Under the pieces are notes generated by a model, which worked only from the letters and a program-made list of their open reading frames with translations, ran no database searches and had not been told where the DNA came from. Positions 1 to 64,000 of a stretch of DNA of 64,000 bases are shown one piece after another; the first letter of the stretch is position 1, and every line of letters starts with the position of its first letter. The stretch comes from Limihaloglobus sulfuriphilus. Lineage in GTDB: Bacteria; Planctomycetota; Phycisphaerae; Sedimentisphaerales; Sedimentisphaeraceae. Position numbers and translations under genes: made by a program. The stretch lies in assembly GCF_001999965.1 (NCBI RefSeq), contig NZ_CP019646.1:62001-126000 (forward strand). The letters are read 5' to 3'.

Positions 1-2253
1 ACGTGCCGCGGCTATTGCCGCCGGGGCTCCGCCGGTTCCTCCGCCGACAACAACCACATCGTATTCTGCTAAGACCGGCAGGGCTTTGGCCGCAGCCGGA
101 ATTGTTTCATAGATTCTCTGTTTTGTCGGCCGGTGTCCGAGGAGGCGCTCGTAAACTTCGCCATTTTCGGCGTTTGTGTCGATGTCTCCCGGTAGGTTTA
201 CTCCCAGCATCTGGGGCCTTGCAAGTGCATCAGCTGCCGCGGCGGCTCCGATACGTGTTCCCAGCTGCATATACTCCAGCGGATTGAGCATCTGCTCTGC
301 CGCGGTGCGGTCTATGGCAGCGCATGCCCCGAGGAGGTATAAATGGCTGATTCCGGCGGGCCTGAATACATCAAGGTCAATCGCCGCTGCGCCGGGCCAC
401 TCGCCGCTTACATAGGAATTGGCTGTTACCGCGTCGGGCGGAATATTAAAGAGAATATCCGAAGATCCTTTCTGCCACTGTGTCCAGGTAAGGTCAAGGG
501 CTTGCTGTTCGGCGAGGGCGTAAGACGGGTACGAGTTGTCAGCCATGTTTACACTTACGCTGTATTTGACTGCGGAGAAAAAGTTTCTATCGCTTAAGAC
601 CTTACCGTCTTTCAATGTTCCCTGGGTTCCTGCGTCCGAGGTGTTCTGGTCGGCTATGACAATCTGGCTGAAATTTTGCATACCTGCGGGGAAATCGTCA
701 AACTCGGCGGCGGTCATCCTGGTAACAGCGGCGAGTTGGGTTGCGTCTATGATTGTTTTTGCTTTAACTGCCTGGCGGCCGCTTCTATTTGCAACGACAA
801 CACCAGCCGGCTCGCCGGCGGAATCATAAAGCACATCGGTTGGATACGTTCCAAACATGAACTCCACACCGGCATCCAGCATTGCGTGTTCAAGGACACG
901 CTTTACCTGGAAAGCGGTAGGTGGGAGCCGAACGGCTTCAGTTTCGCTGCCGGCTTGGGCAAAGAACCTTATCTCGCTGAGTCCGTAATAAGAGCCGCCG
1001 TAGTTGCCGTCTGTCTCATCTGCTGTTATGAGAATTCTCGAAGCGTCTATTCCGGCTGTGATAATGTCGGTATGTGCCATAGGGCCGTCAGTTGCTCCCT
1101 GGTTCAGCGTATAGCTGCCAAGGCGGTGCCAGCCGCTGGTATTGAAATAATCAATGGTAATATTTTTCAGCCCTCTGTCTCTGTACGGGCCGCAGTAATT
1201 CCATACCCATATATCAGTAAGTGAATATAGGTCATTAAAATTCCACATGAACCATGCAGACCCTGCTGTGCCGGCAGGGTTTCCATTCTCTGAAGGAACA
1301 GAGCTGCCGGGGTTTACCATAGCTGAGTTGTATTGGTCTGAGCGGTCATGAAGAAGCCCGGCTGCGTCAAGTCCTTCGCCGTTGACGGTTCTCTTAGGGC
1401 GGTAATATCCTACATCTGTGCCGTAATTATATGGTGTGATTGCGTCTGTGCAGTCAAAATCAGGGCCGCCGATAAAGTCTGAATCATTAAATAACGTTGC
1501 ATTCTGTTCAATCTGTATTTCGCCGACTAAAATACGGCTGACGGATGATGTTTTGCGGATATAAAACTTCAGATATCTTGCAGAGCCGTTTACGTCAACA
1601 GAGAGGTTCAGTGCTTCATTGGTGTAGTCACCCTCGTTTAGCCAGTCGTTGTTAATGAAAGCGATCTGGTTCCAGTTATCATTGTCAGTACTGGCATATA
1701 CGGTCACATCCTGAACTTTGTAAGTGCTGCCCTGATAAACCCTTGTATGCAACTTGAAAAAGCTCTGGACAGTGCCCAGGTCAGCGGTAATGTTTACACT
1801 GCCGTTATACTGAACACTTTGGCTGGCAGAGCTGAACCAGATGCCGTCTTTCAAACGGCCTGGAGGGTCTGTGTCCTCGTGGGGATAAACCGATGCAATA
1901 TCCGAAGTGTAGCTGAATTCAGCGAGCTGGGTTGGTATTTCCGGTTCCGCGAAAATGGCTTGAGCAAGCGGGCTTGAGGGTATCTGTCCATCTTCGAGCC
2001 ATAAACGGTAACTGCCTGCGACGTCCCAGCCCGGATATGGCTGCTCTGATGTAAGCAATACCGAAGCTCCCGCATTGGCCGCTTCTATTGCCGCGGCAAC
2101 ACCGGCAGATGAGCCTCCGATAACGGCTACATCAACATCGAAGCTGACCGGTATGTCTCTTGCGGATTCGTTGATGTTTACTCCGAAGAGGGGTGAGAAA
2201 CCTGAGAAAAAGGCACATATCAGTAATAGTTTCGACTGGGTCAGCGATGGCAT
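1..2253 (-). CDS. FAD-dependent oxidoreductase with inserted discoidin-like domains, C-terminus off the left edge
   Basis: An uninterrupted reading frame of 751 codons runs from an ATG at 2253 to the window edge; no stop is reached. Residues 1-24 look like a signal peptide. Residues 46-59 carry a Rossmann nucleotide-binding motif (GGSSAGVAAAIEAA). Residues about 120-250 resemble an F5/8 type C (discoidin) domain, and 256-428 hold a second discoidin-like module also found in the next two plus-strand genes. The FAD_oxidored-type core then resumes (KRVLEHAMLDAGVEF). A second Rossmann motif (VVVGGGTGGAPAAIAAA) lies at 734-750, so the protein is a tandem or split FAD oxidoreductase continuing beyond the window. 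A GGAG lies 11 bases before the ATG. Family assignment rests on motifs; the substrate is unknown, though exported enzymes of this kind are often linked to glycan metabolism. Confidence 0.85.
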   Translation of the reverse strand, partial: MPSLTQSKLLLICAFFSGFSPLFGVNINESARDIPVSFDVDVAVIGGSSAGVAAAIEAANAGASVLLTSEQPYPGWDVAGSYRLWLEDGQIPSSPLAQAIFAEPEIPTQLAEFSYTSDIASVYPHEDTDPPGRLKDGIWFSSASQSVQYNGSVNITADLGTVQSFFKLHTRVYQGSTYKVQDVTVYASTDNDNWNQIAFINNDWLNEGDYTNEALNLSVDVNGSARYLKFYIRKTSSVSRILVGEIQIEQNATLFNDSDFIGGPDFDCTDAITPYNYGTDVGYYRPKRTVNGEGLDAAGLLHDRSDQYNSAMVNPGSSVPSENGNPAGTAGSAWFMWNFNDLYSLTDIWVWNYCGPYRDRGLKNITIDYFNTSGWHRLGSYTLNQGATDGPMAHTDIITAGIDASRILITADETDGNYGGSYYGLSEIRFFAQAGSETEAVRLPPTAFQVKRVLEHAMLDAGVEFMFGTYPTDVLYDSAGEPAGVVVANRSGRQAVKAKTIIDATQLAAVTRMTAAEFDDFPAGMQNFSQIVIADQNTSDAGTQGTLKDGKVLSDRNFFSAVKYSVSVNMADNSYPSYALAEQQALDLTWTQWQKGSSDILFNIPPDAVTANSYVSGEWPGAAAIDLDVFRPAGISHLYLLGACAAIDRTAAEQMLNPLEYMQLGTRIGAAAAADALARPQMLGVNLPGDIDTNAENGEVYERLLGHRPTKQRIYETIPAAAKALPVLAEYDVVVVGGGTGGAPAAIAAAR

Positions 2254-2432
2254 AATAAAAGATACTCCACATGAATAAACGTTAAATTAAGTAATAATTA
2301 TTCAAACTTTAATATATACATACACTTAAACGGTGTTGTTCAGTACAGATTTACGTTTTATAGAAACGCCTGCATCAGCCCGCAGCGTAAATCATCGGGC
2401 AGCCGGCAGATTTTATGGTTTAGAATGTCTTT

Positions 2433-2472
2433 ATCAAAGCCAACTTACGCCAAACTACCGCCATTACAGGCC
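2433..2472 (-). promoter_or_regulatory. Conserved leader element upstream of the FAD oxidoreductase gene
   Basis: Read on the minus strand, this stretch has the blocks GGCC, TGGCGGTAGTTTG and TTGGCTTTGAT in the same order and spacing as the leader of the divergent gene at 3212 (2917-2956). It lies about 180-220 bases before the start codon and downstream of the predicted minus-strand promoter, so it would be transcribed. Its role, as a DNA site or an RNA structure, cannot be told from sequence. Confidence 0.55.
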
Positions 2473-2495
2473 ATTATTCATTTTTTATAATCATA

Positions 2496-2507
2496 GAAAC
2501 CGGTTTC
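2496..2507. promoter_or_regulatory. Palindromic operator-like site, left copy
   Basis: GAAACCGGTTTC is a perfect 12-base palindrome with a central CG, the layout typical of LacI-family operators. It sits about 14 bases downstream of the minus-strand -10 box at 2522-2527. A near-identical copy sits in the equivalent place in front of the divergent gene. Confidence 0.55.
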
Positions 2508-2521
2508 CTGAATAGCCCGCC

Positions 2522-2550
2522 AATATAATAATTTTGATCTTAAAAGGCAA
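2522..2550 (-). promoter_or_regulatory. Sigma-70 type promoter for the FAD oxidoreductase gene
   Basis: On the minus strand TTGCCT (2550-2545) is followed after 17 bases by TATATT (2527-2522). The same -10 hexamer and spacer length occur in the divergent promoter at 2849-2877. Confidence 0.55.
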
Positions 2551-2848
2551 GAAGTAAATATTCAAAAGGTGTTAAATTTTGAAAATGAGCGTTTGCAGCA
2601 CAGGATTTTTTTTATTAAATTCGACAAAGCAGAGTCTTGTTGTTAGCGAAGTTCTTTTGACGGCAGCATTGTCGTCCTTTCAATCAAATCATTGGTTTCA
2701 TTTTAAAGTTTAAGTGTTATTTAACCGTTTTTAGATGGTTAGAATGCGTGCGGAACTGCCGCATATGGTTCATTTTTAAAATGATTTTAAGTTAAATCTT
2801 TTGTGAGTATCAAGTTATACTCATCCTTTTAATTTTTTATTAAATCTC

Positions 2849-2877
2849 TTGACTTTGACATTCAGATCTATTATATT
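2849..2877 (+). promoter_or_regulatory. Sigma-70 type promoter for the PEP-CTERM gene at 3212
   Basis: TTGACT (2849-2854), a 17-base spacer and TATATT (2872-2877). It implies a transcribed leader of about 330 bases before the start codon at 3212. Confidence 0.6.
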
Positions 2878-2890
2878 CAAGTAACATTAA

Positions 2891-2902
2891 GAAACCGTTT
2901 TC
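2891..2902. promoter_or_regulatory. Palindromic operator-like site, right copy
   Basis: GAAACCGTTTTC differs at one base from the perfect palindrome at 2496-2507 and lies 13 bases downstream of the -10 box. Both promoters could therefore be bound by one regulator, by inference of the LacI type. No regulator gene is in the window. Confidence 0.5.
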
Positions 2903-2916
2903 TAATTTGTAAATAT

Positions 2917-2956
2917 GGCCAGCATTGGCGGTAGTTTGTCGCAATTTGGCTTTGAT
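2917..2956 (+). promoter_or_regulatory. Conserved leader element upstream of the PEP-CTERM gene
   Basis: GGCC, TGGCGGTAGTTTG and TTGGCTTTGAT occur in the same order and orientation relative to their gene as in the minus-strand leader at 2433-2472, while the surrounding sequence is diverged. It lies inside the predicted transcript. Confidence 0.55.
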
Positions 2957-3211
2957 TGAGAATGCCTGTTCTTATAAAATAGGATTTCAGGAACGGAACA
3001 GATTTATATGATAAAGTTTTTTGCTTTAGAAATTTTTGTTTGTATGCAGAAAGATGCGAACAAGAAGAATTGATTTCTAAAGATACAGTTAGTTAGTGGC
3101 GTAAGAACTGCCGGAGCATTAACAGGAGTGTTTCCTGTTATGATGTTAGTGGTTTTGATAGACAGTGTCCGGCCGTTCTGATTTAATTTACTTTTTGAAA
3201 GGAGAAAAGAA

Positions 3212-3895
3212 ATGAGAAACGCACAATTATTATTAATGATTCTATTGGCATGTATTATGGTTGACGCAAACGCAGCATTAGAATGGATCGGCGGGCCCGA
3301 TTTTGACTGCAGTGATGCCATCACGGCTGACAACGTGTATGCACTTGAGCAGTACTACCGTCCGGTCAGAACAATTAATGGTCAGGGGCTTGACTCGACC
3401 GGTATGCTTCATGAATTGTCGAGCCAATACAATTCGGCGTTGGTTGACACCACAGAAATTGCCGGCTCAACAGACCCAGCGGTTACTTTAAATCCTGCGG
3501 GAATTGAAGGACCGGCATGGTTCAGCTGGACATTCGATCAGGCCTATGACATACAGGAGATGTGGGTATGGAACTATAATCTATACGGTACAAACGGCAG
3601 CTATCTGCTCAGAGGGCTTAAGGACGTATCCATACATTATAACGACGGCACATCCTGGCAGTATTTTGGTGATTATACATTAGCTAAAGGGCTTGGAGTA
3701 GCTGATATGCCTCACGGAGACGAAATACCATTGAATATTACTGCCACTGGGATATTGATGACCCCCAAAACAGTAGAAGGCAACTACGGCAGTACATTCT
3801 ATGGTCTCAGTGAGGTTCGTTTTATCGTTCCCGAGCCGGCAACTATGGTTCTTTTTGGTATTGGTGCCATTCTTGCAAGAAAACGATTTATATAA
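3212..3895 (+). CDS. PEP-CTERM protein with a discoidin-like module
   Basis: A 227-residue exported protein. Residues 1-20 form a signal peptide. Residues about 25-205 hold one copy of the module that begins with IGGPDFD..DAIT and ends with GNYG..FYGLSEVRFI; it resembles a carbohydrate-binding F5/8 type C fold. The C-terminus is a PEP-CTERM sorting signal: VPEPATMV, a hydrophobic stretch, then ARKRFI. Such tails are processed by an exosortase, which is not encoded here. A strong ribosome-binding site (AAAGGAG) precedes the ATG. The gene is followed after 90 bases by a dockerin protein with the same module, so the two probably act at the same cell-surface site. Confidence 0.88.
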   Translation: MRNAQLLLMILLACIMVDANAALEWIGGPDFDCSDAITADNVYALEQYYRPVRTINGQGLDSTGMLHELSSQYNSALVDTTEIAGSTDPAVTLNPAGIEGPAWFSWTFDQAYDIQEMWVWNYNLYGTNGSYLLRGLKDVSIHYNDGTSWQYFGDYTLAKGLGVADMPHGDEIPLNITATGILMTPKTVEGNYGSTFYGLSEVRFIVPEPATMVLFGIGAILARKRFI

Positions 3896-3985
3896 GATAG
3901 AATGAAAGTTTCCGCGGGCTGCTCAATAAAAAGGGCAGCCCGTGGCTATTACAATTATTAGATTATTTTATACAGGAGTACGAAA

Positions 3986-6949
3986 ATGCAGGCATTTAAA
4001 ATGGTAGTTACAGTTTTAATGTTGTTGCTTTCGGGTTATGCCCTTGCGGACTGGACGACGGCCGAGTTTATCGGCGGCAGTCTACCGGATGACCTTGACG
4101 CGACAGACGCAATAACAGCAACGGGAAGCCCCAGCAACGTGAGCACTTACCGCCCCTGGCGAACCGTTGACGGCAGCGGTATGGTCGATGACCTTGCGCA
4201 TGACCAGGCCGATGCTCTTAACAGCTCGCTTCTGAGCGGCGACGGAAACGCACAGAACAACCCCGCCGGTGTGGCAGGTCCTGCATGGCTTCAATATGAA
4301 TTTGATAAAATTTACGCCTTAGATGATATTGTAATATGGAATCTTCAGGCCGCAGGAGGATACTGGACACGTGCTACAAAGGAAATTTACGTTCATTATT
4401 CCGTTGACGGCGTTAACTGGCATTACTGGGACAATGTTGTTCTTGGATTGCCCGAGCCTTATCCTGCATGGAACGAACCTCTTGATGTGATTGATGCCGA
4501 CGGTGTCCAGGCAAAATACGTATTGATTACTGCTGATTCGCAAAACGGAAGCTACGGAAGTGATTATTGCGGTCTTAGTGAAATAAGGTTTACAATACTG
4601 CCCGCTGCTACTAATCCAGAACCGGCCGTCGAGGCGGTCAACGTCGCTCAAGCTGCGCAACTAAGCTGGCGGCCATATGCCGGAACGATAAATGAGCGGA
4701 TTTATCTTGGAACAGATGCCGCGGCTGTCGAAGCTGCAGAGGGAACAGCGGCTCCGGAGTATGTTGATACTGTCGCAAGCAGTGAGCCTGACAGGACACA
4801 AATAGACTTATCTGCATACATAACTCTAGATAAAAACGCAGTTTACTACTGGCGGGTTGATGAGCTTGATTCGTCGGACAATGTTATACAAAAGGGGGCT
4901 GTCTGGAGCTTTACCGTTGAAGGCGCCGCATACAATCCGACTCCTGCAGATGCCGGTTTGATAAGCGCTGAGGATGTTGTCCTTAGCTGGTCAGCGGCCG
5001 CGGGGGCTGTTTCTCATACGGTTTATCTGGGCACGAGCGAAGAGCCAGAGTTTTTCGCCGATGCCGGCGCAGCCGCGACTATCGAGGCAGGAAATCTGCT
5101 TCCCGACACGACATACTATTGGCGGGTTGACACAACACATGATGGAAGTGTAGTTTACGAAGGTCCTGTTTGGAGCTTTGAAACTGACTATTTCGGTGTT
5201 GTAGAAAATTACGAGGACGGAGATATTTCAAACTGGTCAGCTTCTAATCTCACCACATATCTTAGCGGCGGGATTTCATTTATCGGCGGCCCCGATTTTG
5301 ATACTTCTGATGCGATTACCGCCTCTAATTATAACACAAACGTTTCGAGCTATCTGCCTGATAAGACTGTAAACGGTTTAGGCCTTGATGCGACCGGACT
5401 GCTCCATGCAACAGCAACGTCTTCCAATTCGGCACTGGTCAGACCCGGCGATTCTGACCCGCTTGAGAACGGCAATCCCGCCGGAGCAACCGGGCCTGTC
5501 TGGTTCATGTATGAATTTGACCAGGCCTATGCTATTACAGATTTCTGGATTTGGAATTATAACGGACCCTATAGTTCGAGGTCATTGCGGAATGTTTCTA
5601 TACATTATACCGCCGACGGCAGCAACTGGATTCTGCTGGGTGATTTTGAACTGCCGCGGGCTCCTTCTTCGAATAATACCCCTCATGACATTGAAATACC
5701 AATGAATGTTACCGCCCAGGCTGTAATTATAACAGCATCAGATACAGACGGTAACTATGGTGACTCGAGTTTTTATGGCCTTTCTGAGGTGCGGTTTATA
5801 CAAGGAGGTATCCAGGCGTATGAAGGTGACTATGCGATGGTTATCGATTATGATAATTCGGTTTCGCCAAATTACGGCCAGGCGGAATTGGTCTTTGACG
5901 AAGCTCAAGATTTTTCCAGGTACAGTTATCTCTGGTTTGTTTACTACGGCAACGTAACCAATGATGCTGAGCCGGTAACTTTTGAGCTGGTTAATGATAC
6001 CGGTTCAGCAGTGGAATCGCTCACTCTTGCTCCGGAGGCTGTACAATCTCTCGGCTGGGGCAATATTGTCCGTATGAGCCTTGATAATACCGACGGCGAG
6101 AGCATCCGGAAGTTTGTTGTTAAGATTGGCGACGGTACAGGCGTTGGCGCTGGTACAATTGCCCTTGACGATATTTCGTTGATTAAAGGCAGGTATTGCG
6201 ACGCGGCAAATTCATTTATGGCCGATCTTGACAATAACTGTACAGTGGACTTTAACGATTATATTGCGTTCTCAGAATACTGGCTGAAGGATCACTTTGC
6301 TGTTCCGGCTGACGGCGTCCTGCTTGAAGGTTTTGACTCCTATGCAGACGCGGATAGTATAAGTTACAGGGTAGGGCCTGTCAGCTTTTACGTGGATTTA
6401 GACGAAACTGAATACAAGCAGGGCAGCAAGTCCATTAAACTCGATTACAATCAGGACTGGTCGGAAAATTATGCACAGTTAGCCTGGAATCTCGGTCTTT
6501 CATACGATCTGAGCCAGATGGAAACGCTTAAATTCTGGTTCAAGGCTGATTCAGCGAACCAGACCGGAACTGAGAATCTCAGAATGCAGCTGCTCAGCGA
6601 TTCAAGTCAGCTTGGATTTGTTGATCTTGTTGATTACGGCGTGAACGTTCAGACAGATACCTGGACAGAGGTTTCGATACCACTGTCAGATTTCGCCGAA
6701 GTTTCGAGTTTGACCGGAGTTAGTGCGTTGGGATTCAGTATTGCAGATTATACCATAAACTCAACAGGGACTTTTTATGTGGACGGTATTACCGTTTACG
6801 GGCCGTCTGAAACCGGAATTGATGTGCTTACGGAAACATTCAGCTCTGACCTGGCCGGTGGCGATGATACAGTTAACCCGCTTGATTTGGCAGTTATGGC
6901 GGAGCAGTGGCTCAGTTGTGACGCACTGCCTCTGTCTGAGTGCTGGTAA
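3986..6949 (+). CDS. Large secreted multidomain protein with discoidin-like modules and dockerin-type repeats
   Basis: A 987-residue protein with a signal peptide (1-21). Visible layout: a discoidin-like module at about 23-207; two fibronectin-III-like segments at about 210-310 and 312-403, each with a YYWRVD motif; a second discoidin-like module at about 425-612; a CBM-like beta region to about 740; a dockerin-type EF-hand segment with ADLDNNCTVDFNDYIAF near 750-770; another CBM-like beta region; and a second, weaker dockerin-like segment at the C-terminus (GGDDTVNPLDLAVMAEQW). There is no PEP-CTERM tail and no recognisable catalytic domain. It probably binds glycans or assembles surface complexes. 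It follows the PEP-CTERM gene and precedes a prepilin-like gene on the same strand. Confidence 0.8.
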   Translation: MQAFKMVVTVLMLLLSGYALADWTTAEFIGGSLPDDLDATDAITATGSPSNVSTYRPWRTVDGSGMVDDLAHDQADALNSSLLSGDGNAQNNPAGVAGPAWLQYEFDKIYALDDIVIWNLQAAGGYWTRATKEIYVHYSVDGVNWHYWDNVVLGLPEPYPAWNEPLDVIDADGVQAKYVLITADSQNGSYGSDYCGLSEIRFTILPAATNPEPAVEAVNVAQAAQLSWRPYAGTINERIYLGTDAAAVEAAEGTAAPEYVDTVASSEPDRTQIDLSAYITLDKNAVYYWRVDELDSSDNVIQKGAVWSFTVEGAAYNPTPADAGLISAEDVVLSWSAAAGAVSHTVYLGTSEEPEFFADAGAAATIEAGNLLPDTTYYWRVDTTHDGSVVYEGPVWSFETDYFGVVENYEDGDISNWSASNLTTYLSGGISFIGGPDFDTSDAITASNYNTNVSSYLPDKTVNGLGLDATGLLHATATSSNSALVRPGDSDPLENGNPAGATGPVWFMYEFDQAYAITDFWIWNYNGPYSSRSLRNVSIHYTADGSNWILLGDFELPRAPSSNNTPHDIEIPMNVTAQAVIITASDTDGNYGDSSFYGLSEVRFIQGGIQAYEGDYAMVIDYDNSVSPNYGQAELVFDEAQDFSRYSYLWFVYYGNVTNDAEPVTFELVNDTGSAVESLTLAPEAVQSLGWGNIVRMSLDNTDGESIRKFVVKIGDGTGVGAGTIALDDISLIKGRYCDAANSFMADLDNNCTVDFNDYIAFSEYWLKDHFAVPADGVLLEGFDSYADADSISYRVGPVSFYVDLDETEYKQGSKSIKLDYNQDWSENYAQLAWNLGLSYDLSQMETLKFWFKADSANQTGTENLRMQLLSDSSQLGFVDLVDYGVNVQTDTWTEVSIPLSDFAEVSSLTGVSALGFSIADYTINSTGTFYVDGITVYGPSETGIDVLTETFSSDLAGGDDTVNPLDLAVMAEQWLSCDALPLSECW

Positions 6950-7023
6950 GCATTGTAAGTCGGTTCCCGGATCGGTGTTCGGTTCGGGAGCCGGCATTTA
7001 AATAATAAATATGAGGTAAACCA

Positions 7024-7788
7024 ATGACAAAAAAAGGATTTACATTAATTGAACTTCTGGTGGTAATTTCGATTATCGCTCTGCTTATGGCGATCTTGAT
7101 GCCGGCTTTGACAAAGGTGCGTGAACAGGCACGAACTGTTGTCTGCGCATCCAAACTGCGTCAGATTCATATCGGCTCGGTCGCCTATTCTAACGACAAT
7201 GACTACGCTTTCCCTGATCGGGGGAAGCTCGACGCTCTTTACCCGCACTCGCTCTGGGACGGTGTGGAAGAGCACACAAATCTCAATGAGATTTTTGTCC
7301 GCGCATACTTAGGCGACAGCAGAGATGATATCATGTTTTGCCCCGGTGAGTTAAGACGCTGGAAAGACCCCGCGGACGTGAGTACTTCATACAATACTCT
7401 GCTCTGTACGTACCAGTATTTTAATACCCCTCAAAAAGACTATGCAAGGTACCGCTGGCACGGCTATGGAGTTGAAGGCTATGAAATGCCCAATATCAGC
7501 AAAAGCACAAGCGGTACAGACCCCCGAACCGCTTTGTGGGGTTGCCTAACATATGGGTCGGTTGGCAAGAGAGACTTAATGTACGGCCATGACCAGTACC
7601 CGGGTCCTGTTGAGGGCATGAATGTTGTCAGCATATCAGGGGTAACTGAATGGGTAGAATACGAAAACTTTGAGGCGTACTGGTACAGCGGCGGTTTGGA
7701 CTTCTACTGGCCCAATCCCGAACGGAAAGAAACAAACGGCAGCCAGAGAGGGAAACAACCTCGTCCTCCGCGGCCGCCGAGAGGTTAA
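7024..7788 (+). CDS. Prepilin-type N-terminal methylation protein (pseudopilin-like)
   Basis: A 254-residue protein starting with a classical type IV prepilin leader: MTKKG, then FTLIELLVVISIIALLMAIL, with cleavage expected after the glycine. The rest is a short globular domain with a CASKLRQI segment common in planctomycete prepilin-like proteins, and an unusual basic, proline-rich tail (RGKQPRPPRPPRG). It lies 74 bases after the dockerin gene. Planctomycetes encode many such proteins beside secreted enzymes; whether this one enters a pilus or a type II secretion pseudopilus is unknown. Confidence 0.85.
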   Translation: MTKKGFTLIELLVVISIIALLMAILMPALTKVREQARTVVCASKLRQIHIGSVAYSNDNDYAFPDRGKLDALYPHSLWDGVEEHTNLNEIFVRAYLGDSRDDIMFCPGELRRWKDPADVSTSYNTLLCTYQYFNTPQKDYARYRWHGYGVEGYEMPNISKSTSGTDPRTALWGCLTYGSVGKRDLMYGHDQYPGPVEGMNVVSISGVTEWVEYENFEAYWYSGGLDFYWPNPERKETNGSQRGKQPRPPRPPRG

Positions 7789-7822
7789 TAAAACTTCAGC
7801 TCATTGTGAGCTGGGTTTAACA

Positions 7823-7873
7823 CATAACGTTCGTCAGGAGAGTTAATCACAACTGGCCTGATGAACGTTTATG
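7823..7873. terminator. Long stem-loop between convergent genes
   Basis: An inverted repeat of 16 to 17 bases (7823-7838 with 7857-7873, one bulge and one mismatch) separates the prepilin-like gene from argJ and overlaps the argJ stop codon. There is no clear T-run, so it may be a bidirectional stop or an mRNA end-protecting hairpin. A shorter stem (CAGCTCA/TGAGCTG, 7797-7813) lies just upstream. Confidence 0.4.
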
Positions 7874-9071
7874 TATGATAATCAGCGTTTATAGTAACAT
7901 ATTCCTTACTCAGATCACAGCCTAGGCAGAAATCTTCTGCTTTTCCCACGCCCAGCCCGACAGTTATCGTGTGAAACGGTTTGCTTATAACGGCAGAGGC
8001 CTTTTTTGTGTCAAATTTACACGGGGCTCCGTTTCTAAACACTGTAATATTGTCGAGTTTGCAGGTAAGTTTTTCCGGATTGATTTTCACGCCGCATGAA
8101 CCTACCGCGCATATAATCCTTCCCCAGTTTGGATCGCCGCCGTGGATTGCGCATTTTACCAGGTCGTAGTCGGCTACTGCACGGGCAGCCTTTTGTGCCT
8201 GGGCCTGGTTGGCGGCACCGGTTATCAACACCTTGAAAACGCGTGTTGCGCCCTCGGCATCAAGTGCCATCTGTTCGGCAAGGTCGTAGCAAATCTCAAA
8301 AAGTCCGCGGCTGAATTTCTCATAATCCCTGCCGGCGGATTTTATAGGAGTATTGCCCGCCATACAGGATGAGAGCAGAAACGCGGTGTCGTTTGTGCTC
8401 TGGTGGCCGTCAACCGTCAGTTTGTTTAGCGAGTTGCCTATAGATTCTTTTAAAGCCTTTTTCAGCATGGGTTTGCTTATGTTCGCATCGGTAGTTAAGA
8501 CGCAGATGGTGGTTGCCATATTCGGCGCGATCATGCCGGCACCCTTGACAGTTCCTGATATGGTTACCGTTTTGTTTCCGAGCTTGAAGCGTTTTACCGC
8601 CTGTTTTTCGACGGTATCGGTGGTCATAATAGCCGAGGCGAAATCAAAACCCCCCACAGGATCGTTGGAGAGCTCTTGGGCTGCGGCTGAGATTCCGGGC
8701 AGAATCTTGTCCATGGGCAGTTTGCGGCCGATTATCCCCGTTGACGCCACAAGCACCTGTTCAGGTCGGCAGTCGATGAAGTCTGCAACGGCTTGACACA
8801 TTTTTGAGGCATCTTCAAGGCCCTTTTTCCCTGTACAGGTGTTTGCGTTACCGGAGTTTACAATGACAGCCTCGATAATTCTGCTTTTTAGATGTGCTTT
8901 AGCTGCCTCCACAGCGGCCGAGACGATTTTGTTTGTGGTAAAGACGCCCGCGGCGACGGCTCCGGCAGGGCAGCAGAGCAGGGCAATGTCTTTTTTGCCG
9001 CTTGTCTTAATTCCGCATGAAATGCCCGATGCCAGAAAACCCTTTGGCGAGGTTATTGTATTGTTTATCAT
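7869..9071 (-). CDS. argJ: Bifunctional glutamate N-acetyltransferase / ornithine acetyltransferase
   Basis: 400 residues, full family length. ArgJ moves the acetyl group from N-acetylornithine to glutamate in cyclic arginine synthesis, and in bifunctional forms also makes N-acetylglutamate from acetyl-CoA. The self-cleavage site is visible at Ala186-Thr187 (PNMATTICVL), where Thr187 becomes the nucleophile of the beta chain. The oxyanion-hole pair is in STGIIG (110-115), and the conserved VDGHQSTNDT stretch follows. No other arg gene is next to it. Whether it is mono- or bifunctional cannot be judged here. Confidence 0.95.
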   Translation of the reverse strand: MINNTITSPKGFLASGISCGIKTSGKKDIALLCCPAGAVAAGVFTTNKIVSAAVEAAKAHLKSRIIEAVIVNSGNANTCTGKKGLEDASKMCQAVADFIDCRPEQVLVASTGIIGRKLPMDKILPGISAAAQELSNDPVGGFDFASAIMTTDTVEKQAVKRFKLGNKTVTISGTVKGAGMIAPNMATTICVLTTDANISKPMLKKALKESIGNSLNKLTVDGHQSTNDTAFLLSSCMAGNTPIKSAGRDYEKFSRGLFEICYDLAEQMALDAEGATRVFKVLITGAANQAQAQKAARAVADYDLVKCAIHGGDPNWGRIICAVGSCGVKINPEKLTCKLDNITVFRNGAPCKFDTKKASAVISKPFHTITVGLGVGKAEDFCLGCDLSKEYVTINADYHT

Positions 9072-9154
9072 TTTATAAACCCTTATATTTTTACTTTATT
9101 ACGATTTGGGTATTGTATGATAAATATCCGTAATGGCAACAGGTAACAAAAGAA

Positions 9155-9183
9155 AACGGGGCTGAAATCGCTTCAGTCCCGTT
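9155..9183. terminator. Bidirectional intrinsic terminator
   Basis: A 12-base stem (AACGGGGCTGAA at 9155-9166 with TTCAGTCCCGTT at 9172-9183, one mismatch) is bordered by T-rich sequence on the minus strand and TTAT on the plus strand. It lies about 53 bases past the porin stop codon. Confidence 0.65.
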
Positions 9184-9235
9184 TTATAGTTTCGATAAAA
9201 GGCCCCCTCCTTATTGCAGGCCCTTTATCATTCTT

Positions 9236-10648
9236 TTAGAATGTGTATTCAATATTGAATCTGAGGAAACAGCCGTGGCCCCTGCTGTCGGGATTGTAGT
9301 AGCTGCCCGGCTGGAAATATTCGGCGAGCAGATGTCCCTTAAGGTTTTTCTGTATTTCATACATAATCCAGCAGGTTGCCAGCTGGCCGCGGAAATTACC
9401 GCTGTTGGATATATGCCCTACGCCGGGTGTGCTGTTCTGATCAGCCCAGAGCAGGTGATAAGCCAGTTTTGCGCGGGCTTTTTTGCACAGGTCAAAATCC
9501 AGGCCTGCCGCACCGCGATGGAGATTGGTTGTCTCGCCGATCATAGTCTCAGTGGCATAACTGTAAACATAGTATTCACTCCACTGCGGCCATTCGCCCC
9601 AGAGAGGGTCGAACTGCTCAGTTCTTCCTGTAGAATCCGGATCATCGCCGGAGAGGTATTCATATATCAGATGCGCCTGTGTTTTGCGTTCATCATTAAA
9701 CGAATAGGTCAGCCGGTCTTTAGTGCCCCATGCACGTAGATCCTGGTCTTCCTTGTCGCCGGTCTGGAACGCGCCTTCGGCACGGAAACTCCAGTTGTCA
9801 TTAAGTTTCCTGTCGTAAACGCCGCCGAAAGTGAATATTTCACCCTTTTTGCTCCAGGCGGGAGGTATCTGGCGTTCGCTAAAGGAGTTAACAGGATTAT
9901 CATTTTTGTACATAAAATATCCGTCAAAACGGGTATCTTCAAATTCTTTATTAGTATAGTATAGAATTGCGCCGTATTCATCCTGTTCGGTTACATAGTC
10001 GTGCATGTAAGGGCGGTGGTTGATCGGCTTTAGCCATGCTTCTTCTCTTGCTCGCTGGTCAATAAAAATCATGTCAAGAGTGGATTTCTCTGATGTATTG
10101 AGTGTTACCCTGGCCGCGTCAAAGAATATTGTCCTTGAACCGTCGAGGGGTGTTCCGTCGAGCACAAGCCAGCCTTCGCCGAGGATGATCTGCTGACGGC
10201 CAAATGCCGCGGTGGCATCGGCTCCGAGGAAGTTTTTAAAATTTAACGCCAGTTCATCGAATAATATTTCGTTAAAGTCTGTGCTTTGCGGTTTATTGTA
10301 CGGCTCATCCCAGGTTCTGAACTCCCAGGTCAATCTTGAACTCAGGGATATGTCCTCAGTCAGGTCAAGCCTGGTGCCCCAGCGCATACGGTATCTCTGG
10401 AAATCAAGCTGTCCTTCTTTCCGCCTTGTTGACGCATTATATACATTCCAACCGTAGATGGAACGCAACCTTACATCGAATGCCATCGATACACCTTCAG
10501 CCGGATTGTGGAAGGCATCTTTGAATTTATCCCAGTTAGACCCTTTGTATATTTCTTTTTGGGCCTGGGCCGGGTCCTGGGCAGCAAACGCCGATACCAC
10601 AACGGCCGTTACTGCCAAAAGAAACATTTTTCTTAATAAATTACTCAT
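9236..10648 (-). CDS. Outer-membrane beta-barrel protein, alginate-export/porin-like
   Basis: About 470 residues with a signal peptide (cleavage near AFAAQDPAQA), alternating amphipathic strands rich in Tyr, Trp and Phe, and a terminal ...RFNIEYTF, as expected for a barrel whose last strand ends in Phe. The pattern (FDVRLRSIYGWN..., FGRQQIILGEGWLVLDGTPLDGSRTIFFDAARV) resembles the alginate-export family, which forms anion-selective channels; the substrate is unknown. The ATG at 10648 is chosen because GGAG lies 7 bases before it; a TTG 12 bases upstream overlaps that site. Confidence 0.75.
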   Translation of the reverse strand: MSNLLRKMFLLAVTAVVVSAFAAQDPAQAQKEIYKGSNWDKFKDAFHNPAEGVSMAFDVRLRSIYGWNVYNASTRRKEGQLDFQRYRMRWGTRLDLTEDISLSSRLTWEFRTWDEPYNKPQSTDFNEILFDELALNFKNFLGADATAAFGRQQIILGEGWLVLDGTPLDGSRTIFFDAARVTLNTSEKSTLDMIFIDQRAREEAWLKPINHRPYMHDYVTEQDEYGAILYYTNKEFEDTRFDGYFMYKNDNPVNSFSERQIPPAWSKKGEIFTFGGVYDRKLNDNWSFRAEGAFQTGDKEDQDLRAWGTKDRLTYSFNDERKTQAHLIYEYLSGDDPDSTGRTEQFDPLWGEWPQWSEYYVYSYATETMIGETTNLHRGAAGLDFDLCKKARAKLAYHLLWADQNSTPGVGHISNSGNFRGQLATCWIMYEIQKNLKGHLLAEYFQPGSYYNPDSRGHGCFLRFNIEYTF

Positions 10649-10741
10649 AAAACGCTCCAAATTTGAATTAATAATTAAGAAACATAAACAACGCCCGCGT
10701 GTTTATGCTGATTTTAGAAGATTGTATAAAGAAACATACGG

Positions 10742-10912
10742 CTATATTTCTTCGTCCGCCTCTTTTTGCCCATGTGCCCATTCAATGTCTGCGGCATTCA
10801 GCGGCTCGGCACCTTTATTCCAGTTAATTATGCCGTAAGCGACCCCAATTAAACAACTTACAATGCACAGCAGGTAAGCTGCCAAAATTCCGGCATCTTC
10901 AAGTCCAAACAT
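10742..10912 (-). CDS. Small one-helix membrane protein, like symporter small accessory proteins
   Basis: 56 residues: MFGLED, one hydrophobic helix (ILAAYLLCIVSCLIGVAYGI), then INWNKG and an acidic tail. This layout, especially YGIINWNKG, matches tiny proteins usually encoded beside sodium:solute symporters. No symporter lies next to it here. The ATG at 10912 has GAGGTG just upstream; an ATG four codons earlier overlaps that site. The gene sits between the sensor kinase and the porin on the same strand. Confidence 0.6.
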   Translation of the reverse strand: MFGLEDAGILAAYLLCIVSCLIGVAYGIINWNKGAEPLNAADIEWAHGQKEADEEI

Positions 10913-11085
10913 GTTACACCTCATAATAATAATGCTAATTAGACTTATAAAAAAACACTACGGCTGTATTATTCCAACTAATTCACTTTATTTCAACAAA
11001 AAAAAATAAAAAGTGCGTATTATAAATTTGTTTCTCCGCTCTGCAGCTCTGATTATATTGCCCGATAATATCTCATAAATGGCGT

Positions 11086-12921
11086 TCAGCTTTTTAATGT
11101 GAAAATAAATGAGTTGCCTTTTTTGCCCGGCTCTACCCATATTCGGCCGCCGTGCTTTTCAATTATTTCTTTGGTGATGAAGAGTCCTATGCCCGAACCC
11201 TTGATTTTTTCCATTCCTTCGTACAATACCCGCGAAAATTTCTTGAAGAGTTTTCCGATGTCTTCTTCAGATATAGGTTTCCCGTCATTATAGACCGTTA
11301 TAACAGTTTCACTGCCGTCTTGTTTTGACGAAAGAATGATTCTCCCGTCTTCGCGGCCGTATTTTACGGCGTTGTTAACCAGATTGTTTGCTACTACCTG
11401 CATGAGGCTTGGATCAGCTTCGATAACCGCTTCAGGTTCGATGTTGTTGATGACTTCGATGTTTTTCTTTTTTATCTGCGAATAAAAGGCTTCCAGCGAG
11501 ACATCAAAGAGATTTGCCTTAATATGCAGCCTTGACTTATGCGTTTCGAGCCTGTTGTTCTCCAGCCGGCTCAGATTGAGGAAGTTTTTAACTGTGCCGG
11601 TGAGATAATCGAGGTTGTTGGCAATAGAATCAAGCGTGGTTTCCTGGACAGGGCTTACAGGCCCGAGCAGACCCTGACGCAGCGAATATACGTTGAGTAT
11701 TACAGAGGAGAGTATGCCTTTGAACTCATGTGAAACAAAACCCAGCAGGTCAACGTAGCGTCTGTTCAAATCTTCTGCCCGTTCTTTTGCAGATTGCAGA
11801 GTTATGTCTCTCTGGTGAACCTTTTCCGCCATTTGATTGAATGAGTTGAAAAGCTGATTGAACTCGCAGATGTGGCTTTTTATAGATATCCTGTGCTCTA
11901 AGTCACCTTCTGATAGCCGGTTTTTGGCTTCGATCAGGTTTTCTACAGGTGTTACAACCCGCATTACAAGGAAATAAGCAAGCAAAAACGCAAGCGCAAC
12001 GCTCAGGACAATTACGCCGCCAAAGACCAGCAAGACATTTCGTTTGAGGTCATTAAACGGCATTTCAAGAATGCCTACATACAGAATGCCTATTATTTCA
12101 TCGTTGATGTTTTTTATCGGTTCGTAGTGCGTGAGATACCAGTCGGTGACCACGAAGGCCCTGTCGCGGAAGCTGCGGCCCTGGAGAACGGTTTTCTGGT
12201 AAACTTCCTGGGAGACACGGGTTCCTATTGCCCGTTTGTTCTGGTTATTCAGTACATTGGTAGAAATTCGGACATCGTCCTGAAAAATAGTAACGGTGCC
12301 GGTCGGCTTGTTCTTGTATGTCCGTTTTTCAAAGACAAGTCCGTGTATCCGGTCAATAATGCTGAAATCCTTGTTAATTATCCTGCCGGCGCAGCGGATT
12401 TTTTTTATCTCATTGCTGCTGCCGTAAATCGGTATGGCGTATTCAATCGCCATTACGCTTTTGAGCTCTTTAAGAGAACAAGGCCGCGATTTTGGGGTGT
12501 CAATGATCTTTATAGTCAAATCATCCGCTTCATTCGGCAGCCTTAATTTTAGCTCTTCAAAAGCGATGATTCGGGTTCCGCCTGTTTTTTCCCCCTTGGC
12601 GGCTTTGCGGGCGATTTCGCTTGTCAGCTTATCGGATTCCTGAGCGGGCACTTCATAAATATAATCGAGGTCAAGGGTTTTCTTAAGTTCGTTTAAGTCG
12701 CAATTCTCGCCGGCAACATCCATCAATGTGCCGATTTGGTCTATGTATTCAGAATAGACTGACTGCGCCGAATTGATAGCGGTTGTAACCTGTCTCTGAC
12801 CTCTGGAGATTACATCATTCTGTACAAAGTAGTATGCAAATACCCCTATGATGAGCACTATGAACAATATAAGCAGAAAAAATGAAAGAAGCAGGTGCGA
12901 TCTAAGGTGATGGTCTTTCAT
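11086..12921 (-). CDS. Membrane sensor histidine kinase with extracytoplasmic Cache-like domain
   Basis: 611 residues. A membrane helix near 10-32 is followed by a large periplasmic sensor region (about 33-290, Cache-like by layout), a second helix near 295-320 (VLLVFGGVIVLSVALAFLLAYF) and a HAMP linker. The dimerisation/phosphoacceptor region has VSHEFKGILSSVI with the phosphoacceptor His. The ATPase domain has the N box (NNLVNNAVKYG) and the G2 box (GSGIGLFITKEII). It follows hydA after a terminator, so it is probably its own unit. The receiver-only regulator at 16652 is a possible partner, but this is inferred only from proximity. Confidence 0.9.
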   Translation of the reverse strand: MKDHHLRSHLLLSFFLLILFIVLIIGVFAYYFVQNDVISRGQRQVTTAINSAQSVYSEYIDQIGTLMDVAGENCDLNELKKTLDLDYIYEVPAQESDKLTSEIARKAAKGEKTGGTRIIAFEELKLRLPNEADDLTIKIIDTPKSRPCSLKELKSVMAIEYAIPIYGSSNEIKKIRCAGRIINKDFSIIDRIHGLVFEKRTYKNKPTGTVTIFQDDVRISTNVLNNQNKRAIGTRVSQEVYQKTVLQGRSFRDRAFVVTDWYLTHYEPIKNINDEIIGILYVGILEMPFNDLKRNVLLVFGGVIVLSVALAFLLAYFLVMRVVTPVENLIEAKNRLSEGDLEHRISIKSHICEFNQLFNSFNQMAEKVHQRDITLQSAKERAEDLNRRYVDLLGFVSHEFKGILSSVILNVYSLRQGLLGPVSPVQETTLDSIANNLDYLTGTVKNFLNLSRLENNRLETHKSRLHIKANLFDVSLEAFYSQIKKKNIEVINNIEPEAVIEADPSLMQVVANNLVNNAVKYGREDGRIILSSKQDGSETVITVYNDGKPISEEDIGKLFKKFSRVLYEGMEKIKGSGIGLFITKEIIEKHGGRIWVEPGKKGNSFIFTLKS

Positions 12922-13013
12922 TTAATATAACCCTTTGAAAAATTGTTAAAAAGACTCTTATAACTGTTTTAATGCCTGATTGCAATATGAAAGTTTGACA
13001 GATTTCAAAAGAA

Positions 13014-13035
13014 GGGCGGGTTTAATTGCCCGCCC
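13014..13035 (-). terminator. Terminator of the hydrogenase operon
   Basis: GGGCGGG and CCCGCCC form a 7-bp GC stem with an 8-base loop, followed on the minus strand by TTCTTTTG. It lies 18 bases past the hydA stop codon. Confidence 0.7.
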
Positions 13036-13053
13036 GGAAATTTTTGTTAAGAG

Positions 13054-14937
13054 TTATATTTTTTTACCTCGTTTGGTGTACGACGTGTGGAGCAGTTTGT
13101 GGCTGAGATGGCTGCATGGTCCCTCAGTGAAGTATTCATCATAAATCGCTTTTATGATTGGATTTTCATGGGATTTACGGTATTCGAGGTGTTCTTCCTC
13201 GTTGTAAATCGCGGCAGCTCTGGCACGCCTTATCGCGGCGTTTGTGGGTATCGGCTGGCCGCCTCCGCCAAGGCATCCGCCCGGACATGCCATTATCTCA
13301 ATAAAGTGACAGTCATCCAATTCGCCGCGGCAGAGCATATCCATAATTCTCTTTGCGTTGGCAGTGCCGTGGCCTACGATTACATTGAGTTTTGCGCCCT
13401 CGAGGAATTTCCATTGTTCCACAGTGTTTTCAATAATCAGCTGCGCCTTTTTTATGCCTTCTTCGCCCCTGACAGGCATCATTCTCAGATTCTCGAAGGG
13501 CAGCTCCCGTCCTGTAACAAGCTCATAGGCGGTTCGCATCGCGGCTTCCATCACACCGCCGGTAGCGGCGAATATCAGTCCGGCACCTGAACCGACTCCC
13601 AGAGGGTCATCAAAATTAGACTCAGGCAGATTCGGCAGGTCCACCCCGCTCTCCCTGATCATACAAGCCAGCTCACGTGTAGTAAGTGCCACGTCAACAT
13701 CTTTTGAGCCGGAATCGTACATCTCGGGTCTGGCGCATTCGTATTTTTTGGCGGTACAGGGCATAAGCGATACGCTGAAAATGCTTTTCGGGTCAATCCC
13801 GTGTTTCTCTGCATACCAGGTTTTAACAATGGTTCCAAACATCTGCTGCGGGCTTTTGGCTGTGGAGAGGTGGTCGAGTTTTTCCGGATAGAAATGCTCA
13901 ATAAATTTAACCCAGCCCGGTGAGCAGGAGGTTATCAAAGGCAGTTTTACGTCCGGGTTTTTATCTACAAGTGCCGATTTGAGTCTCAAAAGCAGCTCTG
14001 TGCCTTCTTCCATTATTGTCAGGTCTGCGGTAAAGTTAGTATCGAATACCTTGTCAAAACCCACGCGTTTGATGGCTGTATTGAGCTTTTTGGTACAGCT
14101 GTGTCCCGCTTCAATCTCAAATTCTTCGCCAATCGCGGCACGCGGGCTCGGCGCGGTCTGGATGACAACATGCATATCGGGATTGTCAATAGCCGCCCAT
14201 ACCTTATCAAGCTCCTTTTTCTCCGTGAGTGCGCCGGTCGGGCAGCGGTCAACGCATTGACCGCAGTTTATGCAGATAACATCAGCAAGCGGTTTGTTCA
14301 GATAGGTCTGGATCTGCGTTTTTGAACCGCGGTTGACCGCTTCGAGTACGCCGACCTCCTGGAGGTCAATACATGTACGTACGCATCTCTTGCAGAGAAT
14401 GCATTTGTCCATATCACGAACAAGCGAGAAACTGGATTCATCTTTGGGGATTCTCGATTCCTGGACATGACCGAATTTATAATCAATGACATTGTATTCC
14501 TTGGCAAGTTCCTGAAGCTCGCAGTTGTTGTTGCGTTCGCATGAATAGCATTCACCGTAATGGTTTTTCAGCAGCAGGTTGAGAATGTTGTGTCTTGCCC
14601 GTCTTACACGGGGTGAGTATGTCTTTACTTTTGTCGTGTGAAACATCGGGTAGGAACATGATGCCTGGAGGTTTTTCTGTCCTTCGACCTCGACCACACA
14701 CACCCGGCACACACCCGCCAGGCAAAGGTCGTCATGGTAGCAGAGCGTAGGTATCTTTATGTTTACTTTCTTTGCCGCTTCGAGAATGGTTGTTCCCATG
14801 GGCACTTTTACTTCTATGTTGTCAATGTAAGCTGTAACGAGGTTGCCAAGCCCGCTTTTTTCAACATCTGTTACACGCTGTGAACGCTGAGCTTCGGGGG
14901 CTCTTGAGGTTGAATCTGCAAAATGTTTATAAGTCAT
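13054..14937 (-). CDS. hydA: NAD(P)H-dependent [FeFe]-hydrogenase catalytic subunit
   Basis: 627 residues, usual for trimeric HydA/HndD. [2Fe-2S] ligands are Cys66, 77, 80 and 94. A His-Cys3 [4Fe-4S] site is His126, Cys130, 133 and 139. Two ferredoxin-type [4Fe-4S] motifs are at Cys179-189 and Cys222-232. The H-cluster motifs are L1 TSCSPGW at 336-342, L2 MPCTAKK at 392-398, and L3 MACPGGCLGGGGQP near the C-terminus. The enzyme evolves or takes up H2, exchanging electrons with NADH through HydB and HydC. It overlaps hydB by 4 bases (ATGA). The maturases HydE, HydF and HydG are not in the window and must be encoded elsewhere. Confidence 0.95.
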   Translation of the reverse strand: MTYKHFADSTSRAPEAQRSQRVTDVEKSGLGNLVTAYIDNIEVKVPMGTTILEAAKKVNIKIPTLCYHDDLCLAGVCRVCVVEVEGQKNLQASCSYPMFHTTKVKTYSPRVRRARHNILNLLLKNHYGECYSCERNNNCELQELAKEYNVIDYKFGHVQESRIPKDESSFSLVRDMDKCILCKRCVRTCIDLQEVGVLEAVNRGSKTQIQTYLNKPLADVICINCGQCVDRCPTGALTEKKELDKVWAAIDNPDMHVVIQTAPSPRAAIGEEFEIEAGHSCTKKLNTAIKRVGFDKVFDTNFTADLTIMEEGTELLLRLKSALVDKNPDVKLPLITSCSPGWVKFIEHFYPEKLDHLSTAKSPQQMFGTIVKTWYAEKHGIDPKSIFSVSLMPCTAKKYECARPEMYDSGSKDVDVALTTRELACMIRESGVDLPNLPESNFDDPLGVGSGAGLIFAATGGVMEAAMRTAYELVTGRELPFENLRMMPVRGEEGIKKAQLIIENTVEQWKFLEGAKLNVIVGHGTANAKRIMDMLCRGELDDCHFIEIMACPGGCLGGGGQPIPTNAAIRRARAAAIYNEEEHLEYRKSHENPIIKAIYDEYFTEGPCSHLSHKLLHTSYTKRGKKI

Positions 14938-16139
14938 CGATATAACTCCTCTGCCGCGGCATCTGGTACCAGGGCGTAATCTGATTTAAAGTTATCAAGT
15001 ATTGATAGAAACGCGTTTGGTACACTTTGTCCGAGACCGCATTTGGAAGCTATCCGCATAGTCTCGCAAAGTGAACGTATATCGTAGAAATAACTTTCGC
15101 TGCATGTGCCGTTTTTGATCTCTTCGAGACATTCAAGCAAAACGGGTATCCCCTCGCGGCACGGCGTGCATTGTCCGCATGACTCATCTTCGAAGAATTC
15201 AAGAAAGTTCTGCGCAACATCGAGCATGTTCCGCCCGGGGCCGAATACAATAAATGAACCTCCGGTTGAAAGATCTTCGTAGCAGATTCTCCTGTCAAAG
15301 TCTTTTTTCGCAACACAGCTGCCCGAGGCTCCGCCGACCTGTACCGCGATTGCCTGCTGAGCGTTGACCATATCGAGTATCTCTTTTATCGTGATACCGA
15401 ACTCAACTTCATAAACTCCGGGGTTTTCGCAGTCTCCGGAAATACTCAAAAGTTTTGAGCCTGCCGAGTTTTCTGTGCCGAATGCCTTGAACCAGTTTGT
15501 CCCTTTGGCTATTATGTGTGTTATAGCGGCGAATGTTTCGACGTTGTTTACAATCGTAGGATGTCCCTCGTAGCCGGTGTTAACCGGAAAGGGGGGCCTG
15601 TTGCGGGACTCACCGCGGTTGCCTTCCATTGATTCAATCAGTGCGGTTTCCTCGCCGCATATATATGCGCCGACTCCGTGGCGAAGCTCTATATCAAAAT
15701 TAAAGCCTTTTTTGCCGCAGACATTTTTGCCCAGGGTTCCCTCATTTCTCATTTTGTTTAAAATGTTATTGAGCTCCGGTTCAAACGACTTGTATTCACC
15801 TCGGAGGTAGAGAAACCCTTTTTCCGCCCCGATTGCGTAGGCTCCTATTATCATGCCTTCAAACATCAGCCTTGGATATTCTTTTAGTATTATTCTGTCT
15901 TTGAAAGTTCCCGGTTCTCCCTCGTCGGCATTGCAGACTACGAATTTTTTATCGGAAACGCTTGTTGCCGCGAGGTTCCATTTTACACCGGTAGGGAATC
16001 CCGCTCCTCCTCTTCCTTTGAGATTTGAGTCTCTTACCATTTCAAGTACATCAGGCCGCTTAAGCTCTAATGCCCGCTTAAGCCCGTCGTTTGCTCCTAT
16101 CGGGCTGAAAATGACCGGGCCTTTTCTTTCTGCTGTCAT
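14934..16139 (-). CDS. hydB: NuoF-like NADH-binding subunit of the hydrogenase, short form
   Basis: 401 residues. It carries the FMN/NADH motifs GRGGAGFPTGVKW, CNADEGEPGTFKDR and GAYICGEETALIESMEGNR, and the [4Fe-4S] motif ESCGQCTPCREG with its fourth Cys in SKCGLGQ. It lacks both the N-terminal thioredoxin-like [2Fe-2S] domain and the C-terminal 2x[4Fe-4S] ferredoxin domain found in the roughly 600-residue HydB of known electron-bifurcating enzymes. This fits a simpler NADH-linked hydrogenase, though that is inference. The ribosome-binding site AGGAG lies 7 bases before the ATG. hydC lies 73 bases upstream. Confidence 0.9.
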   Translation of the reverse strand: MTAERKGPVIFSPIGANDGLKRALELKRPDVLEMVRDSNLKGRGGAGFPTGVKWNLAATSVSDKKFVVCNADEGEPGTFKDRIILKEYPRLMFEGMIIGAYAIGAEKGFLYLRGEYKSFEPELNNILNKMRNEGTLGKNVCGKKGFNFDIELRHGVGAYICGEETALIESMEGNRGESRNRPPFPVNTGYEGHPTIVNNVETFAAITHIIAKGTNWFKAFGTENSAGSKLLSISGDCENPGVYEVEFGITIKEILDMVNAQQAIAVQVGGASGSCVAKKDFDRRICYEDLSTGGSFIVFGPGRNMLDVAQNFLEFFEDESCGQCTPCREGIPVLLECLEEIKNGTCSESYFYDIRSLCETMRIASKCGLGQSVPNAFLSILDNFKSDYALVPDAAAEELYR

Positions 16140-16212
16140 TGTTTATTCTCCTGAAATTGTTTTCCAATTGCAATTCATAAAACCGTCCCAAACTGCTGAA
16201 CAGGGAGAGGTT

Positions 16213-16638
16213 TTAAGCGAGTTCCCTGAGTATTTCGCTTACCTTTTCAGGTGCAACAAAGCCCATGAGTTTGTCGTCAATCAGCACTGCCGGCGCCTGG
16301 TCGCACATGCCGATGCAGCTTGTCTTCTCAAGGGTGAATTTATTATCAGGGGTGGTTTGGCCGGCATTGATTCCAAGGGCTTTTTCGAAGGCTTTTATTA
16401 CGTTATCAGCACCGGCCATCATGCACGGGACACAGGTGCTGACACGGATTATATGTTTGCCCTGGGGCTTTGTGCTGAGAAACGCGTAAAAACTGACCAC
16501 AGAATAGACTTCTACGGGGTGTATCCCCAGCCGGTCTGCAATCTTCTGCATATTCTCATCAGAGATGTAGCCTTCTTGCTCCTGGACCTTCTGCAGAAGA
16601 GGAAGCAGCTGCGAACGTGATTTTGGTTTATCTGCCAT
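16213..16638 (-). CDS. hydC: NuoE-like [2Fe-2S] subunit of the hydrogenase
   Basis: 141 residues with the thioredoxin-like NuoE fold. The N-terminal helical part (LPLLQKVQEQEGYISDENMQKIADRLGI) is canonical. The second cluster pair is normal (SCIGMC, Cys-x3-Cys). The first pair is not: where NuoE has Cys-x4-Cys, this protein reads VSTCVPCMM, giving Cys-x2-Cys with Ser at the usual first ligand position. AAGGAG precedes the ATG. The gene follows the response regulator by 13 bases and leads the hyd genes. Confidence 0.88.
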   Translation of the reverse strand: MADKPKSRSQLLPLLQKVQEQEGYISDENMQKIADRLGIHPVEVYSVVSFYAFLSTKPQGKHIIRVSTCVPCMMAGADNVIKAFEKALGINAGQTTPDNKFTLEKTSCIGMCDQAPAVLIDDKLMGFVAPEKVSEILRELA

Positions 16639-16651
16639 GTGACAACTCCTT

Positions 16652-17023
16652 CTACTTACCTAATACAATTTCAATTCTGTTGATTAGATCCTGCGGATTT
16701 ACAGGTTTTGCCAGAAACCCGTCGCAGGGCATAACATCACTGCACTCGCCGTAATTGTAGCCTGTGACCTTTCCGACGGCACTGAGCATAACTATCGGCG
16801 TCTCAAGCCCCTCGCGTTTGAGCTTATGCAGAAGAGAGATCCCGTCATCAGGCAAATCCATCATAATATCCAGGAATATCAGCTCGGGGTTTTCAGAATT
16901 GATTCGCTCAAGAGCTTCTTTTACATTTGATGCCATGCAGACGCTGTGTCCGCTGTGTTCGAGGATGGTCTTGCAGGCTTCAAGGAAGTCTCGGTCGTCA
17001 TCTACCATCAGAATTTTTGCCAT
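16652..17023 (-). CDS. Receiver-only response regulator at the head of the hyd operon
   Basis: 123 residues consisting of a CheY-like receiver only: acidic pocket DDD (8-10), phosphoacceptor Asp52 (LIFLDIMMD), and conserved Lys in FLAKPVNP near the end. There is no DNA-binding output. The start at 17023 is set by AAGGAGTG 8 bases upstream. It is 13 bases from hydC and surely co-transcribed. It may relay the signal of the sensor kinase at 11086 or tune the hydrogenase post-translationally; neither is shown by sequence. Confidence 0.88.
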   Translation of the reverse strand: MAKILMVDDDRDFLEACKTILEHSGHSVCMASNVKEALERINSENPELIFLDIMMDLPDDGISLLHKLKREGLETPIVMLSAVGKVTGYNYGECSDVMPCDGFLAKPVNPQDLINRIEIVLGK

Positions 17024-17498
17024 AATACACTCCTTGGTATATAGAAATATTTCTACACCCTTATAACAAAGGGTAAACAAAACAAGCCAAATGCGCTCTA
17101 TTAAACCGTTTATCAGTTTGCGGCCCGGCGTGGATACAAAAAATGTGCAGGGACACAAACATAAACAGAAACTATCTGAGACATGTGGTGAGACACTGCC
17201 GTTCTAAAAAAACAGCCTGCGCTTTTGCGGATGTAGAATCATGGATGCGAATCTTGCCAAAAGTGAAGGCTCAGATATAAATCCTGCAAAAATTCTATTT
17301 ATTATCTTATACAACAGTAAAATCGCTGTGTCAAGACTAAAATCGCGAAACTGAAAAATCGTGGCGGGATTGCAAAATAATACGGCTTGTGCCGCCGTAG
17401 TACCGTATTTCATGCGGCTTATGAGATTGTTTTGATTAAGAGAGACGCAGGCATTGCGTCTCTGCGAAATTTACATCTCCTGCTTATGTTTAACCTTA
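17024..17498. other. Intergenic spacer with a palindromic repeat
   Basis: No coding region is supported. It holds the leader of the response regulator and, at 17441-17463, a hairpin AGAGACGCA/TGCGTCTCT with a 5-base loop. That hairpin is downstream of the C10 protease stop and could end its transcript. It resembles the palindrome at 63871-63891. Confidence 0.5.
17441..17463. repeat. Dispersed palindrome of the GAGACG type
   Basis: Nine-base perfect arms AGAGACGCA and TGCGTCTCT around GGCAT. A second member with the same GAGACG...CGTCTC ends lies at 63871-63891, far away and next to an unrelated gene, so this looks like a dispersed short palindrome rather than a gene-specific terminator. Confidence 0.5.
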
Positions 17499-20066
17499 TC
17501 ATTCGAGGCTGTCTGTCAGCCAGTTCGTTTGGAATATTGAGAAATCAGAATTATTTATGCCGCTGTTTTGCGTGCTGAGGTTGCATTCGGGGTTATACCT
17601 TTCCATTCCGGGTGAAGCAAGCCAGGAATCCGCCATAAATATGTAATCATTGATGCCTACAAAACAGTCATCGTCAAAGTCTCCGCTCAGCGGTTCTACG
17701 GGGTATCGTTTGAAAAACTGGATTGCAGGAACTCCATTTGCTACCTTAAGTCCGCCAAGTCCGGCAGCGGCAGAGTCGCTCCAGTTGACGGGATTGGTTT
17801 CGCTGTCAGTGTAGGAGAAAACCACTCGAGTGTCGGCTTCTTGTTTTAACATGCTTTGAGTGGCGGCGGCAGCGGCGGCCTGCGAGATTGAGACATCTAT
17901 AAGCAGATTTGATGTGCCGTTGTAGTAGAAGCTGTTCTGGAAATCGATTCTCCACCAACCCTCTGTCTGCGCGGCTTCTGTGAAACCGCTGTAAACAACA
18001 GTCCAGCCGGCAGTTTCAAAGTAGGGCGGGCCTGAATAGTAATCACGAGAAGTTTCTTTGATTCTTATGGTAAGTGCATCTATATCCTGTACAGGTATCT
18101 GCCTTAGGTCAAAAGCGATGGCGTTTATATCCCCTGCGTCTCCAATATCTGTCGATGTATAGATTGTCTGTACTCTGGCATGTTTGTTTTCTGTCCATAT
18201 CGGCCAGTTGCCGTAGTAGTTGTTGTGCGGGTATTCGTGAGTATTGAGATTGTCAACGTTTATCGTTACCGTCTGCGGCTGGGACCGGCCGCCTGAGGGG
18301 GCTGTGCCGCCGTCGTCTGCCGAGAATTCAAAGGAATTTTCCCCGCCAAAAGTAGGGCAGGGCGCATAGGTGAGTGTGTCGCTGTATGAGGGCAGCTGGT
18401 ACGGGAGGGCTGTTATCATATTATTGTTGATATCAAAAAGCCTGCCGTTGGCGGGCAGTGAATTCACAATGTAACTGACTGCCCCGGGCGGGCTGGGCAG
18501 GCCGTCATCAAGTGCCTTGAGCTTTATCAGTGCGGTGTCTATCGATTCAACATGTACCTGTTGGGTCTGCGCGACCGGCGGAGTGGGGTTTGTCGCCGCG
18601 AAATCAACCCCCCAGAGATTGCCCGTAGTGCCAAGGTAGTCCTGAGAATTTCCGGTAGCCGCTGTCTGCTGTATAAAAGCAAAACCCTGGGCGTAGGCAC
18701 TCAATGTATAACTCGTGTTTGATGGAATACCGGCAAAGGCGTATATGCCATTTACGCCGGTTGTGGTTTGTAATGTAGAAGTGTCTGGAAATTCTAAAGT
18801 TACGGCCGCTCCCTCGATCGGGACACCGCCGGCGTAATGTACACGCCCGCTGATTATTTCTCCCTGTTTGTCGGGAAACATATTATAGCAAATTCTTTGA
18901 ACAGTATCGTACTGGTAGTATTGAGCGTCAATGTCGGGCAGGGCATACCACAGGTCGTCAATGCCCCGCCAGCCCATGTTAAGGTGGTGGTACATTGTTG
19001 AGAGGTTGTATCCGTAGCCGTCGGCCAGTACCGCGTGGCCGGCGTCGGGGCGGCTGATCGATATAATCACGGGGTAGCCCGCATCAATGTTGGAGTTGAT
19101 CATATCAACGGCCGCTCCCGATATAACGGAATCACTGTTTACGCCGTAAACTCCGTCTGCATAACCAAATACAGATTTGAGCCGGTCAACGGCCTTTTTT
19201 GTGTCGGCCGAAGATTCAGCTTCTGTATAGCTCATTTCTACAGTTGCGCCGGCGTCAAAAAGCAACGCCCCGATTGCCTGACGCTGGTATTCTGGCGTCG
19301 AGGTATCTGGATCCAGCGGCATTGAATCATAGTTGTACGGGCCGCCGGAGCCGTCTCCGCCCATGGTTGTTACTGTCTGGGCGGCGCCGTCAACCTCTAT
19401 GCTGAACGGGAGGGTGCCGATGCCCTGGACGGGGTATTGGTGGTAACGTATGTACTGTGCCATGCAGGTGGCAACACAGCCGGAGGGGTAGTTGTACGGT
19501 GTATAGTAGTTGTAGCAGGGGTTGGAGCTCTCTTCGCTCTGGCCCCATTTGGAAAGCGTCAGTGGCGGCACACGGACATCATCTACATTCTCAAGGCTGT
19601 ATTTTTCGGCTTCTGTGCTGCCTGCATAAAGCAGAAAATCCCATTTGCCCGGGTTCCGGCCAGTGCCGGCGGTCTTGAGGTAAGATTCGTTTAACTGCCA
19701 TGCCCAAAGACGTTTAGAGATATCGTTTTTGATGATAGAAGCTAATTCATTCGATGCGAATCCCATGAAACTGCCGTTTTGGCTGAAGGCGATAACAGGT
19801 TCAAGCCGGTCATCAGCGCTCATATAAATAAAGCCATCCGGGATCAGGTTAATGACATGAAAGATCGCTGTTCGGCTGTCGCCGTATTCGGTGAATATTT
19901 CTCCCGGGGTTTGGGCAAGCCGGCAGCCCAGATGGGTTTGGGACGATTTCAGCCAGCCTTTGGCCGCTGTGCGGGCCGTCTCCGGTGATACGGTATCTGC
20001 CGGCGATAGGGGGATCAACGCCGCCAGAATAAAACATGCGGTAAACATACGATTACAGGTGCTCAT
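17499..20066 (-). CDS. Secreted C10-family (streptopain-like) cysteine peptidase with dockerin tail
   Basis: 855 residues. Signal peptide at 1-23 and an inhibitory-type pro-region to about 160. The C10 peptidase domain spans about 165-390 with catalytic Cys197 (SGCVATCMAQ) and His344 (AGHAVLADGYG). A carboxypeptidase-regulatory-like beta domain follows (GRVHYAGGVPIEGAAVTLEF, about 410-470), then cadherin/Ig-like segments, a beta-rich region, and a C-terminal dockerin-type segment (GDFDDDCFVGINDYIFMADSW, continued by a second half-repeat). It probably degrades proteins outside the cell while attached through the dockerin. AGGAG lies 7 bases before the ATG. Confidence 0.88.
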   Translation of the reverse strand: MSTCNRMFTACFILAALIPLSPADTVSPETARTAAKGWLKSSQTHLGCRLAQTPGEIFTEYGDSRTAIFHVINLIPDGFIYMSADDRLEPVIAFSQNGSFMGFASNELASIIKNDISKRLWAWQLNESYLKTAGTGRNPGKWDFLLYAGSTEAEKYSLENVDDVRVPPLTLSKWGQSEESSNPCYNYYTPYNYPSGCVATCMAQYIRYHQYPVQGIGTLPFSIEVDGAAQTVTTMGGDGSGGPYNYDSMPLDPDTSTPEYQRQAIGALLFDAGATVEMSYTEAESSADTKKAVDRLKSVFGYADGVYGVNSDSVISGAAVDMINSNIDAGYPVIISISRPDAGHAVLADGYGYNLSTMYHHLNMGWRGIDDLWYALPDIDAQYYQYDTVQRICYNMFPDKQGEIISGRVHYAGGVPIEGAAVTLEFPDTSTLQTTTGVNGIYAFAGIPSNTSYTLSAYAQGFAFIQQTAATGNSQDYLGTTGNLWGVDFAATNPTPPVAQTQQVHVESIDTALIKLKALDDGLPSPPGAVSYIVNSLPANGRLFDINNNMITALPYQLPSYSDTLTYAPCPTFGGENSFEFSADDGGTAPSGGRSQPQTVTINVDNLNTHEYPHNNYYGNWPIWTENKHARVQTIYTSTDIGDAGDINAIAFDLRQIPVQDIDALTIRIKETSRDYYSGPPYFETAGWTVVYSGFTEAAQTEGWWRIDFQNSFYYNGTSNLLIDVSISQAAAAAATQSMLKQEADTRVVFSYTDSETNPVNWSDSAAAGLGGLKVANGVPAIQFFKRYPVEPLSGDFDDDCFVGINDYIFMADSWLASPGMERYNPECNLSTQNSGINNSDFSIFQTNWLTDSLE

Positions 20067-20217
20067 GTCGGGTCTCCTGGAATAAAACTTTTATATTTAT
20101 TTAATGCCGCAAATTCCATTTGTCAAGTTAATGGTAAAATATTTGATTCCGGATATAAATTAAGATATAATCATCTTTTTAATAATACATTGCAATAATC
20201 AAACGGACACGATAATC

Positions 20218-20637
20218 ATGAGGAATTGTATAATATTAGCGGGTTTTGCCTTTGTATGCGTTTTTGCAGGCGGCTGCATTGAGCGTGAGCTTACTGTTAA
20301 CACGCGGCCCGAAGGCGCAAAGGTGGTACTTAACGATGAGGAGATAGGCATTTCTCCTGTGACTGTATCTTTCAACTGGTACGGCACTTACAAAGTTGAT
20401 ATAACAAAGAAAGGCTATGAAAGCATAAATACTTCAAAGAAGCTCAAGAGGCCGCGAGAGGATTATTTTCCGTTTGATCTATTTGCCGATATTTTTTCAA
20501 AGCCAGGCACAGTAAGAAGTTATACTTGGGATTTTGAGCTTTCTGCTTATCAGCCGCCGCAAAGGCAGGAAATTATCAACAGAGCCGACCAGATGAAGAC
20601 AATGGCACAGGACTCCATCGGCGATACTTCCGATTAG
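20218..20637 (+). CDS. PEGA-domain lipoprotein
   Basis: 139 residues. A lipoprotein signal ends in FAGGC, with lipidation expected at that Cys near residue 20. One PEGA-type beta domain follows (LTVNTRPEGAKVVLNDEEIG...PVTVSFNWYGTYKVDITKKGYE), then a polar tail. PEGA domains are found on surface and membrane proteins, often with Ser/Thr kinases. Here a kinase-phosphatase pair starts 122 bases downstream, which suggests but does not prove a link. Confidence 0.85.
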   Translation: MRNCIILAGFAFVCVFAGGCIERELTVNTRPEGAKVVLNDEEIGISPVTVSFNWYGTYKVDITKKGYESINTSKKLKRPREDYFPFDLFADIFSKPGTVRSYTWDFELSAYQPPQRQEIINRADQMKTMAQDSIGDTSD

Positions 20638-20759
20638 TGTAATATAAGACCTTTTGAAAGGTGAAGATAACAAATAATTTCATTGAATACTGGACAAGCC
20701 CAGACTCGCTTCTATAATGTTTTGTTTTTCAATTGTAACGAACGGGATTCTATATATAA

Positions 20760-21608
20760 ATGACAAATGATGTTGTAAATCTGCCGGGTTATTCAATAAT
20801 CCGTAAAATAGGTACGGGCGCTCGTACTGTCATATATCTTGCGAATCAGGAGAGTGACAATACGCAGGTGGCTTTGAAAAGAGCGGTTTTGGAAACCGCC
20901 GACGATAATCGTATCTTCGAGCAGATCAAGACAGAGCACATGGTTGCCGGAAAGATAGATGATCCGTATATTCGCAAGACTTACAAGATTATCCGCAGAC
21001 GCAAGAAAATCGTCAAAGTCAACGAAATGTATATGGTAATGGAATATGTTGACGGCAAGCCTCTGGAGGATTGCCATTCGTTAAGTCTGGTGGATATCCT
21101 GCTTATATTCCGTATGGCGGCAGTGGGCCTGCGTTCAATGCACATGAGCGGTTTTGTACATTGTGATATAAAGCCAAACAACATCCTGCTTCTTGCAAAC
21201 GGCTATGTCAAGATAATAGACCTTGGCCAGAGCTGTGAGATAGGCACGATTAAAAAACGTGTCCAGGGCACACCGGATTTTATTGCGCCTGAGCAGGTAC
21301 GCAAACTGCCGATGGGGCCCAAAACCGACGTGTTTAATCTTGGTGCCACTATGTATTGGGCCCTGACCGGCAAGAATGTCCCTACGCTCATAAATCAGCA
21401 GAGCGACCTTGGTTCGATTGCCCGGCGCAAAGAATACCTGGCGCCGCACCAGATTTACAAACAAATTCCGCTGGGTGTGTCCAATTTTGTGATGCAGTGC
21501 GTTCGGGAAGAAATGCAGGAAAGACCTGCGACGATGAATGAATTTATATCCAGAATCGAAACGTTTATACACAGTATCATGAATAAACGGAAAGCAAAAA
21601 ATGGTTGA
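20760..21608 (+). CDS. Hanks-type serine/threonine protein kinase, kinase domain only
   Basis: 282 residues, all kinase domain. Glycine loop IGTGARTVIY (17-26), ATP-binding Lys40 (VALK), Glu59, catalytic loop HCDIKPNN (134-141, Asp136, Lys138, Asn141), the metal-binding triplet as DLG instead of DFG (154-156), and the activation segment GTPDFIAPEQ. There is no membrane helix, PASTA or other sensor domain, so it is cytosolic. It overlaps the phosphatase gene by 8 bases. The ribosome-binding site is weak. Confidence 0.92.
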   Translation: MTNDVVNLPGYSIIRKIGTGARTVIYLANQESDNTQVALKRAVLETADDNRIFEQIKTEHMVAGKIDDPYIRKTYKIIRRRKKIVKVNEMYMVMEYVDGKPLEDCHSLSLVDILLIFRMAAVGLRSMHMSGFVHCDIKPNNILLLANGYVKIIDLGQSCEIGTIKKRVQGTPDFIAPEQVRKLPMGPKTDVFNLGATMYWALTGKNVPTLINQQSDLGSIARRKEYLAPHQIYKQIPLGVSNFVMQCVREEMQERPATMNEFISRIETFIHSIMNKRKAKNG

Positions 21609-22446
21609 TGCTGTTGCGCTATACCGACAGGCCGCATCATGCAATCGCAACGACAAATACCGCAAGGGTAATGTTGTGTATCTGCCCCCGCACGGCAGGC
21701 TGATTGTTTCCGGCGATCTGCATGGCAACAGATGCAATTTTAGGGATATCCTCAATTACGCCGATTTAGAGGCTAACCCCGATACCCACCTGATTTTACA
21801 GGAAATTGTGCACGGCGGCCCGTCTGACGAGATGGGAGGCTGTCTCTCGTTTCAGCTTGTTCTAAGGGCGGCGCAGCTCAAATGCAGGTTCCCCGAGCAG
21901 GTTCACTTCCTGATGGGCAACCATGATATGTCTGTTATGCTGGACTCCGAGGTGCTCAAAGACGGCAAGGAAATGAACGAATCGATGAAAAACGCCATCG
22001 ACCGAAAATACGGCGAAGACGCGGAGATGGTAGTTCTCCAGATGAAACAGTTCCTCTTCTCTCAGCCGCTGGCTATTCGTACTTCGGACGATATATTTAT
22101 GAGCCATTCACTGCCGGCGGACAGGTTTGTTGACAGCTTTGACCCGGAAGTGCTTGAGCGGCGGCTGCAGCTTGAAGATATGCGGAGGCCCAATTCGGCA
22201 TATCTGCTCTGCTGGGGCAGGAACCAGAGCGAAGAAACTGTAAACAAAATGGCTCAAATGCTCAATGCCAGGTTTTTTATACTTGGCCATCAGAGACAGA
22301 AGGACGGATTCAGCCGGCACGGAAGCAGGGCGGTAATAATCGCTTCAGACCATTATAACGGCGTCATAGCCGACATTGATCTGGAAAAAGAGAACACCAT
22401 GGAAGATGTTATCAGGTCTATCAAATTTATTTCCTGCTTGGAATAA
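21601..22446 (+). CDS. PPP-like metallophosphoesterase paired with the kinase
   Basis: 281 residues. Calcineurin-like metal motifs: GDLHGN (Asp39, His41), GNHD (Asn107, His108), and later His residues in MSHSLPA and GHQRQ. The second PPP motif, normally GDxVDRG, appears as QEIVHGG (67-73) with Glu68 in place of the bridging Asp and no DR pair; canonical PPP residues are therefore altered. The start codon lies inside the last codons of the kinase gene, so expression is coupled. It is likely the reversing enzyme of the kinase, by inference from context. Confidence 0.85.
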   Translation: MVDAVALYRQAASCNRNDKYRKGNVVYLPPHGRLIVSGDLHGNRCNFRDILNYADLEANPDTHLILQEIVHGGPSDEMGGCLSFQLVLRAAQLKCRFPEQVHFLMGNHDMSVMLDSEVLKDGKEMNESMKNAIDRKYGEDAEMVVLQMKQFLFSQPLAIRTSDDIFMSHSLPADRFVDSFDPEVLERRLQLEDMRRPNSAYLLCWGRNQSEETVNKMAQMLNARFFILGHQRQKDGFSRHGSRAVIIASDHYNGVIADIDLEKENTMEDVIRSIKFISCLE

Positions 22447-22493
22447 AGATGGCAGGCTTTTTCTTTGGTACTATCTATCTAAATGCGATCGTA

Positions 22494-22515
22494 GAGCAAA
22501 TTCACGAATTTGCTC
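22494..22515 (+). terminator. Perfect hairpin after the kinase-phosphatase pair
   Basis: GAGCAAATTC and GAATTTGCTC are perfect 10-base arms with a 2-base loop, 48 bases past the phosphatase stop. A T-run is lacking, so terminator function is uncertain. It could belong to the adjoining repeat element. Confidence 0.4.
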
Positions 22516-22524
22516 CCCTAAATA

Positions 22525-22655
22525 GGGACAGTTACCCTTTTAAGAGCGATTTGCCGCGTTTTTTATTGACACGGGCCGGCAGGCCAAAGACACTTAAAAA
22601 GAAAGGCAAGGATGCAAAAAAAAATAAAAATACAAACTTAATGGGTAACTGTCCC
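22525..22655. mobile_element. 131-bp element with 13-base terminal inverted repeats (MITE/REP-like)
   Basis: GGGACAGTTACCC (22525-22537) and its exact complement GGGTAACTGTCCC (22643-22655) bound a 131-base segment. The GGGACAGTTACC-type end is well known from short elements linked to REP-associated transposases. No transposase is encoded. An open frame across it (22449-22697) crosses both ends and a hairpin and is not considered a gene. Confidence 0.6.
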
Positions 22656-22704
22656 CCGTTTCTTGGTCAGATTTTACAACAATTTCATAAGGATTGAGTA
22701 AGAC

Positions 22705-23523
22705 ATGGATGCGAATATACGAGATTTAATTTTATCTAAAAACCTAAAATTATCTGATTGTATAAAATTAGATAGACCCTGGGCCAAAATGGCATTTAGA
22801 TATAAAAAAATACGAAAAAAAGCTAAAAATGAAAATCCACCAGGAGAAAATCTGTTTCTATGTGGCTTACTGCAATCATTAGTTTCAAAAGATAGAAGCT
22901 ATCTTGATAATGTGGTTAAATTTGTCAGGGGAAATATTCCTGAAGACAAGCTATTATGTTTAGCGGGTATGGCCTTAGTGGATATCGGCCATTACGATGA
23001 TGGTATTTGTATGTTAAGAAAGTCGGTTGAGATAAAACCCTCTATTGAACATCTGGAAGCATTAGCTGGGAGCTTGGAAAAGCCTGAAGATTTACAAGAA
23101 AAACTTGAACTTGCTAATCAAATACTGGAAATTAATCCCGACGATGTTGATGGTTTAAGGCATAAAATATTTGTTTTGCTTAAGGACGGTTCTCTTGATG
23201 AAGCGGAGCTACTTGCCAAGCAGGCTCTAAGTATTGCCCCTAACAACCTATTGGCTAAAGATGTTTTCTGTGAAGTATTATTTAGGAAAGGTAATTATGC
23301 AAAAGCGTTGGAACTCTATAAAAACACATATAATTATTTCAACAGGTCGCATTTTATATGGCAACAGATAGCCATTTGTTACAATCAACTTGGGCAATAT
23401 AAGAAAGCGAGAAAGGCTGGCAATAAGATGGCGAAAGCGGCTAGAAAAATCGGCATAGATTATGGTGAATCAGAATTGGATGCTTTTTGGCGAAGAATGA
23501 ATGATTACAACAACTCCAAGTGA
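22705..23523 (+). CDS. Tetratricopeptide-repeat protein
   Basis: 272 residues, no signal peptide. From about 85 onward there are helical repeats of TPR type: LCLAGMALVDIGHYDDGICMLRKSVEIKP, then one near ANQILEINPDDVDGLR, one near AEAKQALSIAPNN-like positions 165-180, and one near KALELYKNTYNYFN. It is AT-rich compared with its neighbours, sits between a MITE-like element and an Rhs fragment, and may be a transferred gene. No enzymatic domain is seen. Confidence 0.75.
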   Translation: MDANIRDLILSKNLKLSDCIKLDRPWAKMAFRYKKIRKKAKNENPPGENLFLCGLLQSLVSKDRSYLDNVVKFVRGNIPEDKLLCLAGMALVDIGHYDDGICMLRKSVEIKPSIEHLEALAGSLEKPEDLQEKLELANQILEINPDDVDGLRHKIFVLLKDGSLDEAELLAKQALSIAPNNLLAKDVFCEVLFRKGNYAKALELYKNTYNYFNRSHFIWQQIAICYNQLGQYKKARKAGNKMAKAARKIGIDYGESELDAFWRRMNDYNNSK

Positions 23524-23615
23524 GGCTGTTTTAAGAAGAATTAAAAGGGTTCGGTCTCTTTTAAAATACAACATATTTTATTACAATGAGTTACATGTAT
23601 TTTTAAAAAGTATTA

Positions 23616-23727
23616 TCACCGACTACTTCTACGACAGGCTCGGCAGGCGGATAAAGAAAACCGTCGGCTCGTTGACAACCTGGTTTGTCTATGATATGAT
23701 GGGTAGCATGGTAGCAGAAAGTGGAAA
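23616..23727 (+). pseudogene. Remnant of an Rhs/YD-repeat protein
   Basis: A stretch encodes TDYFYDRLGRRIKKTVGS then TTWFVYDMMGSMVAES, which is typical YD-repeat sequence of Rhs proteins. It is only about 37 codons, with no toxin core or delivery domain nearby, and it overlaps an unrelated reading frame that begins in the TPR gene. It is best read as a decayed fragment. Confidence 0.6.
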
Positions 23728-23764
23728 GAATGGGACGGGTTACTGCTGTGCGAGACTTTATGAG

Positions 23765-23792
23765 TGTCGGGCCGGAAGCCCGACCTACGGGG
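23765..23792 (+). repeat. Dispersed intergenic repeat, copy 1
   Basis: TGTCGGGCCGGAAGCCCGAC followed by CTACGGGG. It matches 25475-25499 apart from a small deletion. Short arms GTCGGGC/GCCCGAC can pair. Confidence 0.5.
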
Positions 23793-23963
23793 TAAATGCT
23801 GGGCCAGACTTTTCTTATTTGTGAAGTTAGTAATACGGTTAATTATAAAAACATCGCATCCTATCGGCCTTGGTAAATAATGCTGTTACCGACCGGACAG
23901 TATAGACGGCTGCAAATTCAATCGATAGTGAGTATATCAATGAATATAGGCGGGGGCAGTTAT

Positions 23964-25301
23964 TTACCAGCCAGTGCGGTCTTTCTTGCTCAGCAGGTTG
24001 TTTGCAATATCGTTGTTGGTTATTTTCATCTGCTGCTGATCGTAATAGATTTTCGACTGTGTGCGTTTGGCGATGTTACCAAGCAATACAAATTCCGTCA
24101 GCCGTGCAGAATATTCAAAGTCGGCGTTTGCCTTGCGTCCCTGCTTTATTGCCTCCACCCATTCCGTCTCATGTGAAGTTTCTACCCGCCTTAGCATTTT
24201 GGCTGGCCGCTTGTACTGCTGCATCTTCGTTTCTGGAATTATACGCGGGCTGTCGGCATATATGCCGCACATTATCGTGCCTTTATCTCCTTTAATAAGC
24301 AGCCCGCCTTCCGGCGGCACAGTCCGTTTGTCTTCAAGCTCATCGGGGCGGGGCACCCGAATACCTTCGTACCAGTTGAGTTTAACCGCAGGCAAATCAC
24401 CCCTTGGGGCAAAATCGAATTGAACAATCGAGCTGATCGGGTTTGTCTGGTCATTCAGGTTTGAAACTGTTGCGCTTACCGATTCAGGCTGTTTTAGCTT
24501 AAGCGCCAAAAACACCGCATCGAGCGTATGTACGCCGCGGTCTCCCATCATGCCGCAGCCGAAGTCATACCATGCCCTCCAGCGGCCGGGGTGATATGTG
24601 GGGTGGTAATCCCTGTACGGTGCCGGGCCAAGCCACAAATCCCAGTCCAGCCCATCGGGTACCGGCGGTTTTTCATCAGGTATGTCATAATGTGTCGTGC
24701 ACCAGTAGGCCTGGCCTGGAGGATAGTACGCCAGCGAGCACCACCCGTCAACAGAGTGAACGTCCCCGATCGCGCCGTCCCATATCCATTCGCATACAAG
24801 GTTTATGCCCTCGCCGGAGTGTCCCTGTATGCCCATTTGAGTAACCACGCCGGTCTCTTTTGCGACACGTGCGACTTCCCTGGCCTCTGCAACGGTATGG
24901 GTAAGGGGTTTCTGGCAGTAAACGTGCTTGCCGGCCTGCATACAGGCGATTGTTATGACCGCATGAGTGTGGTCCGGTGTTGCTATAACAACCGCATCAA
25001 TGTCTTTTTCCTTTTCGAGCATTTCGCGGTAATCCTTATATCGCCTGGCTTTGGGATACCTCTCGAAGATCTTTGCCGCATTTGAGTGATCAACATCACA
25101 TAAGGCGGCGATATTCTCGCTCTCAAGGTTTTTGAGGTTGTAAGATCCCACACCGCCGATGCCTATGGCCGCTATATTCAGTTTATCATTCGCGGCGTTA
25201 TAGCCGCTGCCGCCGAGAATATGCCGGGGGATGAAGCTGAAAGCCGCCGCTGATGCCGCGGTACCAAGTAAATTACGCCTGTTGAAACTGAAATCCGTCA
25301 T
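23964..25301 (-). CDS. Gfo/Idh/MocA-family oxidoreductase with Tat signal
   Basis: 445 residues. A twin-arginine signal (NRRNLLGTAASAAAF) implies Tat export. The NAD(P)-binding Rossmann motif is AIGIGGVGSYN (about 46-56). The family EKP motif appears as QKPLTHTV, with the usual Glu replaced by Gln. A C-terminal Gfo/Idh/MocA substrate domain follows. These enzymes oxidise or reduce sugars or sugar derivatives, and planctomycetes have many Tat-exported versions; the substrate is unknown. It is monocistronic as far as can be seen. Confidence 0.9.
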   Translation of the reverse strand: MTDFSFNRRNLLGTAASAAAFSFIPRHILGGSGYNAANDKLNIAAIGIGGVGSYNLKNLESENIAALCDVDHSNAAKIFERYPKARRYKDYREMLEKEKDIDAVVIATPDHTHAVITIACMQAGKHVYCQKPLTHTVAEAREVARVAKETGVVTQMGIQGHSGEGINLVCEWIWDGAIGDVHSVDGWCSLAYYPPGQAYWCTTHYDIPDEKPPVPDGLDWDLWLGPAPYRDYHPTYHPGRWRAWYDFGCGMMGDRGVHTLDAVFLALKLKQPESVSATVSNLNDQTNPISSIVQFDFAPRGDLPAVKLNWYEGIRVPRPDELEDKRTVPPEGGLLIKGDKGTIMCGIYADSPRIIPETKMQQYKRPAKMLRRVETSHETEWVEAIKQGRKANADFEYSARLTEFVLLGNIAKRTQSKIYYDQQQMKITNNDIANNLLSKKDRTGW

Positions 25302-25474
25302 TTTTTACTCCTTATAATGAAGCCTGTGTTTGCCAAACTGGTAACCATTATAAGTTTACATGACAATTTTTCAATGAAAAAACCGGACGGCAAGAGAAAA
25401 TATCGCGGCGGTTACGAATCATTAGCGGCTGTAAATGTTGGGCTGAAAGTCCAAGTTGCGGTGTGGTAATAATC

Positions 25475-25499
25475 TGTCGGGCTGGAAGCCCTACGGGGG
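25475..25499 (+). repeat. Dispersed intergenic repeat, copy 2
   Basis: TGTCGGGCTGGAAGCCC then CTACGGGGG, related to 23765-23792. A weaker relative (GGGCTGAAAGTCC) lies at 25440-25452. Confidence 0.45.
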
Positions 25500-25536
25500 C
25501 AATAAAACCGGATTTTTGCGGGTTTTGGTTATGAAA

Positions 25537-25609
<73 letters not shown>

Positions 25610-25812
25610 GAATTGGAGGGGATTTCAAATACCGTCGGCTTTGAAGTCCGCGAAATTTATCAGAAAACAGCATATATATCAACAAAAAAATCCCGGTATT
25701 CGAGATTTTTATTGACGAAAATGAATTTTTTGGACATACTCTTTATTCTGTTTAAGATTTTAATTTAGTCAGTAGTCATTATTTACTCTTATAGTATTCT
25801 AAGGAGAACGCT

Positions 25813-27243
25813 ATGCCGGCAGGCAAACCAGAACAAAGCAGCGCAATGCTTTACGGAATGATTGTATTCATAATACTTTTTGTTGCTGCAACTGTATTTG
25901 CTATAATGTTTTATGTTAAATACAGCGATACTTCGACCCAACTCGCAACCCAACAAAGCTCAAACCGCGAGCTTGCCACAGGTGAAGAGGCCCGTAACGT
26001 CGGGCAGCTCATTGGCGATCGCGACGGCAGCTATCTCGGCACTTTGCTGGGCCAGTTTGACAACCTTTACAAACTTGCAACCGGTAAAATGGCGGTTGAG
26101 GAGCAGAGCACCTCGGCTAAACTTTCTATGGCGCAAGAGCTCGTAAATGATATGTACGCCGCGGTTGGCGGCGGCAGTACTGCTCCCGATGATGTCAGCC
26201 TTGCCTGGATTGCCTCGCAGCTACGGTCGCAGCGTGATGAGTACATGCAGCGGAGTCAGACACTTGCATCGACAATTGAGCAGATGAAAGAGGATTGGGA
26301 CAACGCTGTAGCCAATTTCAGCGAAACCGAAGAGCAGCTGCTTGAGGAAAAAGCGATTTTCAGCTCGCAGGCACAATCCATGCAGAAACAGGTTGACCAG
26401 ATTCAGCAGCTTGCCGACCAGGGCGCAGAGACGCAGATGAGTATGCTTCAGAGCCAGCTTGAGGAGAAAAATCAGAAGATTTCAGCCACATCCCAGCAGC
26501 TTGCCGAGCTTGAAGAGCTTTATTCAAAGAGTGAATCTTCCAGAAGAAGGCTTGAAGAGAAGATTGAAAGCATTAAACCACGGCCTGATATAGAGTTGGA
26601 AGCGTATAAACCTGACGGTTATGTGCTTTCTGTTGATGTTCAGCGCGGAATTGCGTATTTGAGCATCGGAAGCGACGACAAGATATATCGCGGCTTGACA
26701 TTTACCATATTTGACAAGGCCAACCCCCGTCCCGAGGACGGCAAGGGCAAGGCCGAGGTCAAGGTTTTCGAGGTAATGAGCAAAGTTTGTGCCGCACGGA
26801 TTATACAATCCCGTCCTGATTCGCCGGTCATAGAAGGTGATATCGCCGCGAACCTTATCTGGGACAGCAAGACACCTTACCAGTTCGTTGTTACCGGCGA
26901 GTTTGACATAACCGGCGACGGGAAAGTTGATTATCGCGGCAGAGAAACCATCATGCAGCTTATCCGTGACTGGGGCGGTATAATTTCAGACGAGATCAGC
27001 GTTAACACTGATTTTGTTGTAGCCGGCAACCCGCCGCGCCGCATTTCAGAACCGGAAGGTGAAACTGACAGCGTTGATCCGCTTGCAGAGGAGAAATATG
27101 AGCAGACTCAGCAGTCATACCAGCAATACAAAGCATTGCTTGAGAAAGCCGGGGATCTTTCCATACCGGTATTTGACACACGCAGATTTATGAACCTGAT
27201 TGGATACAACACCGAGGCGAAACTAAGTATGCCCAAGATGTAA
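25813..27243 (+). CDS. Membrane-anchored coiled-coil protein with a BRCT-like segment
   Basis: 476 residues. One N-terminal membrane helix (about 14-36) is followed by a long Gln/Glu-rich coiled coil (about 130-255). A beta domain follows (GYVLSVDVQRGIAYLSIGSDDKIYRGLTFTIF, with the layout of an FlgT-C-like or ribosome-like beta barrel). Residues 357-410 read like a BRCT domain: FVVTGEF, then RETIMQLIRDWGG, then TDFVVAGNPP. The C-terminal tail is again helical. AAGGAG lies 6 bases before the ATG. Function is unknown. Confidence 0.75.
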   Translation: MPAGKPEQSSAMLYGMIVFIILFVAATVFAIMFYVKYSDTSTQLATQQSSNRELATGEEARNVGQLIGDRDGSYLGTLLGQFDNLYKLATGKMAVEEQSTSAKLSMAQELVNDMYAAVGGGSTAPDDVSLAWIASQLRSQRDEYMQRSQTLASTIEQMKEDWDNAVANFSETEEQLLEEKAIFSSQAQSMQKQVDQIQQLADQGAETQMSMLQSQLEEKNQKISATSQQLAELEELYSKSESSRRRLEEKIESIKPRPDIELEAYKPDGYVLSVDVQRGIAYLSIGSDDKIYRGLTFTIFDKANPRPEDGKGKAEVKVFEVMSKVCAARIIQSRPDSPVIEGDIAANLIWDSKTPYQFVVTGEFDITGDGKVDYRGRETIMQLIRDWGGIISDEISVNTDFVVAGNPPRRISEPEGETDSVDPLAEEKYEQTQQSYQQYKALLEKAGDLSIPVFDTRRFMNLIGYNTEAKLSMPKM

Positions 27244-27295
27244 AAGCAGCAGAATAACAGCAAGTTTTTGCATGTTAGCCAATAGAACAAACCCA

Positions 27296-27323
27296 AAGCC
27301 CGGCCGTACCGGGCTTTTTTTAA
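27296..27323 (+). terminator. Intrinsic terminator
   Basis: AAGCCCGG, a 5-base loop and CCGGGCTT are followed by a run of T, 53 bases after the coiled-coil gene. Confidence 0.85.
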
Positions 27324-27361
27324 GTAATAAAATCGCAAGAGTTGATAAATAAGGAACTAAA

Positions 27362-29323
27362 ATGTCGCAAACTCTCACTTATAAGATACTTGAAAAACAT
27401 TTAGTTGAGGGCAAACTCCAACAGGGTGAACCCATAGGCATAAAGATAGATCAGACTTTGACACAGGACGCAACCGGCACAACCGCTTTTCTTCTGTTTG
27501 AATCGATGGGCCTTGACAGGGTGAAAACCGAGCGAAGTGTCAGCTACATTGACCATAATATGAGCCAGTTCGGCCCTGAAAACCACAACGACCATCTTTA
27601 CCTGCAGACAGTTGCCGCCAAGAGCGGGGCATACCACAGCAGGGCAGGCAACGGTATATGCCATCAGATTCATCTTGAGCGTTTCGGCCGCCCGGGTGCG
27701 ACGCTGCTCGGCAGTGATTCACACACCCCCACCGGCGGCGGTATCGGGATGATAGCTATCGGTGCCGGCGGAATGGACGTAGCCGTAGCTATGGGAGGCG
27801 GCGCGTTTTACCTGACCGCACCCAGGGTTATTGGTGTTGAACTTACAGGCGAGCTCTCACCGTGGGTTGCCAGCAAAGATATTATCTTAAAGTTATTGAG
27901 CATACTTTCAACTAAGGGCAATGTTGGTTGTGTTGTTGAGTATTTCGGCCCGGGCGTTAAAAAACTTTCTGTGCCGCAAAGGTCAACGGTGACTAATATG
28001 GGTGCTGAGCTTGGAGTAACAACAAGCATATTCCCAAGCGATGAAGTAACCGGGAAGTTTCTCAATGCCCAGGGCAGGCCGGAAGCCTTTGAAAAGCTCG
28101 AGGCGGACGAAGATGCCCAATATGACAGGGTTATAGAGATAAATCTGGACGAGCTTGAGCCGCTGGCGGCATGTCCATCATCGCCGGACAATATAAAGCC
28201 GGTCAAAGAGCTTGAAGGGATAAATGTCAATCAGGTGATAATCGGCAGCTGTACCAATTCCAGTTTTACTGACCTGATGATGGTAGCTAATGTTTTAAAG
28301 AGCTATAAAGTTCATCCGCTTGTGGAATTCGCTATTGCTCCGGGCAGCAGGCAGGTTTTGAATATGATGGCGGAGAATGGCGCTCTTTCCTGGATAATTC
28401 AATCCGGGGCAAGAATACTCGAGTGCGGCTGCGGGCCCTGCATCGGCCAGGGGTTCTCGCCGGCTAATGACACTGTCAGCGTCAGAACATTTAACAGAAA
28501 CTTTGCCGGCAGGACAGGTACAGTCGGCGATAATGCGTACCTTGTCAGCCCGGAAACTGCCGTCGCTGCTGCGATAACCGGCCGTTTTGTCGATCCCAGG
28601 AGCCTGGATACTAAATATCCGACAGTGGAACTTCCCGAAGCGTTCCTGATTGATGACAGTATGATTGAAAAGCCGCTCACGCCTGAGCAGGCAAAAACGG
28701 CAGAGGTGCTTCGCGGCCCGACGATAGTAGTGCCCGAATCGCCAAAGGATTTGCCGGATGTTCTGGACAGCAAGGTGCTTTTAAAGTGCGGCGACAAGAT
28801 CACTACCGACCATATCATGCCGGCAGGTATGTACTTGAAATACCGCTCCAATGTACCTGAATACGCGAAGGTGGTTTTCAACTGTTTCAATCAGCCGGAT
28901 GAGCCGACGTTTGCCCAGAGGGCGCTGGAACTCAAGTCAAAGGGAATCGGCGGAGTAATCGTCGCCTCGGAAAGCTACGGCCAGGGTTCTTCACGTGAAC
29001 ATGCGGCACTTTGCCCGATGTATCTCGGGGTTCGAGCGGTTATTGCCCGAAGCATTGAGCGTATTCACAAGGCCAATCTGATAAACTTTGCTATTCTGCC
29101 TGTTGAATTCGCTGACGGGTCTGACTATGACAAGGTCCAGGCTGATGATGAGCTGGTGATTGTTGACCTGCGTGATGCAGTCAAGAATGGTGATTCGGTA
29201 CTGATTCACAACCGCACAAGAAATATCAAGTTTACGGGTAAACTTTCTCTTTCTCAACGCGACAGAGAAATTCTTCTCGCCGGCGGTCTTTTGAGTTATA
29301 CAAAATCAAAATCGCAAAGCTGA
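27362..29323 (+). CDS. Aconitate hydratase
   Basis: 653 residues. It converts citrate to isocitrate with a [4Fe-4S] cluster. Cluster ligands are Cys297 (GSCTNSSFTD), Cys357 and Cys360 (CGCGPCIGQG). The swivel domain carries YGQGSSREHAALCPMYLGV. The length fits the short, roughly 640-residue single-chain aconitase class rather than the 890-residue AcnA. Homoaconitase-like substrates cannot be excluded. It starts 39 bases after a terminator; a LOG-like gene follows after 25 bases and is probably co-transcribed. Confidence 0.92.
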   Translation: MSQTLTYKILEKHLVEGKLQQGEPIGIKIDQTLTQDATGTTAFLLFESMGLDRVKTERSVSYIDHNMSQFGPENHNDHLYLQTVAAKSGAYHSRAGNGICHQIHLERFGRPGATLLGSDSHTPTGGGIGMIAIGAGGMDVAVAMGGGAFYLTAPRVIGVELTGELSPWVASKDIILKLLSILSTKGNVGCVVEYFGPGVKKLSVPQRSTVTNMGAELGVTTSIFPSDEVTGKFLNAQGRPEAFEKLEADEDAQYDRVIEINLDELEPLAACPSSPDNIKPVKELEGINVNQVIIGSCTNSSFTDLMMVANVLKSYKVHPLVEFAIAPGSRQVLNMMAENGALSWIIQSGARILECGCGPCIGQGFSPANDTVSVRTFNRNFAGRTGTVGDNAYLVSPETAVAAAITGRFVDPRSLDTKYPTVELPEAFLIDDSMIEKPLTPEQAKTAEVLRGPTIVVPESPKDLPDVLDSKVLLKCGDKITTDHIMPAGMYLKYRSNVPEYAKVVFNCFNQPDEPTFAQRALELKSKGIGGVIVASESYGQGSSREHAALCPMYLGVRAVIARSIERIHKANLINFAILPVEFADGSDYDKVQADDELVIVDLRDAVKNGDSVLIHNRTRNIKFTGKLSLSQRDREILLAGGLLSYTKSKSQS

Positions 29324-29348
29324 CACACAGAAATTTTAAGCCGGGATA

Positions 29349-29885
29349 ATGCCAGATAAACCAACCATCGCAGTATTCGGTTCAGGGGCCTGCAGCCCGG
29401 GAGAGCCGCTCTGGGAAACCGCGTTTGACGTCGGCCGGCAGATAGCACAGGCCGGTTGGCGGCTTATAAACGGCGGCTACGGCGGCACTATGGAGGCATC
29501 TGCCAAAGGTGCTTCTGAGGCGGGCGGTGGTGTGTGGGGTGTTACCTGTGAGGTGTTCGGCAGGGCGGGGGCCAACAGGTACATAAAGAAAGTCGTAGAC
29601 ACAAAAGAGCTCAAGGAGAGGCTCTTTACTCTGGTTGAGCTTGCGGATGCCTTTATAATCCTGCCCGGCTCGACAGGAACATTGCTTGAACTGGCAAGTG
29701 TTTGGGAGTATAATAATAAGTCGCTGTTTGAAAAAAACAAACCGGTAATACTTTTAGGTGATTACTGGAGAACTGTGGTTGACTTTGTATGTTCAGAATC
29801 GCCGCAGACCGGCACGGCTCTGCTGGGGGCATCTAATCCGGCCCAGGCGGTTAAGTTGTTAATTGACTCGGGGATAAAAACATGA
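29349..29885 (+). CDS. LOG/SLOG-type Rossmann-fold protein
   Basis: 178 residues. A nucleotide-binding Rossmann fold with VFGSGACSPGE, NGGYGGTMEASAKGA and the lysine-decarboxylase-like signature LPGSTGTLLELASVWEY. Proteins of this family include cytokinin riboside phosphoribohydrolases and nucleotide-binding regulators; the exact activity is not clear. It overlaps the next gene by 4 bases. Confidence 0.8.
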   Translation: MPDKPTIAVFGSGACSPGEPLWETAFDVGRQIAQAGWRLINGGYGGTMEASAKGASEAGGGVWGVTCEVFGRAGANRYIKKVVDTKELKERLFTLVELADAFIILPGSTGTLLELASVWEYNNKSLFEKNKPVILLGDYWRTVVDFVCSESPQTGTALLGASNPAQAVKLLIDSGIKT

Positions 29886-30715
29886 AGTCCTTAAAAATTT
29901 TGTTGCTAATTGCTGTTAGTGTTCTATCTGTTGCTCTGGCGGAGCAGGAATCCCGTCCTGCACGGCCGGGGCTTATACGTGACGGGGTCAAAGCAGAGGG
30001 GATTGACGGCAGAGTGGTTTTTGATGAGAAGAATGAGCATTTTGTTTTTATTCCCGATGAGCGTTTTTCTGACGGCAGCAGGTTTATCAGGGCGGGCAGT
30101 GAAATTGAGCTCTTGCAAAACAATACACTTGAAGCTGTGCTCAAGGGGCAAGAACAAGAGAAAGGGGAGCTGGGCGTAAGGTTATGGGGTACTTTTACAA
30201 AGTATAAGGATAAAAATTACATATATTTATCAAGGTATCTGCCCTTGAAAAAGATTGTCCGGGAAAAAGACGCTCAAACCGGCGACGACGCCGGGAGCAG
30301 TGATGATGAGGCCCAAACCAGTGATGATAAAGAAAAACCGGATAATTCAGACGAGTCTCTGATTCCAACTGATATCCTCAGTCAGATGGAGCCGGAAAAG
30401 GTTGTTGATGTTAAAAAAATGAAAGAAATGCTCAGTGCCGGCAATGACGCTGCCGTGACTGACCGGACGGTTATTGTTGAAAAGCAGGGTGAAAAATATC
30501 TGTTAAAATTTGACTCCTATGGGCAAAATGTCTCTGATGAGTCTTTTACCCTCCTTAGCAGTGAGGCTATGGAGCTTTTAACCGGTTCTATGCGTGATGC
30601 CCCTTACCGCAGGCGTTTTGAGGTTGCGGGAATCGCGACAGTGTTTCAGGGTGAAACTTATTTTCTGCTCCAGCGTTTCAGGCGGGCCTATCCTTACGGC
30701 AATTTCCCCCGCTGA
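29882..30715 (+). CDS. Exported protein of unknown function
   Basis: 277 residues. A signal peptide (1-21, LLLIAVSVLSVALA) is followed by a beta-type domain (about 30-125), an acidic Asp/Ser-rich linker (about 135-165, TGDDAGSSDDEAQTSDD) and a second, similar beta domain that ends AGIATVFQGETYFLLQRFRRAY. The end of the first domain (LWGTFTKYKDKNYIYLSRYLPL) echoes the end of the second, so the protein may be an internal duplication. It is translationally coupled to the LOG-like gene. Confidence 0.7.
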   Translation: MKSLKILLLIAVSVLSVALAEQESRPARPGLIRDGVKAEGIDGRVVFDEKNEHFVFIPDERFSDGSRFIRAGSEIELLQNNTLEAVLKGQEQEKGELGVRLWGTFTKYKDKNYIYLSRYLPLKKIVREKDAQTGDDAGSSDDEAQTSDDKEKPDNSDESLIPTDILSQMEPEKVVDVKKMKEMLSAGNDAAVTDRTVIVEKQGEKYLLKFDSYGQNVSDESFTLLSSEAMELLTGSMRDAPYRRRFEVAGIATVFQGETYFLLQRFRRAYPYGNFPR

Positions 30716-30833
30716 GTTTATTGCTTAAAAAAAATTGGGTGTTAGTGGTGTGGTTTGCCGCTAAGTTCAATCCCGTAGCAAAATTTTAATTATTTTCGTT
30801 TGTTTGTCTGGTTTCAGTTTCAAAGGATCTAAC

Positions 30834-31361
30834 ATGAATAAAAACGCAGAATTGATAAAGTCGGTTATTGCCGATGTTCCTGATTTCCCTGTAAAGGGAA
30901 TTCTTTTTCGTGATATAACACCCCTCTTGGCGGATAATCGTCTCTATCGGCTGGCTTCTGAAATGATGGCTGAACCTTTCAGGGACAGACCGATAGATTA
31001 TGTTGCATGTGTTGAGTCCCGCGGCTTCATCTTCGGCGGTCTCATAGCCGAACATCTCGGTGCGGGTTTTATTCCCATAAGAAAAAAGGGCAAGCTGCCG
31101 CGTGAGACTGTTTCCGAGGATTACGGCCTTGAGTACGGCAAAGACACGATAGAGGTGCATACAGACGCGTTTTCCAAGGGCAAACACGTTTTAATTGTAG
31201 ATGATCTTCTCGCAACCGGAGGCACTGTGCAGGCGGCGGCAAAACTTGTAGAACGTGCCGGCGGAGTTGTCTCGGGGATGACTTTTCTAATAGAGCTCAG
31301 CGAGCTTAACGGCAAAGAGCTGATTTCAGAATATAATTACGCCTCTGTAATTAAATACTGA
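30834..31361 (+). CDS. apt: Adenine phosphoribosyltransferase
   Basis: 175 residues. It salvages adenine to AMP with PRPP. Typical N-terminus (IKSVIADVPDFPVKGILFRDITPLL), the CVESRGFIFGG segment, and the PRPP-binding motif VLIVDDLLATGGT. The ATG at 30834 is preferred because AAAGGA lies 6 bases upstream and the length matches the family; a TTG 30 bases upstream is in frame. It converges on the V-ATPase operon. Confidence 0.95.
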   Translation: MNKNAELIKSVIADVPDFPVKGILFRDITPLLADNRLYRLASEMMAEPFRDRPIDYVACVESRGFIFGGLIAEHLGAGFIPIRKKGKLPRETVSEDYGLEYGKDTIEVHTDAFSKGKHVLIVDDLLATGGTVQAAAKLVERAGGVVSGMTFLIELSELNGKELISEYNYASVIKY

Positions 31362-31422
31362 TACATTGGTCGGCATATCTGCCGCGGCCGCTAAGGCGGT
31401 AAATCCCGAGAAATTCGCGGGC

Positions 31423-32040
31423 TCAGGCTCTTATGATGTCGGCTATCTTCATCAGGCGGCTTATATTGTCTCTTTCAACTTCGCTGAGTTTGTTGTTAAT
31501 CAGCCGTATAGTTTCATCAGTCTCCGGTATTACGACGTGCTCGAGAACGTTCACCCTCCGGCGGGTGCTCTGAAGCTCTGTCGCCAAAAGTCTCGCCTGT
31601 TTTTCCTTTGCGGCCAGTTCTATAAGTCTGTCAAAGGTTCTCTCCAGAGCCCGCAGCGCCATATCAAGCTCGCCGCTGGTGTTGCCCATACCGTAGCAGA
31701 TAATATCCCCCTCAAGCTCCTTGGCCATCTCAGGTACCTTTACATTCATAACCGAAGCGAAATTAACGGCTAACGAAAATCTCTTTGTCGGAACAGAAAG
31801 GGCGGCCTTCATATCTTCAGGTTCTACTGTGGCACGTGCCATCATAAATTTGCGGGATGTTCGGAGAATTTCCTGCTCAACCTCTTTGCGGAGTTTGCCG
31901 ATATTCCTTGATATCTCGACAAGGCGGCGGCTTAGCTCATCACGTTTCTGGCTGAGCAGTTTATGCCCGCGTCTGGCAAGGGAGCCCTTCTTGCGAAGGT
32001 TCAAAAGCTCCATTCTGGTTGCTGTAACATTCTCAGCCAT
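31423..32040 (-). CDS. ntpD: V-type ATP synthase subunit D
   Basis: 205 residues. Central-stalk subunit that forms the rotating shaft inside the A3B3 head. The N-terminal helix ([24 protein letters not shown]) and long C-terminal helix with two coiled-coil arms are typical. The ATG at 32040 lies inside the end of subunit B, an 8-base overlap. Last gene of the operon. Confidence 0.93.
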
Positions 32041-33448
32041 CAGTGCTGTCTCCAGAATCGGCGGTTTCGTTCTTGCGGAACTTCGGCATGTATTTTTCAA
32101 TCAGTTCGACATCAATACGCTTGAGCTCACTGTCTTCAAACATGCTGAGCAGCTTCCAGCCCAGATCCAGTGTCTCCTCGATAGAGCGGTTCTCGTAATA
32201 GCCCTGCGAGATGTATTTCTTTTCGAACTCATTGGCGAATTTCATGTAGAGCAGGTCATCATCATTCAAGGCGCCTTCACCGAGAATAGCGGAGAGCTCC
32301 TGTGATTCTTTGCCTCTGGAATACGCCGCGTAGAGCTGGTTGTAGAGGTCAGCATGGTCTTCACGGGTTTTTTTATCGCCGATACCTTTGTCTTTGAGCC
32401 TTGAGAGGCTGGGAAGTACGTCAACCGGCGGGGCAATAGATTTTCTGTGCAGCGAACGGCTCATAATAATCTGGCCCTCGGTTATGTATCCTGTCAAATC
32501 GGGAACAGGGTGGGTCTTGTCGTCTTCGGGCATTGTAAGAACGGGTATCATTGTAATTGAGCCCTTTTTACCCTTAATACGGCCGGCGCGTTCATAAAGA
32601 CTCGCCAGGTCGGTATATAGATAACCCGGGTAGCCTCTTCTGCCGGGGACCTCTTTTCTGGCGGCGCTGATTTCACGCAGAGCCTCACAGTAATTTGTCA
32701 TATCACTAAGAATAACAAGAACATGCATGTCCTGTTCAAATGCCAGGTATTCGGCTGCCGTCAGGGCAACACGCGGCGTTGCAATCCGCTCGATCGCCGG
32801 GTCATTTGCCAGATTGATAAACATTGCCGCACGTTCAATCGCTCCCGTAGCGGTCAGGTCATCTATAAAAAACTGTGCTGATTCAAAAGTTATACCCATA
32901 GCCGCGAAAACCACCGCGAAACTTTCATCTTTGCCCAGAACGGCTGCCTGCCGTGCCAGCTGAGCGGTCATATCATCGTGGGGCAGACCCGAGGCCGAGA
33001 AGATAGGCAGTTTCTGGCCGCGAACCAGCGGGTTGAGCCCGTCGATTGTTGAGATTCCGGTCTGGATAAACTCGTTGGGGTAGTCGCGGCTGAAAGGGTT
33101 GATCGCCAAACCGTTTATATCGAGGCTTTTTTCAGGTATGATATCCGGCCCGTCATCAGCAGGTACGCCTCTGCCGGTAAAAACGCGGCCTAAAATATCG
33201 CGGGATACCGCAAGCTCCTGCGGCTTGCCGAGGATTCTTACGACGGTCTCGTCGATATCGATCCCCTCTGTACCTTCAAATATCTGTACAAGTATATTTT
33301 CGCCGTCCACCTCAAGTATCTCACCCCTGCGGATCGAACCGTCTCTGAGCTGGATATCAACTATGTGGCCGAACTTGGCCTGTTCAACTGACTTTACCAG
33401 CATCAGCGGGCCGGCGATACTTGTAACTGTTTTATATTCTTTAAGCAT
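32033..33448 (-). CDS. ntpB: V-type ATP synthase subunit B (non-catalytic)
   Basis: 471 residues. Regulatory subunit of the A3B3 head. It has the RecA-like fold with degenerate P-loop ([19 protein letters not shown]) and the conserved [22 protein letters not shown] segment that reaches the catalytic site. It lies 45 bases after subunit A. Confidence 0.96.
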
Positions 33449-33493
33449 ATTTAATCTTCCTGCCTGGAAACGGGCCGAAAACGGCCGGTCTCT

Positions 33494-35254
33494 TTACATA
33501 TTCTGAATTTCCTGGTCAATCTTCTGTTTAATTTCTTCAATACTTTCAATCTGTTCTTCTGGGATATATTTCGCCCTTGCTATGTCATCGGCTACCTCAA
33601 GCCTGAATACTTTGGATGCATCATGGCCTTTTTTCACTGCTTCGAGTGCCTTTTTGTGCATATAAAGTATGAGCTCAAGCATCGCGTACTGCTTTTTGAG
33701 AGATGTATATGTATCCACTTTGTGGAACGCGTTCTGGTGAAGGTAGTCTTCTCTGATACTCTTTGAGGTTTTAAGCGCGACCTGGTCATTAGAAGATATA
33801 GCCTCCGAACCGACAAGCCGGACGATTTCGAGCAGGTCTGCTTCCTGTTCAAGAAGCGCCATTGCCTCGGCAATCATCCCGTCCATTTTGCCTGCGATCT
33901 CATCGTCTTCAAAAGATTCCTTGAGATACTGTTTATAGAAGGAGTAGCTTGTCAGCCAGTCAATGGCGGGGAAGTGCCGCTGCTGCGCCAGTTTTGACTG
34001 AAGCGACCAGAACACCTTCACAACGTGCAGGGTTGACTGTACCACAGAATCGGACAGATCTCCGCCGGGAGGGCTGACCGCACCGATTATTGAGAGGCAT
34101 CCTTCCCGCTCGGGTTTGCCAAGGCAGCTGACACGGCCGGCCCGCTCGTAAAATGAAGCGATCCTGGCACCGAGATACGCGGGGTAGCCTTCTTCGGCGG
34201 GCATTTCCTCAAGGCGTGTGGAAATCTCACGCATTGCCTCGGCCCAGCGGCTGGTGCTGTCTGCCATGATTGCGACCTTGTATCCCATATCACGGAAATA
34301 CTCTGCGATGGTAATACCCGTATAAACAGAAGCCTCACGCGCTGCTACGGGCATATTAGATGTGTTTGCGATAAGAACGACACGCTCCATGAGCGGTTTG
34401 CCGCTTTTTGGATCTTTCAGTTCGGGGAATTCGGTAAGCACATCAGTCATCTCGTTGCCGCGTTCGCCGCAGCCGATATATACAACGATATCGGCGTCAA
34501 TCCACTTGGCAAGCTGGTGCTGGACGACTGTTTTTCCCGTGCCGAAAGGCCCGGGTACACACGCCGTGCCGCCGAGGCCAAGCGGGAAAAAGGTGTCTAT
34601 AACACGCTGGCCGGTAATCATTGCCCGATTGGGTTTTAGCCGTTTCCCCGGTTGTCTTGGTGTTCTCACAGGGCATTTCTGCATAAGTGTTATGTCAGCA
34701 GGCTCTCCGCCGGCCTGTTCTACCTGGCATATCGTGTCCTCAACGGTAAAACTGCCGCTTTTTAAGCCTTTGAGCTTGCCCGATACGCCGGGCGGCACCA
34801 TGATTTTATGCAGCAGCAAAGAGCTTTCCTGTACCTCGCCTATAATATCGCCGGGGGAGACTTCTTCGCCGTCCTCTAATACTGGTTTAAATTCCCATTT
34901 CTTATCGCGGCTGAGCCCCGGAACAGCGTTTCCGCGTTCGATAAAGCTGCCTTCAAGCTCATAGAGGACATCAAGAGGCCGCTGGATACCGTCATAAATG
35001 CTGGAGACAAGTCCCGGGCCAAGCTCTACACTCAGCGGAGCTCCGGTGTTTTTGACCGGCTCTCCCGGTCCGACACCGGTAGTATCTTCATACACCTGTA
35101 TGCTGGCACGGCCGCTGTCAAGCTCTACGATCTCTCCGATCAGATTGGCGTCGCCCACGCGAACGACATCATACATCTTGGCGTCTGTCATCTCATCGGC
35201 CAGTACTACCGGCCCTGAAACCTTAATTATTTTACCCTGTCCAAGTTCTGCCAT
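33494..35254 (-). CDS. ntpA: V-type ATP synthase subunit A (catalytic)
   Basis: 586 residues. Catalytic subunit with Walker A GPFGTGKTVVQHQ, the GCGERGNEM segment, and the large non-homologous insert near the N-terminus that marks V/A-type A subunits. AAAGG lies 6 bases before the ATG. Subunit F ends 97 bases upstream. Confidence 0.97.
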   Translation of the reverse strand: MAELGQGKIIKVSGPVVLADEMTDAKMYDVVRVGDANLIGEIVELDSGRASIQVYEDTTGVGPGEPVKNTGAPLSVELGPGLVSSIYDGIQRPLDVLYELEGSFIERGNAVPGLSRDKKWEFKPVLEDGEEVSPGDIIGEVQESSLLLHKIMVPPGVSGKLKGLKSGSFTVEDTICQVEQAGGEPADITLMQKCPVRTPRQPGKRLKPNRAMITGQRVIDTFFPLGLGGTACVPGPFGTGKTVVQHQLAKWIDADIVVYIGCGERGNEMTDVLTEFPELKDPKSGKPLMERVVLIANTSNMPVAAREASVYTGITIAEYFRDMGYKVAIMADSTSRWAEAMREISTRLEEMPAEEGYPAYLGARIASFYERAGRVSCLGKPEREGCLSIIGAVSPPGGDLSDSVVQSTLHVVKVFWSLQSKLAQQRHFPAIDWLTSYSFYKQYLKESFEDDEIAGKMDGMIAEAMALLEQEADLLEIVRLVGSEAISSNDQVALKTSKSIREDYLHQNAFHKVDTYTSLKKQYAMLELILYMHKKALEAVKKGHDASKVFRLEVADDIARAKYIPEEQIESIEEIKQKIDQEIQNM

Positions 35255-35351
35255 ATTATTACCTTTGGGGTTTATTGTTTTTCGTTTATCAAATCTTAAT
35301 TGTATAGCCGCAAAACCTTCTGATAAGATTTCCGTTTGGCGGCATTAAATT

Positions 35352-35687
35352 TTATTCCTGTAAAATATCTATCCCTGTAGCCATCTTCAGCAGTCTGCCC
35401 AGCTGTTTCTGGGAGTAGCCTTCCGGTTCTGTCGTAAAGGGTACCACAACAACGCAGGGCAGGGGGTCTTTCTGGATTTCTTCGAAAATTTCACGTGTCT
35501 GCTCGGCTATGTTTTCAGCAACAACCACAAGGGAGTATTTTGCTTCTAATATCTGACGTGCTTTTTCTGCCGGCTCGTCCGTATCGGGCTCTACCGGATA
35601 CGTTTCGAGCCCGAGTGCGGAGAAGGGCATTACAAAGTCCCTGCTGCCGATAACCGCTGCGTTGTTTTTTGTATTTGCATCAGTCAT
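35352..35687 (-). CDS. ntpG: V-type ATP synthase subunit F
   Basis: 111 residues. Small central-stalk subunit (AAVIGSRDFVMPFSALGLETYPV, then KYSLVVVAENIAEQ and PCVVVVPFTTEPEG). The ATG at 35687 overlaps the end of subunit C by 8 bases, the same overlap as between B and D; an in-frame TTG lies 12 bases upstream. The operon position between C and A supports the call. Confidence 0.88.
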   Translation of the reverse strand: MTDANTKNNAAVIGSRDFVMPFSALGLETYPVEPDTDEPAEKARQILEAKYSLVVVAENIAEQTREIFEEIQKDPLPCVVVVPFTTEPEGYSQKQLGRLLKMATGIDILQE

Positions 35688-36720
35688 TTTTGTTTCCAAG
35701 CCTCTCGAGAATTGTTCCAGAATCCAGCATATTGCGTTTTGCCGTTAATATCATCCTGACATACCGGATTTCCTGCTGCTGTTTCCAAAGCCATGCTATA
35801 AGCGGCTGCTCGCCGGCGGTAACCAGAAGAGCCTGTTCGAGAAATGCCCCGATATGTTTTTCGCAAAGGGCCTCCAGCAGGTTAAACGAATCATGTTTGC
35901 TGTAATACTCAACACCCTTTTCAACAAGCCGTTCGTAGGGTGTCGGCATAAAGACAGAGGCAAACTGCTCTTCGCCCAGATCAAGAGCGTGTTTGAATAG
36001 ATCGCTGTCAACAAATCCGTTTTCTATAAAGAGTTTCTCGTCAAGTGTTTCCGCTGCTTTTTGCCGAAGCAGTGTGCGGATATTGTCCAGATCTGTTTTG
36101 AGCCTTGTCAGGCTCATCAGGAATACAGAATTTATCTTGAGAGCCAAATCTATCTGGTATTGGGCGATGGCTTTGTCAATGACATTATCTATCCGCCGGA
36201 TGTCTTTTTCTTCATAGTATGCCAGTATCGCGTTTTCCGCGGCCAGTTTAACATGCTCCGGCAGCTCGAAGAAATCTTCCTGTTCAAAAATCGGCTCAAA
36301 ATTTTCCGCGGAGATGTTCCCGCCCGGGGCATAGTCGCTGCCGGCCGGTTTGTCATTCACAATCCGGCGGAGAACAAGCCTGAGATTTGTGAAGTCTGTC
36401 AATGTTCTGCAGTAGAGGCTTAGATTGTTATCAACACAAAGTTTCTCGAAGGTGCCGCGAACGTAATCACGCCTTGCGATAAGGACATCTTCCAGCTCCT
36501 TGAGGTTATTTATCCCGGAGCTGACCTGATAATGAGTCCCGCTGAGCAGTTCGGCCGCGGATTTGAAATCACGGGCATTTGCCATGTCGTTGAGCACACT
36601 GGCAGGCAGCGAAGATGTTTCCATGCCCCGTACCTGTGACGCGGCGAAAGTGTAACGCCAGTCCTCAGATCCAATTTCCGGATAATTGAGAATCCCAAAT
36701 GTTTCAGGTAGAGAATTCAT
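35680..36720 (-). CDS. ntpC: V-type ATP synthase subunit C
   Basis: 346 residues, all-helical, of the V-ATPase C/AC39 family that caps the rotor ring and holds the central stalk. Recognised from NTPC-like N-terminus with RVRG-like VRGMETSSL and from its place between E and F. It overlaps E by one base. Confidence 0.88.
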   Translation of the reverse strand: MNSLPETFGILNYPEIGSEDWRYTFAASQVRGMETSSLPASVLNDMANARDFKSAAELLSGTHYQVSSGINNLKELEDVLIARRDYVRGTFEKLCVDNNLSLYCRTLTDFTNLRLVLRRIVNDKPAGSDYAPGGNISAENFEPIFEQEDFFELPEHVKLAAENAILAYYEEKDIRRIDNVIDKAIAQYQIDLALKINSVFLMSLTRLKTDLDNIRTLLRQKAAETLDEKLFIENGFVDSDLFKHALDLGEEQFASVFMPTPYERLVEKGVEYYSKHDSFNLLEALCEKHIGAFLEQALLVTAGEQPLIAWLWKQQQEIRYVRMILTAKRNMLDSGTILERLGNKND

Positions 36721-37307
36721 TATGAGAAAAGCTCTCCGGCAAGTTTCGGTTCCAGCTTCTCGCGTGCCGCCTGCATCAGCACTTCAAATGATACGTTTGT
36801 CCGGACTCCGCCTTTTGCAAGGATAAAACCTCCTGCGATGCCAGCTTTTTTATCTCTCAAAGTTATCTTTGCAGACTCGATTTGAGCGTTGATATCTTTT
36901 ATAAAGTCCTCATTGATTCGTTTTTCCTCTTTGCCGATTATCATTTCGCAGTCGCCCTGAGGCCGGGCCGCCTTGACAAAAGAGCCTATCATTTCAAGGT
37001 ATTTATCCTTGTCCATGTTTTTCAGCTCTTCGAGTGCGGCAGAGAATACCTGGTCGATTCCGTCTCGCTTTGCTTTCAAAATCATTCGTGCCGCGTCAAT
37101 ACGTCCTGATGCAAGCATCTGGCGTTTTTTCTCAGCAGCTCTTTTTTCGGCAATATCTTCGGTCTCAGACTTGTACTGCTCAATTTGGGCGGCGTATTTT
37201 TCTTTCATGCTTTCGAGCTCTTTCGAGTTCTCCTGCATGATTTTTTCCGCTTCGGCCCGTGCTTCGTCGAGTATTTTTTTTATAATCTTTTCGGCATCCA
37301 TAGTCAT
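36720..37307 (-). CDS. ntpE: V-type ATP synthase subunit E
   Basis: 195 residues. Peripheral-stalk subunit with a long N-terminal helix (KIIKKILDEARAEAEKIMQENSKELESM...) and a C-terminal alpha/beta domain ending LEPKLAGELFS. A second ATG two codons in (37301) has GGTGA 6 bases upstream and may be the true start. Confidence 0.85.
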   Translation of the reverse strand: MTMDAEKIIKKILDEARAEAEKIMQENSKELESMKEKYAAQIEQYKSETEDIAEKRAAEKKRQMLASGRIDAARMILKAKRDGIDQVFSAALEELKNMDKDKYLEMIGSFVKAARPQGDCEMIIGKEEKRINEDFIKDINAQIESAKITLRDKKAGIAGGFILAKGGVRTNVSFEVLMQAAREKLEPKLAGELFS

Positions 37308-37314
37308 TCACCAA

Positions 37315-37809
37315 TTATCCTGTGTAAGCTGCCCAGTTGACACCCTTGAGTACCATTACGATCTGTATTACAAGTCCGAACAGTGCGTAGAGCTCAACCA
37401 TAACCGCGTACATAACGCCGGCTTTGATGGACATTTCAGGGCGTTTTGCCGCCATCTGAATACCCGCGGCACAAACCCGTCCCTGATGGATTCCGCTGAA
37501 AAGACCGCTGAAACCCATGGCGACGCCGGCGGCGAGAATGATTATACCGTCGTACCAGCTTATCATCACCATTTCCCCTGCAAAGGCACCAAGGTTGAAC
37601 ATGATGAAGAAAGCACCCACAAGACCGTAGATGCCCTGTGTACTGGGCAGCGCAACAAGAATCAGGTTTGTAACATATCTCTCAGGTTTTTCTGTCAGAA
37701 CACCCGCCGCCGCTCTGCCCGCGGCTCCAATGCCTATTGATGAGCCGGTGCCGGCTAAAAAGACAGATATTGCTACACCGATAAATGCTATTGCTAATCC
37801 AAGTTCCAT
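37315..37809 (-). CDS. ntpK: V-type ATP synthase subunit K (rotor ring proteolipid)
   Basis: 164 residues with four membrane helices, a duplicated hairpin. The ion-carrying Glu is in MVELYALFG of helix 4. Other residues that match the Na+ site of Enterococcus hirae NtpK are visible: Thr-Gln in LPSTQGIYG of helix 2, and Gln in GIHQGR of the second hairpin. This suggests Na+ binding, to be tested. Spacing to E is 7 bases. Confidence 0.93.
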   Translation of the reverse strand: MELGLAIAFIGVAISVFLAGTGSSIGIGAAGRAAAGVLTEKPERYVTNLILVALPSTQGIYGLVGAFFIMFNLGAFAGEMVMISWYDGIIILAAGVAMGFSGLFSGIHQGRVCAAGIQMAAKRPEMSIKAGVMYAVMVELYALFGLVIQIVMVLKGVNWAAYTG

Positions 37810-37838
37810 AAAATTATTTCCTTTCTATAATTATTGCT

Positions 37839-39821
37839 TTATATGCTTTCTGTTTCTGTTATGTGTATGAATTTATACTGATTTTTAAATGGTGTAAATT
37901 CTTCGCCTCCGCCGTTGAAGAATTTAGGATAATATTCAACAAACTGAAGACGCATTGAGTGCACAAACGCGCCCAGCGAGGACTGAGCCATATTAAATAA
38001 GTGTCCGCCTATCAATACCAGTATCGCAAGAACAGGGCCGGCGTACGGCACATCACTGATAATACTTGCGATGATGTTTACCGCCAGTGCTATTCCGCCG
38101 GTGGCCATGCCCAGCGCCATCAGACGCAGGTAACTGAGTATGTCACCTATGTAGAATACCGCTGTAAACAAATTGTATCCGCCCATGCAGAGTCGTGCGG
38201 TGATGCCGCCTTCCCTGTGGCTGAACAAAAATATCCAGACCGCCGAGACGGCAGCTAAAACCTTCATCAGAGCTGCAGCACTCTTTGGAAGTATGCCGGC
38301 AAATGTCAGAGCTATGCAGATAAGCGAGCCTATCAGAACTATCCAGCTCAGCCGGTCGCAGACTGCCGCCCATAACCCCTCTCTGCGAAGGGCATTTACA
38401 AACCCGCAGCACAGGCCGAACATGATCTGTATCACACCCAGCGCGACGGAAATTGTCATGAATTTCATCGGGTCGCTCAGCGGCTCGAACCAGGTTATGC
38501 TCGTAATCGCCGAGCTGAGCCAGGTTATTTCGTATTTTACGGCCAGATCCATCAGGCTCGAACCGAACCAGCCGCCGGTTACTGCTCCGGCAAAGACTGT
38601 CAGCACGGAGCACATCAGCATTAAAATGATGAATTTCTTGTTCATCTGCATCTTGCGGATCAGCCATATAAACAGGGCGACCATTATCAGCCCGTATCCG
38701 GCGTCTGTCAGGCAAAGCGCGAAAAACAACGCGAAAAAAGGTGCCAGCAGCACTGTCGGGTCCATCTCGAGATAGTGCGGCATACCGTAGAGTTTTGTTA
38801 CAACCTCAAAAGGTTCTATCAGACGTTTATTTTCTATCTCAATAGGGGGCTCTTCGCCCTTGGCCGGCTCAATTTCGCTTACAGTGCAGCCGTCGAAGGA
38901 GTTCAGCATTGCCTCGAGTTTTTCAAAGTCTTTTTTACGTGTCCACCCTTCGATGAAATATACCTTTTCAGAGACCGGCAGGTTCTGGTGGGTCTGGGCC
39001 CTGGCAAGCCTGTTGCTGAGGTAGTCGTAATATATCTGCACATCAAGCAGCTCTTTGGCGAGCTCTTGTGCCTGGTTTTTGAGTTTGCCCAGTTTGACTT
39101 CACTTTTGGCCTGCTCATTGAGAATCTCATTTGTCAGTTTTTCGATCGTACCCTTTTTGCCTTCAAAGAATACCTGATTGTAATCGAGGGCTCTGAGGTT
39201 TTTGTGGAGCTCGTCATTTTTGTCCGCAGGGCCGGCGAATATGCCGGAAACTATGTTGTTTTCTGAGCTTACCTCTTCGAATGCACAGCCAAGCTCGTCG
39301 CAGAGCTTTAGGGCTGTTTTCATGTGGCGTTTTGAGATTTGGGCCGGAAACGCGAAAAAATGCTCGAGTTTTGTAAACGTTTCCACCGGCTCTTTGAGGT
39401 TTTCCCACGGTTCCAGGTACGCTATGTGTTCGCCGCACTCATTTATTTTGTGGACTGTGCTGCTGATCTGGTCATTGAGGCTGTTTGCCTCTTCAATTAT
39501 TTTGGAGGTCTTTGGCGAGTTGACAGTGTCGTTGTATTTCTTTTTGCTGACAACTCTGAGAGGCTTAAAGATAGATGTCAGCCGCGGCCCCTGCCAGTAT
39601 TCTGCAAGAAATTCCGCCGCCTGGGCCGTTTGTGTTATCTGGTTCCTTAATTCCTTTTCACGGCTGGGTTTAGGAATAAGCTCTTCGTATTTTTTTGCAA
39701 CCTGTGCCTGGTCACAGCTCAGAGTCTGTGCCAGACCGCTGTCCTGTAGTTTTTCCAGGACTTCGGATGCCATAGTTTTGTGGCAAAGAACCAGTATTTT
39801 GCTCATTTTGACAACTGACAT
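37839..39821 (-). CDS. ntpI: V-type ATP synthase subunit I
   Basis: 660 residues. Stator subunit a/I: a cytosolic N-terminal half with long coiled coils (to about 345) and a C-terminal membrane half with about seven to eight helices, including the conserved GDILSYLRLMALGMATGG, whose Arg faces the rotor. GAGGA lies 8 bases before the chosen ATG. It sits between the stalk subunit gene and ntpK. Confidence 0.95.
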   Translation of the reverse strand: MSVVKMSKILVLCHKTMASEVLEKLQDSGLAQTLSCDQAQVAKKYEELIPKPSREKELRNQITQTAQAAEFLAEYWQGPRLTSIFKPLRVVSKKKYNDTVNSPKTSKIIEEANSLNDQISSTVHKINECGEHIAYLEPWENLKEPVETFTKLEHFFAFPAQISKRHMKTALKLCDELGCAFEEVSSENNIVSGIFAGPADKNDELHKNLRALDYNQVFFEGKKGTIEKLTNEILNEQAKSEVKLGKLKNQAQELAKELLDVQIYYDYLSNRLARAQTHQNLPVSEKVYFIEGWTRKKDFEKLEAMLNSFDGCTVSEIEPAKGEEPPIEIENKRLIEPFEVVTKLYGMPHYLEMDPTVLLAPFFALFFALCLTDAGYGLIMVALFIWLIRKMQMNKKFIILMLMCSVLTVFAGAVTGGWFGSSLMDLAVKYEITWLSSAITSITWFEPLSDPMKFMTISVALGVIQIMFGLCCGFVNALRREGLWAAVCDRLSWIVLIGSLICIALTFAGILPKSAAALMKVLAAVSAVWIFLFSHREGGITARLCMGGYNLFTAVFYIGDILSYLRLMALGMATGGIALAVNIIASIISDVPYAGPVLAILVLIGGHLFNMAQSSLGAFVHSMRLQFVEYYPKFFNGGGEEFTPFKNQYKFIHITETESI

Positions 39822-39846
39822 TACTTATTCCTCAGCAAAATACACG

Positions 39847-40167
39847 TTAACTTTCTTTGGATAAAGAAGATACGAATTCGAGGACTTCGGAGACAGAATT
39901 TTCCATCTTTGCTTCAACCTGCTGCGATATCTCTTCGCACTTCTTTTTGGCTTGCTGCCGCATTTCTTCAGCCTGTTTAGCAGCCTCGTTCTGGGCCTTT
40001 AGCCGGCGGGATTCAATTATCTCTTTTCGTTCCGCTTCTTTTTCTGAGAGCTTTAGTTCCTGCTGGATCTGAGCCTTTTCAAGCTCCGATGCGGCATCCT
40101 CTTTGGCGTCTTTTATGATTTTTTTGGCATCTTCTTCTGCCTGTTTTATTCGTTTTACTAATTCCAT
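39847..40167 (-). CDS. V-type ATP synthase peripheral stalk subunit (G/H type)
   Basis: 106 residues, almost entirely one charged helix (KRIKQAEEDAKKIIKDAKED...). It is the peripheral-stalk partner of subunit E by family layout and by position as first gene of the operon. AGGA lies 2 to 3 bases before the ATG, closer than usual. Confidence 0.82.
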   Translation of the reverse strand: MELVKRIKQAEEDAKKIIKDAKEDAASELEKAQIQQELKLSEKEAERKEIIESRRLKAQNEAAKQAEEMRQQAKKKCEEISQQVEAKMENSVSEVLEFVSSLSKES

Positions 40168-40238
40168 AGTCCTGAAATTTTTATCTAAATATTTTTATAT
40201 CTATGAAAACCGTATTTTCATAGAGAATTACAGAAATT

Positions 40239-40267
40239 ATTATAACACATTGAAATTTATTTTCTAA
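40239..40267 (-). promoter_or_regulatory. Promoter of the V-ATPase operon
   Basis: On the minus strand TTAGAA (40267-40262), a 17-base spacer and TATAAT (40244-40239). The resulting leader of about 65 bases begins with a hairpin (TCTATGAAAA/TTTTCATAGA, about 40199-40223). Confidence 0.55.
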
Positions 40268-40528
40268 GTTTAAGTGAAAAAAAAGATTTCAGGTCAAAGT
40301 TTTCAGCTATTGGCCCTTGCACGGCTCTCTTCCCGTCGTCTGCGACTTGAGAAATCGCCTGTAAATGAGCCGCTTTGTACTTAAACCATGCATTTAATTT
40401 TATTCCGCAATGATTTGTCGTCAAGAAATATATTCGTCTTTAAGGACGAAAAAACCTTTGCTGAAAGCCTTTTGAACACAATAAATCATAAGAAAATTTT
40501 AAAAATTAAAAAAAAATGTTTATTCTCC

Positions 40529-40556
40529 TTGACCTTTGCTGCGATATAAGTAATAT
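40529..40556 (+). promoter_or_regulatory. Promoter of the 16S rRNA gene
   Basis: TTGACC (40529-40534), a 16-base spacer and TAATAT (40551-40556), preceded by an A/T-rich stretch like an UP element (about 40490-40525). The leader to the mature 16S end is about 280 bases. The rest of 40268-40839 shows no other gene; a TTGACA at about 40726 has no good -10 partner. Confidence 0.55.
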
Positions 40557-40839
40557 TTCCAAACTCGTTTGCGAGACACTGTCTTTTGCAAACGTAAAGT
40601 TCTTTTACAAGTTAACAGTTGTACGTCAAATTAAGCGCCATGGAAGTGAGTCTTTCGGGGCACGGTTACGCAACACGCCGTCCCTGGGAGTATAGAAAAC
40701 TAAAAACACAGGTGTGTTTTAAATTCTTGACACTTCCGTGCGTAGAAGTGTTGAGCCTAAAGTTGAGTGAGACTAATCCTCTCATTTAACGTCAATTTAT
40801 AAGAACCGGATAATTTATTATCCGAGCCTATAAAGAATC

Positions 40840-42410
<1,571 letters not shown>

Positions 42411-42513
42411 ATTATGGGGATGATGTTGAGCAATTGTGCTCTTTATAACATCTAAAAAACCCCAAATGTCAGCCATTTTCATGGTGCTTGACGACAACTG
42501 TTATTTGATAATT

Positions 42514-42550
42514 AAAAGCCCTCGAGCAGAAATGCCCGGGGGCTTTTTTT
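42514..42550 (+). terminator. Terminator after the 16S rRNA gene
   Basis: An 11-base stem (AAGCCCTCGAGC with GCCCGGGGGCTT, two mismatches) is followed by seven T. It ends the 16S transcript without a 23S gene. Confidence 0.82.
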
Positions 42551-42558
42551 GTTGAGAG

Positions 42559-42747
42559 ATGCTCAGTCTGATCAGACAGATCGGACTGATTGATCTGACG
42601 GGTCGCAAAGATCACATCCCTGCCTGCCCCAAATTCGGCGCGGAAATGGTGGTGCGGACCGCCAAACAGGGCGAAAACGCAGGCCGGACATTCTTCGGCT
42701 GCAGCAAGTATCCGGGGTGCAGGGGTACAGTAGAAATTGAGGGCTAA
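42559..42747 (+). pseudogene. Degenerate topoisomerase-type zinc-ribbon fragment
   Basis: Encodes PKFGAEMVVRTAKQGENAGR then TFFGCSKYPGCRGTVEI, which matches the C4 zinc ribbon at the end of topoisomerase I and of some nucleases. The first knuckle, normally Cys-x2-Cys, reads CPKFG, so one metal ligand is lost. The leader is unrelated and no larger gene is present. Probably a decayed fragment, though a short expressed protein is possible. Confidence 0.55.
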
Positions 42748-42848
42748 ATTCAGATCGCAGCACAAGTTGTTTTGATGTTGCTGCTGTTTCGCAGGTGAAA
42801 AGTTAGATTTTCTACTCTCTACTTTCTACTATCAACTCTCTATCAAAA

Positions 42849-42921
42849 TACCCCCAAGGGGACTCGAACCCCTGTTACCGGGATGAGAACCCGGCGTCCT
42901 AGGCCGCTAGACGATGGGGGC
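42849..42921 (-). tRNA. tRNA-Glu (anticodon CTC)
   Basis: A 73-base cloverleaf: acceptor GCCCCCA with TGGGGGT (G1-U72 wobble), D arm, anticodon stem CCGGG/CCCGG around TTCTCAT giving CTC, T arm AGGGG/CCCCT, discriminator A. CCA is not encoded. Confidence 0.93.
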
Positions 42922-42973
42922 CTGGTACAACTGCCGGCGTGCAAGGCGTATGCCGGCGCTTATATTCAGAGAA

Positions 42974-43047
42974 TAGCGGCGGGTGGATTTGAACCACCGA
43001 CCTTAGGCTTATGAATCCCACGCTCTAACCAACTGAGCTACACCGCC
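42974..43047 (-). tRNA. tRNA with CAT anticodon (tRNA-Met or lysidine tRNA-Ile)
   Basis: A 74-base cloverleaf: acceptor GGCGGTG with CGCCGCT (wobble at the first pair), D arm GCTCAGTTGGTTAGAGC, anticodon loop TTCATAA, T arm GGTGG/CCACC. The anticodon stem has one A-G mismatch next to the loop. The C1-A72 mismatch of initiators is absent, so it is elongator Met or Ile2; sequence alone does not decide. Confidence 0.9.
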
Positions 43048-43240
43048 GAAAGTCTCGAATAATACGAGACGCGTAATATTACCTATTGAATGCATGAGTT
43101 CAAGAAAAAATTTTCTTTTTTTTAATTCCAAAATCTGAAATAATTATTTCATCTGACGATTTATTTATGTAACCTTATTCAAGATAAAAGTTTATCCTTA
43201 TACGGCTCGTCTGATAATGTGTATTTTTGTTCGTTTTCAC

Positions 43241-43268
43241 TTGAAAACGGAATTGATCTGTATAGAAT
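43241..43268 (+). promoter_or_regulatory. Probable promoter of hppA
   Basis: TTGAAA (43241-43246), a 16-base spacer and TAGAAT (43263-43268), 65 bases before the hppA start. The stretch 43048-43240 shows nothing else. Confidence 0.4.
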
Positions 43269-43333
43269 ACTGCCGAGTCAATTTGTAAAAAAATATTTAA
43301 ATCTAACGTAATCTATTAAATTATGGAGAAAAC

Positions 43334-45745
43334 ATGAAAAAGGCAGCATTCGCGGCAGTTACAATGCTTATGCTAACGTCTTGTAAAATTGCCTCCGCGG
43401 CCGAAACCGCCGCCCAGGCTTCACCCTCAAGAGCGGGCGATTTCGCCCCGTGGCTCGGTGTTGCAGCGGCCGTTCTGGCGCTGATTTTCGCACTGTTCTT
43501 CTACAGGAAGATGATGTCGGCTTCCGAGGGCACCGAACAGATGAAAACGATCGCAAACCACGTAAAAGACGGAGCTTACGCGTATCTCTACCGTCAGTAC
43601 AGGGTGGTAGGCATCGTCTTTGCGATACTGTTCGTTATCTTCGCTATTCTGGCGTACATGGGTGTTCAGAACCCGTTTGTGCCGGTGGCGTTCCTTACAG
43701 GCGGCTTTTTCAGCGGCCTTTGCGGATTCCTCGGCATGAAAACGGCGACAAACGCCTCTGCCAGGACAGCGCAGGGTGCCAGCGAAGGCCTCAACCGCGG
43801 CTTGCAGGTCGCGTTCCGCTCGGGTGCGGTTATGGGTCTGGTCGTTGTGGGCTTTGGCCTGCTGGACATCGCACTGTGGTACCTGATCCTCGATAAGATT
43901 GTCTATACTGCCGGCAATATGGCCAACGGCCTCTCGTTCATGGGGCTTACGCTTGTTAAGGCCGGCATGGACGAGCATCATAAACTCGTTGAAATAACAA
44001 CCACCATGATTACCTTCGGCATGGGTGCTTCGACACAGGCACTCTTCGCACGTGTCGGCGGCGGTATCTATACCAAGGCCGCGGACGTTGGTGCCGACCT
44101 TGTCGGCAAGGTAGAAGCCGGCATACCCGAAGATGACCCGCGTAACCCCGCAACTATCGCTGATAACGTAGGCGATAACGTCGGTGATGTTGCCGGCATG
44201 GGTGCTGACCTCTACGAGAGCTACTGCGGCTCGATCCTTGCAACCGCGGCGCTTGGAGCGGCTCTTTCGCCCTTGACAATTGAACATATGGGTGTTCAGA
44301 GCAGGGCGATGGTCGTGCTTGCCCCGATGGTCGTTGCGGCTATCGGAATTGTTCTCTCGATTATCGGCATCTTCATGGTAAAATGCAAGGAGGGAGCCAC
44401 CCAGAAAAACCTGCTCAAGTCGCTGCTTGTGGGTACGCTGGGCAGCTCGGTATTTATTCTGATTGCTCTGGCGATCATGGCGGCTGTAAGCTGGATTTCC
44501 TGGGGCATATTCGGCTCGGTCGTGGTCGGCCTGTTTGCCGGCGTAATAATCGGCCAGATTACAGAATACTACACATCAGATGAATATAAGCCGACAAGAG
44601 GCATCGCCGGCCAGGCTGTAATGGGCCCGGCTACCACAATTATAGACGGTTTCGCCGTCGGTATGTATTCTACCGGATACTCCGTTGTAACAATCGTCGC
44701 CGGCATCATACTTGCCTTCGCATTCGCCGGCGGTTTCACGAATATCAGCTTAGGTCTTTACGGTATCGGTTTCGCCGCGGTCGGTATGCTCTCAACTCTG
44801 GGCATCACGCTTGCTACTGACGCGTACGGCCCGATAGCCGACAACGCCGGCGGAAATGCCGAAATGTGCGGCCTGGGCAAAGAGGTTCGCGAGCGTACCG
44901 ACGCTCTTGATTCACTCGGCAATACCACTGCCGCTACGGGCAAAGGCTTTGCGATAGGCTCTGCCGCTCTGACGGCGATGGCACTGCTTGCCGCGTATCT
45001 CGAAGAGGTTAGAATCTGGGTTACACGGCTTGCAACTGAAGCCGAGGACAAGGTTTACCAGGTTGGGGACAAGGTTTTCAGCGCTGACGGCAGCATCGAG
45101 GGAACAATAAACGCTGCGGCGGCACCTATAACCGATTTTGTAAGCGCCTATGATTTGACAATCATGAATCCAAAACTCATCGGCGGGTTGTTTATCGGTG
45201 CTATGATGGCGTTTGTATTCTGCGCTTTGACCATGAAGGCCGTCGGCAGGGCTGCCGGTTCGATGGTCGAAGAAGTCCGCCGCCAGTTCAAAGAGATCAA
45301 AGGCATCATGGACGGCTCGGGTACTCCCGATTATGCCCGCTGTGTCGAGATTTCAACTGCCGGAGCTCAGCGTGAAATGATACTGCCGTCGCTGCTGGCG
45401 ATAATCGTTCCGGTTGCGGTCGGGCTGCTGCTGGGTGTTGCCGGTGTTTTGGGACTGCTTGCAGGCGGTCTGACGGCCGGTTTTGTTCTTGCTATCACAC
45501 TCAACAACGCCGGCGGGGCGTGGGATAATGCCAAAAAGTACATCGAACGCGGCGCACACGGCGGCAAAGGCTCAGAAGCTCACAAGGCCAGCGTTGTAGG
45601 CGATACAGTCGGCGATCCTTTCAAGGATACGTCCGGTCCGAGCCTTAACATCCTCATCAAGCTGATGACAATGGTATCGGTTGTGTTCTCGGGTGTTATT
45701 GTTAAATACGGAACGCAGATAGCAGAGCTCTTCGGCATGAACTAA
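43334..45745 (+). CDS. hppA: Membrane-bound ion-translocating pyrophosphatase
   Basis: 803 residues with about 16 membrane helices. It couples pyrophosphate hydrolysis to H+ or Na+ export. Substrate motifs are [20 protein letters not shown] and [20 protein letters not shown], and the late motif [19 protein letters not shown]. The stretch [10 protein letters not shown] has Ala where K+-independent enzymes have Lys, placing it in the K+-dependent class, which includes Na+ pumps. The N-terminus looks like a signal peptide ([24 protein letters not shown]), which is longer than in most homologues. GGAG lies 6 bases before the ATG. Confidence 0.96.
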
Positions 45746-45792
45746 ACTCCTATGCTTAAAGGGTTTAATGCAAAACCTGTATAAAAAAACAC

Positions 45793-45824
45793 AAAGCCGC
45801 CTTTATTTTAAGGGCGGCTTTTTC
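45793..45824 (+). terminator. Terminator of hppA
   Basis: AAAGCCGCCTT and AAGGGCGGCTTT-type arms with a short AT loop are followed by TTTTT, about 50 bases past the stop. The remaining bases to 46022 hold nothing recognisable. Confidence 0.85.
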
Positions 45825-46022
45825 GTTTGTGCGCACGGTAGGGCACACTTGCCTGGGAATGTTCTCCTATGGGTCCGGTACAGTATGGCCCACTCGATAT
45901 AAATTGTGGAATAGTTCCGCTCCAAGCTGACTAAAGAGTAGGATTGTTTGTGAAACATCTGTTACCTAACCTCTTTTGGAATATAATGTTACACGTATTT
46001 ATTTAAAAAAACTATAATATTC

Positions 46023-46052
46023 TTGACATTTGAGGCGTTCTAAGTGTAAAAT
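46023..46052 (+). promoter_or_regulatory. Promoter of the PEP-CTERM gene at 46202
   Basis: TTGACA (46023-46028), an 18-base spacer and TAAAAT (46047-46052). It gives a leader of about 140 bases containing the palindrome GTACAGTGTAC. Confidence 0.55.
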
Positions 46053-46201
46053 ACGCATAAGTATTATTCAAAATACAAGCTTTTGGAAATTAGGGAAAAG
46101 TTTCCGTTTTGCAGTTTTTATTGTGTGCGTACAGTGTACGTTGAGCAGATGCAAAATAAAATATTGTAAGAAAGAGAATATTTAAGATTAGGGAAAATGA
46201 A

Positions 46202-46834
46202 ATGAAAGCAAAAAAGAATCTCATAGTGCTGTGCGCTGTTTTCGCAGCTTTAACATCAATCACAAATGCCGCTTTCATACTGGAAGAATCTTTTGAATCA
46301 CCAGTAATAACTCCTGATAAACAGGACGGTTTTCTGAAAAGTTATTACTCAAGCAATGATCCGGGTACCTATTTTGGCTCATGGCTTATTGTGTCCGGAA
46401 GTATCGAAGTGGCTAATGATACTTATTCGAGCAGCACCTTTGATGCCTATGATGGGCACCAGCGTATAGCATTAAACGGAGATGAACCCGGCAGGATAGG
46501 CATCGAGCTTGCTACTACAGTTGATCAAGAGTATGAGGTCGAGTTCTACATCTACAAAGATTTTGATGTAACCGTAGGTTTTGCCGCCAACTCCGGTGAT
46601 AATTTCCTGGCCTCCAAGACATCCAGTGCGGGCGGGGACAGTTGGCAAAAGGTAACATGGAATTTCACCGCACAGGGAACAAGTACATGGCTGTTCTTCG
46701 AGGGCGATGCCAATACAGAGGCAACGGGGCCGAGTCTGGATATGGTAACCGTAGAGCCGGTTCCAGAGCCGGCGACTGTTATGATCTTTGCTCTTGGCGG
46801 TATCGGTATGCTGAGCATGAGGCGACACAAATAG
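46202..46834 (+). CDS. PEP-CTERM exported protein
   Basis: 210 residues. A signal peptide (1-22) is followed by a beta-sandwich domain (ILEESFESPVITPD..., GHQRIALNGDEPGRIGIELATTVDQEYEVEFYIYK, WLFFEGDANTEATGPSLDMVTVEPV) of the DUF642 or choice-of-anchor type, and then a PEP-CTERM tail (VPEPATVMIFALGGIGML then MRRHK). It is related in layout, but not closely in sequence, to the three minus-strand genes that follow. Confidence 0.85.
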   Translation: MKAKKNLIVLCAVFAALTSITNAAFILEESFESPVITPDKQDGFLKSYYSSNDPGTYFGSWLIVSGSIEVANDTYSSSTFDAYDGHQRIALNGDEPGRIGIELATTVDQEYEVEFYIYKDFDVTVGFAANSGDNFLASKTSSAGGDSWQKVTWNFTAQGTSTWLFFEGDANTEATGPSLDMVTVEPVPEPATVMIFALGGIGMLSMRRHK

Positions 46835-46925
46835 CCTCTATAGTCTGCGGTTCAAATCAAAGTATCTACATCTGGTCTCGAGCCTGGAATAAACGGCACA
46901 TGCACTTTTATCAGCAGCAAAAGAA

Positions 46926-46962
46926 TACGGCCGGCATCTTTTTAATAAAGCTACCGGCCGTA
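46926..46962. terminator. Bidirectional terminator between convergent PEP-CTERM genes
   Basis: TACGGCCGG and CCGGCCGTA form a perfect 9-bp stem with a 19-base, T-rich loop, 91 bases after one stop and 36 bases after the other. Confidence 0.65.
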
Positions 46963-46998
46963 AGAAGATTTAAGTTTCAAGTATCACAGAAGACAGTA

Positions 46999-47589
46999 TT
47001 ATTTTTTTCTGGCAGCGAAGATTCCGCCGATAGCGAGTAGAAGCATCGTTGCCGGCTCAGGTATCTGAACCATCTCTACTGCAACATCGTCAAACGCCGG
47101 GCTGTCAGCGCCTGGGATCAGGCTTTGGAAACTTATTGTGGTAACTTCTTCTGTTGCGGAGAAGTTCATTACCTGTTGCGTCCAGCCCATATTTGCTCTT
47201 GTGTAGCCGGTTGTGTCAAAGTCGAACTGCTGCGAAACGCCGGCTGCTGTTACAATAGTCTTGACGATTCCGCCTACTACTTCCGGGTTGCCCGCGTACA
47301 TGAAAGTCAGCTCGTAGATCGCCTGAGGTATTGTGGCTATCTGCTGGCTGATAACGCCCGGGTCAAGCCCGTTAAGTGCCAGGCTCTGGTCGCCGGAAGC
47401 AGGAGCCCAGTCCTGATAAATCAGATCGACTGAGTAGCCCTCAGAGATTGTCCATCCCGGGATGTCAGAACCTGAGAGCAGATAAGCCGTTTCCGTCAGC
47501 TCCGGCTGCTCAAATCCGCCGTTAACGATAAGATTTGCATTTACCGACATTACAAGTACCATCATTGTTGTTATAATTGTTTTACACAT
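46999..47589 (-). CDS. PEP-CTERM protein, choice-of-anchor/DUF642-like, paralogue 1
   Basis: 196 residues. Signal peptide (MCKTIITTMMVLVMSVNA), then a single beta-sandwich starting NLIVNGGFEQPE, with the family blocks GDQSLALNGLDPGVISQQIAT, YELTFMYAGNPEV, FDFDTTGYTRANMGW and SPAFDDVAVEM. It ends with a PEP-CTERM tail (IPEPATMLLLAIGGIFAARKK). It is a close paralogue of 47860-48459 and of 49704-50324. Surface or matrix location is inferred from the tail. Confidence 0.88.
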   Translation of the reverse strand: MCKTIITTMMVLVMSVNANLIVNGGFEQPELTETAYLLSGSDIPGWTISEGYSVDLIYQDWAPASGDQSLALNGLDPGVISQQIATIPQAIYELTFMYAGNPEVVGGIVKTIVTAAGVSQQFDFDTTGYTRANMGWTQQVMNFSATEEVTTISFQSLIPGADSPAFDDVAVEMVQIPEPATMLLLAIGGIFAARKK

Positions 47590-47807
47590 GTCTCATTTCC
47601 TTTCTCCATTGGATTCTTAATTTCTCTATGCAGCATAGACATTTACACTGCAATAGTCAGAAGCACTTACAGTCGCGGCTCTACGTTGTGCCGCATCAAG
47701 CCTTCTAATTTTATTAACTTTTTTCCCGTTCTTCTCAAAGTCTCAATACACCTTTTTCTTTCACTTTGTGAAAACTGTATTTCTTTTCCCACTATTTTTT
47801 CAAGTGC

Positions 47808-47840
47808 CCTCCCGGGTTGAATCAGTGTCCAACCCGGAGG
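47808..47840 (-). terminator. Hairpin after paralogue 2
   Basis: CCTCCCGGGTTGA and TCCAACCCGGAGG pair over about 12 bases with bulges, 20 bases past the stop of the gene at 47860. There is no T-run. The rest of 47590-47807 is spacer; a 75-codon open frame there has no support. Confidence 0.45.
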
Positions 47841-47859
47841 GGCAATTTTAAAATCTTTA

Positions 47860-48459
47860 TTAAATTCGTTTTCTGCGAATAAATAATCCGCCAATTGCCA
47901 GTATAGCTATTGCAGCCGGCTCGGGGATTTGAGTCATTACAACAGATACATCATCTATAGCAGGGCTGTTGATACCATCGATAAGGCTTTCAAAACTTAC
48001 CGTTGTTACATTGTCTGTTGCGGCGAAAACAAGCACCTGCTGGGTCCAGCCCATGTCTGCGTGTGTATAGCCGGTGGTGTCAAAATCGTACTGCTGTGAT
48101 GAGCCCGCAGCTGTAACCAGAGTCTTGGCAATTCCACCCTCGATTGCAGGATTGCCCGCATACATGAAAGTCAGCTCATATATAGCCTGTGGAATCGTGG
48201 CTATCTGCTGAGTAATCTTACCATATGTCAGGGCGTTAAGTGCCAGGCTCTGGTCGCCCGAAGCCGCAACCCATTTGTCGCTTGGGTGCGCCAGGTCAAC
48301 TGCATAGCCGTCCGGTATAACCCATCCGGGGATGTCTGTGCCTGTCAGATTGTAAGCCGTTGCTGTCACCGCCGGATCTTCAAATCCGCTGTTGACGATG
48401 AGATTTGCATTTACTGTTAATGCAAGTACCATGATTGTTGTTATAATTGTTTTACACAT
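47860..48459 (-). CDS. PEP-CTERM protein, choice-of-anchor/DUF642-like, paralogue 2
   Basis: 199 residues, nearly the same as paralogue 1 over most of its length (MCKTIITTIMVLALTVNA signal, NLIVNSGFEDPAVTATAYNL, GDQSLALNALTYGKITQQIAT, YELTFMYAGNPAIEGG). It has a PEP-CTERM tail (IPEPAAIAILAIGGLFIRRKRI). The two genes are recent tandem duplicates. Confidence 0.88.
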   Translation of the reverse strand: MCKTIITTIMVLALTVNANLIVNSGFEDPAVTATAYNLTGTDIPGWVIPDGYAVDLAHPSDKWVAASGDQSLALNALTYGKITQQIATIPQAIYELTFMYAGNPAIEGGIAKTLVTAAGSSQQYDFDTTGYTHADMGWTQQVLVFAATDNVTTVSFESLIDGINSPAIDDVSVVMTQIPEPAAIAILAIGGLFIRRKRI

Positions 48460-49703
48460 GTCTCAATTCCTTTCCCTGTGATTTGAGTTCTACGCACTCA
48501 TTCCCGGGAAAGCTGATACAGCCTTCCCGGGGCGAGTGTAATGATTATATATAGCACAATGCTATTTATATTTACTTTTAAAATTTACTTTGTCATATTC
48601 GGGGGAAGAGATGCAGGCTGATACGCCGTTTAGATGATATCACGCGAAAGCTGATATCGCATTACACATCTCTTTTATCCCTTCATATTCCACACTTTGT
48701 TAAAACGCTTCATAACCCAACAGCTTACACAATTGCAAACTGCCGGTTATCTACCCGATAAACTGCATCGTCATTCGACTGCCGTTTATATATACAGCCC
48801 GCCGCCGTTTCGATGCAGATACTTCGAGCATCGTCCGTGTCATGCATAGACTATGCAAACAGCGCTAAGGAGACAAAGACGGATATTGCAAAGGCAGTCA
48901 TAGACGCTTCGCAAGTCTCTGCTTTATGCGCAGACCTAAAAAGGTCCTTTCACATTTTCCACACACTCACACATATTCTCTTTTCCCTTCATCCAGGGTT
49001 ACAAACCCCGGAAGACGCACAAACATGGAGATAAACTCCAAACGTTGTTGAAACGTATCTTATACAATCCTCAGTGAATATTGGATATGGCGGCAATCCG
49101 TCCAAAAGAACAGCAAGACGCTGGTGGACTGATAGCTCGCTGCGTATTGACACATAGATCGCCCAGATGCGCGAGTGTTTTATATGATTCTTCTGCGGAT
49201 GAATTAAAGTGCCGGCGCAGCATCGACAGATGCAGCCGAACTTGATTTCAGAGATGAAATGCACAATGGCATTCCATTGATCCTTTTCCCAAAGGTTCTC
49301 TCCGCCAAATCACCGGAATCATACAATCTCGATATATCACACTCGATCCGGCAATACTTTTCACCAATATTCAACTTTGGAAAAAAAGAGATACTTTTCA
49401 TACACTGATGCGATTTAATAAATCTCTTTTTATCACCCTTTTTTATTTCTCTATCTTCACGAGTCATTGTAAGCCATTGAGCAGGACAAAGTCAAGCATA
49501 AAACTAAATTATTTTAATTTAATTTCGCAGCTGTCATTTAAGTTGCTGCCTGCTAAGGAGTTTACAATTATCCGTAAAGCAGAGTAAAATCAGGCTCAAA
49601 GCCTGGAATTGACTTAATATTAACTTTTCACACAACCCGTTTTTTTTAGCGTTGGTATGCCGTTTCACCCTTGCGGCATACCAACGCATTTATAATTAGT
49701 CTT
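48460..49703. other. 1.2-kb non-coding spacer with hairpins
   Basis: No convincing coding region on either strand. It holds a hairpin CCCGGGAA/TTCCCGGG-type (about 48504-48536), a longer structured stretch (about 48607-48676) with outer arms AGAGATG/CATCTCT and inner GATATC repeats, and the hairpin listed at 49649-49687. Pyrimidine-rich tracts with ACACATCTCT near 48663 recur near 50450. It may be leader RNA of the flanking genes or a decayed gene. Confidence 0.45.
49649..49687. terminator. Strong hairpin after paralogue 3
   Basis: GCGTTGGTATGCCG and CGGCATACCAACGC are perfect 14-base arms around an 11-base loop, 17 bases past the stop of the gene at 49704. No T-run follows on the minus strand; on the plus strand a run of eight T precedes it. 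Confidence 0.55.
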
Positions 49704-50324
49704 TTATTTTCTTTTACGTGCCAGAAGGCCGCCGACTGCAAGAACAACAAGTGTTGCCGGTTCAGGTATCTGGACAAGATTTACAGCGATATCATCAAGA
49801 GCCACACCGCATTCGCCATTATTGAGGCTTTCGAAGATCAGCCAGGTAGATTCCTTTTGAGCTGTGAAGAGCCATATCTCTTCTCTCCAGCCCATATCCT
49901 GATAGGTCCTGCCCGCGGCATCAAAATTGAACTGCTTATAGTCGATAAAAGCACCGACAGGCGCATCTGCGATTTTTGTACGCATAAGTTTCATTGTCGG
50001 CGGATAGGGTGTCGTCGGGTTTGCGGCAAGCATGAAGGATAATTCATAGGTTGCCCCCGGAACTGTTTGCAGCTCTTGGGCTATTATGCCCGGCGAACTT
50101 GCATTCAAATCCAGGCTCTGCTCGCCGGAATAAGCCGGCCACAGCTCGTTGACCAGGTCAACGCTCTGGATAACGACCCATCCGTTAATGTCAAGGCCGG
50201 GGCCGTAACGTGTGAATCCGCTTGAATTTCCCGAGGCGTCAGGTGCCTCAAAACCGCCGTTAGTTACCATTGCATTTGCGCATATTGCGCAAGCAAACAT
50301 CAAGGTTGTTAGTAATTTACACAT
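49704..50324 (-). CDS. PEP-CTERM protein, choice-of-anchor/DUF642-like, paralogue 3
   Basis: 206 residues from the ATG at 50324 (AAAGGA 8 bases upstream); an in-frame ATG 33 bases earlier overlaps that site. Signal peptide MCKLLTTLMFACAICANA, then NGGFEAPD, GEQSLDLNASSPGIIAQELQT, YELSFMLAANPTTP, FNFDAAGRTYQDMGW and ALDDIAVNLV. PEP-CTERM tail IPEPATLVVLAVGGLLARKRK. It is the most diverged of the three paralogues. Confidence 0.87.
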   Translation of the reverse strand: MCKLLTTLMFACAICANAMVTNGGFEAPDASGNSSGFTRYGPGLDINGWVVIQSVDLVNELWPAYSGEQSLDLNASSPGIIAQELQTVPGATYELSFMLAANPTTPYPPTMKLMRTKIADAPVGAFIDYKQFNFDAAGRTYQDMGWREEIWLFTAQKESTWLIFESLNNGECGVALDDIAVNLVQIPEPATLVVLAVGGLLARKRK

Positions 50325-50919
50325 CTCTTGGTTCCTTTCATCAAAGGTTCTCCTCAATTAAGCCGGATGGCACACTCTGTGCCAGACGCATTTGCCGACC
50401 TAATTAAATTTTAAATCACAAGAGTGGGGAAGACAAGAATTGACACGTACACATCTCTATCATTTCACTCACTCTCTCTCTTTTCTCTTCTATCATCACC
50501 ATAAGCATTGTATCTTTCAGGAGTCCTTTGGGTCAAGTAAAAAAAATAAATTTCTGAAAATACTCAAAACCTAAGTGTGTAAGTTCTTTTTAGAAATGAA
50601 GATGAGATTATGTTAATTTCTTTGTTTTATTGCTGTATTCTGTTTGTTTATGTGAATCTGTTTCTCGTTTTCAGTGCGTTTCTGCGCGCAAAAACGTATT
50701 AAACAGTATTGCCGCGGCGGGCTTATCTATTCATACAGACCGCAGGGGAGGATACATAGCTTTGAATAAATCCGTTTGCCGGCAAAATAAAGGCTCAAAT
50801 TTTATGTTTTTTTCTTGAAACTTGTTTTTTTATGTGTAATATTGCCAATCTTTCAGCGTATATCGAATAGATATTTTGTATGTAAACCCTTAAAGCAACT
50901 GCTTAGAAGGAGCTTAAAT
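50325..50919. other. Spacer between a PEP-CTERM gene and rpmB
   Basis: Contains the leader of paralogue 3 with a pyrimidine-rich tract (about 50450-50500). The second half is AT-rich without a supported gene; a 62-codon open frame at 50630 shows no domain or ribosome-binding site. Confidence 0.4.
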
Positions 50920-51183
50920 ATGTCAAGAGTATGTCATTTTACAGGTAGAAGAACAACTGCAGGCCGCAGCATAGTACGAAGCGGTAAGCCCAAACGCAGG
51001 GGCGGTGTTGGTCTCAATATTCGCGGCGTGAGCAGAAGGAAGTTCAAACCGAACATCCAGAAGGTACGCGCTGTCGTTGACGGCAAGGTTACGCGTATCA
51101 ACGTATCGGCCAAGGCCATAAAGATGGGCCTTGTTGTCAAGCCGCCAAAGAGAAACTGGAAAGCGGCCGAAGCAGCCGAATAA
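50920..51183 (+). CDS. rpmB: Large-subunit ribosomal protein bL28
   Basis: 87 residues. Basic, with the bL28 pattern SRVCHFTGRRTTAGRSIVRSG, then RRGGVGLNIRGVSRRKFKPN and VSAKAIKMGLV. Only one Cys is present, so it is the zinc-free form. AAGGAG lies 8 bases before the ATG at 50920. Confidence 0.96.
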   Translation: MSRVCHFTGRRTTAGRSIVRSGKPKRRGGVGLNIRGVSRRKFKPNIQKVRAVVDGKVTRINVSAKAIKMGLVVKPPKRNWKAAEAAE

Positions 51184-51215
51184 AGTTTTGCAAAACATAT
51201 AGTTATGTAAATTAT

Positions 51216-51254
51216 AACAGGCGACGGCTGCGCAGGTCTCGCCTGTTTTTTTAT
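51216..51254 (+). terminator. Terminator of rpmB
   Basis: AACAGGCGA and TCGCCTGTT form a 9-bp stem with a 14-base loop, followed by seven T. Confidence 0.88.
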
Positions 51255-51358
51255 TTATACAGAAACAGGACTTGCATGACAGGTAATATTAGTTGATTTT
51301 TAACGTAAACCCTGTAAAGAATGCCTGTTATCCGTTTTAGTTCACATAGAGGTTTAAA

Positions 51359-51667
51359 ATGTCATCAAAAATCACAGAACAACAGGTCCGCGACGTGGCA
51401 CTGCTTTCGCGGCTGAATCTCAGCGAGACGGAGATCCATGATTTCGCCGACCAGCTCAGCTCAATCCTGAGCTACGTTGACAAGCTCAATGAGCTCGATA
51501 CAGAGGGCATCGAGCCGCTGGCGCATTGTCTGCCGGTCTCGAACGTATTCCGCGCCGATGAGCCGCACCAGCCGCTGGACAGGGAACAGGCCCTGCACAA
51601 TGCGCCGCACCGAGATGAAGAGTTTTTCCGCGTACCTCCAATACTTGACGATAATTCCGGGGCATAA
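51359..51667 (+). CDS. gatC: Asp-tRNA(Asn)/Glu-tRNA(Gln) amidotransferase subunit C
   Basis: 102 residues. Stabilises GatA in the amidotransferase that makes Gln-tRNA or Asn-tRNA. Typical start (ITEQQVRDVALLSRLNLSETE), LSSILSYVDKLNELDTEGIEPLAH, and EFFRVPPIL end. gatA follows after 26 bases. gatB is not in the window. Confidence 0.95.
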   Translation: MSSKITEQQVRDVALLSRLNLSETEIHDFADQLSSILSYVDKLNELDTEGIEPLAHCLPVSNVFRADEPHQPLDREQALHNAPHRDEEFFRVPPILDDNSGA

Positions 51668-51693
51668 GCTCCGTTTATTTAAGGATTCAATTT

Positions 51694-53166
51694 ATGTCTG
51701 ACATACTCAAAATGACCTGTCTCGAGCTGCGGGACGCCATCGCGGCAGGTGAGATAAAATCATCCGACGCCGTTAAGGCGTATTTTGACTGTATTGATGC
51801 AGCCGAGCCAAAGATTGATGCGTATCTGAGCACATTCAAAGATACGGCTCTCGAACGGGCTGCTCAGATTGACGATAAAATAGCCGCCGGCAAAAAGCCG
51901 GGTCAGCTTGCCGGCGTGCCGGTAGCCGTCAAGGACAACATGACCACCGATTTCGGCAAGACAACCTGCGCTTCAAAGATACTGGCGAATTTTGAGGCTC
52001 CATACAACGCCACGGCAGTCCAGAAACTGCTCGATGCCGGCGCGGTAATTCTCGGCAAGCTCAACATGGACGAGTTCGCGATGGGCTCGAGTACCGAAAA
52101 CTCCGGGATCAAACAGACCCGCAACCCCTGGAACACAGGTTGTGTTCCCGGCGGCAGCAGCGGCGGCTCGGCCGCGGCGGTCGCAGCGCGTATGTGCGCT
52201 TCGGCGCTCGGTTCAGATACCGGCGGCTCGATTCGCCAGCCCGCGGCATTCTGCGGAGTTGTCGGCATGAAGCCCACATACGGCCGCGTATCACGTTACG
52301 GGCTGGTGGCTTTCGGCTCAAGCCTCGACCAGATCGGCCCGCTGACGCATGATGTCAAAGATGCCGCACTTATGCTAAACGTTATCGCCGGTCATGACAG
52401 CCGCGACAGCACCAGTGTCAGCGAAGAGCTCGCGCCGCGGTGCGACTGCCTCGCCGATATCGATAACCCCTTCGAAGGGCTGCGGATAGCCGTTGTACCA
52501 GAGTATAACGACAGCGCCGAAGCCCAGACCGCCGCGGCAATCCGCAGGGCAATAGAGCAGTACCGCTCGCTCGGCGCCGAGATAGTGGAAATCCAGATGC
52601 CCCATGCCGACTATGCCATCGCGGCGTATTATCTTATCGCAACCGCCGAGGCATCCAGCAACCTTGCCCGCTTCGACGGCGTGCGCTACGGACACCGCAG
52701 CGAAAACGTAAAGAGCTATATCGACGTGTACAACATGAGCCGCGAGGAGGGCTTCGGCCAGGAGGTCAAGCGCCGGATAATGCTCGGAACTTACGCCCTC
52801 TCAAGCGGTTACTACGACGCGTATTATCTCAAGGCGCTCAAGGTGCGAAACCTTATCCGCAGGGATTACCAGGCGGCATTCGAAAGGGCGGACGCTCTGC
52901 TGATGCCGGTATCGCCGACGACGGCGTTTAAAATCGGCGAAAAGACAGACGACCCGCTGCAGATGTACCTGGCGGATATCTACACAATCTCGCTGAACCT
53001 CGCCGGAGTTCCCGGAATCAGCATCCCCTGCGGCATGGATTCAAACGGTATGCCCATAGGTATGCAGCTGGCAGCCCCGGCGTTCCAGGAACAAAAACTA
53101 CTGCGCATCGCCAGAATGTACGAGACCGCCTCCGGAATTACAAACCTCTCGCCGGGGGAGAATTAA
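51694..53166 (+). CDS. gatA: Asp-tRNA(Asn)/Glu-tRNA(Gln) amidotransferase subunit A
   Basis: 490 residues. Amidase that releases ammonia from glutamine. The Ser-cisSer-Lys triad is visible: Lys in VPVAVKDNMT, and both Ser in PGGSSGGSAAAVAARM and GSDTGGSIRQPAAFCG. GC-rich like the rest of the core genome, in contrast to the AT-rich island that begins directly after it. Confidence 0.97.
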   Translation: MSDILKMTCLELRDAIAAGEIKSSDAVKAYFDCIDAAEPKIDAYLSTFKDTALERAAQIDDKIAAGKKPGQLAGVPVAVKDNMTTDFGKTTCASKILANFEAPYNATAVQKLLDAGAVILGKLNMDEFAMGSSTENSGIKQTRNPWNTGCVPGGSSGGSAAAVAARMCASALGSDTGGSIRQPAAFCGVVGMKPTYGRVSRYGLVAFGSSLDQIGPLTHDVKDAALMLNVIAGHDSRDSTSVSEELAPRCDCLADIDNPFEGLRIAVVPEYNDSAEAQTAAAIRRAIEQYRSLGAEIVEIQMPHADYAIAAYYLIATAEASSNLARFDGVRYGHRSENVKSYIDVYNMSREEGFGQEVKRRIMLGTYALSSGYYDAYYLKALKVRNLIRRDYQAAFERADALLMPVSPTTAFKIGEKTDDPLQMYLADIYTISLNLAGVPGISIPCGMDSNGMPIGMQLAAPAFQEQKLLRIARMYETASGITNLSPGEN

Positions 53167-53167
53167 G

Positions 53168-53216
53168 AATTAAGAATTAGGAATACTAATCCAGTAAATC
53201 CTGTAATCCTGTCAAA
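53168..53216 (+). repeat. Short repeats at the left edge of the AT-rich island
   Basis: AATTAAGAATTAGGAAT (53168-53184) recurs exactly at 58844-58860. The block 53188-53216 (AATCCAGTAAATCCTGTAAT then CCTGTCAAA) recurs with two changes at 58675-58703. A further pair, AACGGGATTGTATAAGGGCG-like (53256-53280) and 53954-53978, brackets the RhuM remnant. Confidence 0.6.
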
Positions 53217-53317
53217 GAAGTTAATTAGGAATTAAAACAGCAAGTGGACATGATTAACGGGATTGTATAAGGGCGTAGAATGGATAGAGCCCGGCAGGGC
53301 AGAGATGGAATAGAATA

Positions 53318-53632
53318 ATGCCTGAGAAAGATTTAATCACAAAGCAGAGTCAAAATATTATAATTTACACCAGCCCCGACGGCAAAGCATCGGTTGCCCT
53401 TTACGCCAAAGACGGCACCGTCTGGATGAATCAGAAGCAAATCGCAGAACTTTTTGCCACATCTGTACCCAATGTCAGTATGCATATATCTAACATATTT
53501 AAAAAGCTGGAATTAGACGAAAATTCAGTTATTAAGGATTACTTAACAACTGCCGACGACGGCATCAGGCATCAGAGCCGCGACAGTAATGGAGCGGTTA
53601 GGTTGGACGCAGAATTAGGCATCAGGCAATAG
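53318..53632 (+). pseudogene. Truncated RhuM-family gene
   Basis: The first 85 codons match the N-terminus of RhuM-like proteins (GTVWMNQKQIAELFATSVPN, then VSMHISNIFKKLELDENSVI and KDYLTTADDG), which are usually about 330 residues. After TTADDG the frame passes into repeat-like sequence and stops. The rest of the gene is absent. RhuM genes are common passengers in variable and defence regions. Confidence 0.7.
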
Positions 53633-54165
53633 GCAGTCTGCGGCATTTTATCTGGAGTGCGCGCGACAACGAGCGAAGCGAGGCGGCGCCGCTTTTTGGT
53701 ACGTCTTAGCGGTATTTTATAGTTGCAGCGGCGTAAAGTAGGGCAGGCATCCCTGCCTGCCATTGTGTAACGTTCTTAATAATAAAACGTTACGTTTCGC
53801 ATCAGCCTTTAAAAGCGGTGCCGCGCCGGCGATTGCCGCCGCTCCAAAAAAAATCACACACTTATCGCTGTTTTTTTCTCGCTTGTTATTGAAAAATATT
53901 TAAATCACTGTAAAATTTAACTTTAAGTTGTTTTTGACAGGATTACAGTATTAACAGGATTATGTAAGGGCGTATAATCTCAATGCGGCGAGAAGAAAAG
54001 TGATATGCTAAAACTCATTGTGTAGAAAAACAGAAATGTACTTGATATTTTGTCACTTATTATGTTGCTTGAAAGAGGATTGATCATATAATGTCGTACG
54101 TTGAATCCAGTTAACACATTTATTTAGTAAAGGCATCTCATTAAAGAGAAGTCAGATTTGCTTAT
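53633..54165. other. Repeat-rich spacer before the restriction-modification genes
   Basis: Contains a palindromic GGCAGGCATCCCTGCCTGCC-type hairpin (about 53742-53761), an inverted pair GTAACGTT/AAACGTTAC (about 53766-53791), and the second copy of the repeat near 53954-53978. No gene is supported. The last 100 bases are the AT-rich upstream region of the next gene. Confidence 0.5.
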
Positions 54166-55968
54166 ATGGTCAAGATCAAAGATAAACCCGCGGTAGAACG
54201 TCCAAGAGAAAGACTCCTCAAGAAAGGGCCGGATGCTCTCTCCAAGAGTGATCTTTTAGCTGTACTCTTAGGAAGTGGAATTAAAGGGAAGAATGTTCAG
54301 CAATTATCACAACATATTATAAGAAAATTCGGAGATAATTTCCTAAATATCACTGCTGCCGATTTACAGGCTATATCAGGCATTGGACAAGCAAAGGCCT
54401 TACAGATAGTCGCTGCGATATCATTGGTAAAGAGGTTTTTTAAGCCCTGCGAAGATGAAATTCAAATCATCAACAGCCAAGATGTATTAAATGTGACAAG
54501 TGAATTTAGGAATAAAAAGAAAGAGCATTTGATAAGCTTGTACCTGAATGCGAGAAATGGGCTTATTAAAAAGGAAACTATTAGTGTAGGGATCCTTGAC
54601 AAGACCTTGTTACATCCGAGAGAAATATTTAGTCCTGCAATAGAATCCAATGCCGCGAGCCTTATTCTTGTCCATAATCATCCCACAGGTGATTACGCGC
54701 CAAGCGAAAGAGACAACGTAATTATAAAAAAACTGATAGAAGCCGGGCAAATTATGGGCATACCAGTGATTGACTTTGTAATAATTTCATCAAAGGGTTG
54801 CTTTAGTTTTTTTAACAGTTCTAATAAGGTAAAGACGCTTGATTATATCGCAGAGGGGGAACTGAGGACATTATGGGATCTATTGGAAGAAGACAAAATT
54901 TCATACACAAAGAGTTTCACAGTTGCAAGTCATCACCACTTTAAGTCAGAAGAACCCCCAGATGGACACTTTAGCCTCCAAAATAGGCGTTATTTAGGGA
55001 ATAAGTACAGATTATTAGGTTTTATCGAGGATATAATAGCCGAGAAATGCGGACCAGTAGAAACCTTTTGTGATATTTTTGCGGGTACTGGCGTGGTTGG
55101 CGAAAGATTCAACGATAGAGAAATAGCAATTATATCAAACGATTTATTGTACTCAAACTATATCTGTTTGCATGCATTTTTAGGAGTTTGTTCAGATGTG
55201 TATATAGATGTTCAGAACAAAATTGAGTTATTAAACAATATTGAACCAAAAGAAGAAAATTATTTTTCTGAAAATTTTGGAGGCACATATTTTTCAAATG
55301 AAAATGCCAGAAAAATTGGCGCTATCAGGGAGCATATTGAAGTAATCTCATCTGATTCTGATGAGAAGAACATACTTCTCTGCTCTTTACTGTACGCTGC
55401 AGATAAGGTAGCGAATACAGTTGGTCATTACGATGCTTTCAGAAAAAAATTGGACATGTTGAAGCCTATAAGATTACAAATCCCTCATATTCAATACTGG
55501 AATAACCAGAACAACGAAGTATATAACGAGGATGCCAACGAACTTATAAAAAAAATATACTGTGACGTATTATACTTGGACCCTCCTTATAATTCTCGGC
55601 AGTATTCGGATGCTTATCACCTATTAGAAAATTTAGCAGAGTGGTCTATGCCGGCCGTCACTGGTTTAGCGAGAAAAATGGATCGTAAGCATATCAAAAG
55701 CGATTATTGTCAAAAAAATGCAACTTCTGCATTTGCAAACCTGATTTATAATGCCAAATGTAAACATATCTTACTCTCCTACAATAACACAGGTGAGACT
55801 AAAGACGGTCGGTCTAATGCCCGAATAGATGATAAAGACATAATGCAGATCTTAAGTGAAAGAGGCTCTGTCGAAGTGTTTGAGAAAGATTATAAGGCTT
55901 TCACAGCGGGCAAAAGTAACGATGAAAACAATGCAGAGCGAATTTTTTATTGCAAAATAAGGGGTTAA
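54166..55968 (+). CDS. RadC (JAMM)-DNA adenine methyltransferase fusion protein
   Basis: 600 residues in one open frame. Residues 1-222 are a full-length RadC/UPF0758 protein: N-terminal RERLLKKGPDALSKSDLLAV, a helix-hairpin-helix (LQAISGIGQAKALQI, 67-81), and the JAMM metal site HNHPTGDYAPSERD (His170, His172, Asp183). Residues about 270-600 are a D12-class (alpha, Dam-like) N6-adenine methyltransferase: RRYLGNKYRLLGF (274-286), SAM motif DIFAGTG (303-309), and DPPYNSRQY (472-480), in the alpha order. The gene is followed after one base by an AlwI-like endonuclease. The region is AT-rich. No clear ribosome-binding site precedes the ATG. It presumably protects one strand of the endonuclease site; the role of the RadC part is unknown. 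Confidence 0.9.
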   Translation: MVKIKDKPAVERPRERLLKKGPDALSKSDLLAVLLGSGIKGKNVQQLSQHIIRKFGDNFLNITAADLQAISGIGQAKALQIVAAISLVKRFFKPCEDEIQIINSQDVLNVTSEFRNKKKEHLISLYLNARNGLIKKETISVGILDKTLLHPREIFSPAIESNAASLILVHNHPTGDYAPSERDNVIIKKLIEAGQIMGIPVIDFVIISSKGCFSFFNSSNKVKTLDYIAEGELRTLWDLLEEDKISYTKSFTVASHHHFKSEEPPDGHFSLQNRRYLGNKYRLLGFIEDIIAEKCGPVETFCDIFAGTGVVGERFNDREIAIISNDLLYSNYICLHAFLGVCSDVYIDVQNKIELLNNIEPKEENYFSENFGGTYFSNENARKIGAIREHIEVISSDSDEKNILLCSLLYAADKVANTVGHYDAFRKKLDMLKPIRLQIPHIQYWNNQNNEVYNEDANELIKKIYCDVLYLDPPYNSRQYSDAYHLLENLAEWSMPAVTGLARKMDRKHIKSDYCQKNATSAFANLIYNAKCKHILLSYNNTGETKDGRSNARIDDKDIMQILSERGSVEVFEKDYKAFTAGKSNDENNAERIFYCKIRG

Positions 55969-55969
55969 T

Positions 55970-57790
55970 ATGAGAAAACCATGGTCAATTACTACCACTC
56001 TTAGAAATCCAAACCGGCTAAAAGATTTTTTAATGGTTTTGCATGAATTAAACGGATTAGAATGGTCAAAAGAAAACCAGATAAAGTATCAGATTCTTTT
56101 GATTAAGAATAGAATTTACGGTTACGGCAGTCCCCAATTCTATTCTGACCTGCCAAGCGAATTAGTGGATTTGATAAATGATTTGTCCAAAGATATCTCA
56201 TTTGAGAAAGCAAAAGATATCTTTCATTTGAAGCAATACAAAGATCCAGATATGCGGGGCAGACAGTCAATAAATCCTTTAAAGAAATTTGGTTTTGTTT
56301 CTATAATAAACGGGATATTAAATATAACTGAATTAGGAAAACTTTTTCTTTATGAAGAATCAGACCCTAGTGAAGTTTTTCTGAAAAGTTTTTTAAAGTG
56401 GCAGATCCCCAGCCCTGGCAGTAGAGATTACAGTTTTAATCAGGGCTATGACGTAAAGCCATTTCTAGCAACTTTGCATTTAATAAATCGTGTTAATGAA
56501 AAAGAAACTGATAAAGGTGGAAAACCAAAGGGGCTCAGCAGAAAGGAATTTTCTTTATTCGTTCCAACTTTAGTAAACCACGCAGACATTGAAGAATATG
56601 CTGAAAAAATAAGCTCTCTGAGGTCGCTAATGAATAGACTCTCTAAAGATGAACAAAAAGAAAATTTTGAGAATTATAAAAGAAAATTCATTGGTGAATT
56701 TCTGAACACCTCAGACGAATCCAATATATCCAGGGTAGTTAATAATCTTGACGATTATAGTGATAATGCTATTAGGTATTTTAGATTGACCGGCTATATT
56801 CACATTAGGGGCAATGGGTACTATGTTGATTTAGAGCCGCGCAGATCCGTGGAAATCGAATCATTGCTTGGGGCTGACAATGCGGCGGCATTTCGCTTTG
56901 AGGATACAGAAGAATATATCGGATTTATGTCAGACATTTCTCTGCCTAAGTTGCCGTGGGAGACAAGGGAAAAACACTTAAAAATAGTTAGTGTTTTGTC
57001 TGATGAGATTGTAAAACTAGAAAATGATTTAAATCAACCAAACATAGCCATAAAACAACTTTCTAAAATGTCAGATGCTAATCTAAAGGAATATATAGCA
57101 TATCTTAGAAAATATCGCCGAGAGCTGCAAGGTCAAAAAATTTATCAGGAATCGCAAAAAGTTGAGGTCATAAAGTCTTATATAAATTCATTCTCTAATA
57201 TTTACGAGATGGACAATCGTGCATTATTATTAGAAAAATTTTCAGCACTAAGTCTGAACGCATTAAATGATGCCATAAAGATTCTTCCTAATTACCCCGT
57301 GGGCGATGACAATGAACCTACAAATACTGCACCGGGGAACATGCCTGATATTGAGTGCTTTTATGAGAGTTTTAACTCAATATGCGAAGTTACTATGCTT
57401 AGAAATCGTGACCAATGGTTTAATGAGGGGCAGCCTGTTATGAGACATTTAAGGGATTTCGAAGACAAGTACCCTGATAAAAAGGCTTATTGTCTTTTCA
57501 TAGCTCCAGTAATTCATAGGGATACAAGAAATACCTTTTGGACTGCTGCTAAATATGAATACGAAGGGCGAAAGCAGAAAATAATACCATTATCTTTTGC
57601 AGATTTCATTGAAATATTAAATGTTCTACTGGGTTTAAAATTGAAAAACTCTTCTATGGCTCATACAAGTCTTGTGGAGCTATTTGAAGATATTTTAGAT
57701 TTCGTTAAGACGGGCAATGATTCCGGAGCTTGGATAAATAATATCCCGACAAAAATTCAAAATTGGAAAACGAGGCTATTGGCAGGCTGA
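55970..57790 (+). CDS. AlwI-family type IIS restriction endonuclease
   Basis: 606 residues. The N-terminus KPWSITTTLRNPNRLKDFL matches the AlwI/PleI/BstNBI family start. A likely PD-(D/E)xK-type centre is at Pro459-Asp460 and Glu473-Val-Thr475 (PDIECF then CEVT), the variant seen in that family. Family members recognise asymmetric five-base sites such as GGATC or GAGTC and cut a few bases away; the exact site cannot be read from sequence. It lies between two methyltransferase genes, overlapping the second by one base. AGGGG lies 6 bases before the ATG. Confidence 0.8.
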   Translation: MRKPWSITTTLRNPNRLKDFLMVLHELNGLEWSKENQIKYQILLIKNRIYGYGSPQFYSDLPSELVDLINDLSKDISFEKAKDIFHLKQYKDPDMRGRQSINPLKKFGFVSIINGILNITELGKLFLYEESDPSEVFLKSFLKWQIPSPGSRDYSFNQGYDVKPFLATLHLINRVNEKETDKGGKPKGLSRKEFSLFVPTLVNHADIEEYAEKISSLRSLMNRLSKDEQKENFENYKRKFIGEFLNTSDESNISRVVNNLDDYSDNAIRYFRLTGYIHIRGNGYYVDLEPRRSVEIESLLGADNAAAFRFEDTEEYIGFMSDISLPKLPWETREKHLKIVSVLSDEIVKLENDLNQPNIAIKQLSKMSDANLKEYIAYLRKYRRELQGQKIYQESQKVEVIKSYINSFSNIYEMDNRALLLEKFSALSLNALNDAIKILPNYPVGDDNEPTNTAPGNMPDIECFYESFNSICEVTMLRNRDQWFNEGQPVMRHLRDFEDKYPDKKAYCLFIAPVIHRDTRNTFWTAAKYEYEGRKQKIIPLSFADFIEILNVLLGLKLKNSSMAHTSLVELFEDILDFVKTGNDSGAWINNIPTKIQNWKTRLLAG

Positions 57791-58578
57791 TGAAAACAAA
57801 TACATTATATCATGGAGACTGCGTCATTATTTTAAATCAGGAAGTCGATCCCTCGAGTGTAGATTTGATATTTGCTGATCCTCCTTATAATTTGTCTGGT
57901 AATGGTTTAAGTTGGAAGGGTAATAAAACCGGAGGGGACTGGTACATGGTGAATGAGAGTTGGGACAAGATGTCTGAACCGGAATATATGTCATTTACCA
58001 GAGATTGGATATCTGCTTGTGACAGGGTATTGAAAGACACAGGATCTATATTTGTAGCTTGTAGTTACCATAATATCAGTGAAGTAATGATAGTGCTTAA
58101 GCAGTTAGAATACAAAATAAATAACATAATAACCTGGTACAAAACCAATTCTATGCCAAATATGACAAAGCGTGTTTTTACTCATTCAACAGAATTTGTC
58201 GTTTGGGCAGCCAAGGGTAGTGGGTGGACTTTTAATTACGATAAGTTGAAAGAGATTAACCCAAACAAACAAAAAAATGGACACTCTAAACAAATGCGAG
58301 ATCTTTGGGAAATGCCCTTGGTGCAAGGAAAGGAGCGTATCAGAGGCAAAGATGGGAGGGCTGTACATCCCACTCAAAAACCAGAAGAAATGCTAAAGAG
58401 AATCATTCTTGGGTGTTCTAAAGAAAAAGATTTAATACTTGATCCCTTTTTAGGTAGTGGAACAACAACCTATGTTGCAGGTGTTTATGGCCGCAAGTGG
58501 ATAGGAATAGAGAAAGATGCTGATTATATCAAAGTTGCTCAAAATAGGATGAATAGTATATCACAGTATTCAGATTAG
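57790..58578 (+). CDS. DNA adenine methyltransferase, beta class
   Basis: 262 residues from the ATG at 57790 inside the stop of the endonuclease gene; a frame nine codons longer exists but runs into that gene. Motif IV DPPYNLSGNG comes first (near 30-40) and the SAM motif DPFLGSGTT comes last (near 220-230), which is the beta order. Other family blocks: HPTQKPEEML and GIEKDADYI. With the fused methyltransferase it would protect the two strands of an asymmetric site. Confidence 0.92.
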   Translation: MKTNTLYHGDCVIILNQEVDPSSVDLIFADPPYNLSGNGLSWKGNKTGGDWYMVNESWDKMSEPEYMSFTRDWISACDRVLKDTGSIFVACSYHNISEVMIVLKQLEYKINNIITWYKTNSMPNMTKRVFTHSTEFVVWAAKGSGWTFNYDKLKEINPNKQKNGHSKQMRDLWEMPLVQGKERIRGKDGRAVHPTQKPEEMLKRIILGCSKEKDLILDPFLGSGTTTYVAGVYGRKWIGIEKDADYIKVAQNRMNSISQYSD

Positions 58579-58919
58579 TAGTAGTTGATGCAGTAACTAG
58601 AGTAAACACTGGAATAAGACGGATTGAGCAGCAGACAGGAACCCGCTCGTAACTGATGCCAATAAGGTTACAAAAATCCAGTAAATCCAGTAATCCTGTC
58701 AAAAAAATATTATTCTGGGGTTGAGGTTTGCACGCTAAAGCGTGTACTCTTTCGGTGTTAGTAAGAGTTCAAGCTTCAGCTTGTTTGAAATATAGATAGC
58801 GTATAAGCACGCTAAAGCGTGTACTCTTGCGGAGTTAATTAGGAATTAAGAATTAGGAATTGGGAAGAAATAATCTGCGAACATCTGCGTAATCTGCGGA
58901 TTGGAAAACGACGATAACA
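58579..58919. repeat. Repeat cluster at the right edge of the AT-rich island
   Basis: Holds the second copy of the block found after gatA (58675-58703). A 26-base repeat GCACGCTAAAGCGTGTACTC... occurs at 58730-58755 and 58807-58832, each with a CACGCTaAAGCGTG palindrome. A further hairpin CAAGCTTCAGCTTG lies between them, and AATTAAGAATTAGGAAT is at 58844-58860. Also ATCTGCGTAATCTGCGGAT-type sequence near 58880. No gene is seen. Confidence 0.65.
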
Positions 58920-59672
58920 ATGCTTTTAGACAACATAACATGGTTTGAAGAGGTCGGCTCGACTAACAGCGTGCTTGCAGATATGGTTCGTCGGGGCGGC
59001 GTTGCCAACGGCTCTGTGGTAGCCGCCGGTTACCAGAGCGGGGGCCGCGGCAGGCACAGCCGCCAATGGCTCACACAACCCGGGGTAAACCTGACGTTTT
59101 CGGTTTATCTGCGGTACGATATCCCGCCGGCGGAGTTTGCCCCTGTAACGCTTGTATCTGCCCTGGCGGTGGGCAGATATCTTCGCGGGCGGGGGATAGA
59201 CGCCCGTCTCAAATGGCCCAACGACGTGCTAGTCTCCGGCAGGAAGATATGCGGGATACTCGCCGAGACTGTGGATTCGGGCGCTGACTTCTGCTCGGGC
59301 GTTGTCGGCATAGGTCTCAACGTCAATATGGCCGCCGCGGACGCCGCGAAAATCGACAAGCCCGCAACGTCTATGCTTATCGAGGCCGGCTCGCAATTTG
59401 CCCTGCATACAGTGCTTACGGAGGTTTTAGAGGAGCTTGAGTCGCAGCTTAGCCGCCGGCAGTGCGGCGGGTTCGCCCCGATAGCCCGCGACTGGGAGGC
59501 GATGTGCTGCCATCTGGGCAGGCCTGTAACGGTCGCCGGCGATGCGGACGATAAAACCTCAAAGACGTTAGAGGGGGTTTTTGCCGGTCTTGGAGACGGC
59601 GGCGAGCTGTTGCTGCGGGACTCGCGGGGCGAGGTAAGGGCAATTATGAGCGGCGATGTGGTTATTCACTGA
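58920..59672 (+). CDS. birA: Biotin-[acetyl-CoA-carboxylase] ligase
   Basis: 250 residues. Attaches biotin to biotin carboxyl carrier protein. Motifs: GRGRHSRQW for biotinyl-AMP binding, and KWPNDVLVSGRKICGILAE with the conserved Lys and Asp. There is no N-terminal helix-turn-helix, so it is a monofunctional ligase, not a repressor. The C-terminal SH3-like domain ends in GDVVIH. GC-rich again, like the core genome. Confidence 0.94.
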   Translation: MLLDNITWFEEVGSTNSVLADMVRRGGVANGSVVAAGYQSGGRGRHSRQWLTQPGVNLTFSVYLRYDIPPAEFAPVTLVSALAVGRYLRGRGIDARLKWPNDVLVSGRKICGILAETVDSGADFCSGVVGIGLNVNMAAADAAKIDKPATSMLIEAGSQFALHTVLTEVLEELESQLSRRQCGGFAPIARDWEAMCCHLGRPVTVAGDADDKTSKTLEGVFAGLGDGGELLLRDSRGEVRAIMSGDVVIH

Positions 59673-59870
59673 GATATTCGTGTGCGGCGTTTATTATTGG
59701 CACAAAAAAATGCCGCACGCCTATAAAATTCAGAGTTTGATATAAGGCTTGCATTTATCTCTCTTTTACGCATAATAAAGGTAACTACGGCAGCGTATAG
59801 ATATGTTTCGTGCTGCTTTGATATGATTTTAATTTATTTATTTAGATATACTTAGAAATGACGGTGACCT

Positions 59871-60947
59871 ATTAGAAATTTACCTGCTCTCAGGATTGGC
59901 GATCTGACGATCGACCCTCCTATAATCCAGGGCGGAATGGGTGTAAGGGTTTCCAAGGCCAACCTCGCGGCAGCTGTTGCCAACGAGGGCTGCGCCGGGA
60001 TAATCGCCAGTGTTGGACTTGGCGGCTACGAACATTCTACAGGAAACGGGGTTGATCTCTCAAAGATGACATGTTCTGCTCTGCGTGAAGAGATCCGAAA
60101 GGCCCGCAGAATGAGCGATGGGGTAATCGGCGTAAACGCGATGGTCGCCCTGTCGGACTATGAATCACTGGTTCGTGTCAGCGCGGAAGAAAACGTGGAT
60201 ATGGTCATATCCGGTGCCGGTCTGCCGCTCCATCTGCCGGAGTTTACCGCCGGCACAAACGTAAAGCTGGTTCCGATCGTCTCCTCAGCGCGTTCTCTCA
60301 AGATAATATGCAAAAAATGGATGAAGGATTTCAACCGCTATCCCGATGCTGTTGTTGTAGAGGGTGTCAAGGCCGGCGGGCATCTTGGCTACAGCCTTGA
60401 GCAGATACAGCAGAACAGCCCGACACTGGAAGAGATACTGGCAGATGTGCTTGAATTTACGAGGAGTCTGCCCGTCCCGATGCCGGTTATAGCCGCGGGG
60501 GGAATCTTTGACGGCAAAGACATCGCGCATTTCCTGGAGCTGGGTGCCTCCGGCGTTCAGATGGCTACGCGGTTTGTCTGCACTGAGGAATGCGATGCCG
60601 ATATACGGTTCAAAGAGTCCTACATCAACGCCGGCCCCGACGACATAACGATTATAAAATCTCCGGTCGGTCTGCCGGGAAGAGTGATAAAAAATGCGTT
60701 TGTTGAAAAGGTGAAAACCGGATACCGTGTTCCGTTCCGGTGTAAATATCACTGTCTGCGCACGTGCGATCCATCGACGGCGCCGTACTGTATCGCCGAG
60801 GTTCTGGCTAAGGCTTCGGACGGCGATATGGAAAATTCCTTCGCGTTTGCCGGCAGCAACGCCTGGCGATGCACCGAGATTGTTACGGTAAAACAGCTGG
60901 TTGCGGATATCATCAGTGAATATAATTCGGCTGCTGACAGCCGATAG
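59871..60947 (+). CDS. Nitronate monooxygenase/FabK-like FMN enzyme with non-standard start
   Basis: About 358 residues. A TIM-barrel flavoenzyme: IQGGMGVRVSKANLAAAVANEG, VVEGVKAGGHLG, PVIAAGGIFDG, ASGVQMATRFVCTEECD. The family N-terminus (LPALRIGDLTIDPPIIQGG) is encoded upstream of the first ATG (59937), and the frame is open back to a TGA just before 59871 but has no ATG, GTG or TTG. ATT at 59871, preceded by GGTGA, is the best start. A start at 59937 would remove the first FMN-binding strand. It converts nitronates or reduces enoyl groups; which one is not clear. Confidence 0.82.
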   Translation: MRNLPALRIGDLTIDPPIIQGGMGVRVSKANLAAAVANEGCAGIIASVGLGGYEHSTGNGVDLSKMTCSALREEIRKARRMSDGVIGVNAMVALSDYESLVRVSAEENVDMVISGAGLPLHLPEFTAGTNVKLVPIVSSARSLKIICKKWMKDFNRYPDAVVVEGVKAGGHLGYSLEQIQQNSPTLEEILADVLEFTRSLPVPMPVIAAGGIFDGKDIAHFLELGASGVQMATRFVCTEECDADIRFKESYINAGPDDITIIKSPVGLPGRVIKNAFVEKVKTGYRVPFRCKYHCLRTCDPSTAPYCIAEVLAKASDGDMENSFAFAGSNAWRCTEIVTVKQLVADIISEYNSAADSR

Positions 60948-61140
60948 CTGAGCGAGAGCTTCACGCATGCAAGCTCTAAGCGGTGTTAATTCTGTCTGAA
61001 AATCAGTTCAAGCAATTAAGGAAATTTACTGCCATTCTGGCGTAAATTTGGCCTATTGCGGGCATAAATAAAATTCTATTGAGTTTTATTATTGCTGTAA
61101 CGCCATTTTAGATAGAGCCTTATCTCAATATGTGCGGTTC

Positions 61141-61156
61141 TGGCACGCTATTTGCA
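61141..61156 (+). promoter_or_regulatory. Sigma-54 promoter of clpB
   Basis: TGGCAC (61141-61146), 5 bases, then TTGCA (61152-61156), which is the full -24/-12 consensus with correct spacing. It lies 54 bases before the clpB ATG. No enhancer-binding protein is in the window. Confidence 0.75.
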
Positions 61157-61210
61157 CAATATACCTGCGAGAACCAACACATCAATTATGTTTTGAGATA
61201 AGGTAATAAA

Positions 61211-63802
61211 ATGAAATTTGACAAATTCACAATAAAAGTTCAGGAAGCATTGGCAACCGCTCAGCAGACGGCTATGTCCCGTTCCAACACGACACTTACG
61301 CCGCTGCATCTGCTGTATGCGGTTCTAAACGATAACGACAGTATCGCCGTTGATATCGTCAAACGCTCCGGCTCTAATCTTGAGCGGCTGCGTAAGATGG
61401 TTGATTCGGAGCTGGATAAACTCCCGACCGGCTCCGGCGGGCAGATAATGCCGGATCCGGCGTTCAATCAGGTTGTGCTCGACGCTCAAAACCGCGCCGA
61501 CAAGATGGGTGATGAGTACCTCAGCGTTGAGCATCTCTTTATTTCGCTGGCATCTGTAAAAAGCAGCGCCAAGGACGTGCTGGATATCAACTCGATAAAT
61601 CCCGATCTGATACTTGCCACGCTGAAGCAAATCCGCGGCAACCGCAAGGTGACCGATGACAGCCCCGAATCCAGCATGAACGCGCTGGAGAAATACGGGA
61701 TTGACCTGATCAACCTTGCCCGCAGGGGTAAACTTGACCCGGTAATCGGCCGCGATGAGGAGATCCGCCGCTGTATGCAGGTTCTCAGCCGCCGCACCAA
61801 GAACAATCCCGTTCTGATCGGCGAGCCGGGCGTGGGTAAAACCGCCATTGTAGAGGGGCTGGCGCAGCGTATTGTTGCCGGCGACGTTCCCAGCGGATTG
61901 AAGGATAAACGCGTAATAGCACTGGATATGGGTTCTCTGATAGCCGGCACAAAATTCCGCGGCGAGTTCGAGAACCGTTTTAAGGCGGTACTCAAAGAGG
62001 TAATCGACAGCGGCGGGCAGATTGTGCTCTTTATCGATGAGCTGCATACTATCGTAGGTGCGGGCAAGGCCGAGGGTGCCGTTGACGCGGGCAACCTGCT
62101 CAAGCCAAGCCTGGCTCGCGGGGAGCTGCGGTGCATTGGCGCCACTACTATCGACGAGTACAGGAAATACATAGAAAAAGACGCGGCACTTGAGCGGCGT
62201 TTCCAGCCTATAACGATTGATCAGCCCGGCATCGAGGAGACAATCGCGATCCTCCGCGGGCTCAAGGAAAAATACGACACCCATCACGGCGTGCGTATCA
62301 GCGATTCTGCGCTTGTCGCGGCGGCAACACTTTCTGACAGGTATATCTCTGACCGTTTTCAGCCGGATAAGGCTATTGACCTGATTGACGAGGCCGCTTC
62401 ACGCCTTCGTATCGAAAACGATTCTATGCCCTCCGAGCTCGACGCTTTGCGGCGTAAGATTATGCAGCTCCAGATTGAGCGTGAGGCACTTAAAAAAGAA
62501 ACAGACGATGCCAGCCGAAAACAGCTTGAGAATACTTTAAAACAGCTTGAGAAGCTGGAAAAAGAAAACGATAAAATGACCGGCCAGTGGGAAAATGAAA
62601 AATCCCGTATCGGTAATGTCAAAGAGATAAAAGAGAAAATATCCGAGGCGCATAATGAGCTGGAAGAGGCGCAGAGGTCCGGTCAGCTTGAAACCGCCGC
62701 GAGAATCAAGTACGGCACACTCCACGAGCTTGAGGAAGAGCTCAAAAAAGCCGAGAAAATGCTCACCGAAGGCGGCGATATGCAGATGGTTCACAACGAG
62801 GTTACCGCCGAGCTGGTGGCCGAGGTTGTCTCCAAATGGACAAACATACCGGTTTCCAGGCTGCTCAGCGCGGAACGCGAAAAACTCGTGCATATGGAAG
62901 ATTACCTTTCAAAGAAGGTCATTGGCCAGAACGAGGCGGTTATCGCCCTTTCCAACGCAGTGCGGAGAAACCGAGCCGGCCTTAGCGATCCTAACAGGCC
63001 GATAGGCGTATTCCTGTTTCTCGGGCCGACCGGCGTGGGCAAGACCGAGCTTTCAAAGGCACTGGCGGAGTTTCTCTTTAACGATCCAAACGCCATGGTG
63101 CGTATCGATATGAGTGAATTCATGGAGCAGCACTCTGTTGCCCGTCTTATCGGCTCGCCTCCGGGGTATGTCGGCTATGAAGAGGGCGGCAGGCTCACCG
63201 AGGCGATCCGGAGAAAACCGTATTCGGTTGTTCTGCTCGATGAGGTTGAAAAAGCGCACCGCGACGTGTTTAATGTCATGCTGCAGGTCTTCGATGACGG
63301 CAGGCTCACAGACGGCAAGGGCAGGACGGTTGATTTCCGCAATACCGTTATCATAATGACCAGCAACCTCGCCGGCGAAGAGATACGCAAGTTCACCGAC
63401 GACGAAGGCGCAGACTGGGAGATCGAGGCTCACGTAAAGGATATTCTGAGCAGATTCTTCCGGCCGGAGTTTCTCAACCGCGTTGACGAATCAATCGTGT
63501 TCAAGGTACTCACGCGTGAGAATCTGCATAAGATTGTTGATATACAGCTTGCTTATCTTGCAGAGAGGGTTAAATCCCGCGGCATGAAAATCCGTTTTAC
63601 CGACAGTGCCCGGGACAAGATACTTGATGAGGGCTACGACCCGGTATTTGGAGCAAGGCCGCTCAAGAGGGCAATCCAGAACCGCATTGAGAATCCCCTT
63701 GCAGCCGAGATGCTGGCAGGGAAATTCTCAGAGGGAGATTCAATCTTGTGCGATGCGAAAGCACATTCGTTTGTGTTCACCAAAGACGTTGAAACAGAAT
63801 AA
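61211..63802 (+). CDS. clpB: ATP-dependent chaperone ClpB
   Basis: 863 residues, full length. N-terminal Clp repeat domain (to about 145), AAA-1 with Walker [10 protein letters not shown], Walker B FIDELHT, a coiled-coil M domain (about 410-530), AAA-2 with Walker [10 protein letters not shown], and the C-terminal domain. No ClpP-binding tripeptide loop is seen, as expected for ClpB. It rescues aggregated proteins with DnaK. It is preceded by a sigma-54 type promoter. Confidence 0.97.
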
Positions 63803-63821
63803 CAGCTTGTTGTAAAGATGT

Positions 63822-63837
63822 CCCGATATGCATCGGG
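63822..63837 (+). terminator. Hairpin after clpB
   Basis: CCCGAT and ATCGGG around ATGC, 20 bases after the stop. The short stem and the missing T-run make the call weak. Confidence 0.45.
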
Positions 63838-63870
63838 GCTTGCGTCTTTCTGTGCGTTAGATAACCCTGT

Positions 63871-63891
63871 GAGACGTATGCAATACGTCTC
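63871..63891. repeat. Dispersed palindrome of the GAGACG type, second copy
   Basis: GAGACGTAT and ATACGTCTC are perfect 9-base arms around GCA. Related to 17441-17463. Confidence 0.5.
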
Positions 63892-63902
63892 TACCGTGGG
63901 GT

Positions 63903-64000
63903 TTAGAGGTTTGGCGTTTCGTCCTCTTCGCTAAGAGGGTTTGCCTGGAGGCTGGATGCTTCCACTGCGGGGTTTGTCTCGTCAAAATATCCGTATTTTG
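63903..64000 (-). CDS. C-terminal fragment of a protein cut by the window edge
   Basis: On the minus strand the frame from the edge reads 31 residues (KYGYFDETNPAVEASSLQAN, then PLSEEDETPNL) and stops at 63905-63903. The acidic composition and lack of internal stops suggest a real gene end. The function cannot be judged. Confidence 0.5.
   Translation of the reverse strand, partial: KYGYFDETNPAVEASSLQANPLSEEDETPNL

Follow-up and report, generated by a model that had tools for sequence, protein, structure and literature searches.

M.SsoII is a modification methyltransferase that carries an N-terminal helix-turn-helix (HTH) autoregulator, and in enzymes of this kind the accessory domain precedes the catalytic domain. 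Standalone RadC proteins (UPF0758 family), for which the structure 2qlc has been solved, are composed of two domains with a JAMM signature. No settled activity of RadC was found in the literature searched, and its role in repair is disputed, as summarized in PMC5512222. In that paper, RadC and adenine methylases are listed among the domains of multidomain polyvalent proteins of phages and plasmids, and RadC joined to a restriction-modification (R-M) methyltransferase is not among the architectures given there. R-M systems of the AlwI family (AlwI, PleI, MlyI, BstNBI, and BspD6I) place a type IIS endonuclease beside two methyltransferases, one per strand (PMC9799307). The window of this study, i.e., the whole 64,000-nucleotide stretch of the Limihaloglobus sulfuriphilus contig NZ_CP019646.1 from position 62,001 to 126,000, shares with them an AlwI-family endonuclease and two methyltransferases; however, its first methyltransferase (M1) has RadC in place of an MerR-like HTH or a bare N-terminus. 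The accessory domain stands where the autoregulator of other methyltransferases stands, but RadC is not an HTH regulator. We class the system as type II R-M with a portable N-terminal module of an unusual kind. The sequence-only reading knew of no described case of RadC joined to a methyltransferase, and we also found no description of RadC on an R-M methyltransferase in the literature searched, which left REBASE and most subscription papers outside. The nearest relatives are the polyvalent proteins (PMC5512222), which are large, are borne by phages or plasmids, and contain other methylases, whereas the fusion enzyme has two domains and is encoded in a type II operon.

The fusion gene (54166-55968, + strand) is a single unbroken frame of 600 codons that encodes 600 amino acids, with a complete RadC at residues 1 to 217, a linker of about 50 residues, and M1 at residues 269 to 598. 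The RadC part consists of the helix-hairpin-helix (HhH) domain UPF0758_N (residues 4 to 78; 54175..54399; Pfam PF20582, 78 bits) and the JAB/JAMM domain (residues 103 to 216; 54472..54813; PF04002, 121.6 bits), both of which score above the curated cut-offs, and as a whole it reaches 206 bits against the NCBIfam RadC equivalog, with a cut-off of 180. The JAMM metal site, H170-x-H172...S180..D183, in which the two histidines belong to an HNHP sequence (H170-N-H172-P), is located at 54673..54714, and the fourth ligand, E137, is encoded at 54574-54576; the signature (E, HxH, S, D) is therefore complete. The linker (residues 218 to 268; 54817..54969) is poorly conserved except for a short motif, which here reads LRTLW (residues 233 to 237; 54862..54876) and is a degenerate version of the tail motif YVADGxQxxLFD. 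M1 (54970..55959) is an alpha-class (D12) N6-adenine methyltransferase with a Dam fold, in which the MethyltransfD12 domain spans residues 276 to 529 (PF02086, 120.2 bits), FAGTG (residues 305 to 309) precedes DPPY (residues 472 to 475), and the score against PADLOC MTase_II is 376 bits. The AlphaFold model of the fusion (mean pLDDT = 75) resembles the solved RadC 2qlc together with E. coli Dam, and Foldseek returned 2qlc as the best structural match of the RadC part (TM = 0.89 on target). Residues 229 to 260 are modeled with very low confidence (pLDDT < 50), as would be the case for a flexible tether. The initial claim of an intact RadC joined in-frame to a Dam-like methyltransferase is borne out by the 600-codon frame, the Pfam and NCBIfam scores, and the FAGTG and DPPY motifs; neither a frameshift nor a stop is present between the two parts in the window sequence, and every ligand of the metal site (E137, H170, H172, S180, and D183) is in place.

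The fusion is the first gene of a tight, low-GC operon on the + strand. The start codon of the endonuclease gene (55970..57790; 606 amino acids) lies one base after the fusion stop, and that of the second methyltransferase, M2 (57790..58578), overlaps the endonuclease stop. The endonuclease belongs to the AlwI/BspD6I family (Pfam RE_AlwI, 281.8 bits), contains a PDIE(x9)CEVT motif (57344-57394), and aligns over residues 92 to 556 with its homolog N.BspD6I (2ewf; E = 4e-38), by which it is related to the nicking endonucleases N.BspD6I and BstNBI. M2 is a beta-class methyltransferase (N6_N4_Mtase, 200 bits) that resembles CcrM, although its 259 bits against the NCBIfam CcrM-like model fall under the equivalog cut-off, and the operon thus contains a D12 enzyme and a CcrM-like enzyme. 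GCATC was considered as the recognition site, as given for PbaD1IIIP of a Phycisphaerae strain (PMC9799307), and was rejected because nothing ties that enzyme to the one in the window. The G+C content of the island is 35 to 38%, compared with 48 to 53% in the flanks, and the island is bracketed by 32-bp direct repeats (53188..53219 and 58675..58706, both + strand) that are 94% identical to each other; at two or fewer mismatches, the genome contains no more than five copies of the repeat, including the bracketing pair. The low G+C content and the bracketing repeats are consistent with horizontal acquisition of the island. Just upstream of the R-M genes, a 104-amino-acid fragment (53318-53632, + strand) matches the PADLOC candidate-defence profiles PDC-S05/S23; it covers only the N-terminal 90 or so of 330 to 346 profile positions and is probably a truncated gene.

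With an aligned set of M1-family methyltransferases as the query, a scan through one genome per species found at least 37 full-length RadC-methyltransferase fusions besides that of the window, with 47 to 66% identity, and several more that are interrupted by contig ends or frameshifts. The fusion is consequently not the rare assembly artefact that had been named as the outcome that would overturn the first reading. Among the matches listed, an AlwI-family endonuclease gene, whose adjacency that reading had proposed to count, lies downstream of 35 of 37 full-length fusions, and of the other two, one reaches the end of its contig. By record title, the carriers belong to Patescibacteria lineages, Omnitrophota, Atribacteria, Nitrospirae, Ignavibacteriales, Gammaproteobacteria, Clostridia, and Margulisiibacteriota, as well as to archaeal bins of Woesearchaeota, Thermoplasmatota, and Altiarchaeales; the records are mostly metagenome bins, so single labels may be wrong, and several of the contigs are 150 to 608 kb long. 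The fusion is rare in random samples: it was found in 3 of 333 genomes of one phylum (that of L073, the query's own genome included) and in 3 of 237 sampled genomes of another (that of L066), two of which were known already. The sampled genomes of the window's own phylum and class gave no second full fusion. Plasmid and phage records and viral-contig scans gave no full-length fusion, which separates it from polyvalent proteins encoded by phages or conjugative elements, and the Gram-positive AlwI plasmids, which have tandem or single D12 methyltransferases, contained no RadC.

The fused RadC is conserved, and its clade is distinct from the standalone RadCs sampled. In an alignment of 38 fusions that includes the window, H170, H172, and D183 are invariant, and S180 and E137 are each retained in 37; JAB columns average 77%, compared with metal ligands that are kept in at least 37 of the 38. 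The GIGQAKALQ hairpin is nearly invariant as well. Strong purifying selection acts on the RadC part, whose dN/dS ratio is 0.02 to 0.11 for close pairs, similar to that of the methyltransferase part. Although the fused RadC shares its domains and JAMM signature with standalone RadC, it is covalently joined to a methyltransferase, has the added YVADGxQxxLFD tail, and forms one clade apart from the 24 standalone planctomycete RadCs sampled (support 100/99). In profile searches the fused RadCs score 392 to 441 bits, with alignments that run to the end of the tail, versus 261 bits or less for standalone RadCs, and the standalone RadCs inspected end without this tail. A separate standalone RadC with 27 to 41% identity is also present in 8 of the 15 fusion-bearing genomes searched. 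In the L. sulfuriphilus genome, the only other RadC-like gene found is a JAB-only copy of 137 amino acids (L148 2859-3272; ~2.312 Mb), near a tyrosine recombinase gene and a transposase-like gene.

The QxxLF core of the tail directly follows RadC in 41 of 44 RadC-bearing proteins, compared with 0.96 expected from shuffled linkers, a count made over mostly homologous and hence not independent proteins; it was also found in 9 of the 54 other proteins examined. The consensus of the bacterial sliding-clamp motif is QL[SD]LF. The tail resembles it and is a putative sliding-clamp-binding motif, although G, T, or H frequently takes the place of L at position 2. Canonical QLSLF, QLELF, and QLPLF are found in relatives whose N-termini are MerR-like or LexA. 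The window fusion has LRTLW at this position, and since its motif is degenerate, the L. sulfuriphilus copy may bind the clamp weakly or have lost this ability.

Two R-M backbones bear the fusion. Type A, that of the window, consists of RadC-M1, a BspD6I-like endonuclease of about 605 amino acids, and a beta-class M2, while type B consists of RadC-M1, a D12 M2 of 301 amino acids, and an AlwI-family endonuclease of about 505 amino acids that is only ~25% identical to that of the window. Directly downstream of one type B operon, a 389-amino-acid gene (L073 9246-10415), SIR2-like by eye, is possibly a defence neighbor. Types A and B are intermingled within the fused clade in the RadC tree, whereas the methyltransferase tree splits them, and a topology that holds the type B RadCs together was rejected (AU p = 0.0004). 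Between L070 (type A) and L092 (type B), the RadC DNA is ~90% identical, compared with ~58% in the methyltransferase just past the RadC end, which shows a recent swap with its breakpoint just after RadC. In a Patescibacteria genome (L249), a RadC module with the tail QSSLF is joined to a C5-cytosine methyltransferase that is followed by an HpaII endonuclease (RE_HpaII, 363 bits). This system shares the C5 methyltransferase and the endonuclease with HpaII-type C5 systems and differs from them in the RadC module at the methyltransferase N-terminus. The locus (L249 4747-9774) further contains a 472-amino-acid gene with no Pfam match and a Dam-like methyltransferase gene, and a serine recombinase gene adjoins it. 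The placement of the fusion in type IIS R-M, as first proposed, thus holds for the AlwI-family operon of the window but is too narrow for the module, which an HpaII-type system bears too. These alignments and trees show that RadC plus tail behaves as a portable N-terminal module and has been exchanged among R-M backbones of differing chemistry. Because the module serves differing endonucleases and methylation chemistries, its role should concern something common to R-M systems; candidate needs that such unrelated systems share are to methylate new or repaired DNA ahead of cleavage by the endonuclease and to control expression.

The N-terminus of M1 was also compared among unfused members of the family. 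Some relatives have an MerR-like HTH (a weak Pfam match), and others have no extra domain. XRE HTH (HTH_3, 53 bits) is found in L099, the RadC HhH part alone in L105 (a weak match of 17.9 bits, below the cut-off), and a degenerate JAB without HNHP in L090. A full LexA with its S24 peptidase occupies this position in L106 (4605-6293) and L250 (2892-4583), the latter in an otherwise window-like operon, with the AAG cleavage site and the Ser and Lys motifs intact in both; LexA is truncated in L108 and probably in L110. The M1 N-terminus is evidently a swappable slot for RadC, LexA, XRE, or MerR-like domains. The earlier idea that RadC regulates or targets its partner fits this slot and the conserved linker motif.

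Our preferred reading, held tentatively and at somewhat less than even chances, is that RadC directs the methyltransferase to DNA that is replicating or repaired, which would let the host escape its own endonuclease. The HhH/RadC part would bind unusual DNA, i.e., forks, gaps, and recombination intermediates, the QxxLF tail would bind the sliding clamp, and new or repaired sites that are still unmethylated would be methylated ahead of cutting by the endonuclease of the system; the JAMM site would probably carry out a step on the DNA or on a partner protein there. The occurrence in the same slot of LexA, an SOS regulator with its processing motifs intact, argues for such targeting. On the other hand, clamp binding is deduced from a five-residue motif that is missing from the window copy, the archaeal-bin copies have the bacterial-looking tail motif and no PCNA box, and most related M1 enzymes are without RadC and evidently work. 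A fusion of neighboring genes by chance, or an assembly artefact, would be suggested by rarity alone, as the same-phylum and same-class samples, plasmids, and phages yielded no other full fusion; it was rejected as next to impossible, since dozens of homologs share the fusion, purifying selection is strong, the active site is invariant, and the module has moved between backbones repeatedly, which together refute it.

Protease control and transcriptional control are serious rivals of targeting. The intact JAMM signature would suit a regulatory metalloprotease whose substrate is the endonuclease, a host regulator, or its own fusion protein and which thereby sets the restriction/modification ratio, and an autoprotease, LexA-S24 with an intact cleavage site, fills the same slot in relatives. 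However, the RadC clade is argued to be directed to nucleic acids and to have no ubiquitin-tail groove (PMC5512222 and PMC3482391), and the module adjoins unrelated endonucleases (AlwI type and HpaII), so that no single endonuclease substrate is obvious. We consider proteolysis unlikely, and we give the same low weight to transcriptional regulation, in which the RadC part would set expression by binding to the promoter of the operon or to DNA of unusual structure. DNA-binding regulators (MerR-like, XRE, and LexA) are indeed among the other occupants of the slot, but no LexA box, shared operator, or shared palindrome was found upstream, and DNA binding by HhH domains is usually not sequence-specific. 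Less probable still is that RadC acts as a nuclease or DNA-processing enzyme that aids restriction or repairs the breaks made by the endonuclease. On the basis of domain contexts, nuclease activity has been suggested for the RadC JAB clade (PMC3482391 and PMC5512222), but no DNA-cleaving RadC is reported in the literature searched, as far as the texts were available, and the joining of RadC to the methyltransferase and not to the endonuclease favors a protective role. Returning to targeting, its bolder extension, that RadC is at heart a director of enzymes to replicating or repaired DNA, captured with a clamp tail by R-M systems as an interchangeable self-protection module, with LexA serving the same damage-linked end in sister systems, is doubtful.

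RadC is widespread, and a natural fusion to a methyltransferase, for which methylation at defined sites is a simple assay, offers a direct handle on its function, the more so as the fusion is strongly selected and swapped between unrelated R-M systems. That LexA, XRE, and MerR-like domains can also fill the slot suggests a coupling of modification to replication, DNA damage, or expression state in R-M systems by way of an exchangeable N-terminal module, which is relevant to how a host tolerates the restriction enzymes it makes. If RadC is a director of enzymes, the fusions would reveal its long-sought function, along with a layer of control that applies to restriction in general.

Elsewhere in the window, two genes on the - strand (47860-48459 and 49704-50357) encode two small paralogs, each with a signal-like sequence at the N-terminus and a PEP-CTERM-like sorting tail at the C-terminus. 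The same genome contains a second R-M-like cluster (L147 4116-8485; contig ~950-954 kb), with two D12-like methyltransferases and a 443-amino-acid ORF that is a possible endonuclease, and an IS30-type transposase gene that lies directly after this cluster may have truncated it.
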